The position numbers were made by a program, and so were the translations under genes. A DNA stretch of 40,708 bases from Bacillota bacterium (GTDB lineage Bacteria > Macinerneyibacteriota > Macinerneyibacteria > Macinerneyibacteriales > DSCS01). Shown here piece by piece: positions 1-40,708 of this stretch. The stretch lies in contig DSCS01000012.1 in the NCBI GenBank assembly GCA_011048995.1, forward strand, positions 1 to 40,708, written 5' to 3'. A model generated the notes under the pieces. That model was not told where the DNA came from, did not search any database, and was given only the letters and a program-made list of their open reading frames with translations. Numbering within the stretch: position 1 is the stretch's first letter; every line of letters starts with the position of its first letter.

Positions 1-21
1 ATAATATACATTGTATATTAT
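1..21. promoter_or_regulatory. perfect 10-bp inverted repeat, candidate operator
   Basis: Arms ATAATATACA (1-10) and TGTATATTAT (12-21) are exact reverse complements around one central base. The repeat ends 8 bp before the candidate -35 of the HAD gene, so a dimeric repressor or activator bound here could control that gene. It could equally belong to a gene left of the window, and it may extend beyond the edge. The regulator is unknown. Confidence 0.5.
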
Positions 22-28
22 GTCAAGG

Positions 29-56
29 TTGCCTCTTAAAAAAAACAGGATATACT
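29..56 (+). promoter_or_regulatory. candidate promoter of the HAD gene
   Basis: A -35 TTGCCT (29-34, 4/6 to consensus) is followed after 16 bp by a -10 TATACT (51-56, 5/6). Transcription would be expected to start near 62-63, which coincides with the ATG at 63. This implies a leaderless message unless transcription starts further upstream. Confidence 0.45.
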
Positions 57-62
57 GTGTCT

Positions 63-776
63 ATGCCGCAAGTATTTCTTTTTGATTTGGATGGGACATT
101 GATCCGGGTCAACAAGGCAGGACGGGAAGCCTTTCAAAAAACTCTTTCCGTTCTTTTCCCTTGTGAAACCGTTGAATCTTTCTCATTTACATTAAGAGGA
201 GTGACTGACTCCGGGGTTTTTAAAGAGTTTTGCCGGCATGCAGGGGTTCCTTTCACCATCGAACTCTGGGCGCGGTTCCTTTTCCTTTTTAAGGATCATT
301 TGGCCCGCATCGCCCCTTCTTTTCATTGGGAAATCATCCCCGGTGTTAAAAGACTTTTAGAATATTGTTTAAAGTACAATATTGCAGCAGCCCTTGTGAC
401 AGGCAATACCATTGAAGGAGCACGTATTAAGCTGACACGAGCCGGGCTTCCCCTTTCAATACTCAAAGGCGGTTTCGGAGACGATGCCGATACAAAAAAA
501 GATTCGGCTAAAGAGGCATTACATCTTTTTCCCCATATCTCTGCAGAAGAGTTTCTCTTTTTTGGTGATACAATGAGCGATTATGAAGCGGCTTCCTTTT
601 TTGAAGTTCCTTTTATCGGCCTGGAAAGCCCTGATTTTTCAAAAGAAACATCGGCTTATCCTTTTCCGGTCATCACAAGTTATGATGAGATTTTACAGGA
701 AGATTCATCAGGCTTACTGCCCTATGATGAAATGATCCGGAAGATCCCCGGTAAAGAGAAGCATACGCCCCTTTGA
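63..776 (+). CDS. HAD-superfamily hydrolase, phosphoglycolate-phosphatase-like
   Basis: Likely cytoplasmic phosphatase of the haloacid dehalogenase superfamily; the substrate cannot be read from sequence. Motif I (FDLDGT) lies at the extreme N-terminus with the nucleophile Asp and the acid/base Asp two residues later. Motif II is the Thr in LVTGNT, and motif IV is FFGDTMSDYEAA with the metal-binding Asp residues. The helical cap between motifs I and II resembles phosphoglycolate phosphatase and beta-phosphoglucomutase. ATG 63 is chosen because it puts motif I at the normal distance from the start; an in-frame GTG at 57 with AGGA upstream would add two residues. It is the only plus-strand gene. 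Its last 63 bases overlap, antiparallel, the end of the thiamine pyrophosphokinase gene. Confidence 0.85.
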   Translation: MPQVFLFDLDGTLIRVNKAGREAFQKTLSVLFPCETVESFSFTLRGVTDSGVFKEFCRHAGVPFTIELWARFLFLFKDHLARIAPSFHWEIIPGVKRLLEYCLKYNIAAALVTGNTIEGARIKLTRAGLPLSILKGGFGDDADTKKDSAKEALHLFPHISAEEFLFFGDTMSDYEAASFFEVPFIGLESPDFSKETSAYPFPVITSYDEILQEDSSGLLPYDEMIRKIPGKEKHTPL

Positions 777-1373
777 GAAGTAAACAACTGTCTCCCCTTC
801 ACTGATATTGCTGAGCGAATGTGTATCAGCTATGAGAGTCGCATTATCCAGCGGATAGCGGGCCCCGCTAATAGAGACCCCTTCAGAGCGTTCTAAAGGA
901 AGAAGGGAAAAAAGAGATCCCTTCTTTAGTGCAAGAGAACAGGCCTTGCCGGGAAGAAGCTTGGATACCGTCCCGTGGCGGCTGATAAGCCGGACATGGG
1001 GGCCGAAAAGGTCAACGGCTCTGAGGTTGAAATAAAAGTGGTCGGGTCTCCCGCTATCGGCATTAAAAAGGTAAATATTCTGATACAGCTGTTTTTTTTC
1101 CAAATGCCGGCAGGCATAGTAAAGGTCCGAGATGTCTTTATCCAGAGGAAGCCGTATGACAGTGCGGGAATCATCAGTCAAAAGAGTGCGTTCCTGCAGA
1201 GAATCAAAATCCCCGATAAGAGCTTGAGGAGTGATATCCAAGGCCCTGCAGATATCGGCTCCGTGATCTACGGCAAACACATCAAAAAGTCCCCAGTTTA
1301 TCCGGGCGAGAAAATCGATATCTGCCTGTGCGTTTCCGCCTATGATTGCAGCATTTTCTTTTATGTGTCTCAT
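714..1373 (-). CDS. thiamine pyrophosphokinase
   Basis: Transfers pyrophosphate from ATP to thiamine to give thiamine diphosphate. At 219 residues it has the usual length. Family motifs occur in order: a Gly/Asp turn (DHGAD, near 36-40), IGDFDS (53-58), LPLDKDISD (75-83, matching the P-x-D-K-D-x-[ST]-D motif) and SGRPDHFYFNL (107-117, matching G-G-R-x-D-H with the first Gly replaced by Ser). The ATG at 1373 follows AGGAGG with no spacer, which is unusually close, but no better start is visible. It lies 101 bases after murA at the end of the long unit and converges on the HAD gene. The identification is firm; I give no symbol because thiN and tpk are both used. Confidence 0.88.
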   Translation of the reverse strand: MRHIKENAAIIGGNAQADIDFLARINWGLFDVFAVDHGADICRALDITPQALIGDFDSLQERTLLTDDSRTVIRLPLDKDISDLYYACRHLEKKQLYQNIYLFNADSGRPDHFYFNLRAVDLFGPHVRLISRHGTVSKLLPGKACSLALKKGSLFSLLPLERSEGVSISGARYPLDNATLIADTHSLSNISEGETVVYFSKGRMLLFTGDLPDHFIIGQ

Positions 1374-1474
1374 CCTCCTGATTTCAGAAAAAAGGACTGC
1401 TTTCTTAAGAAATCCGTAGTATTGCGGACAGGTTTCTCTTTAGTGTTTAAACCCGCAAAACAGTACACCCCGAA

Positions 1475-2779
1475 TCAAGAGTCTCTCCTCTCGATATCGG
1501 CGCCTAAAGCCTGAAGACGTCTGTCGATATTCTCATATCCTCTATCGATCTGCATAATATTATGGATAACGGATTCTCCCTCGGCCCCCAATGCAGCGAT
1601 GAGAAGTGAAATTCCGGCCCGGATATCAGGGCTCACGACTTCGTTTCCGAATAAAGATGACGGCCCGACGACGACGACTCTGTGCGGGTCGCAAAGGACG
1701 ATTTGAGCCCCCATGTATTTGAGTTTATCAACAAAAAACATACGGCTCTCAAACATTTTTTCATGGACGATAATGCTTCCTCTGGCTTGTGTGGCAGCTA
1801 CAATGATGACAGATGTCAGATCGGCCGGGAAAAGAGGCCAGGGGCCGTCACTTATCGTGGGAATAGCCCCCTTAAAATCGCTTTTGACATGCATATGCTG
1901 CTTTCCCGGAATATGCAGGTCTTTCCCTTTTCGGTTCATTTCAAGCCCCAGTCGATGAAATCCCGAAGAAATGACACTGAAGTATTCATTTTCCCGGGTA
2001 AAAACGTCCGTAATGGTGATGTCTCCCCCGGTGACGGCGGCCAGAGATATAAAACTTCCTACTTCAATATAGTCGTATTGAATACGATAGCGGCCCCCTT
2101 TCAAAGATGTGACCCCGTCAATAATGATTTTGTTTGTCCCGGCTCCGCTGATTTGGGCTCCCAATCCGCTGAGAAAGGCGCATAAACCCTGAACATGGGG
2201 TTCACAGGCCGCATTATAAATAACAGTACGGCCGGATGCCAAAACAGCGGCCATAACAGCATTTTCTGTTGCCGTCACAGAAGGCTCATCTAAAAGGATA
2301 GAGGCTCCTGTCATTTGGCCCTTGTTCAAAGAAAAATGGATCTTCTCTTCCCTGGAATTATGATCAATGGTCGCGCCCATTTTTTCCATGACCAAAAGAT
2401 GGGTATCTATTCGACGTCTGCCGATCTTATCGCCTCCCGGCAACGGACAGGTGACTTCTCCCATTCGGGACAGCATAGGCCCGATCAACGTCAGAGAAGC
2501 TCTGACTTGCTTAAAAAGGCTTTCATCAAGCTCTGTTGTTGTGATCTTATCGGCCGTAATGGACCATTCATTCTTTCCAAGCTGCCTGACAGAGACACCC
2601 AGAGATGCCATCAGCTCTAAAATAACGCGGACATCTTTAATATCAGGAACATTTTCCAGAATAATCTCATGTTCTGTCAGCAATGCAGCCGCAATAAGCG
2701 GCAAAGCTTCATTTTTGCTCCCGGCCGGGACTATTGTTCCGTTTAACGGGCGGCCGCCCCTTACTTTGAAAGAGGACAT
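1475..2779 (-). CDS. murA: UDP-N-acetylglucosamine 1-carboxyvinyltransferase (MurA), Cys-to-Asp active site
   Basis: First committed step of peptidoglycan synthesis: transfers enolpyruvate from PEP to UDP-GlcNAc in the cytoplasm. The 434 residues match the family. GSKNEALP (20-27) carries the conserved Lys22-Asn23 pair. The active-site loop reads GGDKIGRRR (115-123), where Escherichia coli MurA has Cys115 in GGCAIG; here Asp117 occupies that site (codon at 2429-2431). Asp at this site is known from Mycobacterium, Chlamydia and Borrelia and makes MurA insensitive to fosfomycin. FPADL, near residue 315, aligns with the catalytic-Asp region. The gene starts 14 bases after the small coiled-coil gene. 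The C-terminal half has several departures from proteobacterial MurA (for example [10 protein letters not shown]). Confidence 0.93.
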
Positions 2780-2793
2780 ATCATCATCTCCTG

Positions 2794-2964
2794 TTACTTG
2801 CTTCTTGTGACTTTCTCGATCTCGCCTGTGAGTTGGACAACACTGTCTTTAATATCGGTCAGATTACGAAGAAGAAGGTTCATGTCCCGCTTTAAGTATT
2901 CCATTCGTTCTCTTAAATGGGCGGTCATTTCTTCAAAATATTCTGAATCCTTTTCACGTATCAT
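2794..2964 (-). CDS. small coiled-coil protein, unknown function (paralogue 1)
   Basis: A 56-residue, highly charged helical protein with heptad-like spacing of Met, Leu, Ile and Val, and no signal peptide or cysteine. ATG 2964 is chosen because AGGAGG lies six bases upstream. The ATG at 2970 is directly against the AGGAGG, and a still longer reading (to 3012) would start well inside the preceding gene. The central stretch ([19 protein letters not shown]) resembles RLEYLIRDINMIEKDVINI of the small protein at 6830-7063, suggesting the two are paralogues. It sits between the histidine-kinase-like gene (11-base overlap) and murA. I do not recognise a family; a scaffolding or oligomerisation role is only a guess. 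Confidence 0.6.
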
Positions 2965-3883
2965 TACCATCCTCCTTTGATACTTCCGGGGAAAAATCAA
3001 CCATATTGACATTTTTCAAATATTCCGTGATTTTATATTTTCTCTTCAAGTTTTCAAGATTCAAAACGATCCCTGATATTGAAGAAGCGGCTTCTTCAAT
3101 CCTTTTCATATTTTTTATGAGAGACTCTTTATGACACTCTTGGAGCTCTTTTTTCATCAAAAAAAGGGCTCCTTTGATGACTGCCAGCGGATTATTGATC
3201 TCGTGGTTCAATCCGACGGCAAACTGACTCATCAGAATAAGATTTTCATTTTTTTTTGTTCTTTCATGTTCCTCTTGTAACTGTTCTTTCATTTGTATGC
3301 TTTTGGGAGATCGGCTTATGAGGTCCGTTGAACGCGCTTTTGCCAATGCAGCTGAAGCAAAAAAGGAAAAGAGCGAAGCCAGTCTTGACGACAAAGGAGT
3401 GTCAAAACAATCTCCCTTCCCCTCAAGCAGCAGCATATCAGTATAATGGCCTTTTTCCGGAAAGATAAAAACCAAAAAAGCATTCCCGTTTTTGTCCCTG
3501 TAAGAACAGTAGCCTTTGGAATGAAGCGATGGCTCTGCAATTTCACAGGGGATTTTCCCCTGGAGCTTGGGAAAACGGCATTTTTGGTCGTCCTCATCTT
3601 CGGACAAATAAAAGCATGAAGACTGAGCCGGAAAGATCTCAGCGGCCTTTTTTCTGACTTTTTCAGCCGTCTCATGGAACCCGGCCCCCTCCATGGGAGG
3701 AATAAGCTCATGTAAGGATTGCAAAATGCGGTAGGTCTTTCCAAAATCACGGTTTTTTTCAAGTGTATCGATGAGATAAGATAAAAGCTCTTCTTCTGAA
3801 TATTCATTTTTTCGGGGTAAAGGAGGTATGATCCCCTGTTCCGAAAGGATTGCAAAAAGCTTTTCTACAGAAGCCCCCGGCAT
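2954..3883 (-). CDS. histidine-kinase-like protein with phosphoacceptor helix but no ATPase domain
   Basis: About 309 residues, soluble, with no membrane segment. Residues roughly 85-190 look like a GAF-type sensor fold. A coiled linker follows, then a HisKA-type dimerisation helix with the H-box VGLNHEINNPLAVIKG, whose His is residue 227 from the ATG used here. In a normal kinase a HATPase_c domain with N, G1, F and G2 boxes would follow, but this protein ends about 80 residues after the His with only a helical tail. It could be a phosphotransfer or scaffold partner, or a decoy for another kinase. ATG 3883 follows GAGG by five bases; a GTG at 3889 overlapping the coaBC stop is the alternative start. 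No sign of a frameshift remnant of an ATPase domain was seen downstream. Confidence 0.65.
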   Translation of the reverse strand: MPGASVEKLFAILSEQGIIPPLPRKNEYSEEELLSYLIDTLEKNRDFGKTYRILQSLHELIPPMEGAGFHETAEKVRKKAAEIFPAQSSCFYLSEDEDDQKCRFPKLQGKIPCEIAEPSLHSKGYCSYRDKNGNAFLVFIFPEKGHYTDMLLLEGKGDCFDTPLSSRLASLFSFFASAALAKARSTDLISRSPKSIQMKEQLQEEHERTKKNENLILMSQFAVGLNHEINNPLAVIKGALFLMKKELQECHKESLIKNMKRIEEAASSISGIVLNLENLKRKYKITEYLKNVNMVDFSPEVSKEDGNDT

Positions 3884-3885
3884 AT

Positions 3886-5094
3886 TCACCTCTTCTTTGA
3901 GTAATAGTCCGCTATGAAAGCAGCTAAACGGGCTCCGATTTCATGTTTTGTCATCCGGCTTAATTCGATATTGTTCTCCTTTGTGATGAAGTAGCACCGG
4001 TTGTAATCAGAACGAAAGCCCCCGTCTGTTTGAGTAATATCATTGGCGACAACCATTAAAAGCCCCTTATTTTTAAGTTTCATGCGCGCATTTTCCTCAA
4101 TATTTTCCGATTCTGCGGCAAAACCGATAATCGGAACCGAATATTCATTGCGGATCGATTCAATAATATCAGGAGTCCTTTTCAGTTTCAGGGTCATGTC
4201 CCCGGCCTCTTTTTTAATTTTTTGAGGTTCATACCGGGCCGGTGTATAGTCCGAAACGGCAGCGGACATGATCACAAGGTCAGTATCTCTTTTTTTTAAA
4301 GTCTTAAGAACAGCTTCTTTCATCTCCCCTACACTTTCTACAAATTGTTGCGGGACCATCAAACTGGGAACACTTTCTTTTCCGCTGATGAGACTGACTT
4401 CAGCTCCGGCTTTCCACAGCTCTTCAGCCACAGCGACACCCATCTTCCCTGAAGAGTGATTGGTAATATAACGGACGGGGTCCAGAGATTCCATTGTCGC
4501 CCCCCCTGTAACGAGGAAGCGTTTCCCATTCAGCGGTTTTTCTGATATTTCACGAAGTGTCTGGGCAAAAATGACCTCTTCTTTAGGGAGTCTTCCTTTT
4601 CCTTCTACTCCGCAGGCTAATTCTCCGGCTTCGGGCTCCAAAAGAAAAAATCCCCTTTTCTTCAAAAGAGCCATATTGTCTTGCGTTGCGGGGTTTTCAT
4701 ACATCCGCACATTCATAGCGGGGCATATTATTTTAGGAGTCTCTTTTTTTAAAGCGAGTATCGTCGTCGAAAGAATATCATCTGCGATTCCTCCGGCGAT
4801 TTTAGCGATAATATTGGCTGTCGCAGGAGCGCAGACAAAAGCGTCCACAGTATCTGCAAGGGTGATATGCTCCATCGTCCCGTAAAGAGGTGTCGTCCGG
4901 TTAAATGTATCGGTTATAACGGGATTTCCCGAAAGCGTCTCAAAGGTCAGCGGCGTGACGAATTCCATGGCATTTTGAGTCATAGCTACAAGAACATTCC
5001 AGTTGTTTTTTTTAAACAGACGTGTCAGGGCAGCGGCCTTATAGGCGGCAATTCCTCCGGTGACACCGATGAGAACACTTTTTCCTCTCGTCAT
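3886..5094 (-). CDS. coaBC: bifunctional phosphopantothenoylcysteine decarboxylase / phosphopantothenate-cysteine ligase
   Basis: Two consecutive steps of coenzyme A synthesis in one 402-residue chain, the usual bacterial arrangement. The N-terminal flavin-dependent CoaC half has IGVTGGIAAYKA (9-20), the HITLA active-site His, PAMN, and LACGVEGKGRL containing the catalytic Cys of the substrate flap. The C-terminal CoaB half starts near residue 190 with RFLVTGGATMESLDPVRYI, followed by NHSSGKMG and AAVSDY and the Lys-rich cytidylate-binding loop. It lies 12 bases after the exported TIM-barrel gene and abuts the kinase-like gene. All diagnostic residues appear intact. Confidence 0.95.
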   Translation of the reverse strand: MTRGKSVLIGVTGGIAAYKAAALTRLFKKNNWNVLVAMTQNAMEFVTPLTFETLSGNPVITDTFNRTTPLYGTMEHITLADTVDAFVCAPATANIIAKIAGGIADDILSTTILALKKETPKIICPAMNVRMYENPATQDNMALLKKRGFFLLEPEAGELACGVEGKGRLPKEEVIFAQTLREISEKPLNGKRFLVTGGATMESLDPVRYITNHSSGKMGVAVAEELWKAGAEVSLISGKESVPSLMVPQQFVESVGEMKEAVLKTLKKRDTDLVIMSAAVSDYTPARYEPQKIKKEAGDMTLKLKRTPDIIESIRNEYSVPIIGFAAESENIEENARMKLKNKGLLMVVANDITQTDGGFRSDYNRCYFITKENNIELSRMTKHEIGARLAAFIADYYSKKR

Positions 5095-5106
5095 AATGGC
5101 TCCTCC

Positions 5107-6864
5107 TTAGCGGACAGGATAATAAAGAATGTCCGTAACAAAGCTGCCGTCTTCGAAGACGGCCTGAACAGAGAGATAATTCCGCAGCAATCTTGTATTA
5201 CTATAACGATAAGGGAGATAGATTTCAAGGGTTCCTTGAGGGGGAATGATTGCATCGTAAAGAAGGAACGATTTCCATAGGTCGGGGAAAATGTCCGTTT
5301 TTTTTATGAGCACAGGTTTCTCTGTCTTGTTTTGAAGTATCCACACAAATTGACTTCCCCTATTGATGAGGCGGGACTCCACAGAGGATTTCTGTTGTAT
5401 TTCCAAAAAGCGCTGCCGGACTGCTCCCGCTGCAAAAAGCCACTCTTCAGAATAATGGGGCAGAATACGCCCGTTAAATGTACGGACAAGATCATGGAGA
5501 AAGAATCCCTTAAGGGAACCTGACGGATGGAGAACACGGAGGTTCTCTTCATAACGGCGAAGCATTTCTTCGGGCCCCTGACGAGCCGGGTCAGAAGCAT
5601 CATTCAAAACGACATCCACATCCTGTCCGGCTAAAAGCTGAAGCGGGCCGGACCTCTTTAAATACTCTTCCCAGCTGGTCATCATCATGTCATGCTCTTC
5701 ATGAGTCGCTTCATAAAACATGACCATAATCAGGTCGGCGCCTGCATCGGAGAACATGACCGGGTCCTGGCCGTGTGAATGGCCCTGTTCCCATCCCAAA
5801 GTGAAGACAAACAATGGTTTTTCTATGGTATTTTTAACAGTTCGGATAAAACCGGCAGTTTTATAAGCTCTGAAATAGCGCCATTTTTCACGCATATACG
5901 GAACAGTGCCCAAACGCACATGAGAAGCGATGAAAGAGGCTTGGGCGCGTTCAGAACCGGAAGGGAGGTCAATATCGAAGATCTTCGAAAACTCTTTAAA
6001 ATGTTCAAATCCGCCGGGCCCCATACGGACATAATCCAGCCCGACAAAATCCACCGAATTTTCCTTGTCCAGGTCCCGGGCCAGGGCAAGGATGTCCTTT
6101 ATCCTGTTCTCATCCGTTATTGAGACGAATTTGTTACGGAAAAGGGTCTTCTTTTCCGGATCAAAGTCAAAGGAAAAAAAATAGTCAGGTAATTTTGAAT
6201 GGCCGTTTCCGAAAGCGAGAAAACAGCCGATATAACCTCCCTTATATGGGGCCGGCCTTTCACGTGAAAAATCTTTCCATGTGGTCAGAGGGCCTTTCAG
6301 CCAGGGATGAGTCTGGTCGACATCCGAATCTGAAGAATCAGTCTGGCCGATCATAAAATGAAGAGCGTTCAGGCCGACGCGATTCATCCAGCGCTCAATG
6401 TTTCCTTTTGAAAACTCTTTCTCTCTGAGAAAATCTCCTTTTAGGCGGTCATACCACCCGCCATTTTCCACTGTCCACATAAAGAGATCACCGGGGAGAG
6501 GATCGGGAAGACGTCTTGTGACGATGAAATGATATTTTTTTTGGGGGTCACCGTCGATGAGAACCGTATAGGCCCCGCAAGGCGCATTAAAACCCAGGGG
6601 GATATAGGCCTGTTTTAAAGCTGTATCATCATCCGGTAGTGGCCTGAGGCGGATAATGCCGCTGTCTGGAAAGGGTTTGAAAGGCTTCTCCTGATAAAAG
6701 ATCTGTATAAAGTCCCCGCTTTCAGCAACAAAACGCGGAATCTCATCTCTGGTGTAATAGGGCTTGTCAAAAAAAGCTGCCGATACCCCTTGAAATAAGA
6801 TGATCAGGAAAAAAAGAAGGGCTGCAAATTTAAGAAAGCGGCTTCGATGGGCTGTCAGGAGCAT
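5107..6864 (-). CDS. exported protein with GHL10-like TIM barrel, putative glycosidase
   Basis: 585 residues beginning with a charged N-terminus and a hydrophobic segment (about 11-29) ending VSAAF, which suggests a signal peptide or membrane anchor. A beta-rich N-terminal region (about 35-120) precedes what looks like an (alpha/beta)8 barrel: WYDRL and NRVGLNALHF near 137-170, VDFVGLDYVR (271-280), EKWRYFRAYKTAGFI (326-340), KPLFVFTLGWEQGH (349-362) and AGADLIMVMFYEA (374-386). The order and spacing recall the GHL10/DUF187 family of predicted glycoside hydrolases, with D277 and E359 as candidate acids. A C-terminal beta domain (about 495-585) may bind sugar or another protein. The assignment is from remote resemblance only. 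The start overlaps the small coiled-coil gene by 35 bases and lacks a clear Shine-Dalgarno, so translation is probably coupled. Confidence 0.5.
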   Translation of the reverse strand: MLLTAHRSRFLKFAALLFFLIILFQGVSAAFFDKPYYTRDEIPRFVAESGDFIQIFYQEKPFKPFPDSGIIRLRPLPDDDTALKQAYIPLGFNAPCGAYTVLIDGDPQKKYHFIVTRRLPDPLPGDLFMWTVENGGWYDRLKGDFLREKEFSKGNIERWMNRVGLNALHFMIGQTDSSDSDVDQTHPWLKGPLTTWKDFSRERPAPYKGGYIGCFLAFGNGHSKLPDYFFSFDFDPEKKTLFRNKFVSITDENRIKDILALARDLDKENSVDFVGLDYVRMGPGGFEHFKEFSKIFDIDLPSGSERAQASFIASHVRLGTVPYMREKWRYFRAYKTAGFIRTVKNTIEKPLFVFTLGWEQGHSHGQDPVMFSDAGADLIMVMFYEATHEEHDMMMTSWEEYLKRSGPLQLLAGQDVDVVLNDASDPARQGPEEMLRRYEENLRVLHPSGSLKGFFLHDLVRTFNGRILPHYSEEWLFAAGAVRQRFLEIQQKSSVESRLINRGSQFVWILQNKTEKPVLIKKTDIFPDLWKSFLLYDAIIPPQGTLEIYLPYRYSNTRLLRNYLSVQAVFEDGSFVTDILYYPVR

Positions 6865-7063
6865 CTTTTATCTTTTTGGCTTCCGGTGCAGGTGAGGCGA
6901 TGGACTGCTGTACATTTTTTAATTCCTGTTCTAAAGCGTCCAAATCATGGCCGATATTGATCACGTCTTTTTCTATCATATTGATGTCGCGGATCAGATA
7001 TTCCAAACGTTCCTGAAAATCGCCCTTTGAGATCTCGATCTTGCGTCTTAATTCTTCTTTCAT
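6830..7063 (-). CDS. small coiled-coil protein, unknown function (paralogue 2)
   Basis: A 77-residue protein: residues 1-55 are a charged amphipathic helix with regular hydrophobic spacing, and 56-77 are a Pro/Ser/Ala-rich tail. It resembles the 56-residue protein at 2794-2964 across the helical core, so the operon carries two copies of an unrecognised family. An AGGGGGAG tract lies just before the ATG. It follows the cytidylate-kinase-like gene after 12 bases and overlaps the exported TIM-barrel gene. No function can be assigned. Confidence 0.65.
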   Translation of the reverse strand: MKEELRRKIEISKGDFQERLEYLIRDINMIEKDVINIGHDLDALEQELKNVQQSIASPAPEAKKIKDAPDSPSKPLS

Positions 7064-7075
7064 CTTCTCCCCCTT

Positions 7076-7753
7076 TTACAGCAAAGATTGAAGGGCTTTA
7101 TTCAGCTTTTTCCCGTTCAGCCTCTCAACGTTGATTATCATATCATAGAGGCTTACAGAGTCAACCTTCTTTCCGTAAAAGTAATCAATGTAATCGCGGC
7201 GTTTTTTATCTATTTTTTTAATGAGGTCTTCCGCTTCGTCTTCATTCCTTTTTTCGTTGTTCATAACCTGCGTGATCCGGTATTCGATTGACGCATCGAA
7301 GCGAAGATGTGTGACATGGGGATAGTTTTCCAGGATGACCTGCGATCCCCGGCCGATGATGATGACATTATCTTTTCTGTAAAGGTCTTCGATGACCTTT
7401 TTCATGAGGTCCGTGTAGGATTTCCTGTTTTCGATCTTTTTTTCTTCTTCTTTTACTTTGTAGGTGGGGAAAAAAAGAGGAAAATAGACGGGAGCATCGA
7501 TCTGAGAGCCTGTGACCATCATTGATGAGGAATCAGCCATAGATTGAAGCATTTCAGCCAAAAAGATCTTAAAGGAATTAAAAGAATCCATTGAGTAAAG
7601 GTCTTCGATCTTTTCGACAGGCTGCTGAATTTTCTTCGCGACTTCGATAAGCAGTTCATGAGAAAAGATGTCCATTTTGTTCTTTTCGGCAAAATCATGC
7701 AAAATATCTTCCATGTAAAGTCCGTAGGATCGTGAAACGGTAAAAACAGCCAT
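7076..7753 (-). CDS. cytidylate-kinase-like family protein with degenerate P-loop
   Basis: 225 residues resembling the Cytidylate_kin_2 family, which usually starts with a strand and a P-loop rich in Gly and Ser. Here the N-terminus reads FTVSRSYGLYMEDILHDFA, keeping the strand and SR-x-YG but lacking the Gly-rich loop and its Lys/Ser. The C-terminal half is well conserved: VIIIGRGSQVIL (near 131-142), a following LRFDAS, an Arg-rich lid (DKKRRDYIDYFYGKK) and YDMIINVERLN. ATP binding is therefore doubtful and the protein may have a regulatory or binding role. The start codon overlaps the rlmN stop (TAATG). It is not the housekeeping Cmk, whose gene is presumably elsewhere. Confidence 0.65.
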   Translation of the reverse strand: MAVFTVSRSYGLYMEDILHDFAEKNKMDIFSHELLIEVAKKIQQPVEKIEDLYSMDSFNSFKIFLAEMLQSMADSSSMMVTGSQIDAPVYFPLFFPTYKVKEEEKKIENRKSYTDLMKKVIEDLYRKDNVIIIGRGSQVILENYPHVTHLRFDASIEYRITQVMNNEKRNEDEAEDLIKKIDKKRRDYIDYFYGKKVDSVSLYDMIINVERLNGKKLNKALQSLL

Positions 7754-8763
7754 TAGAGGACCTCCTTTGTATGCCGCCCGGCTAATTGTCCGCAGGCAGC
7801 GTCAATATCTTTGCCTTTACTTTCCCGCAATGTCGTAATAACTCCCTCCTTCTGAAGGATATCTGAAAAAAGCTCGATTGTCTCCTTTTCGCTGCGGTAA
7901 AAGTCAGCATAGGGATGGGGATTGTAAGGGATCAGATTGACTTTTGCTCCGATCTCAAGGGCGATCCCCGCCGTTTTTAAGGCAGCCGAAGAACTGTCGT
8001 TTACTCCTTTGATCAAAATGTATTCCACCGTAAGGTTTCCCCCTGTTGTTTTTTTGTAATATTTAAAGGCATTCATGACTTTCCGAATCGGATAAGCTTT
8101 GTTTATCGGCATAAGAAAAGAACGCAGCTCATCATCAGGTGCATGAAGGGACCATGAAAGCCCGAATTGACGGTTTTGATTAGCCAGTTCTCGTATTTTG
8201 TCCGGAATGCCCACAGTCGAGATCGTGACTCGCCGCGCACCGAAATTCATTTTGTCAGAATCGTTAAGCAGGTGTAAAACCGAAGTCAGGGAATCAAAAT
8301 TATCCAGAGGTTCTCCCATTCCCATAAAAACGATATTTGTCAGGGGGGAAGCATAAAGGATCTGTCCTATGATCTCGCCGGCGGTCAAATCCCTTTGAAA
8401 ACCCATAGCTCCTGTTGCGCAAAAGCGGCATCCGTTACGGCATCCGGCCTGTGTAGAGACACAGAGCGTCCTGCGTTCCCGGGATGTCATCAAAACCGAT
8501 TCTGTCAAAATATGGTCTCCGGCCTGAAAAAGGAACTTAACCGTACCATCTTCTTTTGATTGCTGCCTTGAAAGTTCCGTCAAAGGGATAATATCCCATT
8601 CTGAAGCGAGTTTTTGACGCAGCGGTAAAGGAAGGTCAGTCATCAGTGAAAAATCAAAAACATATTTTGAAAACACCCATTCCAAGATCTGTCTCGTGCG
8701 GTAAGGCTTTTCAACAGCATGATCAAATTCATCAGAATGATCAAAAAAAGATTTTTTACTCAT
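7753..8763 (-). CDS. rlmN: dual-specificity 23S rRNA/tRNA adenine-C2 methyltransferase RlmN
   Basis: Radical-SAM enzyme that methylates C2 of A2503 in 23S rRNA and of A37 in certain tRNAs. The iron-sulfur cluster motif CxxxCxxC is at C108, C112 and C115 (QAGCRNGCRFCATG). MGMGEPLDN follows, and the resolving Cys lies near the C-terminus in DAACGQL (C324). The second catalytic Cys would be in the IDAACG region, as in Escherichia coli Cys355. Length 336 is slightly short because the N-terminal RNA-binding region is compact. The ATG overlaps the end of the regulator gene by eight bases. Confidence 0.94.
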   Translation of the reverse strand: MSKKSFFDHSDEFDHAVEKPYRTRQILEWVFSKYVFDFSLMTDLPLPLRQKLASEWDIIPLTELSRQQSKEDGTVKFLFQAGDHILTESVLMTSRERRTLCVSTQAGCRNGCRFCATGAMGFQRDLTAGEIIGQILYASPLTNIVFMGMGEPLDNFDSLTSVLHLLNDSDKMNFGARRVTISTVGIPDKIRELANQNRQFGLSWSLHAPDDELRSFLMPINKAYPIRKVMNAFKYYKKTTGGNLTVEYILIKGVNDSSSAALKTAGIALEIGAKVNLIPYNPHPYADFYRSEKETIELFSDILQKEGVITTLRESKGKDIDAACGQLAGRHTKEVL

Positions 8764-10402
8764 AGGCCTTTTTCATTTTCTTGATTTCCTGATCGAGTTT
8801 TTCCAAAATTTCATCCTGAGTCTCTCCGGAATAAGACAAAGCGCCGACCAGAAGATTGACCCGATGGTAATTTCCCGATTCTTCACTCAGCATTGTGTTT
8901 TCGAACTTATCAAGTATTCTTTGCGCAACGATACGAAGATGGTCTTCAGGCGTATCTTCCAGAAGAACAATAAAATTGTCGTCTCCGAAGCGGAAGATCA
9001 TGTCCGTGGGGCGCAGGGTCTGTTCCAGGATATCAGCTGTTTTCCTGAGGATCTCATCTCCGGTCAAAGCTCCGAATAACTCTATGATCTTTTGAAAATC
9101 TTCGACCTGTATCATCAGAGCCGAAAACATCCTTTTTTTCCGCTTATAGCGGCTTATAAAGCTTTCTAATGTAGCCGTCAGATAGTTCCTGTTGTAGGCT
9201 CCGGTGAGATAGTCGGTAATAGAGAGCATTTTCAAATTGCGGCTTTGGTTAAAGATATATTCACGGGTCTCTTTAAGCTTCATCAGGTTGTTCACCCTTT
9301 TGATCATCTCTTCAGGGAAGAAAGGTGTTTTAATGAAATCATCGGCGAATACGGTCAGACCGTGAAGCAGTTCTTCCATATCCCCCGGGCCCGCCAGAAG
9401 CACGATGGGGATCCACTGCCCTTTTTCCCGGGTCATAGCATACCGCTCAAGCATCGGAAATGATTTCGGGCTGGTTCCGATGTCGCAGAGGATGATATCG
9501 ATTTTCCCTTCGTTGATATAGTTTTCGGCTTCAGTGCATTGCGATGTGTCATAAACACGGTATCCCTCTTTGCTCAAAATATAATCCACCGTATGAACCA
9601 TAATGGGGAAATTTGAAAAGTGGAGAGCTGATTTGTACTTTTTTTCTGTTGTTTTATGGACAACGTCCGTAATAAACCATAAAAAGGCGCTGCTTTTTTC
9701 TTCTTCCACATAAAAGTCGACAATACCGGCCATCAGGCTTTTTCTTTTTAATTCGGCAGAAAGAGTACGGGTCAGAAGAATGAGAGGGATATGGCTCGTG
9801 ATGCGATTGGATTTCAGTGCACGGCTGATCTCAAAACAATCCTTATCGGCGAGGCTGTCACTTAATACGATATAATCGGGCCTTTCGGATTCAGCTATCA
9901 TAACCCCTTTTCGCCCTTCTCCTGTCTCCCAGGCCGTAAAATTCCCCCCTGTGAGTTCAAAATAGTGCCGTTCCCGACGCAAAGGGTTTTCATCGATTAA
10001 AAGGACAGAAGCCGGCTTGGGTTCGCTCCACAGAAGATCGAAGAGTTTGATATAGCGGATAAGGTCAGCCTCTTTGATCTTTTCAGGAAGAAAGATATTG
10101 ATCCCCGACTCCTTTGCTTTTCTCAACAGGTCTCGTTTGATCTCGGGAGCCAAAGCAATAATCGGAGCTGTTACGCCCATTTCTTTGCGCAGGGTCTGAG
10201 CTATGGACGGAGGGTCGTCTCCCTCTTTCACAGAATCTCCGATAATCACAAGATCAATACTTTCGCGGTATTCACTTAAAAAGTCGCGGGTCTCCTTTAA
10301 AGTGTCAAATCCTGAAACGAAAAGATCATGCCGCAAAAGAATATTTGAGAGTGCTTTCACAAAGTATTCATTTTCATGAATACATAGAATATTTTTTATC
10401 AT
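8756..10402 (-). CDS. triple-receiver response regulator with degenerate GGDEF domain
   Basis: About 548 residues: three receiver-like domains (roughly 2-115, 131-250 and 255-370) and a C-terminal GGDEF-type domain (about 395-545). In the first two receivers the usual phosphoacceptor Asp position appears to be Gly (DLVIIG) and Ser (DYIVLS). The third keeps Asp in KIDIILCD (residue 307). The GGDEF domain keeps DYLTGAYNRNYL but its signature reads GDDNF, and the metal/substrate motif normally DIDxFKxIND reads QVEDFQKIIE, so cyclic-di-GMP synthesis is unlikely. ATG 10402 is chosen because a GGGGGG Shine-Dalgarno lies just upstream and a promoter occupies the bases just before it. A longer reading back to 10450 would begin in the -35 element. 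It is the first gene of the unit. Confidence 0.8.
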   Translation of the reverse strand: MIKNILCIHENEYFVKALSNILLRHDLFVSGFDTLKETRDFLSEYRESIDLVIIGDSVKEGDDPPSIAQTLRKEMGVTAPIIALAPEIKRDLLRKAKESGINIFLPEKIKEADLIRYIKLFDLLWSEPKPASVLLIDENPLRRERHYFELTGGNFTAWETGEGRKGVMIAESERPDYIVLSDSLADKDCFEISRALKSNRITSHIPLILLTRTLSAELKRKSLMAGIVDFYVEEEKSSAFLWFITDVVHKTTEKKYKSALHFSNFPIMVHTVDYILSKEGYRVYDTSQCTEAENYINEGKIDIILCDIGTSPKSFPMLERYAMTREKGQWIPIVLLAGPGDMEELLHGLTVFADDFIKTPFFPEEMIKRVNNLMKLKETREYIFNQSRNLKMLSITDYLTGAYNRNYLTATLESFISRYKRKKRMFSALMIQVEDFQKIIELFGALTGDEILRKTADILEQTLRPTDMIFRFGDDNFIVLLEDTPEDHLRIVAQRILDKFENTMLSEESGNYHRVNLLVGALSYSGETQDEILEKLDQEIKKMKKAYE

Positions 10403-10421
10403 AGACCCCCCTTTAACTCTC

Positions 10422-10450
10422 AGTATACCATTTTTTGAGATACAATTCAA
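10422..10450 (-). promoter_or_regulatory. promoter of the regulator/rlmN/coaBC/murA unit
   Basis: On the minus strand a -35 TTGAAT (10445-10450) is followed after 17 bp by a -10 TATACT (10422-10427). Start of transcription is expected near 10415, giving a leader of about 13 nt that contains the Shine-Dalgarno of the regulator gene. Confidence 0.65.
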
Positions 10451-10457
10451 TAATTAG

Positions 10458-11264
10458 TTAAAGAGAGATGTCCGTTTCAATGACCCTGGAGCGGTTAAGT
10501 CCTTTTATCTTATTTTGAATCTCCTGGAAATAGCGGTTGTCTTTCAAATAAATCGTCTGATAACGGACAAAAAGTTCAGGCTCATAAGCTTTGAGCATGT
10601 CGAAAAGCTTTCTTTTTACTCTCGTTGCTTTCCAATTGGGCCCTGCAACGCGGAAAAAGGAGACGTCGTCAGTGAAAAGGTCGATAAGGCGGAAAAGCGG
10701 CGTGATTTCCGGCAAGAAAGGATCAATATTCAGAAAAGTCCGGATTCCGCTGTCAGAAAGAGCATACAGTGTTTCAATGCGCTCATCGGATGTGGGGAGA
10801 TTCTTTTCGATAAGCTTTGCATGAAACTCATTTGTCGTCGTCAGGGAAATGCCGACAGAGACATCTTTCATCTGCGATAAAATGTCAATATCGCGGATCA
10901 CTAAAGGAGAATGCGTGATAACCCGGACAGAACAATCGCATGAAGCAAGCGCTTCAAGAAGCGCCCGTGTCAGTTTGTATTTGTTTTCCGCCGGCTGATA
11001 GGGATCCCCCAGGGATGAAAGGTAGATATTTCTTCCTGCCCACCGAGAGCTGTTTTTGCGGACATAGCCGACAATATCATTGCGCACTTCGACAATTCCG
11101 CCCCACTTTTTCATGGGGTACGCTGTGCAAAGAGGAATCTGTGCCGTGCAATGAGGACACCCGTACTGACATCCTTTATAAGGATTGAGGACATAATAGG
11201 AATCCCCGTTGAATGCTTTTTTTGTAAGCGGAGTTATGCCTTCGACCGGGACAAACTCCGTCAT
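10458..11264 (-). CDS. SplB-like radical-SAM protein
   Basis: 268 residues of the radical-SAM superfamily, closest in pattern to the spore-photoproduct-lyase-like group. The N-terminus has LNPYKGCQYGCPHCT with C32, C36 and C39 as CxxxCxxC. SSLGDPYQPAE is the motif seen as TDPYQPxE in this group, and VRVITHSPLVIRDIDIL follows. The length fits the bare radical-SAM core, without the Cys needed for the lyase reaction being recognisable. The substrate is unknown; nothing nearby indicates DNA repair. It overlaps the unknown 251-residue gene by four bases and is the last gene before the next promoter. Confidence 0.8.
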   Translation of the reverse strand: MTEFVPVEGITPLTKKAFNGDSYYVLNPYKGCQYGCPHCTAQIPLCTAYPMKKWGGIVEVRNDIVGYVRKNSSRWAGRNIYLSSLGDPYQPAENKYKLTRALLEALASCDCSVRVITHSPLVIRDIDILSQMKDVSVGISLTTTNEFHAKLIEKNLPTSDERIETLYALSDSGIRTFLNIDPFLPEITPLFRLIDLFTDDVSFFRVAGPNWKATRVKRKLFDMLKAYEPELFVRYQTIYLKDNRYFQEIQNKIKGLNRSRVIETDISL

Positions 11265-12016
11265 CTTATCCTCGTATTCGAATTAGAAAACCGGGCAATA
11301 TGTTTTCCTTCAATAAAGACGATGTCGGGGTCGTTGAGGTCCAGGGCGATCTCTTCACTCCCCTCTTCTGTTTCAATGATAAAGATCCACACAGAGGAAA
11401 GATCATAAAGCGAAAGCAATTTGACCTCGTGGACGGTGTCCTGCTCCCCGGAATATTTTCTGAATCCGTGAACAGGGTAGATGACGACAGGGTCGACATC
11501 GATATGGTTGGGAAGCCAATAGATAAACTGAAGCCCGACAACATTTTCTATCTCAACGACCTCTTCTTCATCATCTTCCGGAGATTCGTCGCCGGCCGGA
11601 AGCTTGACCTTAAAGGCGATTTCTGCTTCCTGTTTTTCTCCGGTCAGATAATTCTGAATACGTTGTTCTGTGACATGCTCATAAATTGATGCAGACAATT
11701 CCAACAACTCTCCTTCATCTCCGCTTATCTTAAATGTATCCCCGTTGAGGATTATATCAAGCTTTTCCTGCCCTTTTTTGAATATTTTTTTTAAATCGAT
11801 CCAATCCGCGCGGCACAAATGGCCGTGCTCCATCAGGACACGGAAGAATTCGACCATCACTTTTTTTGTTTCTTCTGTGTCCTGAACGCGCTGATCGATA
11901 ATCATGTATTGATACAGCCATTTTACAGCCAAAAGAAGCGTCTTGTATCGTTCTTTGTCTGTATAAGAATTCTCGCGAAGTAAAATCCGCATCAATCCGT
12001 CACGAAAAGGCTTCAT
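11261..12016 (-). CDS. conserved-looking protein of unknown function
   Basis: 251 residues, soluble, acidic, with no signal peptide or membrane segment. The N-terminal third is helical ([18 protein letters not shown] and [12 protein letters not shown]). The C-terminal part is beta-rich, with an acidic linker ([14 protein letters not shown], near 144-157) in between. It is translationally coupled on both sides, overlapping purE and the radical-SAM gene by four bases each, so it is a real gene. I do not recognise the family. Confidence 0.7.
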
Positions 12017-12540
12017 TGCCCTCCCTTGAGATAATCGCGATAGCCGATTTCCTGTAGCCTGTCGTTCTTCTTCAAGACATCATTTTTCATCTCTTCCTGA
12101 TAAACACGCATCTTGTCTCTTATGTTTTCATCAGCGACAGAAAGAATACGCAGGGCCAGCAAAGCCGCGTTTTTTGCTCCGGTATCTCCTATGGCGACTG
12201 TGGCAACAGGAATCCCCGTCGGCATCTGGACAATGGAATACAGGGAATCGACCCCGCCCAGATCCGATGTCTTCATAGGGATGCCAATGACAGGTAATGT
12301 CGTCTTGGAAGCCAGCACACCGGGAAGATGCGCGGCTTTGCCCGCTCCCGCGATGATGACTTTGACGCCTCTTTGGATTGCCGTAGAGACTTTTTCCAAT
12401 GCGGCTTCGGTGGTTCGGTGAGCCGAAAGGATATACATTCGATGAGAGACATCGAATTTTTCTAAAATTTCGGCGCATTTAGCCATACTGGGTAGGTCGG
12501 AATCGCTTCCCATAAAGATCTCAACATCAATGTTCAGCAT
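12013..12540 (-). CDS. purE: 5-(carboxyamino)imidazole ribonucleotide mutase (PurE, class I type)
   Basis: Purine synthesis step converting N5-CAIR to CAIR. Class I signatures are present: MGSDSDLP (10-17), SAHRT with His41, GAGxAAHLPG (65-74, His71) and [22 protein letters not shown]. Class II AIR carboxylases such as that of Treponema denticola read AGRSN instead. One oddity is Lys68 where class I enzymes usually have Gly (GAGGAAHL). A class I enzyme needs PurK, which is not in this window. The ATG follows AAGGAG by eight bases and overlaps the end of lgt by 14 bases. Confidence 0.92.
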
Positions 12541-13330
12541 AACGTTTCTCCTTGTCTTTTATAAAAATATAATACATTGCTACCGATAAAAGGATGACAA
12601 AAAGACTGAGTATCTGGCCCATGGTAACCCATCCCCATAGAAGGTACCCGATATGGGCATCAGGCTCTCTGTAAAACTCCACAAAAAAGCGGAACACCCC
12701 GTATACGGCTCCAAAAAGAGGGCCTGAAAGGCGAATGTTTCGAGTCTTTTTTAAAACAAAGAGCAGAATAAGGAAAAGCAGTATCCCTTCCAAAAAAGCT
12801 TCATAAAGCTGAGTCGGATGGCGGGGAGTAATGCCGGCCAGGGGAAAAATAACGCCCCAACTGCCGTCTGTGGGCTTCCCCCACAGTTCCCCGTTGATAA
12901 AATTGGCAATGCGGCCGAAAAAAAGCCCGGCAGGAGCCAAAAAGGCCAGGCTGCCCAGGACTGTCCAGAAATCATAATGTTTCCGTTTTGAAAACAGAAA
13001 CGCGGCCACCATAACACCCAAAAGTCCGCCGTGAAAAGACATCCCTCCTTCATTGACTTTAAATAGAAAAAGAGGAGATGCTAAAAAATCGCTTAAACCG
13101 TAAAAGAGGACGTAGCCGAGGCGTCCGCCGATAATAACACCTAAGGCCGCATCAAAAATCAGGTCATCGACTGTTTTACGGTCAAAAGGAATGATCCCTT
13201 TTCCCGAGAGAATACGCAAACCTAAATATCCCACGGCAAATCCCAGAATATAAGCGACCGGATACCATCTCAGAGCCAAAGGGCCCCAGATCTGCAAAAT
13301 TACAGGGTTGATACTATGTTCCCATATCAT
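12527..13330 (-). CDS. lgt: prolipoprotein diacylglyceryl transferase
   Basis: Inner-membrane enzyme that attaches diacylglyceryl from phosphatidylglycerol to the lipobox Cys of prolipoproteins. 267 residues with about seven hydrophobic segments. The family signature [13 protein letters not shown] is present with the essential Arg and Asn, preceded by HGGLLGVM (essential His region) and followed by [13 protein letters not shown]. Substrates are encoded in the same window: lipobox proteins at 15619, 22016, 26893 and 30395. It overlaps rsmA by four bases. Confidence 0.95.
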
Positions 13331-14100
13331 GTCGTCTCCCCCTCTTTCAACTCATAAAGAAGCAGCCGGAATTCTTCCGGTGTCAATTCCTGAGCCCGGG
13401 CATCTTCGCTTTTCCCGAGAGATCGGAGAAAACCTTCCACCCTTTCCCGGTCAAATTCTTTTTTTAAATTGTTCACAAGGGTTTTTCTCCGCTCCCGAAA
13501 GGCTCTAAAAATTATATCAGTTATCCTCTCTTTGTCAAACATCTCTTCTTGGTCATGGATGTCGATCCGGATGAGAGAAGAATCAACACCGGGAACAGGA
13601 CGGAATTCTCCTTTTTTGACCTGCTTTAATACTTTGATACGGGCAAAAAGGCGGAGAAATACACTGTAAGCGTTATAGTTTTCTGCTCCTACAGGAGCTG
13701 TTATAGCTTCGGCGACCTCTTTTTGCACCATAAAAATCCCCCCTGCCACATTTTCCCGATAGTGTAGAATATGATTCAAGATGGGCTTTGTAATATAATA
13801 CGGGAGATTGCCTGCGATCACTTGCTTATGGCCGAAATTCAGAGGGATATCAAGAATATTGCCCTGAATGATACGGGCCTTTGGTGCTGAATTTTTGAGG
13901 AGGGGGATAAGTTCCCTGTCGATTTCCACAACAACAAAATCCGAAAAAGGAAGATCAGCGAGCCTCTTGGTGAGATTCCCTGTCCCGCCTCCGATCTCAA
14001 TAAGCACGTCTCCTTCAAAGGAAGCGGCTGTTTGCGTTATAAAATCCAACAAAAACGGATTAATGAGAAAGTTTTGGCCGAAGCGTTTTTTAGCTCTCAA
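13327..14100 (-). CDS. rsmA: 16S rRNA dimethyladenosine transferase
   Basis: Dimethylates the two adjacent adenosines in helix 45 of 16S rRNA, using S-adenosylmethionine. The start KKRFGQNFL and motif I EIGGGTGNLTKRL are canonical, as is motif IV NLPYYITKPIL with the catalytic Asn-Leu-Pro-Tyr. The C-terminal part has the RRKTLVNNL helix typical of KsgA. 257 residues is normal. It overlaps rqcP by 11 bases and lgt by four. Confidence 0.95.
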   Translation of the reverse strand: MRAKKRFGQNFLINPFLLDFITQTAASFEGDVLIEIGGGTGNLTKRLADLPFSDFVVVEIDRELIPLLKNSAPKARIIQGNILDIPLNFGHKQVIAGNLPYYITKPILNHILHYRENVAGGIFMVQKEVAEAITAPVGAENYNAYSVFLRLFARIKVLKQVKKGEFRPVPGVDSSLIRIDIHDQEEMFDKERITDIIFRAFRERRKTLVNNLKKEFDRERVEGFLRSLGKSEDARAQELTPEEFRLLLYELKEGETT

Positions 14101-14371
14101 CGATTTCCTCGGAAATCAACTCATAGAGAGAAGAGGCTCTTTGTTTCGATACATTTTTTGTCAAAGGAATCTCTGTAACCCGAATCAACTTGACCCGGTT
14201 GAAAGCTTCTATGCGGAGAACGGTCCCTTCAAAGACATCCGAAGAAGCTTTCAAAGGACGTTCATCACCGTTTTCGCTTATAATCCGGACATTCCCGGCT
14301 TCACAGACCTCTTTGGCTGTTGAACGCTGTTTCAATATGCGGGACAACTGAAGGTACTTATCAAGTCTCAT
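14090..14371 (-). CDS. rqcP: S4-domain RNA-binding protein RqcP
   Basis: 93 residues, almost all one S4 fold: MRLDKYLQLSRILKQRSTAK at the start, then a VRI strand and an acidic loop. The C-terminal tail VSKQRASSLYELISEE matches Bacillus RqcP (YabO) in position and pattern. RqcP binds the 50S subunit with peptidyl-tRNA during ribosome-associated quality control, assisting RqcH in alanine tailing. Hsp15 is an alternative, but its basic C-terminal extension is absent. The start overlaps the preceding foldase gene by four bases. Confidence 0.85.
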   Translation of the reverse strand: MRLDKYLQLSRILKQRSTAKEVCEAGNVRIISENGDERPLKASSDVFEGTVLRIEAFNRVKLIRVTEIPLTKNVSKQRASSLYELISEEIVES

Positions 14372-15606
14372 AACATAATCTCTATATAATATTTATCTTT
14401 TAACTTATCATACAATTCATCAATTTCTTGTTGAAGTTTTTTCCCATATACGTAATTTTTTACATAGTTACGTACTTCGTCAAAGGACATTTCCCTTGCT
14501 TCTTTCTTATCCTCCAGATAGATAAAGGCCAACCCGTTATTGAGGTAATGCGTCTGTGAGACACTTCCCGGGGCTGTGTCATCCAGAATCGATAAAATCA
14601 ACGGATTGATCTCTCGTTTTCTTGCTTCTTTAAAAGGAATCCATTGTATTCCCGCTTCTGATGCCCACGCCCGGAGATTTTCTATTCCCCCCTCTTCGAA
14701 GTAACTTTTAACATTTTTGTTAAAAACTGCGACCTTCTTTTCGTCGATGGACGGAAGCAGGATAATGTGGCTCATTTCACGGCCCTTCTCCGTAATGTTG
14801 CGGCATAATGCAATATGAAACCCGAATGATGTCTCAAAGGGACGGGAGATCTCTCCTTTTTTCAGCTGGAAAGCGACCGTTTCAAATTCCGGGACCATTT
14901 TCCCGGGCTCAACAAGACCGAGGTCTCCCCCTTTCGGGCCTGTGGGTCCCTGAGAATAGAGACGCGCGGCCTCTTCAAAAGTCATCTCATGATTTAGGAT
15001 GGTGCGCCGTATTGCATTCAGCTTGGAAATGAGAGCTTTCTTATCATTTTCTGTCATTGCCACAGGTTTATAACCGATGACATAAGAGTAAGTTTCAGGG
15101 CTTTTGAACATCTCTGTGTTTTCTTCATAAGCCTTTCGGACTTCTTCATCACTGATGGATATTCCCGGGCGTATGACTGTGGAGACATATGATTGGACAA
15201 AGATCTCTTCTTTTATCTGTCGACGATAGATCGAGCGAAGGATATTTTCGTCAAGTCCCTCTTCTTTCAGAGCCATTTTAAATTTTTCTTCACCGCCGAG
15301 ATTGTCCATGATCTTTTCGATGGTCTCGTCCAGACGTTGCTCGATTTCATCGGAATTAATGCTCAATTCCTGGTTTTCCTGAGCTTCCATATAAAGGACT
15401 TTGTTTTTGATCATCTCTTCAAGGACTTTTCGTTGTTGTTCAAGGCTTTGATCGGGGCTTCCCATCAAGGCTTCTTTGATTTCGCTTTTCAAAATGATCG
15501 TGTCGTTGACACGCCCGGCAACACCGTCTGAATAGACGCTTTGTTGTCCTGCGGCTCCGCTGACAGTCGTTATAAAGATCGACAGAATGAAAAAGATGCG
15601 TTTCAT
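14368..15606 (-). CDS. periplasmic SurA-like peptidyl-prolyl isomerase
   Basis: 412 residues from the ATG at 15606, which follows AAGGAG by eight bases; a GTG at 15615 would add three residues and is too near the Shine-Dalgarno. The N-terminus (about 1-21) is a signal peptide ending GAAGQ. A SurA_N-type helical chaperone region covers about 25-150, and a parvulin domain is recognisable between about 165 and 270, with GPTGPKGGDLGLVEPGKMVPEF and a FETSFGFHIAL end. It probably assists folding of exported and outer-membrane proteins. It is the third foldase-like gene in a row. Confidence 0.85.
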   Translation of the reverse strand: MKRIFFILSIFITTVSGAAGQQSVYSDGVAGRVNDTIILKSEIKEALMGSPDQSLEQQRKVLEEMIKNKVLYMEAQENQELSINSDEIEQRLDETIEKIMDNLGGEEKFKMALKEEGLDENILRSIYRRQIKEEIFVQSYVSTVIRPGISISDEEVRKAYEENTEMFKSPETYSYVIGYKPVAMTENDKKALISKLNAIRRTILNHEMTFEEAARLYSQGPTGPKGGDLGLVEPGKMVPEFETVAFQLKKGEISRPFETSFGFHIALCRNITEKGREMSHIILLPSIDEKKVAVFNKNVKSYFEEGGIENLRAWASEAGIQWIPFKEARKREINPLILSILDDTAPGSVSQTHYLNNGLAFIYLEDKKEAREMSFDEVRNYVKNYVYGKKLQQEIDELYDKLKDKYYIEIML

Positions 15607-15618
15607 GGATAACACTCC

Positions 15619-16560
15619 TTACTTTTTAAAATAGTTTTCGTTTATTGTGATGTCATAACTGCGTTTTTTCAGCGAATTGATCCATTGGCTGTAACGCAGC
15701 TCTCTTTTTTTCAAAAGGATGATCTGCTTGATGGTAGCTTCCACTTCAGAGAGGCTTATTTTTTTTGCATAAACACGTTTTTCGACTTTAAAAATGTGAT
15801 AGATCCCGTATTCGTCTTCCAGGATCTGGGATACGGCCCCTGTCCTTAATGCGAAAAGCTCTTTCGCATAATTTTCAGGAAGATCTTCTTTTGTATAGAT
15901 CCGGGTGCCGCTGTTGTCTAATTTTCCGGTAAGGGTAATATAAATATCATCGAATTTTTCGCCGCTTTTCAATCTGTCAACAACAGTATTGGCTTCCTCC
16001 AGTGAAGAAAAATGAAGTTCTTTGACTTCGATAGATTCAGAGTGGGTGTACTCATCCTGATTATCAGAATAATATTTCAGGATCTCCTTGTTAGTCACAT
16101 TGATGTTGTTGTATATCTTTTGCTCTTCGACAAGGCGTATCAGCCAAAAACGTCGGAGCAAGCTTCTAAAACGGTCTCGCGTCAGTCCTGATTTTTTCAA
16201 ATATTCAAGAAAATGCGCTTCTCCGTACTGTTCAATAATATTTTTCATCTCTTCTTCAAGCTGATAATCGTTGACTTCTATCTTCTCGCGCCGGGCGACA
16301 TCCAAAATAGTCTCTTCGTCGATATAATCATTAAAGACAGTGTATTTCAGCTGATTCAGATCAGCCTCTTTAAGCCCTTGCGTCACAGTACCTAACCGGT
16401 AAGAGAAAAAGTCTTCGAATTCGCCCACGGTTATTATTTTGTCGTTTATCTTTGCAAGGATAGCGCTCCTCTTGATCTCTTCGCTGCTTTTTGAACAGGC
16501 AGCTGCTAAAATCAAAACGGCCACTGTCAACAATACGATTTTGATTCTTTGCAAGGTCAT
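15619..16560 (-). CDS. PpiC/SurA-type foldase lipoprotein
   Basis: 313 residues with a signal peptide and lipobox LAAAC (Cys22), so a membrane-anchored lipoprotein processed by Lgt and LspA. Residues about 34-150 resemble the SurA_N chaperone helices. Residues about 175-265 form a parvulin-like module (SLEEANTVVDRLKSGEKFDDI and a GIYHIFKVEKR end), but it lacks several canonical active-site residues seen in the neighbouring SurA-like protein. It may serve mainly as a chaperone, like PrsA. It overlaps the next upstream gene by four bases. Confidence 0.8.
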   Translation of the reverse strand: MTLQRIKIVLLTVAVLILAAACSKSSEEIKRSAILAKINDKIITVGEFEDFFSYRLGTVTQGLKEADLNQLKYTVFNDYIDEETILDVARREKIEVNDYQLEEEMKNIIEQYGEAHFLEYLKKSGLTRDRFRSLLRRFWLIRLVEEQKIYNNINVTNKEILKYYSDNQDEYTHSESIEVKELHFSSLEEANTVVDRLKSGEKFDDIYITLTGKLDNSGTRIYTKEDLPENYAKELFALRTGAVSQILEDEYGIYHIFKVEKRVYAKKISLSEVEATIKQIILLKKRELRYSQWINSLKKRSYDITINENYFKK

Positions 16561-17423
16561 AACAGTCCTTCATCCCCTTTTACTTTATATTTAACCATCA
16601 AATGCTTCAGAAGTTCCTCTACAGAATCCTTCCCTTTAACACGAGTGATCTTTTCGCGGATCTCGGGCGTCACGGCTTCTATCTTTAAAAAATCATTTTT
16701 CCATACTTTGTCTTTGACAATAAAAACATAGTAAAAGACACGTCCCTCCTCTTCATACCGCACAGGGCGCAAGGCTCGTCCTGCAGGAGAGGCCAAAATA
16801 TCATTTTTGATCTCATCGCCCAGGTCGCTGACAGGCATGTATCCCAGATCAGAGAACCCGGATCCCTCAGAAGAGGCAAGCTTTTCCGGGTCTTGATTTT
16901 TTTTATTTATCGCTCCTGCAAGCTCAAGGGCCTTGTCACGTTCTGTGGTAAAGAGAACCGCAAGCCATGCCAGAGGTTCCTGTGCACGGAACTCTTCTTT
17001 TTTTCTGTTATCGTAATAGCGGGTTATCTCGTCTTCTGTGACAGTCACTTCATTTTGAACATATCGGCGCAATGCCTCAGAAACGACCAAGTTTTCCCGG
17101 AAAGCCTGCACTTTTCTTTCTATAGATTTGTAGGCTTCTCCGGACTTATCCAGCCCCATCTGAGATGATTCCAAGTAGAGAAGGCTGTTGCGAAGCCATC
17201 CTTTCAGAATTTCGTCACGTTGCGAATCGCTTAGAGATGTTTCGTCGATATTTCTGTCTTTTAAATAAAGGGAAAATTTTTGCGGCGTTAGTTTAAAGCC
17301 GCGCCCCTTGAGAAGAAAGTGTTCTTTTCGGGGCACAAAAACAAAAAGAACTGCGGCTGTGATAATGGCCAATACCGCTACGAAAAGAATGGTCGAATTT
17401 TTCCGGCTCACCGAAACCCCCAT
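16557..17423 (-). CDS. membrane-anchored PpiC/SurA-type protein
   Basis: 288 residues with a short basic N-terminus and one transmembrane segment (about 12-30, FVAVLAIITAAVLFVFV) without a cleavage site or Cys, so a bitopic membrane protein with its bulk in the periplasm. The region after the anchor has the helical SurA_N pattern (SDSQRDEILKGWLRNSLLYL, VTVTEDEITRYYDNR). The C-terminal part is a degenerate parvulin-like fold. This is the first gene of the foldase/rsmA/lgt unit. The ATG has only a weak GGGAA upstream. A GTG at 17411 preceded by GGGG is an alternative start that would shorten the protein by four residues. Confidence 0.7.
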   Translation of the reverse strand: MGVSVSRKNSTILFVAVLAIITAAVLFVFVPRKEHFLLKGRGFKLTPQKFSLYLKDRNIDETSLSDSQRDEILKGWLRNSLLYLESSQMGLDKSGEAYKSIERKVQAFRENLVVSEALRRYVQNEVTVTEDEITRYYDNRKKEEFRAQEPLAWLAVLFTTERDKALELAGAINKKNQDPEKLASSEGSGFSDLGYMPVSDLGDEIKNDILASPAGRALRPVRYEEEGRVFYYVFIVKDKVWKNDFLKIEAVTPEIREKITRVKGKDSVEELLKHLMVKYKVKGDEGLL

Positions 17424-17428
17424 TTCCC

Positions 17429-17457
17429 TTTATTCAGGATTTTTGATTCATCGTCAA
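17429..17457 (-). promoter_or_regulatory. candidate promoter of the foldase/rsmA/lgt unit
   Basis: -35 TTGACG (17452-17457) and -10 AATAAA (17429-17434) are separated by 17 bp. The -10 ends five bases before the ATG at 17423, so the message would be leaderless or would start at the GTG 17411. Confidence 0.45.
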
Positions 17458-17462
17458 CTGTA

Positions 17463-17488
17463 TGCGGGAGAAGTCTCCCCCTCCCGCA
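17463..17488 (-). terminator. hairpin after arcB
   Basis: On the minus strand TGCGGGAG and CTCCCGCA form an 8-bp stem around a 10-base purine-rich loop, starting about 10 bases after the arcB stop codon. There is no U-tract, so it may be a weak or factor-assisted terminator or an mRNA-stabilising hairpin. Confidence 0.45.
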
Positions 17489-17497
17489 AACATATCT

Positions 17498-18478
17498 TTA
17501 TGCTCCCAAAGTGGCTGTCATCACGGCTTTTATCGTATGCATGCGATTTTCAGCCTGGTCGAAGACCTTTGAGTGCTTGCTTTCGAAGACTTCATCAGTG
17601 ACTTCCTGAATATCAGGATAAGTCTTTGAGAGCTCTGTGTCTTCATTATGGAAAGAAGGCAGACAATGAAGAAAGATCATCTCCTCTTTTCCGGTTTTCC
17701 GGACCATATCCATGGTAATACGATAGGGTTTCAGCATGTTAATGCGCTCCTGGATCTTGTCTTCTTCACCCATGGAAGCCCAGACGTCCGTATAAAGGAC
17801 ATCACAGTCTTTGACCCCTTTGGCGACATCATCGGTCAGGGTTATAGAGGCCCCGGTCTCTTTGGCAATTCCTTGTGCATATTCCACTAATGAGTTTTCC
17901 GGGAACAAAGAACGGGGAGCGACGATCCTGAAATCCATACCCATTTTAGCGGCTCCGATCATCAATGAATTGGCCATATTATTCCGTCCGTCTCCGATAT
18001 AGGCGAAGACGATGCCCTTCAAACGGCCGAAGCTTTCTTTTACAGTGAGAAAATCAGCTAAAATCTGTGTGGGGTGATACTGATCAGTCAAGCCGTTCCA
18101 TACAGGAACACCGGCCCACTTGGCCAGTTCTTCTACTGTTTCATGTTTGAATCCCCTGAATTCAATCCCGTCAAACATACGTCCCAAAACACGCGCAGTA
18201 TCTTTGACTGTCTCCTTTTTGCCCAGCTGAATATCGTTTTTTCCGAGATATTCGGGGTGCGCTCCTTCATCCACACAGGCGACAGTAAAAGCAGCTCGTG
18301 TCCTTGTGGAAGGTTTTTCAAAGATAAGGGCGATGTTTTTGCCCTCAAGGCTTTTTGTCCTGACACCGGCATACTTATTCTTTTTCAGCGTCTCGGCCAG
18401 TTCAATCATAAAATTGATCTCTTCGGGTGTAAAATCCTTTAACGCCAGCAGGTGTCTTCCTTTCAAATTGAAAGCCAT
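17498..18478 (-). CDS. arcB: ornithine carbamoyltransferase
   Basis: Interconverts ornithine plus carbamoyl phosphate and citrulline plus phosphate. 326 residues with the carbamoyl-phosphate site STRTR (57-61), the YHPTQ motif, TDVWASMGE and [10 protein letters not shown], the last carrying the OTC-specific Cys. AAAGGAGG precedes the ATG. Position directly after carbamate kinase suggests the catabolic direction (citrulline to carbamoyl phosphate and ATP), hence arcB rather than argF; sequence alone does not separate the two. No arginine deiminase is present. Confidence 0.88.
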
Positions 18479-18498
18479 AAAGTCCTCCTTTAAGTTTT

Positions 18499-19446
18499 TT
18501 ATTCAATAACAGTTCCTGTTCGTCCTTCCAAAGCTTCTTCAATGGTCTCCGGCAAAGTGATGATGACCTTTTTGCCGCCACGTTCAATAAAATCCACAGC
18601 GGCTTTGATCTTTGGCCCCATACTTCCCTTTGGAAAATGGCCTTCTGCCACATATTTTTTGCATTCCTCAACAGTCATCCGGTCCAGGACTCTTTCTTCA
18701 GGTGTGCCGAATCCCAAAGCGACTTTTTCCACTCCGGTTGATATGACTAAAATCTCGGCTCCGATTTCCAGCGCCAAGACAGCGCTGGCCAGGTCTTTAT
18801 CGATAACAGCATCAACCCCTTCCAGGTTGCCGTCCTTTTCATAATACACAGGGATACCTCCCCCTCCAACTGTAATAACAATAACACCTTGCTCGATAAG
18901 GGCCTTGATGATATTTTTTTCAATCACGGTCTGCGGTACGGGAGACGGGACGACACGGCGCCATCCGCGCCCTGAATCTTCTACCATAGTCCATGATTTT
19001 TCTTTGATCAATGTTTTAGCCTGTTCTTCTGAATAAAACGGCCCGACAGGTTTTGACGGGTTTTGCATCTGCCGGTCCCGGGGATCCACAACGACCTGTG
19101 AGAGGATCGCAACGACTTCGCGACTGATCTTTTCACGAGCCAATCTGTTCTGTAAGGACTGCTCGATCATATAACCCATTCCCCCCTCAGTGTCAGCTAC
19201 AATGACACCCAAGGGCCTGTCCGGGACGTTCTTCGAAAGCCCTGCTTCCACACGCAGCATCATGTTCCCGGCCTGGGGGCCGTTTCCGTGGGTAATAGCT
19301 ACGTTATAACCGTGCTTTATGACTTTAATAATACCGTCTAATGAAGCACGTGTATTAGCAAACTCCTCAGCGACTGTCCCCTTTTGCCCTTTTCTGATTA
19401 TCGCATTGCCGCCCAGGGCAATAACGACTTTTTTCTTCTCTGTCAT
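18499..19446 (-). CDS. arcC: carbamate kinase
   Basis: Makes ATP from carbamoyl phosphate and ADP. 315 residues with the amino-acid-kinase fold signatures [11 protein letters not shown] (10-20), THGNGPQ and the [11 protein letters not shown]-type nucleotide loop ([11 protein letters not shown]). The loop around YMIEQSLQN and PVGPFYS matches carbamate kinases rather than acetylglutamate kinase. It has its own promoter and a GGAGG site, and arcB follows after 20 bases, so the pair is cotranscribed. Confidence 0.93.
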
Positions 19447-19486
19447 CTCAAACCTCCGTTAATAATATTTTGTCTGTTGCCCCATC

Positions 19487-19514
19487 ATTATAGTGAAAAC
19501 CTCGTCTTTAACAA
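19487..19514 (-). promoter_or_regulatory. promoter of arcC-arcB
   Basis: -35 TTGTTA (19509-19514) and a perfect -10 TATAAT (19487-19492) are 16 bp apart, about 40 bases before the arcC start. The -35 overlaps the end of the preceding gene's terminator tail. Confidence 0.65.
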
Positions 19515-19552
19515 GAGAAATAAAGAGAGCCGGGAGGAGTTTTCCCCCCGGC
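19511..19552 (-). terminator. intrinsic terminator after the COG2403 gene
   Basis: GCCGGGGGG and CCTCCCGGC (19544-19552 and 19529-19537 on the plus strand) form a 9-bp stem with one G-U pair and a six-base loop, followed by a U-rich run (TCTCTTTATTTCTC). It separates this gene from arcC. Confidence 0.75.
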
Positions 19553-19560
19553 GTGAGATA

Positions 19561-20877
19561 TTATTTTATTCTTTTTTTGAGGATCTCGGCCAACGTCGGC
19601 TCGCCGATCTCCTGTAGCTCATACTGAACGCGTACAGCAGGCAATTTGATATCGATTACGCGGCGCAGATCAATAGGTGTTCCGATAATGACCATCTCAG
19701 CATCACTTTTATTGATTGTCTTTTCCAGGTCTTTCATCTGCTTTTCACCGTATCCCATAGCCGGAAGAAGAATACCGATTTCAGGATAAGCCTCATAAGT
19801 CTCCTGAATAGAACCAACAGCGAATTCTCTGGGATCCACAAGTTCCGCCGCACCGTATTTCATGGCTGCGATAACACCGGCTCCGTACTGCATCTCGCCA
19901 TGTGTCAATGTGGGACCGTCTTCGATGACAAGAACACGTTTTCCCGCGATATCATGGCCGTTTTCCACAAAAATGGGAGAAGCGCCGTCCACGACGATGG
20001 CGTTGGGATTGTGAAGGCGGATATTTTCACGGACTTCTTCGATGCCTTCCAGGTCGGCGGTATCGATTTTGTTGATGACGATGACATCAGCCATGCGCAT
20101 ATTAGCTTCTCCGGGATAATAACTGACTTCAGCTCCGGGCCTGTGGGGGTCGGCAACGACTATGGACAGGTCCGGCTGATAAAAGGGAAAATCGTTGTTC
20201 CCGCCGTCCCAGATAATCACATCGGCTTCTTTTTCAGCTTCACGAAGAATCGCTTCATAGTCGACGCCGGCGTAGATGACACTGCCCATGGCGATATGAG
20301 GCTCATATTCTTCCATCTCTTCAATAGTGCAGTCATGCTTTTTCAAATCGTCAATAGATGCAAAACGCTGAACTTTTTGTTTGACAAGATCCCCGTAAGG
20401 CATAGGGTGACGGATAGAAACAACCTTTTTCCCCATAGCCTGAAGAGTTTTGACCACGCGGCGGGTCGTCTGGCTTTTCCCGCATCCTGTCCGTGTCGCG
20501 CAGATGGAGATTACGGGTTTTGATGATTTCAGCATGGTAGTTTTGCCTCCCATAAGCCAAAAGTCAGCTCCTGCCGCATTAGCAATGGAAGATTTGTGCA
20601 TAACGTCAATATGTTTTTTGTCCGAATAGGCGAAGACCACCACGTCGATGTCATGTTCTTTGATCAATTCAACCATTTTCTCTTCCGGATAAATGGGAAT
20701 CCCCTGAGGGTACAATTTTCCGGCCAACTCAGCCGGGTACTTTTTATCATCAATTCCGGGAATCTGGGTCGCTGTAAATGCAACGACTTCATACGCGTCA
20801 TTGTCCCGAAAAAAGACATTAAAGTTGTGGAAATCTCTTCCGGCGGCTCCAAGAATTAATACTTTTCGTTTTGCCAT
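19561..20877 (-). CDS. COG2403 P-loop protein, cyclic 2,3-diphosphoglycerate synthetase-like
   Basis: 438 residues from the ATG at 20877, which has AGGAGGT five bases upstream; a longer reading adds ten residues without support. The N-terminal Rossmann-like part starts KVLILGAAGRDFHNFN. A P-loop follows at ATRTGCGKSQTTR (Lys134). Further on are a Walker-B-like IIWDGGNND and a guanine-specificity-like NKID (about 269-272), so a SIMIBI-class GTPase or ATPase is likely. The family is annotated after archaeal cyclic 2,3-bisphosphoglycerate synthetase, but bacterial members are uncharacterised and are often found beside carbamate kinase and carbamoyltransferase genes, as here. A direct link to carbamoyl metabolism is inferred from position only. 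Confidence 0.8.
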   Translation of the reverse strand: MAKRKVLILGAAGRDFHNFNVFFRDNDAYEVVAFTATQIPGIDDKKYPAELAGKLYPQGIPIYPEEKMVELIKEHDIDVVVFAYSDKKHIDVMHKSSIANAAGADFWLMGGKTTMLKSSKPVISICATRTGCGKSQTTRRVVKTLQAMGKKVVSIRHPMPYGDLVKQKVQRFASIDDLKKHDCTIEEMEEYEPHIAMGSVIYAGVDYEAILREAEKEADVIIWDGGNNDFPFYQPDLSIVVADPHRPGAEVSYYPGEANMRMADVIVINKIDTADLEGIEEVRENIRLHNPNAIVVDGASPIFVENGHDIAGKRVLVIEDGPTLTHGEMQYGAGVIAAMKYGAAELVDPREFAVGSIQETYEAYPEIGILLPAMGYGEKQMKDLEKTINKSDAEMVIIGTPIDLRRVIDIKLPAVRVQYELQEIGEPTLAEILKKRIK

Positions 20878-20916
20878 AGGCACCTCCTGTTTATGGTTAA
20901 TTTTCATCCGATAATT

Positions 20917-20944
20917 ACAATATATCCTTAAAAGGTTTTGTCAA
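20917..20944 (-). promoter_or_regulatory. promoter of the COG2403 gene
   Basis: A perfect -35 TTGACA (20939-20944) overlaps the hemW stop codon. Sixteen bases further is TATTGT (20917-20922, 4/6); TGTAAT at 19 bp is an alternative -10. No arginine-repressor box was recognised. Confidence 0.5.
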
Positions 20945-22026
20945 ATCTTTTTTTCAGGGAAAATAATCTCTAAAAGACGCAGGATGAGCGAATTTGAAAC
21001 AAAAAAAAGCTCCGGGCGGATCTTCAGGGTCTTCCCCTCAAGTAGGAAAAAAGGACGCATCTCTTCTGTTGCAGAATGAACCGCTTTCAGTTCTTTGTCC
21101 TTCAGAATGACCCCTTTTTCCAGGCGTAATCCCATCATGATCTGAATTTCTCTTTCCTCTCCGGAAGTCAGAAGGCGGCGGCTTTTCCCCTTCCCTTTCC
21201 GGTACAGGCTCAAATCAGAGCTGTTCTGCATCATCAACCCGGCTGCGAATCCGGCCGCAGAAGCGCCGCATCCGATGTATGGAGTAAAATGCCAGTATTT
21301 GAGATTATGATTTGATTCAAAACCGCTCCGGGCAAAATTCGATATCTCATACCGCAGCCATCCGCGCCTTCTTAATCCCTCACAGATCAATGCATAGCTG
21401 TCAGCCTGCTCATCATCATCAGGAAGCCGTTTCTTTCCGGCGGAAAGATCCCTGTAAAGGGGTGTTCCCTTTTCAATTTTAAGATTATACCATGAAACGT
21501 GATCAGGAGAGACCTTGTCAAGATGTTCCCATTCGGCATCAAATGATTCCCCCGGAACTCCGAATATCAGGTCAAGTGAGAGATTCTCAAAAACCTCTCT
21601 GGCTTTGAGAAGTCGCACAATGAGATGATCGGGAGAACGGCGTCCCAAAAAATTTTTTTTCTTTTCGTCAAAAGACTGTACTCCCACAGAAAGACGGTTA
21701 AACCCTGCTTTTCGGAAGGCAATGAGACTCTCTTCCGTCAAGTCTTCGGGGTTTGCCTCAAGAGTCGCTTCAACCCATTCTTTTCCGAAGCATCTCCGTA
21801 CATGCTCAGTCAGGGACAGAAGCTGATCAGGGCTCAGAAGAGAGGGTGTGCCTCCCCCGACATAAAGCGTGTCTATCTGAATCCCTTCATACTCTTTCAT
21901 TTCCAGAGACAATTTTTCTAAATACCAGGAAGGCACATGAGCGCTCTTGATGGAGCAAAAGTCGCAGTAATCGCATTTTGCCCGGCAAAAAGGGATATGG
22001 ATGTAAAGCCCGTGCTTAGGGCTCAT
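20941..22026 (-). CDS. hemW: HemW, heme chaperone of the coproporphyrinogen III oxidase-like family
   Basis: 361 residues from ATG 22026. The N-terminus LYIHIPFCRAKCDYCDF has C14, C18 and C21 as CxxxCxxC followed by a fourth Cys after Asp-Phe, the pattern of HemW. VGGGTPSLL, EANPEDLT, SVGVQSFD and NLKYW follow in the family order. HemN proper would have additional substrate residues and a longer chain. HemW delivers heme rather than oxidising coproporphyrinogen; many bacteria with this gene make no heme themselves. An 11-base overlap with the PQQ lipoprotein gene supports the chosen start; a longer reading back to 22065 would lie wholly inside that gene. Confidence 0.9.
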   Translation of the reverse strand: MSPKHGLYIHIPFCRAKCDYCDFCSIKSAHVPSWYLEKLSLEMKEYEGIQIDTLYVGGGTPSLLSPDQLLSLTEHVRRCFGKEWVEATLEANPEDLTEESLIAFRKAGFNRLSVGVQSFDEKKKNFLGRRSPDHLIVRLLKAREVFENLSLDLIFGVPGESFDAEWEHLDKVSPDHVSWYNLKIEKGTPLYRDLSAGKKRLPDDDEQADSYALICEGLRRRGWLRYEISNFARSGFESNHNLKYWHFTPYIGCGASAAGFAAGLMMQNSSDLSLYRKGKGKSRRLLTSGEEREIQIMMGLRLEKGVILKDKELKAVHSATEEMRPFFLLEGKTLKIRPELFFVSNSLILRLLEIIFPEKKI

Positions 22027-23245
22027 AAGGAGACACCGCGTAGAGATGGTGGCTGTCGGCTCCAAAGATCAGATATTTTTTCCCCATAACCGGAATTGTA
22101 CGGTCAATATGATGCTGAATTGCGAATTTGAAGATTCTCTTTAATGAGCGGATATCATATCCGTAAAGGGCGTAATCATAGGAGCCGAAGTAAAGAATGC
22201 CGTTATGAAGCAAAAAGCCGCCGTTCACAGCTCCGCCGCGGCGGAACTTCAGGTTGAAATCCATCCAGCGATGGTCAGTTTTTAGTATAGTCTTCAAATT
22301 TCGGCTTTCCTTGTCAAAGACCAGCACTCCCTCAGGCGAACCTGCTATAAGTGAAGTTTCGTATATCAGAGGACGCGCCCCTGTCATCCCGGAAGCATAA
22401 AAACGCTGAAGGCTTTCCCATTTCTCCACATCGAAAAGATGCAGATACTCGCCCTGTGTCACAAAAGCGGCCTGTTTACCGTCATAAAAGAGCGCAGACA
22501 CGACAGGTGCATTTTTTTTCTCAAAACCGTCATAATCGGTATACTTGTCAGAAGATTGCCATTTATTCAGAAACTCTCCCCGGGTACTGTAAAGGAAAAG
22601 CGTATTTCCCGCTGCTCCGAAAAGACGGTTTCCGTCGATGATCCAGGGGAAATCCACAGAACCGGGCAGTTCTTTTTGAAAAAGAAGTTCTTTGTTCTCT
22701 CTGGCCCAGCAGAAAAGCGTCCCGTTTTCATTTCCTGCAACGATATATTCGCGGCTTACGGTCGGAGAAGCGTAGATCCATCCTTCGGTTTTATATGACC
22801 AGAGGATCTCTCCGCTGCCCGCATCGATCTCATAGAGAAAACCGTTATCCGATCCGACATAGATCTTGTCGTCAAAAGCAACCGGTGAAGAGAGGTTTTG
22901 GTCGGATTCCCCCAGTGGAGGAGAAACCCATCGCTCTTCACCGCTCTCTTCGTCCAGCCCCACCAGGGCGGCCTGAAATCTTTTCTTTTCAAGCTCCAAA
23001 GCGATTCCCGGCTTAACAGTCCTGACCCGCGGGATGACATAACGCCCTTCAGCCTCATCATCGGCGGTGATAATAATTTTCCATGTCACCACAAGGCCTT
23101 TTTCGGGAAGAGCCAACGGAATGGTCTGGACTTTAAGTGTTTCTCCGAGGTCATAGCGCCAGATTTCTCTCTCTTTGGAGCATCCGGAAAAGAAAAAAGC
23201 TGAAATGATAAAACTTATAAAAAGAAAAGAAACTCTATTTTTCAT
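22016..23245 (-). CDS. PQQ-like beta-propeller lipoprotein
   Basis: 409 residues starting MKNRVSFLF with a signal peptide ending FFFSGC (Cys22), a lipobox. The mature protein has repeated beta-propeller blades of the PQQ type: [59 protein letters not shown] and YALYGYDI. BamB of the outer-membrane assembly machine has this architecture, but the resemblance is at fold level only, so BamB identity is unproven. The ATG lies in the last bases of lepA (11-base overlap), which decides the start against a longer reading to 23302. Confidence 0.8.
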
Positions 23246-25022
23246 CCTCGACCTGCAATACGGAGAGGAAGGCCTCCTGGGGGATCTCCACCTTCCCGAC
23301 ACGTTTCATCCGTTTTTTCCCTTCTTTCTGCTTGTCCAGCAGTTTTCTTTTGCGGCTCACATCTCCTCCGTAACACTTGGCTGTTACATTTTTGCGCAAA
23401 GGTTTTACCGTGGAACGGGTAAGGATCTTTGATCCTAAAGCAGCCTGAATGATCACTTCAAACATCTGACGCGGAATGTTTTCCTTCAATTTGCGCACAA
23501 CTCCTGTGCTGCGGTGATAGGCCTGGTCTTTATGGACGATGACAGTCAATGCATCCACCGGCTCTCCGTTGATGAGTATGGAAAGTTTGGAAAGTTCCCC
23601 TTTTCGGTGGCCACAATACTGATAATCGAAAGAGGCATAACCTGATGTCATTGATTTCAAACGGTCGAAAAACTCGAAAATAATTTCGCTAAGGGGCATA
23701 TCATATTTCAACATGACCCGTTCTTCTGTTAAATAGGTCATCCCCTTATGAACCCCCCTTTTATCAATACAAAGTTTCATCACAGAACCGATATATTCCG
23801 ACGGCAGAAGGATCTCCACATTGACATACGGCTCTTCCAGATAATCTAACCGCGTCTCATCGACCTGGGAAGGATTATGTATCTCCTGATGCGATCCGTC
23901 TTTCATGTAGGCTTTATAGACCACGCTGGGAGTGGTTATGACCAGATTCATGTTAAATTCCCGCTCCAAGCGCTCCTGAGTCACCTCCATATGCAAAAGG
24001 CCCAGAAAACCCACGCGGAAACCAAAACCTAAAGCCTGAGAAGTCTCGGGCTCGAAAAAAAGCGCAGCATCATTGAGCTGAAGTTTTTCCAGGGCTTCTC
24101 TGAGCTCGGGATATTTATCATTGTCGGCAGGATACATCCCGCAGTAGACCATGGGAAGGATCTCGCGATACCCGGGAAGTGCTTTTTCGGCGGGATGAGC
24201 TGCTGATGTAATCGTGTCGCCGACTTTGGCATCTGTGATGGTTTTGATGCCGGCGATAATGTAGCCGACATCGCCCGCTTCCAGTTCGCCGATATTATGC
24301 ATCACAGGCTGAAAAATGCCTGTTTCAAGCACATCATGGGTAATGCCGGTACTCATCAGTTTGATCTTATCCCCTTTTTTTACGGTCCCGTCGAAAATAC
24401 GCACATAGAGGATGACCCCTTTATAACTGTCATAATGAGAATCGAAGATCAGGGCTTTAAGGGGTTTGTCCGGATCTCCGGAAGGAGCAGGGATACGTTC
24501 GATGATAGCATCCAGGACTTCCTCAATGCCTCTCCCCTCTTTCGCGCTGGCCGGGATCACACTGTCCGGGTCAAATCCGATCTGCCCCACCAATTCTTCT
24601 GTCGTCTTATCAATATCAGCGCCCGGAAGATCGATCTTGTTCAAGACCGGGATCAGAACAAGATCATGATCCACTGCAAGATAGGCATTAGCCAAAGTCT
24701 GGGCCTGTATCCCCTGAGAGGCATCCACCACAAGAAGAGCTCCCTCACAGGCGGTTAAAGCCCGGGATACCTCATAGGAAAAATCCACATGCCCCGGAGT
24801 ATCGATAAGATGAAGCCGATGCCCTTTGTAATTGATCCGTACCGCTTGTGATTTGATGGTGATACCGCGCTCTCTTTCAATATCCATGGAATCCAGATAT
24901 TGTTCTTTCATATCTCTTTTGGATACCGTCTGTGTAAATTCAAGCATACGATCCGCCAAAGTCGATTTGCCGTGATCGATATGGGCAATAATAGAAAAAT
25001 TTCTTATCTTATCAATTTTCAT
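23235..25022 (-). CDS. lepA: elongation factor 4 (LepA)
   Basis: Ribosomal translocase-like GTPase that acts on stalled or initiating ribosomes. 595 residues, the standard length. G1 [10 protein letters not shown]2 ERGIT, G3 DTPGHVDF and G4 NKIDLPGAD are intact, and the C-terminal domain ([17 protein letters not shown]) specific to LepA is present. GAGGTGA precedes the ATG. It follows the outer-membrane barrel gene by 11 bases. Confidence 0.97.
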
Positions 25023-25033
25023 CTTCTTTCACC

Positions 25034-25816
25034 TCAAAATTCATAACTCAAGGAGAAAAGATTTGCCATCAGATCCCCGTCATTCAGTTGTAAAGCATAT
25101 TCCAGGATAAAGGGAGTGGACGACAAGGCCATTCCCGCTGTCCATGCTCCGTCATTCCACCCGCTCATAAGGGTGAAGAATTCAGCGGCTTTCCAGGACA
25201 GCCCGCCATGAAAAGAAGAACCCGCCGGAACGGACTCCCAGCGCAGTGTCGCGCCGAAATCGCCGCGGAAGCCTCCTCCGTAGAGATTAAAACGCTTCTT
25301 CCCGTCCATCATATTAAGAGAAGCTCCACCGCAAAGGCCGTTTTCGGCCCACCCTGCTGAAAGGGATGGGATAAGAAAGTTTGTGCGTTCAGGCCCGGCC
25401 ACTCTTCCCAGATAACGCAGGCTTCCAAAAAGCCTGAAGGCTCCCCACTCTCTCCTGTAACCGGCGGAGACCGCTGTATCATATGCCCGGTACTCCCCTG
25501 TCAGATTTCCCCATTCATCGCGCCCTTCGATGCTCCCCCAATGATAAGAGATAAGATCGGTGATGAAGTTTCCGTAAGAAAGGGAAAAATAATGGACATG
25601 GATTCCCTCGGGGAGAAAAGAAGAAGAAAAGGTGGCGTAATTCATTTCTGATCCAAAGGGATTCCCTGTAAATGTTCTCCCCTGAGGGTCGAATGTATGC
25701 CCCGCGGCCAGAGCGCGTACGGAATAGGGAAAAGAGAGTACGGAAATATCATGGCTGCGAGCGGCAGAAACCGCTGTAGCTCCAAAAATCATCAGGAAAA
25801 GGACTATTTTTTTCAT
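25034..25816 (-). CDS. exported protein, probable outer-membrane beta-barrel
   Basis: 260 residues from ATG 25816, with a signal peptide MKKIVLFLMIFGATAVSAA. A longer reading starts inside the holA gene and is rejected. The rest alternates hydrophobic and polar residues in strands rich in Gly, Tyr, Phe and Ser, ending in YALQLNDGDLMANLFSLSYEF, where the final Phe fits a barrel sorted by BamA. The pattern resembles PorV/UPF0164-type barrels, but I cannot name the family. The start has no Shine-Dalgarno; a promoter -10 lies seven bases upstream. It is the first gene of the lepA/hemW unit. Confidence 0.65.
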   Translation of the reverse strand: MKKIVLFLMIFGATAVSAARSHDISVLSFPYSVRALAAGHTFDPQGRTFTGNPFGSEMNYATFSSSFLPEGIHVHYFSLSYGNFITDLISYHWGSIEGRDEWGNLTGEYRAYDTAVSAGYRREWGAFRLFGSLRYLGRVAGPERTNFLIPSLSAGWAENGLCGGASLNMMDGKKRFNLYGGGFRGDFGATLRWESVPAGSSFHGGLSWKAAEFFTLMSGWNDGAWTAGMALSSTPFILEYALQLNDGDLMANLFSLSYEF

Positions 25817-25823
25817 AGGACTT

Positions 25824-25852
25824 AGAGTACTTAAAATTAAAGGAAGCGTCAA
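25824..25852 (-). promoter_or_regulatory. candidate promoter of the barrel/lepA/hemW unit
   Basis: -35 TTGACG (25847-25852) and a weak -10 TACTCT (25824-25829) are 17 bp apart, with the -10 ending seven bases before the ATG. Confidence 0.4.
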
Positions 25853-25870
25853 CCCCTTTCTCACAGCCTG

Positions 25871-25888
25871 AAAAAGGCCGATAAGGCC
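25871..25888 (-). terminator. weak terminator after holA
   Basis: On the minus strand GGCC, five bases, GGCC and then TTTTT. The stem is only 4 bp, but all GC, and it lies about 20 bases after the holA stop codon. Confidence 0.35.
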
Positions 25889-25910
25889 GTAATTAAAAGG
25901 TAACTGACTG

Positions 25911-26888
25911 TTATTCAAATAAATAACGAGTCAGTCTCCGGATAACCAAATAAGGGTCATCCCCTGTTTTCAATTGGATATCGGCATCTGTAAAAAGGGT
26001 CAGAGTCTGCAACAGCGCTCTCCGGGAATGCCGGAGAGAGGTAAGTTTGTAGTTTTTCAATTCGAAGAGATAGGGATGCATCCCCAAACGTCCCGCCAAG
26101 ATTTTGTTTGTTTCCTTTTGGTAAGCATGCACGAGAAGCATTTTTTTTACTTCGTTGAAAAGCAATGAAAGAAAAGCCAGGATCTCTCCGGTGTCCATGC
26201 TTTTTAAAATATGAGTCAGGTAGGTAAAAAAATCACTTTTTCTCTTATCCCGTAATTTATCCAAACAGTCGAAAATCGTCCATTTCGCAAAAGAGCCTGA
26301 AAAATGATCCAGATCCACAGTTGCCGCTTTCTTCTGATCCCCCAGATAAAGCATGAATTTATCGGCTTCCTGCATTAATATGGTCACAGAATTCTCATTG
26401 ATCTCTATAAACCGTTGAAGGGCATCAGGCGTTATGTCAAAGCCTTTTTGACGGAAACGCTCTTTTAAGATGGCTGAAATCTGTTTCTCATAAAGGCGCG
26501 GGCCTTTGACGATCTGTTCCTGGGGAATAAGGGAAAAGGGTTTTTTTCGCCCCGCCGATTCCGATTCTGTGTAAAAAATAACAGCGGTGCCCCCCTCTTT
26601 TGCCTGCTGTACGGCCGTTTCCAGACACTTTTCTCCGGCATACAGTTCCGCTTTGGTTATAACAAAAATTTTACCGTCTGAAAACATATCCCTGGATGAA
26701 AGCTCCTGACTGAGCGTTTCAGCAGCCATGCTGTCCGCAGCGAAAAATTCTAGACGTTCATCATCCTGCCCATGTTGAAGTTTTTCCCGAAGCTTTTCTC
26801 CGTAATAAGGTGAGCCTGAAAGGACAAGGTAGGCCCCGGCAGACAATCTCCCCTTTTCCAATGCCGATGTCATTTCATCAAATGTCAT
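25911..26888 (-). CDS. holA: DNA polymerase III subunit delta
   Basis: Clamp-loader subunit that opens the beta ring. 325 residues. The N-terminal AAA-like domain has YLVLSGSPYYGEKL without a Walker A motif, as expected for delta. The middle part has GFDITPDALQRFIEINENSVTILMQEADKF, and the C-terminal collar ends GDDPYLVIRRLTRYLF. Divergent, like most delta subunits, but the pattern is clear. It lies four bases after the lptE-like gene. Confidence 0.85.
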   Translation of the reverse strand: MTFDEMTSALEKGRLSAGAYLVLSGSPYYGEKLREKLQHGQDDERLEFFAADSMAAETLSQELSSRDMFSDGKIFVITKAELYAGEKCLETAVQQAKEGGTAVIFYTESESAGRKKPFSLIPQEQIVKGPRLYEKQISAILKERFRQKGFDITPDALQRFIEINENSVTILMQEADKFMLYLGDQKKAATVDLDHFSGSFAKWTIFDCLDKLRDKRKSDFFTYLTHILKSMDTGEILAFLSLLFNEVKKMLLVHAYQKETNKILAGRLGMHPYLFELKNYKLTSLRHSRRALLQTLTLFTDADIQLKTGDDPYLVIRRLTRYLFE

Positions 26889-26892
26889 GGGA

Positions 26893-27378
26893 TCAAAACC
26901 CCTCCAAAATGCGTTCTTTTAAATCATCAGCCAGGCTTTTTACAATCTTTTCTACCAAAATATCTTCTTCGACAGAAATATCGTATTCAAAATAGGAGTC
27001 GAAATAGTAATTTTCTTTTTTTTCCAACACCTCATCTCCCTGAAAAAACTCATAATCCACTTTGATCGTCATTTTAATGGATGTCGGATTGCCTGCGCTG
27101 TCAATGGAACCGGTCTCTTTGACGAAATCGTTTACAGTGACCTTCAGACGGCTGTCGGCGTTTTCTTCGCGGGCCGAGGAAAGAGAGCCGGAATTAATAA
27201 AAGAGTCATTCAAATAACGGCTTAAAAGATCAGACAACTCATATTTAAGCGTGAGATTCTCCACCGGGTAGATGAAAAGGGTCTTGACATCTTCCAGACG
27301 AGTATTTTTAAAAGTGTACGTGCAGGAAAAACTAAAAAAAAGAAATCCTGCCAATATTATAAAACGTATGATCCTCAT
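26893..27378 (-). CDS. lptE: LptE-like lipoprotein
   Basis: 161 residues with a short signal peptide and lipobox FSFSC (Cys19). The mature protein starts TYTF, then has an IYPVENLTLKYELSDLLSRYL segment typical of LptE. The C-terminus is helical. LptE plugs the LptD barrel in lipopolysaccharide export. Family assignment is by pattern, since LptE proteins diverge strongly. It overlaps nadB by four bases. Confidence 0.72.
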   Translation of the reverse strand: MRIIRFIILAGFLFFSFSCTYTFKNTRLEDVKTLFIYPVENLTLKYELSDLLSRYLNDSFINSGSLSSAREENADSRLKVTVNDFVKETGSIDSAGNPTSIKMTIKVDYEFFQGDEVLEKKENYYFDSYFEYDISVEEDILVEKIVKSLADDLKERILEGF

Positions 27379-28973
27379 TCCAGCTCCTTTTTTGTCAAAT
27401 CCGAATAATGGTTTTTATAATGATCCGATTTTTCGGGATAATCCATCATATAATGGATTCCGCGGGATTCTTTTCTCCATTGGGCCGCTTTTACGGTGAT
27501 CAGGGCATTGATAATAATATTGCGCAATTCGATCAGGTTGACTGATAAAGGGTTGGCATAATAAAAATCACGGATCTCTTCGCGAATCATCATAATGCGT
27601 TTTAAAGCGGCTTCAAGCCGTTTATCCGATCGGACGATACCCACGAAATTCCACATGGTCCGGCGCAGCTCGTCCCAGTTGTGATTGATAAAGACATTTT
27701 CATGACGCGGTGTTGTAGGTGATTTCCAGGGATCAATATCAGGAATAGAGTCTGTGAGTTCTTCGTTGACAATTTTTTGAGCCGCTAAAAGGGCCATGCC
27801 CGCGCCTTCCAAAAGTGAATTGCTGGCTAAACGGTTTGCTCCGTGAAACCCTGTACAAGCTGTCTCCCCCAAAGCATAAAGGTTTTCAATCCCTGTTGTC
27901 CCGTTGAGATCCGCCTTTATTCCCCCGCAAGTGTAATGCGCCGCCGGGACAACGGGGATCATTTCCCGGGTGATATCAATGTTGAAAGAGAGGCATTTTT
28001 CATAGATATTAGGAAACCGTTCTTTGATAAAAGCACGGGGTTTCATTGAAATATCAAGATACAGATGATCGTCTCCTGAGCGTTTCATCTCATTATCCAT
28101 AGCCCGTGCCACAATATCGCGGGGGGCCAGTGATTTCAATTCATGATATTTCTCCATAAAGGGGCGCCCTTGTCCGTCTTTGAGAATAGCTCCTTCTCCG
28201 CGGACGGCTTCCGATATCAAAAAGTTTTTGGCATAGGGATGATAAAGGGTCGTGGGATGAAACTGCATAAATTCCATGCTTCGTATTACGGCCCCGGCAC
28301 GGTAGGCCATGGCAATGCCGTCTCCGGTTGCGGTGTCAGGGTTGGAAGTATAAAGATAGATCTTCCCTGCTCCTCCCGAAGCCAGAAATGTTTTCTTGGC
28401 TCCGATGGCAAAGACTTCATTATTCGTTTTATTGTAGACATAGGCTCCCCAACATCTTTTTACTTCTGATGGCGTAGAACTCATTTTCCGCTCCATCAAC
28501 AGGTCGATAGCAAAATGATACGGCAGAAAAAGAATATTGGGATGAGCCTTGACACGGCTCAGAAGTTTGCTTTGGATCTCTTTGCCTGTCATATCTTTGT
28601 AAAAAAGAATACGTTTCTCCGAATGGGCTCCTTCACGTCCCAACTTAAAGTGACAGTTTGACTTTTCAAAGACAACTCCGTATTTGAGAAGGGTTTCTAT
28701 GATCTGAGGGGCTGACTGGACCATTTTGGCAACGGTGTTTTTATCGCATAACCCGTCTCCGGCCATGAGGGTATCGGCCAAATGTTTTTCAGCAGTGTCA
28801 TCATTTCCGGGAAGAACGGCGGCAATCCCCCCTTGTGCATAATACGTATTGTTTCCTTCCTGAGGATCATCTTTACACAAAAGGATGACTTGGCCGTGAG
28901 AAGCGATTTCCAAGGCCAAAAGAGAGCCGGCGATGCCGTTTCCGATAATAAGAAAATCTGTTTTAAAGATCAT
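27375..28973 (-). CDS. nadB: L-aspartate oxidase
   Basis: Flavoenzyme making iminoaspartate for NAD synthesis. 532 residues. The FAD-binding start FLIIGNGIAGSLLALEIA, the NNTYYAQGGIAAVL loop, the fumarate-reductase-like FHPTTLYHP and AAHYTCGGIKADLNG, and the flavin-contacting GETACTGFHGANRLASNSLLE are all present. The C-terminal helical domain is complete. NadA and NadC are not in this window. GGGCGGGAT precedes the ATG. Confidence 0.93.
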   Translation of the reverse strand: MIFKTDFLIIGNGIAGSLLALEIASHGQVILLCKDDPQEGNNTYYAQGGIAAVLPGNDDTAEKHLADTLMAGDGLCDKNTVAKMVQSAPQIIETLLKYGVVFEKSNCHFKLGREGAHSEKRILFYKDMTGKEIQSKLLSRVKAHPNILFLPYHFAIDLLMERKMSSTPSEVKRCWGAYVYNKTNNEVFAIGAKKTFLASGGAGKIYLYTSNPDTATGDGIAMAYRAGAVIRSMEFMQFHPTTLYHPYAKNFLISEAVRGEGAILKDGQGRPFMEKYHELKSLAPRDIVARAMDNEMKRSGDDHLYLDISMKPRAFIKERFPNIYEKCLSFNIDITREMIPVVPAAHYTCGGIKADLNGTTGIENLYALGETACTGFHGANRLASNSLLEGAGMALLAAQKIVNEELTDSIPDIDPWKSPTTPRHENVFINHNWDELRRTMWNFVGIVRSDKRLEAALKRIMMIREEIRDFYYANPLSVNLIELRNIIINALITVKAAQWRKESRGIHYMMDYPEKSDHYKNHYSDLTKKELE

Positions 28974-28991
28974 ATCCCGCCCTTTTCGTGG

Positions 28992-29019
28992 ATTTTATTC
29001 TCCCTCAGAAAAAAGTCAA
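28992..29019 (-). promoter_or_regulatory. promoter of nadB-lptE-holA
   Basis: -35 TTGACT (29014-29019, 5/6) covers the aroE-aroK stop codon; -10 TAAAAT (28992-28997, 5/6) follows after 16 bp. Transcription should start about 12 bases before the nadB ATG. Confidence 0.65.
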
Positions 29020-30317
29020 CTGTCAATCAGCTTCTGAATGGTTTTCATCTCTGAATCGATGCGCCGCGCCATTTCATCGGGGTGTAAAAGGTCAGAAAGG
29101 AGCACAGCATCAGACAGCGAAAAATAGACAGGAAGCCGCTCCTCATAGCGTTTTTTCACACTATCGATTGATTTTCCCTGTATCAGCGGCCGATTTTGGC
29201 CCCTTTCCGCGGCCTTTTCAGGAGTGTTCCACAGGAAAAACACAGAAACCCCTGCCGGGATAATATTGTGCAGATCGGAGTCCATCCATAATCCTCCACC
29301 GGAATCGATGACATCAAAGCCGAAAAGAGCCCCTTCCCCGACGATCTCGGCTTCCATGCGGCGGAATTTCCCTTCTCCTAAAGCCCTGAAAGCCTCATGG
29401 ACAGAAGATCCGGCCCGTTTAGACAATTCATTATCTGTGCTGTAAAGACTCATCCCTTTTTTTTTCAAGTGATACCCCGTAGCTGTCTTACCGGAGCCCA
29501 TAAAACCACACAGAATAACAGGCAGTCCCGGAAGGGAAATACTTTTCAGGCGTCCGGAGCTTATGTCTTCTTCAGAAGGCTGAAAACCCGTCATAATCGC
29601 ATAGGAGGCTTTCCCCTGCTCGATGAGCCATTCCTCTCCCGAAAGGACGTACAACCCCCTTTTCGAGGCTTCTCGGGTTGTTTTTGACGAAGGGTACGCC
29701 GCATCGATGATTATTCCATCGAATTCCTTATGGTCCGATAAGGCATCAGCCTGTCCCGGAAGAGCCGTGATCATAAGGGGAAATGCTTTTCTCGACTCAT
29801 CCCATGGCTGAAAACGGATTCCCAGTTCGGAAGCGGTTCTGCGCCCTTTCTCCTCCGTCCTGTTTGTCAACGTCACTGAAAAATTCAAATCCCGGGCCGC
29901 AAGGGCCGCGGCACGCGCTGCTCCCCCTGCCCCTGCAATCAAAACAGAACTCCCTGCGCTGACGCCTGTTTTGCCTATAAGCAGACGAAGAGCCGTGTAG
30001 TCCGTGTTATAAGCTCTCCAACCCTTTTCTTCTCTTACCAGTAAATTGGCGGCTCCTATGATTTTTGCTTCTTTTTCACAGGTGTCGGCACAGCCCAGTG
30101 CCTTCTCTTTCAACGGGCTGGTAATATTCAGCCCCTGCAAGGGGAAATGCGACAGTAAATAGCGGAGTTCTTCCTCTGTTTTGATGAGAAAACGCCCGTA
30201 ATGTCCGAGAGAAGCCCTCTCATTGGAAAAAAGAGAGAAAAGCTGCGGGCTTTTTGAGTGCAGAATAGGAGAACCGGCTACGCCGTAAAACAAAATATTC
30301 TCTGAAGATCTTTTCAT
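29016..30317 (-). CDS. fused shikimate dehydrogenase and shikimate kinase
   Basis: 433 residues covering two consecutive shikimate-pathway steps. The AroE half (about 1-262) has HSKSP (20-24), NITSPLK with catalytic Lys70, NTD (Asp106), the NADP loop GAGGAAR (129-135), TNRTEEKG and QGKASYAIMTG. The AroK half has the P-loop GFMGSGKTATG (271-281), STDNELSKRAG, FRRME (318-322), GGG (340-342) and NRPL (375-378). All key residues appear intact in both, so both activities are expected. The chain is short for a fusion, with little linker between the halves. The start has no convincing Shine-Dalgarno and a -10 hexamer lies five bases upstream. Confidence 0.9.
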   Translation of the reverse strand: MKRSSENILFYGVAGSPILHSKSPQLFSLFSNERASLGHYGRFLIKTEEELRYLLSHFPLQGLNITSPLKEKALGCADTCEKEAKIIGAANLLVREEKGWRAYNTDYTALRLLIGKTGVSAGSSVLIAGAGGAARAAALAARDLNFSVTLTNRTEEKGRRTASELGIRFQPWDESRKAFPLMITALPGQADALSDHKEFDGIIIDAAYPSSKTTREASKRGLYVLSGEEWLIEQGKASYAIMTGFQPSEEDISSGRLKSISLPGLPVILCGFMGSGKTATGYHLKKKGMSLYSTDNELSKRAGSSVHEAFRALGEGKFRRMEAEIVGEGALFGFDVIDSGGGLWMDSDLHNIIPAGVSVFFLWNTPEKAAERGQNRPLIQGKSIDSVKKRYEERLPVYFSLSDAVLLSDLLHPDEMARRIDSEMKTIQKLIDS

Positions 30318-30322
30318 AGCTC

Positions 30323-30349
30323 ATTCTACCATAGGATTGATTATTTCAA
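30323..30349 (-). promoter_or_regulatory. candidate promoter of aroE-aroK
   Basis: -35 TTGAAA (30344-30349, 5/6) and -10 TAGAAT (30323-30328, 5/6) are 15 bp apart. The -10 ends five bases before the ATG at 30317. Confidence 0.45.
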
Positions 30350-30360
30350 AAAAGAATTTT

Positions 30361-30387
30361 AAAAAAAAGGGCCGCACGAAGCGGCCC
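30361..30387 (-). terminator. strong intrinsic terminator after the TPR/SLH gene
   Basis: On the minus strand GGGCCGC, loop TTCGT, GCGGCCC, then eight T residues. A textbook stem and U-tract starting about 8 bases after the stop codon. Confidence 0.92.
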
Positions 30388-30394
30388 CGAAGGA

Positions 30395-31489
30395 TTAATT
30401 CAAGATCGTCTTGAGTTTTTTGATAGCCATGATCGCTTTTCGTCCGGGCACTTTTTCGTCGATTCCGAAATTTCCTGAAATATCAGTATCTAAAATACCA
30501 CGGCTGGTGCAGATCATAATGGCATTAAATGCAAAATGGCTCCCGGGCACATCTGCAAAAGGAGAAGGTGTGCCGATAAACTGAGTCGCCATTTTCGGGT
30601 CATCAGCGATCTTCATCAGAACTCGGGAGATAAAAACAGCAAAATCAGCCTTTGTAATGGCGCGTTCAGGGTGGTAATTGCCGTCGGGATAAACATCAAT
30701 GATCCCGCCTTCGACAACTTTTGAAATAAAGGAATACGCCCAGAAATCGGGAGCCACATCCGGAAGGTTCAAATCTTCCTGAGGCTCATTTCCTGCACCG
30801 TACTCCTGAAATCCCTTGTTCTCTTCCTTTTTGAAAAGATTTTCCACATTGATCTCGTCTACAAAGAGAGCGGCAGCATCAGCGCGTGTGATCGCCGGAC
30901 TCATGGCAATACGACGCGCGGCTTTACCCATTCCGGCCACGGCCATCTGCATCTCGTTCAGTTCATCAAGGTATTTCATAGTCGCTGTGTCATTGCTTTT
31001 GAGCTGCAAGGCGTTGGTATACCAGCTGCGGGCGTCTTCATATTCACCCAGCCGATAATGGGCATAACCGACCATGCGAGTCGTTACTTCAGATCGTTCA
31101 TTGAGTTTGTGAGCCCTGGTAAAGGATTTCAACGCGTCTTTCGGCTCATCCATGGCCAAATAAACCTTCCCCATGACAATATGGCCTTTCCAATACTTCG
31201 AATCCTTGGAAATACACTCTTTGGCCATTTTTAAAGCTGAATCGTTTTTCCCTTCGCCCAGATAAGCATAAGCCATGCCTTCATAAGCCGGGGCGTACTT
31301 AGCATCCAGCGTCTTAGCCAGGGTGAACTCGTTAAAAGCCTTATCCCATTGCTGTACTTCGATATATTTCATTCCTTCTTTATAATGGGATTCCGGAGTA
31401 TCCATAATGCTTTCCTGTTTTCTTTCAGGGCCGCAACCGGCCATAAAGACAACAGCCAGTAAAATGATGACAGCGTACAAACGTTTCAT
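30395..31489 (-). CDS. TPR and S-layer-homology lipoprotein
   Basis: 364 residues. A signal peptide ends VFMAGC (Cys19), a lipobox. Residues about 33-175 are three to four TPR repeats (SHYKEGMKYIEVQQWDKAF, AYEGMAYAYLGEGKNDSAL, GHIVMGKVYLAMDEPKDAL, GYAHYRLGEYEDARSWY). The C-terminal half has SLH-like modules: ITRADAAALFV, then DVAPDFWAYSFISKVVEGG with DVYPDGNYHPERAITKADF, then FADVPGSHFAFNAI. In a diderm such a protein could tie the outer or inner membrane to the cell wall. The binding ligand is unknown. GGAGG precedes the ATG. Its partner LPP20 gene is upstream and a terminator follows. Confidence 0.82.
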   Translation of the reverse strand: MKRLYAVIILLAVVFMAGCGPERKQESIMDTPESHYKEGMKYIEVQQWDKAFNEFTLAKTLDAKYAPAYEGMAYAYLGEGKNDSALKMAKECISKDSKYWKGHIVMGKVYLAMDEPKDALKSFTRAHKLNERSEVTTRMVGYAHYRLGEYEDARSWYTNALQLKSNDTATMKYLDELNEMQMAVAGMGKAARRIAMSPAITRADAAALFVDEINVENLFKKEENKGFQEYGAGNEPQEDLNLPDVAPDFWAYSFISKVVEGGIIDVYPDGNYHPERAITKADFAVFISRVLMKIADDPKMATQFIGTPSPFADVPGSHFAFNAIMICTSRGILDTDISGNFGIDEKVPGRKAIMAIKKLKTILN

Positions 31490-31507
31490 ATTATTCCTCC
31501 GTCCTTG

Positions 31508-32329
31508 CTATTGAAGCAAAAGAATCACTTTACAGCGTTTGATTTGATCCAACAGGTTGGGGTCATTCGTAATTTTGGCTGCATCGTCGCCTGAGATATA
31601 GAGGTCCATGCTGTTGTCGGCAACTCCTGTGGCCTTAATAACCAGAGGGTTGGATTTCACACGGTCATCTTCTTTGGCAGCATCAGGATTTTTGGCATAA
31701 CCCACAACACCCATTTTTACGGCATAATCAGGATCCACATAGGAGGCATCATAAATCGTTGTATTATCCTGAGTATAAATCCGCGGAGACATACAGGGCA
31801 GCAGGGTGTAATCGCGCGCATCGACGATAATACCGGTATATGCCAAGTCTGAGGGTTTTGATACGCCTTCTCCCACTTTGGGGACATCTTTGGGCACATC
31901 ATAAAGGGGAAGCATCAATTTGGCCAGATCACCGGTAATGGCGATGCTCAACACGACTTCAATAGTCCCGTCTGACATGTATTTGATCTTCTCTTCTTTG
32001 TAACCCCTCAAGATCCCTTCTACTTTTGATTTGATGACATCATCTTTGAGCATAAAATTCTCAACAGTTGTTTCTGATGTCACATGGACGCCCTGCATGA
32101 CTTCAAGCAGGTTTCTCTGAGCATCCTGAAGGGCTGCTCGTTTTGCCGCAGGACGCTGAGCCGCAGCAGGCAGATTGGGATTGGGTGCACCAATTCCTAC
32201 AGACCTGATCACAAGCTCCGTCCAATCTATTTCGCCCTTGTCCATCTGTTGTATCATGTTGTTTTCCTGGGCAGGAAGCAACGCCACGGCGCACATAAGC
32301 ACAAGCGTTATAATCAATCCTTTTCTCAT
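31508..32329 (-). CDS. LPP20-family exported protein
   Basis: 273 residues with a signal peptide (MRKGLIITLVLMCAVALLPAQ is cleaved near residue 20) and no lipobox Cys. Residues about 60-140 have the LPP20 pattern: AAKRAALQDAQRNLLEVMQGV, then VHVTSETTVENF and a GYKEEKIKYMSDGTIEVVLSI strand. The C-terminal part (about 160-273) has a GIIVDARDYTLLPCMSPRI segment of the kind found after LPP20 domains. The family includes Helicobacter LPP20 and flagellar FlgP relatives, but no flagellar gene is nearby. AAGGAGGTCGAT precedes the ATG, and the TPR/SLH gene follows after 18 bases. Confidence 0.75.
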   Translation of the reverse strand: MRKGLIITLVLMCAVALLPAQENNMIQQMDKGEIDWTELVIRSVGIGAPNPNLPAAAQRPAAKRAALQDAQRNLLEVMQGVHVTSETTVENFMLKDDVIKSKVEGILRGYKEEKIKYMSDGTIEVVLSIAITGDLAKLMLPLYDVPKDVPKVGEGVSKPSDLAYTGIIVDARDYTLLPCMSPRIYTQDNTTIYDASYVDPDYAVKMGVVGYAKNPDAAKEDDRVKSNPLVIKATGVADNSMDLYISGDDAAKITNDPNLLDQIKRCKVILLLQ

Positions 32330-32361
32330 ATCGACCTCCTTGGTTCCACTAATTTGTTACA

Positions 32362-32389
32362 AGTATAGCAAGACTCTTGTTTTTATCAA
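32362..32389 (-). promoter_or_regulatory. promoter of the LPP20 / TPR-SLH unit
   Basis: -35 TTGATA (32384-32389, 5/6) and -10 TATACT (32362-32367, 5/6) are 16 bp apart. The spacer holds a small inverted repeat CAAGA-G-TCTTG on the minus strand (32369-32379), which could be an operator. Confidence 0.65.
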
Positions 32390-32396
32390 GCCCGTA

Positions 32397-33401
32397 TTAT
32401 GCAAAATTTATCCCCCATTTTATAAGAAAAATCAAAGCTCCGGCCATAACCGCGGCAGCCACGTCATCCATCATAATCCCGGTCCCGTTTTTCATTTTGT
32501 CAAACCATCGCACGGGAAAAGGCTTCCAGATATCGAAGACTCTGAACAGAATAAAAGAAGCGGCTGCAAGAGCCGGACTTCTCCCGGCCAGAAAAAGCGG
32601 AATAAACTGAGCCACAAACTCATCCATGACAATAGGCGAAGCATCATCCTGCCCGAAAAGCGTCTTTGATCGGTTGGAAAGGACAAGTCCGAGAATAAAC
32701 ATTACCGGCAATATCCACGTCAGAAGAGAGATGTGGGCAAACCCCCAGTAAAACCATATAATGACGGCAGCCAGACTTCCCCATGTCCCCGGCGCTTTTT
32801 TTATATGTCCGATATAAAAGAGCGTGAGGAAAAAGCGGCTGACCTGGTCCCAAAATTCCTGTCCGGTGACGACACCGCGGTTTTTGATATAATAATCAAT
32901 GCCCGAGTAGACGGTCATCAACAACGCCCCCCATAAGAGGGCCATATCAGTCTGTTCGAGGCTGTCAAAGGTCAGAATATTGATCATGGCGGCAATAATG
33001 GCAAAGAGCTGAAAGTTCGTCTTCACTTTCCCGCTCCAGACCGCTGCGATAACCACGTGTTTCCTCAGGGCAGCGTCCCGATGCAACGTCACATAGATCT
33101 CCCGGATCAAAAGGATCAGGACCATCCAAAGGGGAAAACGTTTCAGCCAGACCAGCAGAAAAAGAGCTGAGTAGACCAAAAGCTTATCGGCAAAGGGATC
33201 CCATATTTTTCCGAAATCGCTTATCCATTGGTATTTTCGAGCTATATAGCCGTCAAAGAAATCAGTCAGAGACATAAAAATGAAAAGCCCGAGCCCGATA
33301 TATCCATATGTCCTATTCTCATGAACCTGGGCAAAAAACCATATAAAGGCGGGAACAAGCACAATACGCAAAATTGTCAAAATATTGGGAAGCCTTCTCA
33401 T
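32397..33401 (-). CDS. fused phosphatidylglycerophosphate synthase (PgsA) and phosphatase (PgpA)
   Basis: 334 residues in the inner membrane, covering both last steps to phosphatidylglycerol. The N-terminal half (about 1-175) is a CDP-alcohol phosphatidyltransferase with DFFDGYIARKYQWISDFGKI followed by WDPFADK, giving the D-x2-D-G-x2-A-R-x8-G-x3-D-x3-D signature. The C-terminal half (about 190-334) is PgpA-like: KKAPGTWGSLAAV, IVMDEFVAQ, FRVFDIWKPFPV and NGTGIMMDDVAA. PgpA is usually a separate protein. The product supplies the lipid used by Lgt. It overlaps rimO by four bases and is the last gene of the rnj unit. Confidence 0.9.
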   Translation of the reverse strand: MRRLPNILTILRIVLVPAFIWFFAQVHENRTYGYIGLGLFIFMSLTDFFDGYIARKYQWISDFGKIWDPFADKLLVYSALFLLVWLKRFPLWMVLILLIREIYVTLHRDAALRKHVVIAAVWSGKVKTNFQLFAIIAAMINILTFDSLEQTDMALLWGALLMTVYSGIDYYIKNRGVVTGQEFWDQVSRFFLTLFYIGHIKKAPGTWGSLAAVIIWFYWGFAHISLLTWILPVMFILGLVLSNRSKTLFGQDDASPIVMDEFVAQFIPLFLAGRSPALAAASFILFRVFDIWKPFPVRWFDKMKNGTGIMMDDVAAAVMAGALIFLIKWGINFA

Positions 33402-34693
33402 ACATCAACCTCTCCTTCCAGATCATATTCATAACTTCCGGTAATAGTGACCGGATAAAATTCTCCTTCAAGGGCTTCGGGATTATCAAGAAAAACAACC
33501 CCGTCCACATCCGGAGCATCTCTCCATATCCGCCCCTCTTCTCCGGTAAAATCCACAAGACAATCGAAGGACTGCTCCGTCAACGCTGCCAGTTTATCAG
33601 TGCTGATCTCCCTTTGAGCTGTCATCAGCTTTTCTACACGCTCTTCTTTCACATGAGCACACACAGGGTCTCCCAACCCTGCTCCGGGGCTTTTTTCCTG
33701 AAACGAATAGGCAAAGGCCCCCATTTTATCAAAATAACCCCTTCTCACAAAGGAAAGAAGGTCCTGAAAGGCCTCCTCTGTCTCCCCGGGAAATCCCGTA
33801 ATAAAAGTCGTGCGCAAGACCGCGTCGTCAAAAGTGTTTTTGATCATATCCAGGGTATCGAGGATATTTCTTTGTGTATATCCCCTTTTCATGGCGTGCA
33901 AAACACCGTCATGAGCATGCTGAAGGGGAACATCAAAATAAGGCAGAATACCGTTATCCCCCACGGCTTTAAGAAAATCTGCGTCAATACGGCGGACATC
34001 CAGATAGAGAAGACGTTTCCATGGAAAAGAGTAGCGCCCCCAGAGATCCAGGAGGCTGTTTAAGGATGAGCCGTTGTCTGTCCCGTAAAAGGATGTGCTC
34101 TGAGAGACCAGGATCACTTCTTTTATTCTTTCGTCCTCAGAAAGCCTGTCCATTTCCCGCTTGACCTCATCAAGAGAGCGGCTTCTGAGCCCGCCTCTTA
34201 TTTTTGGAATCGTGCAGTAACTGCAGGGCAGGTCGCAGCCGTCGGAGATCTTCAGATAGCGGTAATGGGCTTTGTCCAGAGGAATGCGGCAGTCAAACGG
34301 CCCGATAAAACCCTGCACATGCTCCCCGCTTTTGCCGGGAGCGGCTGATTCGAGAAGAGCCTCGATATTCTGATACTGTGAAGGAATGACCCAATCGTCC
34401 ACTTCAGGGATCTCCTTTGCCAGCTCCTCTTTATGGATTTCGGGAAGGCAGCCGATCACAGCAATGCGCATTTTCGCCCCGGACACTTCGCGCAGGCGCG
34501 CATACTCAAGAATCGTCTCAATACTCTCTTCTTTAGCGGCGTCAATGAAGGCGCAGGTATTGATCAGAAGCAGATCGGCTTCGCTCCACTGAGAAACAAG
34601 CCGGGCTCCTTTCTGTATGAGCCGTCCCGCAATCTCTTCGGAATCTACCAGGTTTTTGTCACAACCCAACGTTACAATATGAAATGACTTCAT
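33398..34693 (-). CDS. rimO: ribosomal protein S12 methylthiotransferase RimO
   Basis: Methylthiolates an Asp of ribosomal protein S12. 431 residues. The N-terminal cluster Cys are C11, C47 and C82 (TLGCDKNLVDSE, NTCAF, IGCLPE). The radical-SAM cluster is C153, C157 and C160 (DGCDLPCSYC). A C-terminal TRAM domain ends the chain. The VDSEE and absence of MiaB-type tRNA signatures favour RimO. Overlaps lolA and the pgsA fusion by four bases each. Confidence 0.94.
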   Translation of the reverse strand: MKSFHIVTLGCDKNLVDSEEIAGRLIQKGARLVSQWSEADLLLINTCAFIDAAKEESIETILEYARLREVSGAKMRIAVIGCLPEIHKEELAKEIPEVDDWVIPSQYQNIEALLESAAPGKSGEHVQGFIGPFDCRIPLDKAHYRYLKISDGCDLPCSYCTIPKIRGGLRSRSLDEVKREMDRLSEDERIKEVILVSQSTSFYGTDNGSSLNSLLDLWGRYSFPWKRLLYLDVRRIDADFLKAVGDNGILPYFDVPLQHAHDGVLHAMKRGYTQRNILDTLDMIKNTFDDAVLRTTFITGFPGETEEAFQDLLSFVRRGYFDKMGAFAYSFQEKSPGAGLGDPVCAHVKEERVEKLMTAQREISTDKLAALTEQSFDCLVDFTGEEGRIWRDAPDVDGVVFLDNPEALEGEFYPVTITGSYEYDLEGEVDV

Positions 34694-35298
34694 AGGCCTG
34701 AAAAAAAGGTTGAATACTCAGAGAGGTCAAAATACGAAGGGTTGTAAGAGATCTTTCTAAAGCTCTTAAATGTGTAGAAGACCATATTACCGCTGTGAAA
34801 ATCCACATTGAGCTTGCTCGGAAAACCATCGGCGCCGAAAGTGATGGAAATCTTTTCAATGTCCCCGGTCTCTTCTCCCCTGGAACTCAACACAAAATTG
34901 CGTTCGGATTTCTTCTCAACGTCAAAATAAGTGCGGGCTTCTTTAAGCATCGCAAAGGGAGAGACAAATATGAAATCTTCCAGACCGCCTTGAATCAGCT
35001 CATCATCTTCCGGGATATAATTGACATAACCGCTGTCATTGGTCAGGATGACCTCTTTGACCGGATAGGTATACTCTACCCGGAATTCTTTTTCAGGCCG
35101 GAACCATAAGACACCTTTTGTCTCGTCCTGTGCCTCTCCGAGATAGGAATACGTCCTTTGTGAAAATGTCCCGCGCATGGTCGGGTTCTGGTTCAGAAGA
35201 GTAATAAAGCTGTCAAGAGAGTCACCGCAAACGAAAAGCACAGCAAAAAAAACAGATAAAATAAGAATCAGGAATTTTTTCATAATCATCTCTTTCAT
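34690..35298 (-). CDS. lolA: LolA-like outer-membrane lipoprotein carrier
   Basis: 202 residues with a hydrophobic signal segment (about 7-24). The mature region has the LolA pattern: MRGTFSQRTYSY near 41-52, GVLWFRPEKEFRVEYTYPVKE near 63-83, then VSPFAMLKE and a C-terminal amphipathic sheet. The carrier ferries lipoproteins across the periplasm to the outer membrane, and several such lipoproteins are encoded here. The ATG at 35298 overlaps the ftsK stop; ATG 35283 (MKKFLILIL) is an equally good start. Divergent but fits. Confidence 0.82.
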   Translation of the reverse strand: MKEMIMKKFLILILSVFFAVLFVCGDSLDSFITLLNQNPTMRGTFSQRTYSYLGEAQDETKGVLWFRPEKEFRVEYTYPVKEVILTNDSGYVNYIPEDDELIQGGLEDFIFVSPFAMLKEARTYFDVEKKSERNFVLSSRGEETGDIEKISITFGADGFPSKLNVDFHSGNMVFYTFKSFRKISYNPSYFDLSEYSTFFSGL

Positions 35299-37517
35299 TG
35301 AAAATCTTTTAAAGCTTCCACATCCACCAGGATCAGCCGCCCCTTCGAGCCCCCTTCTTCATCGATGATCCCCGCTTCCGCCAGGGAATCGATAATACGA
35401 GCGGCCCTGTTGTATCCGATACTGAACTTTCTCTGAATATAAGAGGTGGAGATGGTATTCTGGTCATCCATGAGATTGTTGTAGATCAAGCGGATCACTT
35501 CGGGGAAAAGCTCGTCTTTGTCGTCCATTTCCAAAGTGATCTCCTTATCCTTTTCAAACATCTCTTTGTATTCATCCTCTCCTCTTTTGATACGGCGCAA
35601 ATACTGCACGGTGCGGCTGATCTCTTCCACGGTAACCAGAGAAGCCTGTCCGCGGACGATCTCACCGCTCATCTTATGGTAGAGAAAGTCTCCTTTTCCT
35701 AACAATGTTTCGGCACCGTTGGTTCCCAGGATGATCCGGGAGTTAGAGCTTGAAGATGTCTTGAAAGCGATCGTTGCGGGAAAATTGGCCTTGATCGTAC
35801 CGGTGATCACGTCGACTGAAGGGCGCTGAGTGGCCAAGATCAAATTGATGCCGATAGCCCGGGCCTTTTGTCCGAGCCGGATAATGGATTGCTCCACATC
35901 CTGGCCGGCGGTCACCAGAAGATCAGCCAGCTCATCGATGACGATAAGAATGAAGGGAAGTTTCTCATTGGGGTTGGCTTCATTAAAAGATTGAATGTCC
36001 CGATAGCCGTGATGGGCCAGGAACTTGTAACGGCGCTCCATCTCATAGAGAGCCCATTTGAGCACATTAACGGCTTCGTGTGTCTCAACGATGACATCAC
36101 TCAAAAGATGGGGAATCCCATTGTAATAAGGAAATTCAAGCCGTTTCGGGTCGATAAGAAGCATCCGCACATCTTCATAGGTCGCTTTGTAGAGAATACT
36201 CATAATAATCGTGTGAATACCAATGCTCTTACCGGACATGGTCGCCCCGGCTATCAGAAGATGCGGTAATTCATCGATCCGGATGATTACCGGCTCTCCG
36301 TTTGTTCCTTTGCCGAATCCCACAGTCAAAGGAGACGGAGAATTCTTAAACTCGTTTCTCTCTATATTTTCCCGCAAGGAAATAAAATTTCTGTTTTTGT
36401 TAGGGATTTCAAATCCCACAGTCCCCCGCCCCGGAAGAGGCGCGATGATACGGATATTTGTTTTGCTCAGAAAAAGAGACAACTCTCTGTCAAGCGAGAC
36501 GATCTTATTGAGTTTTATCCCTTTTTCCACGTCCACTTCATACAAAGAGACCATGGGTCCCTTTTCAACATTGACCACACGGCCCTGGATGCTGTATTCG
36601 GCCAGAGCGTCTTCCAGCAACATAGCGACTTTGACTGTATCTTCTTCTTCCTGCTTTTGGACCAAATAGGACAACAGCTCCGTAGGAGGAATCGGCCCGC
36701 TATCGGGGATTTCAGAAAGACTTTGTTCAAAACCTAAAAGTTGGGGTTCATCGGCTTTTGCATGGCCCGGGACAATATCCTTTTCTTTTGTGTCTGTCTT
36801 GTCCATCACCGCTTTAAAATAGCGGACATGGTAGACGAATTCTTCCCCCGGAGTCCGTTGAGGGGGCTTTTCTTTTTTTATTCTTTCCTTCTTTTCAGTC
36901 TTTTCTCTTTTGGGAAGCCGTTTTTGGTGAAGATCCCGTTTCGGCGTTTTTTTACGGGGTACTTTACGGGCAAAGGAAAAAAGTCCCGCAGCCAGGTCCC
37001 ATCCTTTTTTCAAGATCAGAAGAGGGATAAAAGCAGGAAGAATCAAAAACATCAAAACAGCCAGGATAATATATGTTCCAACTTTCCCTGCAAAACGTAG
37101 CATAAAAGCCCCGGCCGCTTCAGGAAACATCCCTCCCCATTCTAAGGGAGTGAAGAGCTGCACATTATTGATCTGCAGTAAAATGATAAAAGCGGCGGCA
37201 GCCAGGACAAAAAGAACCCCTTTACGCCCGGCCAGAATTTTTTGGTCCATAAAAGCATTGATTCCGCCGATAAAAAACAAAATAGGGATAATAAAAGCCA
37301 AATCGCCCAAAAAAAGGAGGAAAAAATGAGAAGCATAAGCCCCCATCAAACCGATAAAATTGTGGATCTTTTCTCCTGTTGCTCCCTGTGGGGGGTCTAA
37401 AGGGGAGTAAGTGACCAAGGCAAGAAAAACCAATACGGCCAACCCGACAAAAATGACCCCTTTAATATCACTCTGTGGATTCTCTTCTCTTTTTTTGGAG
37501 CGTTTCTTACTTACCAT
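35295..37517 (-). CDS. ftsK: DNA translocase FtsK
   Basis: Moves chromosome ends to resolution during division. 740 residues. Four N-terminal membrane segments lie within about 20-170, followed by a Lys/Pro-rich linker (about 185-225). The motor has Walker A GATMSGKS (424-431), Walker B LIVIDELADLL (524-534) and the ATQRPSVDVITGTIKANFP segment. The C-terminal gamma winged helix (STSYIQRKFSIGYNRAARII) should read orienting sequences. Met427 replaces the usual Gly in GATGSGKS but still fits the P-loop consensus. No Shine-Dalgarno is visible at the ATG; a promoter lies in the end of uppP. Confidence 0.95.
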   Translation of the reverse strand: MVSKKRSKKREENPQSDIKGVIFVGLAVLVFLALVTYSPLDPPQGATGEKIHNFIGLMGAYASHFFLLFLGDLAFIIPILFFIGGINAFMDQKILAGRKGVLFVLAAAAFIILLQINNVQLFTPLEWGGMFPEAAGAFMLRFAGKVGTYIILAVLMFLILPAFIPLLILKKGWDLAAGLFSFARKVPRKKTPKRDLHQKRLPKREKTEKKERIKKEKPPQRTPGEEFVYHVRYFKAVMDKTDTKEKDIVPGHAKADEPQLLGFEQSLSEIPDSGPIPPTELLSYLVQKQEEEDTVKVAMLLEDALAEYSIQGRVVNVEKGPMVSLYEVDVEKGIKLNKIVSLDRELSLFLSKTNIRIIAPLPGRGTVGFEIPNKNRNFISLRENIERNEFKNSPSPLTVGFGKGTNGEPVIIRIDELPHLLIAGATMSGKSIGIHTIIMSILYKATYEDVRMLLIDPKRLEFPYYNGIPHLLSDVIVETHEAVNVLKWALYEMERRYKFLAHHGYRDIQSFNEANPNEKLPFILIVIDELADLLVTAGQDVEQSIIRLGQKARAIGINLILATQRPSVDVITGTIKANFPATIAFKTSSSSNSRIILGTNGAETLLGKGDFLYHKMSGEIVRGQASLVTVEEISRTVQYLRRIKRGEDEYKEMFEKDKEITLEMDDKDELFPEVIRLIYNNLMDDQNTISTSYIQRKFSIGYNRAARIIDSLAEAGIIDEEGGSKGRLILVDVEALKDFQ

Positions 37518-37523
37518 AGCGTG

Positions 37524-38300
37524 TTAATTATAAAAGAGGAGCACTAAAAAGGCAAGGATAAACAAGTAGAGAGAAAAATAGCGGAGAGTCCCTTTTCGGG
37601 TAGCCGCTACCAGGATTTTGATGGCAAAATAGCCGACGATCCCGGCTATCAGGGCGCCGAAAATCAACTGAGGAAGGACAACGCTCTCTTCTATGGATAT
37701 CCCCTCTTTGAAAGAGAAAAGCGCTCCTCCGGCGATGGCCGGAATAGAGATGAAAAAGATATATTGCAAAGCCTCTTTTCTTTTCAGTCCCAATAACAGG
37801 GCTGCGGCTAAAGTAATCCCCGACCGGGAGATACCCGGAAAAATTGCGGCGGCCTGAGCCATTCCGATAAAAAGGGCGATCATCGGAGTAAGGGGACGGA
37901 CTCCTTCTTCCCTTTTATCCGTCAGAAAAAGGATAACGGCGGTAATAAGCCACATTACGGAAACAAACCTCAGAGAGCTGAAGGCTTCTTCTGCCCGGGA
38001 CGCAAAAAGAAACCCGAATAGACCCGTTACGGCAGTGGAAAGAGCCAGGCAGAGAAAATAAAACCAGCTCTCTTTTTTCCCCCGGAAGAGGCCTTCTAAA
38101 AATACCCGGATCTCCTTCCGATAATAGGCGATGACAGCACACAGCGTTCCCAAATGGAGAATCGCCCCTGTCATTAATGTCATTCCCCCGTGCCCGAAAA
38201 GGGCGTCGACAAGAACCAGATGTCCTGAGGAGCTTACCGGAAGAAACTCGGTCAGCCCCTGGATAACAGCTTCCGGAAGGATCCTGAAAAACTCACTCAT
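37524..38300 (-). CDS. uppP: undecaprenyl-diphosphatase UppP (BacA)
   Basis: Recycles undecaprenyl diphosphate for cell-wall synthesis; inner membrane. 258 residues with about seven hydrophobic segments. Both active-site motifs are intact: QGLTEFLPVSSSGH (15-28) and PGISRSGIT. It overlaps the rnj stop by eight bases. Confidence 0.95.
   Translation of the reverse strand: MSEFFRILPEAVIQGLTEFLPVSSSGHLVLVDALFGHGGMTLMTGAILHLGTLCAVIAYYRKEIRVFLEGLFRGKKESWFYFLCLALSTAVTGLFGFLFASRAEEAFSSLRFVSVMWLITAVILFLTDKREEGVRPLTPMIALFIGMAQAAAIFPGISRSGITLAAALLLGLKRKEALQYIFFISIPAIAGGALFSFKEGISIEESVVLPQLIFGALIAGIVGYFAIKILVAATRKGTLRYFSLYLFILAFLVLLFYN
37527..37555 (-). promoter_or_regulatory. internal promoter for ftsK
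   Basis: -35 TTGCCT (37550-37555) and a perfect -10 TATAAT (37527-37532) with 17 bp spacing, lying in the 3-prime end of uppP. The -10 ends nine bases before the ftsK ATG. Confidence 0.5.
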
Positions 38301-39954
38301 GTCCCCACTCCGGGAAATGAGAAATCACCACCGGCTCTTTAGAGCGTTTTTTCTTGAGAAAACGTTTCATACGGCGACTGACAGCCTCTTTGACATATTC
38401 CTTGTTTTTACGCTCTTTTTCATCCATGGAATAAAGAATATCCTGAAGGCGCTGACCGATCTCTGTTATGTGGTCTTCATTGAGAAGAAGGCCGGCGCTG
38501 GCCACTTCCGGCCCCATAATGATATCACCGGTTTCCGCCATATAATCATAGATCAGGAACAAGACCCCTTCCTGTCCGATGATCTTGCGTTGTGTGATCA
38601 GCTCTTCGTCTGCGGTGATCTCATCGTAATTCTCCACAAATCGTTTACCGCTGGGCACCTTATGATTGCCTGCATATGCCTTTTTCCCGGCCAAATAGAC
38701 AGGAGTGCCGATTTCTGCAAGAATAATCTGCTCTTCTTTATAGCCCATTTCGGTGAAGACATGCTTCAACATGGCCATATTCTTATACTCGCCATGAAAC
38801 GGAACAATCGCCTTCGGATTGACCATAGCGGCAATCATCTTGATGTCTTCACGGGCCGCATGTCCGGAGACATGGATCTCTGAAACATTCTCATAATAGA
38901 CTCTGGCGCCGCTCTTGAAGAGCTGATTCACCATTTTGTTGATATGTATTTCGTTTCCGGGGATCATTTTCGCTGAGATCATGACCGTATCGCCCCTTTT
39001 CAATTTGAGCTTGGGATGCATATTCAAAGATAGGCGCTGCAGCACCGACATGGGTTCCCCCTGGCTTCCTGTTACCAGCACAAGAAGCTGGTCATCGGGG
39101 GTCTTTTCGGCTTCTTTAATGTTCAGGATATCTCCTTTTTTCACTTTGATATACCCCAGGCGGCCTGCGATCTCAATAATCGATTTCAGGCTGCGCCCTT
39201 CCACCACGACTTTCCGGTTATATTTCTTTGCAATATCCAGTATCTGTATCAAGCGGCTGATATTGGAGGCAAACGTGGCTACAAAAATACGTCCTTTGAC
39301 ATTCTGGACGATCTTTTCCATTTCAAAACCCACAGCCGTCTCTGAGCCGGTCATTCCGGGAGTCTCGATATTAGTGGAATCCACAATCATCAAGTCCACA
39401 CCCTTCTCGCCGATCTTGGAGATCTGCTTTAAATCGATAAGGTCTTCGTTCACCGGGGTATAATCGATTTTGAAGTCCCCGGAGAAGTAGATCCTCTTGC
39501 TCCCGCTCTCAATAAAGAGGGCCGAAGAATCAGGGATGCTATGGTTCACATGAATAAACTGAACAGAAAAATCTCCTGCTTTTACAGGCTCTTTTCCATC
39601 TACAAGGACAAATTTATTATACTCGATTCCGTGTTCATCAAACTTCTTTTTAATCAGTTCCCTGGCCAGTTTTTTGGTATAGATCGTCGGATATCCCAAC
39701 TCTTCTATGATATAGGGCAAAGCCCCGATATGATCTTCATGGCCATGGGTGATAAAGATCCCCTTTAAATTCTCTTTTCTTTCCGTCACATAAGAAATAT
39801 CGGGAATAATATATTCCACTCCTGGAAAGTAAGACGAAGGGAATGATATCCCCGCATCGATGATGATCATGGATTTGTTGTTCTCCATAACCGTCATATT
39901 TTTTCCGATTTCTCCGTACCCTCCCAGAGGGGTGACTGTTAATTTACTTTTCAT
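38293..39954 (-). CDS. rnj: ribonuclease J
   Basis: Metallo-beta-lactamase/beta-CASP ribonuclease with 5-prime exo- and endonuclease activity. 553 residues. PLGGYGEIGKN at the start, then HGHEDH (70-75) with the metal-binding His and Asp residues. Beta-CASP motifs follow: FATFASNISRL, TGSQGEPMSVL and HVSGHA. The C-terminal domain begins near residue 450. RNase J indicates mRNA turnover of the Gram-positive or mixed type rather than pure RNase E. GGAG precedes the ATG, and the gene leads the envelope unit. Confidence 0.96.
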   Translation of the reverse strand: MKSKLTVTPLGGYGEIGKNMTVMENNKSMIIIDAGISFPSSYFPGVEYIIPDISYVTERKENLKGIFITHGHEDHIGALPYIIEELGYPTIYTKKLARELIKKKFDEHGIEYNKFVLVDGKEPVKAGDFSVQFIHVNHSIPDSSALFIESGSKRIYFSGDFKIDYTPVNEDLIDLKQISKIGEKGVDLMIVDSTNIETPGMTGSETAVGFEMEKIVQNVKGRIFVATFASNISRLIQILDIAKKYNRKVVVEGRSLKSIIEIAGRLGYIKVKKGDILNIKEAEKTPDDQLLVLVTGSQGEPMSVLQRLSLNMHPKLKLKRGDTVMISAKMIPGNEIHINKMVNQLFKSGARVYYENVSEIHVSGHAAREDIKMIAAMVNPKAIVPFHGEYKNMAMLKHVFTEMGYKEEQIILAEIGTPVYLAGKKAYAGNHKVPSGKRFVENYDEITADEELITQRKIIGQEGVLFLIYDYMAETGDIIMGPEVASAGLLLNEDHITEIGQRLQDILYSMDEKERKNKEYVKEAVSRRMKRFLKKKRSKEPVVISHFPEWGHE

Positions 39955-40168
39955 TGTACTCCTTTAGTATTGGTTTTGTCACTTGAAGATATATTAAGAA
40001 AATATTTTTTTGATAATATAACCGACAATTTTTTTCAAAAACCTTTATTTTTACACTCATCCGACATCCGGCTCACTATACACCCCTTTAAATAATTGTT
40101 CAAGGTTAAAGTGAAAAGACATCGATTTGAAAAAAAGCCTTCCATAAGCCTTTCTCTGTCCTCGTCTG
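39955..40168. other. AT-rich intergenic region between the ankyrin gene and rnj
   Basis: 214 bases, the longest gene-free stretch. It holds the rnj promoter and a long, A/T-rich untranslated leader. No convincing hairpin terminator for the ankyrin gene and no RNA gene or small reading frame was recognised. Confidence 0.7.
40075..40103 (-). promoter_or_regulatory. promoter of the rnj-uppP-ftsK unit
   Basis: -35 TTGAAC (40098-40103, 4/6) and -10 TATAGT (40075-40080, 5/6) are 17 bp apart. Expected start near 40068 leaves a leader of about 113 nt before the rnj ATG. Confidence 0.6.
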
Positions 40169-40708
40169 TCACTTGTCAATCGTGATAGCGCTTTCGGCAC
40201 TTTTCAGGGCTTCGTTGTCCCGGGTATAATCCAGGGGTGTGTAGCCGTAGGTATCCTCAGCCCATCGGTCAGCCCCCAGGTCAACGAGTGTTATGAAAAC
40301 GGTAAGTGTTTTGCTCTCAACAGCTGCCGCATGGAGAGGCGTCCAGTTGTTGACATCACGAGCATTGACATCAGCGCCCCCCCTCACCAGGGCAATGATG
40401 ATCTCAGGGTGTTTATTGGAGGCCGCTGCAGTATGCAGGGGCGTCCAGCTGTAGTCGTTCTCTTCATTAACCTTGGCCCCGTTTTTCAGAAGAAGCGTTA
40501 TGATCTTCGGATTATCCTGGCTTTCCGCTGCCAGATGAAGCGGCGTCTCCCCGTATTGTGTCCGGGCGTGGATATCAGATCCGCTCAAAAGAAGGACATT
40601 CACGACTTCAAGGCTGGAATTGAACCCGCAGGCTTCATGGAGAGGCGTCCAGCCGTATCGGTTGACCGCCTTCACATCGGCCCCGGCCCGGAGAAGCGCC
40701 GATACCAC
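40169..40708 (-). CDS. ankyrin-repeat protein, N-terminus outside the window
   Basis: The last 179 residues of a protein whose start lies beyond the right edge. It is made of ankyrin repeats of about 34 residues, marked by GWTPLH, GETPLH, SWTPLH, NWTPLH and GYTPLD. The unit is one residue longer than the canonical 33. The final repeat ends DYTRDNEALKSAESAITIDK. No catalytic motif is visible. Likely a protein-binding scaffold; location cannot be judged without the N-terminus. Confidence 0.85.
   Translation of the reverse strand: MVSALLRAGADVKAVNRYGWTPLHEACGFNSSLEVVNVLLLSGSDIHARTQYGETPLHLAAESQDNPKIITLLLKNGAKVNEENDYSWTPLHTAAASNKHPEIIIALVRGGADVNARDVNNWTPLHAAAVESKTLTVFITLVDLGADRWAEDTYGYTPLDYTRDNEALKSAESAITIDK

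Follow-up and report, generated by a model that had tools for sequence, protein, structure and literature searches.

The window, by which is meant the whole stretch of 40,708 nucleotides of contig DSCS01000012.1 that was analysed, carries a two-gene unit on its minus strand at positions 30395-32329. The first gene encodes an LPP20-like periplasmic protein and the second a lipoprotein that contains TPR and SLH modules (the TPR-SLH lipoprotein). In the direction of transcription the unit and its expression signals are composed as follows.

32362..32389, minus strand: promoter-like TTGATA-N16-TATACT with an extended -10 (TG before the second hexamer), from consensus scan and conservation
32335..32341, minus strand: ribosome-binding site AAGGAGG before the LPP20-like gene, from sequence
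31508..32329, minus strand: coding sequence of the LPP20-like (Tp0624 D1-D2 type) periplasmic protein, 273 aa, signal peptide without lipobox
31496..31500, minus strand: ribosome-binding site GGAGG before the TPR-SLH gene, from sequence
30395..31489, minus strand: coding sequence of the TPR-SLH lipoprotein, 364 aa
30368..30388, minus strand: intrinsic terminator, terminator-like, with 8 pairs of which 7 are G-C, followed by T7, from scan and conservation

The two genes are separated by a gap of 18 bp and each is preceded by a GGAGG-type ribosome-binding site. A consensus scan of the window returned six promoter-like sites against 4.0 expected and two terminator-like sites against 2.1 expected; these counts are near chance, and the evidence for the promoter and the terminator is therefore their conservation and not their match to a consensus. 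A genome from the genus of the window genome (G001) has identical promoter hexamers and spacing at the equivalent place, and a second genome from its order (G002) has TTGATA-N17-TATATT there with different flanking bases. G+C-rich stems with T runs are present at the place of the terminator in both, the stem sequence of G002 being a different one (all read by eye). The proposal of the earlier note that the two genes form a unit with its own promoter and terminator is thus borne out. On comparison of the coding sequences purifying selection acts on both genes, with a dN of 0.060 and a dS of 1.61 between the window and G001 for the LPP20-like gene and a dN of 0.100 and a dS of 2.99 for the TPR-SLH gene, the dS values being near saturation.

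The genes upstream of the pair on the same strand are ftsK, lolA, rimO and a pgsA-pgpA fusion (ftsK and rimO are named from sequence), and they are common to the window genome, G001 and G002. That the organism is a diderm, with an outer membrane and lipoprotein transport, is shown by the lptE- and lolA-type genes that the window carries (LptE, LolA). The window genome is 1.88 Mb in 75 contigs and 99.7% complete; Rfam and tRNA searches of the window gave no match.

The LPP20-like protein consists of two domains, the first of which harbours an insert.

31934..32257, minus strand: D1, LPP20/FlgP-type SHS2 domain, residues about 25-132, from profile and fold matches
32000..32092, minus strand: D1 insert between the SHS2 helix and the second strand, residues 80-110, at the place of the ring-forming hairpin of FlgP
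31511..31849, minus strand: D2, domain matching D2 of Tp0624, residues about 161-273, from profile and fold

The Pfam model for LPP20 (PF02169) scores 21.6 bits in the 273 aa protein, which is under its curated cut-off of 25.9, and no other Pfam domain is found in it. PF02169 matches 28 of 32 members of the LPP20-like family at E <= 0.01 (best 1.3e-7), and no NCBIfam model matches any of the 32 at the same threshold. A profile made from these 32 members (A4) matches Tp0624 of Treponema pallidum (5jir; chain 5jir_B) with an E value of 4.3e-18 over profile positions 28-277 of 277, and over the first domain it matches the FlgP chains 8z5n_2 (E 6.4e-8) and 9yds (E 1.5e-4). The top lipoprotein match of the profile is 9hmf_C (E 9.9e-13), a chain from the entry of the Campylobacter jejuni motor scaffold that is presumably FlgP. 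The alignments of both 9hmf_C and 8z5n_2 to the profile are ungapped across the insert. Judging from these profile matches the first gene encodes a protein of the Tp0624 D1-D2 type with a FlgP-like D1. The LPP20-family label given to it by the earlier note is right in that the protein is LPP20-like, but its score lies below the Pfam cut-off and the label missed its Tp0624 D1-D2 and FlgP-type nature. As a correction, the signal peptide of the protein is of the ordinary kind and lacks a lipobox; the lipobox cysteine is absent from the window protein and no cysteine is invariant in the N-terminal part of the family profile.

The predicted monomer model of the LPP20-like protein is weak overall (mean pLDDT 75.9, pTM 0.44). 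Its D2 can be superimposed onto chain 5jir_B of Tp0624 with Z 17.6 and an rmsd of 1.8 over 112 aligned residues at 37% identity. The D1 of the model aligns with Lpp20 (5ok8; Z 7.5, rmsd 3.4, 81 aligned), FlgT (3w1e; Z 6.5, rmsd 2.5, 66 aligned) and dodecins (Z about 5.5), all of these values being under 8 and hence weak when taken alone. FlgP resembles the window protein by the profile match of D1, insert included, and Lpp20 and FlgT resemble it by the fold of D1, but unlike these three proteins the window protein has an additional D2, no lipobox and no tie to flagella.

Like the window protein, Tp0624 contains D1 and D2 in one chain. Unlike it, Tp0624 carries a third, OmpA-like domain (D3) in the same chain, whereas the window protein ends after D2 and is adjoined by the TPR-SLH lipoprotein. 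In the available part of the Tp0624 paper the OmpA-like domain is reported to be unable to bind diaminopimelate, D1 and D2 are found without D3 in nearly 50 proteins, D1 is likened to trigger factor and D2 is described as having no analogue (PMC5104382). Since it is trigger factor to which D1 is compared in that part of the paper, the link between D1 and FlgP is an addition of the present analysis.

In the model the insert of D1 follows helix 55-79 and precedes strand 111-117. In the FlgP-type family an insert at this point, after the SHS2 helix and ahead of the second strand, accompanies ring formation, according to the portion of the source that was available (PMC12222027). Conservation is equal in the insert and in the SHS2 helix (mean majority fraction 0.65 for both), and in the monomer model residues 81-100 of the insert have mean pLDDT values of 35 and 42. 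Conservation combined with low confidence in the monomer is as expected of a part that becomes ordered on assembly, and as a feature of a predicted model it is only suggestive of ring formation.

The TPR-SLH lipoprotein contains four recognisable parts.

31433..31444, minus strand: lipobox MAGC with Cys19, the cysteine being present in 26 of 26 aligned relatives
31385..31402, minus strand: DTPxxH motif after the lipobox, residues 30-35, with D, T, P and H each in 26 of 26
30932..31396, minus strand: TPR array, residues about 32-186, from Pfam and model
30401..30925, minus strand: SLH module, residues about 189-363, with an ITRAD half-repeat, an SLH repeat at about 244-295 and a degenerate repeat at about 313-363

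Both domain types pass their Pfam cut-offs in the window protein, TPR_2 with 58.8 bits (cut-off 27) and SLH (PF00395) with 51.9 bits (cut-off 20.8). The order of lipobox, TPR and SLH described in the earlier note is conserved in the family alignment (A3), as scans of its 26 members as whole proteins detect SLH in all 26 and TPR_2 in 25, in addition to the invariant lipobox cysteine. The SLH-like modules of that note are indeed SLH, although in reality there is one clear repeat and one degenerate repeat, preceded by a half-repeat that keeps the ITRAD helix. The residue after the lipobox cysteine is Gly in 20, Ala in five and Thr in one of the 26 proteins and never Asp. In E. coli a residue other than Asp after the cysteine sorts a lipoprotein to the outer membrane, a rule that may not hold in this host.

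The predicted model of the TPR-SLH protein has a mean pLDDT of 87.5 and a pTM of 0.68, and the TPR array in it is followed by three longer helices (202-213, 280-295 and 349-363) that are typical of the SLH core. The family profile matches the SLH chains of Sap (6bt4, E 4.4e-13; 3pyw, E 8.8e-13). When PF00395 was searched per stretch at E <= 1e-3 it was found in 23 of 30 genomes, and as all 26 whole proteins contain SLH the seven misses reflect divergence or truncation. In this search the SLH match was identified as the TPR-SLH protein by coordinates in the window genome (G000), G001, G002, G008 and G047, and elsewhere by frame length; at least one of the latter matches, the 479-aa frame of G081, is another SLH protein. 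SLH matches in the window genome are confined to the TPR-SLH gene.

The conservation of the pair was assessed from both sides. When 84,980 species genomes were scanned with an alignment of the LPP20-like protein (A1), 44 loci were obtained. At 26 of them the next gene downstream is a TPR-SLH gene of the same orientation, no more than 300 bp away; at one more locus it lies at 3.1 kb, and 17 loci have none within 4 kb, three of these ending at contig ends. As deposited, the 26 pair loci are labelled Mcinerneyibacteriota, Calditrichota, KSB1, Desulfobacterales, other 'Deltaproteobacteria', Fibrobacteres, Nitrospirae, Bacteroidetes, Desulfovibrionaceae and unnamed bacteria. In a second test, in which the LPP20-like gene played no part in the selection, both families were used to search 241 genomes. 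A cut of E <= 1e-70 for a full-length TPR-SLH match, chosen after the results had been seen, is passed by 22 of 28 genomes, and 19 of the 22 have a same-strand LPP20-like gene within 270 bp (upstream in 16, downstream in three). One of the remaining genomes has its LPP20-like gene 2.2 kb away on the opposite strand, and in the other two there is none on the contig, where the TPR-SLH matches begin close to the contig start, at distances of 24 and 148 bases. Below the cut, G033, G123, G127 and G255 contain partial TPR-SLH matches and in G177 the TPR-SLH match is split in two, an LPP20-like gene of the same orientation lying 1.1 kb upstream of it. G225 carries a near-full-length TPR-SLH relative just below the cut (E 5.7e-53) and no LPP20-type match at 1e-20. 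Seen from the other family, a TPR-SLH match at E <= 1e-70 is present in 20 of the 30 tabulated genomes with matches to the A4 profile (39 genomes listed). The 19 partnered genomes of 22 argue that the TPR-SLH protein is nearly bound to an LPP20-like partner, the LPP20-like family itself being wider. On this genomic evidence the two genes form a genuine unit that is conserved in many distantly related diderm bacteria, conservation across diderm genomes being one of the checks that the earlier note had named.

The neighbourhood of the 44 loci provides one alternative view of what the pair does. A FecR-domain gene is found within 4 kb on the same strand at 19 loci. At 13 loci the gene immediately after the LPP20-like gene or the pair codes for another LPP20-type protein, of about 400 aa. 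A CsgG-type gene occurs at ten (E < 1e-12, three of them Pfam-confirmed) and a CHASE2-cyclase gene at seven, a weak match of the last type at L073 (74.9 bits) having been left out of the count. The first three of these neighbours would suit a pair that is accessory to CsgG-type outer-membrane export, with the TPR-SLH lipoprotein as a docking or assembly factor for the secretion pore. This is unlikely, considering that most pair loci are without a CsgG-type gene and that neither a CsgG-type nor a FecR gene is located near the pair in the three Mcinerneyibacteriota genomes.

The TPR fold and the lipobox could also denote a general assembly lipoprotein akin to BamD or PilF, in which SLH would be a module for protein-protein contacts and the LPP20-like protein its client. 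A fold search with the whole TPR-SLH model returns TPR proteins as its sole matches, PilF (2fi7, 2ho1) among them, so that the comparison by fold covers the TPR part, and the models for PilW and BamD match below their cut-offs (48.3 bits against 154 and 33.3 bits against 81.4). However, any TPR lipoprotein gives such matches and no secretin, pilus or Bam gene adjoins the pair in the window, so that a role of this kind is rather improbable.

The FlgP-like D1 brings flagella into consideration, where the pair would be an accessory composed of a FlgP-type disk and its anchor. The operon of flgP in Helicobacter pylori also includes a gene for a lipoprotein, FapH (HP0838), which according to the available part of the source matters for the outer-membrane barrier (PMC11756786). 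It is by operon make-up, a FlgP-type gene and a lipoprotein gene, that this system is likened to the pair; it differs in being flagellar. The FlgI gene is present in 13 of the 30 genomes with a TPR-SLH protein and absent from 17; it was not found in the window genome, G001 or G002, and the window itself contains no flagellar gene. A flagellar accessory is thus very improbable, and a general flagellar role is rejected on the FlgI count.

Replacement of Pal was also considered. Pal is found over its cut-off in 12 of the 30 genomes with a TPR-SLH protein and an OmpA-domain gene in all six genomes searched, the window genome included, which leaves a plain replacement of Pal unsupported. The sole Pal-type match of the window genome scores 71.8 bits against a cut-off of 125.35 and falls in a 692-aa frame.

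SLH modules of S-layer proteins bind a pyruvylated wall polymer through residues Trp13, Gly29 and Arg43, as these are named in the available text of PMC6081394, from which the assignment to grooves was deduced here. In the main SLH repeat of the window protein Trp13 is kept while Gly29 is replaced by Val and Arg43 by Lys, and in the last repeat the three positions are occupied by Phe, Thr and Gly. Among the 26 relatives, position 13 of the main repeat is Trp in 16 and Tyr in one, and position 43 is Arg in 20 and Lys in six. Gly is found at position 29 in none of the 26; an insertion nearby makes the column uncertain in 14 rows and it is therefore safe only for the other 12, the window protein included, where Gly is likewise never found. 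The half-repeat that comes first retains Arg43 in all 26 relatives together with an aromatic residue in 17, and in the last repeat all 25 rows compared have Gly where Arg43 would stand. The second groove is incomplete in every member, and the third is complete, with Phe in place of Trp, in two of 26 (L102 and L103).

The pyruvyltransferase CsaB (TIGR03609) is over its cut-off in none of the 30 genomes with a TPR-SLH protein, with weaker matches in nine, as opposed to four of 14 control genomes; the 30 include many metagenome-assembled genomes, and completeness is given for three (97-99.7%). PF04230 pyruvyltransferases were found in three of six genomes, G002 among them, and were not found in the window genome, G001 or G008. 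Least probable of all is thus the strict form of the earlier view, in which SLH binds a pyruvylated polymer as S-layer proteins do: the Pfam score of the module, the first-repeat Arg with its aromatic companion, the single groove of L102 and L103 and the three genomes with PF04230 speak for it, but they are opposed by the absence of CsaB over cut-off, by the lack of PF04230 in three of the six genomes and by the replaced Gly29 and last-repeat Arg43. For the window protein classical S-layer anchoring is rejected. Of the two findings that the earlier note had named as telling against itself, SLH modules without the residues for polysaccharide binding largely describe the window protein; genes that fail to co-occur do not describe the pair.

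Known SLH proteins show the differences from the present one. The S-layer anchors SpaA of Paenibacillus alvei and Sap likewise have recognisable SLH repeats; in the TPR-SLH protein the ligand residues are incomplete, no CsaB is over cut-off and the module belongs to a periplasmic lipoprotein of a diderm. Similar in setting is OmpM of the Negativicutes and other diderm Terrabacteria, which is an outer-membrane protein with a periplasmic SLH module. OmpM is a beta-barrel porin with an N-terminal SLH, whereas the window protein, in which TPR and SLH are the only domain types, is anchored by a lipid and has its SLH at the C-terminal end, behind the TPR arm. In the available part of the source, the SLH of Negativicutes OmpM binds polyaminated peptidoglycan and keeps the Trp and the Gly (PMC10628300), and to that extent SLH need not use a pyruvylated polymer. 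Going by its residues, the TPR-SLH protein may contact the wall in a non-classical manner.

The reading that is favoured here, if tentatively and with slightly less than even confidence, is that the pair forms an outer-membrane-associated periplasmic scaffold, in which a self-assembling protein of the ring type is anchored by the TPR-SLH lipoprotein. The LPP20-like protein would be exported and would self-assemble through its FlgP-type D1, with the insert becoming ordered on assembly, and D2 would be the second module of the assembling protein. The TPR-SLH lipoprotein would probably reside in the inner leaflet of the outer membrane, where its TPR arm could hold the LPP20-like protein or a partner shared with it. 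The three-helix end derived from SLH would contact, most likely, peptidoglycan itself and not a pyruvylated polymer; with the residues for the known ligand incomplete, this wall contact is the least secure step. An assembly of this kind may space or couple the membrane and the wall.

Among independent hints that D1-D2 acts next to a wall module, the best comes by analogy from Treponema, where the available part of the paper describes D1-D2 fused to the OmpA-like domain (PMC5104382); D1-D2 would then stand beside a module of the wall-binding type in both cases, in cis there and in trans here. Also in favour of the scaffold are the conserved pairing, the profile and fold matches of D1-D2, the conserved insert with its low pLDDT, and the outer membrane to which LptE and LolA point. 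Counting against the scaffold are the frequent occurrence of the D1-D2 protein without a TPR-SLH partner, the partnerless TPR-SLH relative of G225, the middling Z of D1 and the weak pTM.

A wider generalisation of the scaffold can be put forward as a doubtful one. It would hold that a CsaB-independent coupling of outer membrane and wall is general in many diderm phyla, that FlgP-type proteins are envelope scaffolds first and flagellar components second, that SLH has been re-tooled to another ligand and that Tp0624 is the same system with its wall module in cis.

All parts of the pair are of known kinds. In the open-licence literature no description of a protein with the order lipobox-TPR-SLH was found, in agreement with the earlier note, which knew of no characterised one, and no paper was found that treats LPP20 together with SLH. 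The pairing, an SLH lipoprotein without CsaB and the link between Tp0624 D1-D2 and FlgP were likewise not found in print there. If the scaffold is right, the D1-D2 unit of Tp0624, with a D2 fold that has no known function, gains a partner and a likely setting, FlgP-type domains have a conserved role outside flagella, and the TPR-SLH family offers a clean case of an SLH module that is conserved in the absence of the enzyme producing its usual ligand. These proposals are simple to test, as the small operon contains nothing but the two genes and the partner families occur widely, among others in lineages with culturable members. The window genome also has a second LPP20-type gene, on a different contig from the pair; its neighbours there are a DUF6175 gene and a gene for what may be an outer-membrane barrel.

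Genes for LPP20-type, FecR-domain, CsgG-type and CHASE2-cyclase proteins are clustered, in variable order, on several stretches of DNA from other genomes (L059/L103, L074, L078, L083, L085, L090 and L091), and these clusters look like a putative envelope export or sensing module. Contig C11 of the window genome (stretch L066) carries a run of three adjacent genes on the minus strand at 4904-8895:

L066, within 4904-8895, minus strand: LPP20-type protein, 395 aa (weak match)
L066, within 4904-8895, minus strand: DUF6175 protein, 394 aa
L066, within 4904-8895, minus strand: possible outer-membrane barrel, 511 aa

This run may be a displaced remainder of the cluster that in other phyla is found 3' of the pair of LPP20-like and TPR-SLH lipoprotein genes. 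D1-D2-type proteins, named for the two-domain unit of Treponema Tp0624, are also present in diderm Firmicutes:

L109 (Veillonellaceae MAG), 5695-10028: several copies
L107 (Selenomonadaceae MAG), 6998-8104: D1-D2-type

The window also carries two fused genes, each encoding a single chain, namely a shikimate dehydrogenase N-terminal domain joined to shikimate kinase (29016-30317, 433 aa) and a phosphatidylglycerophosphate synthase-type domain joined to a PgpA phosphatase domain (32397-33401, 334 aa). A chain similar in length to the latter also stands before the pair in G001, a relative within the genus, and G002, from the same order. The ankyrin-repeat protein at 40172-40708 is cut by the window end.
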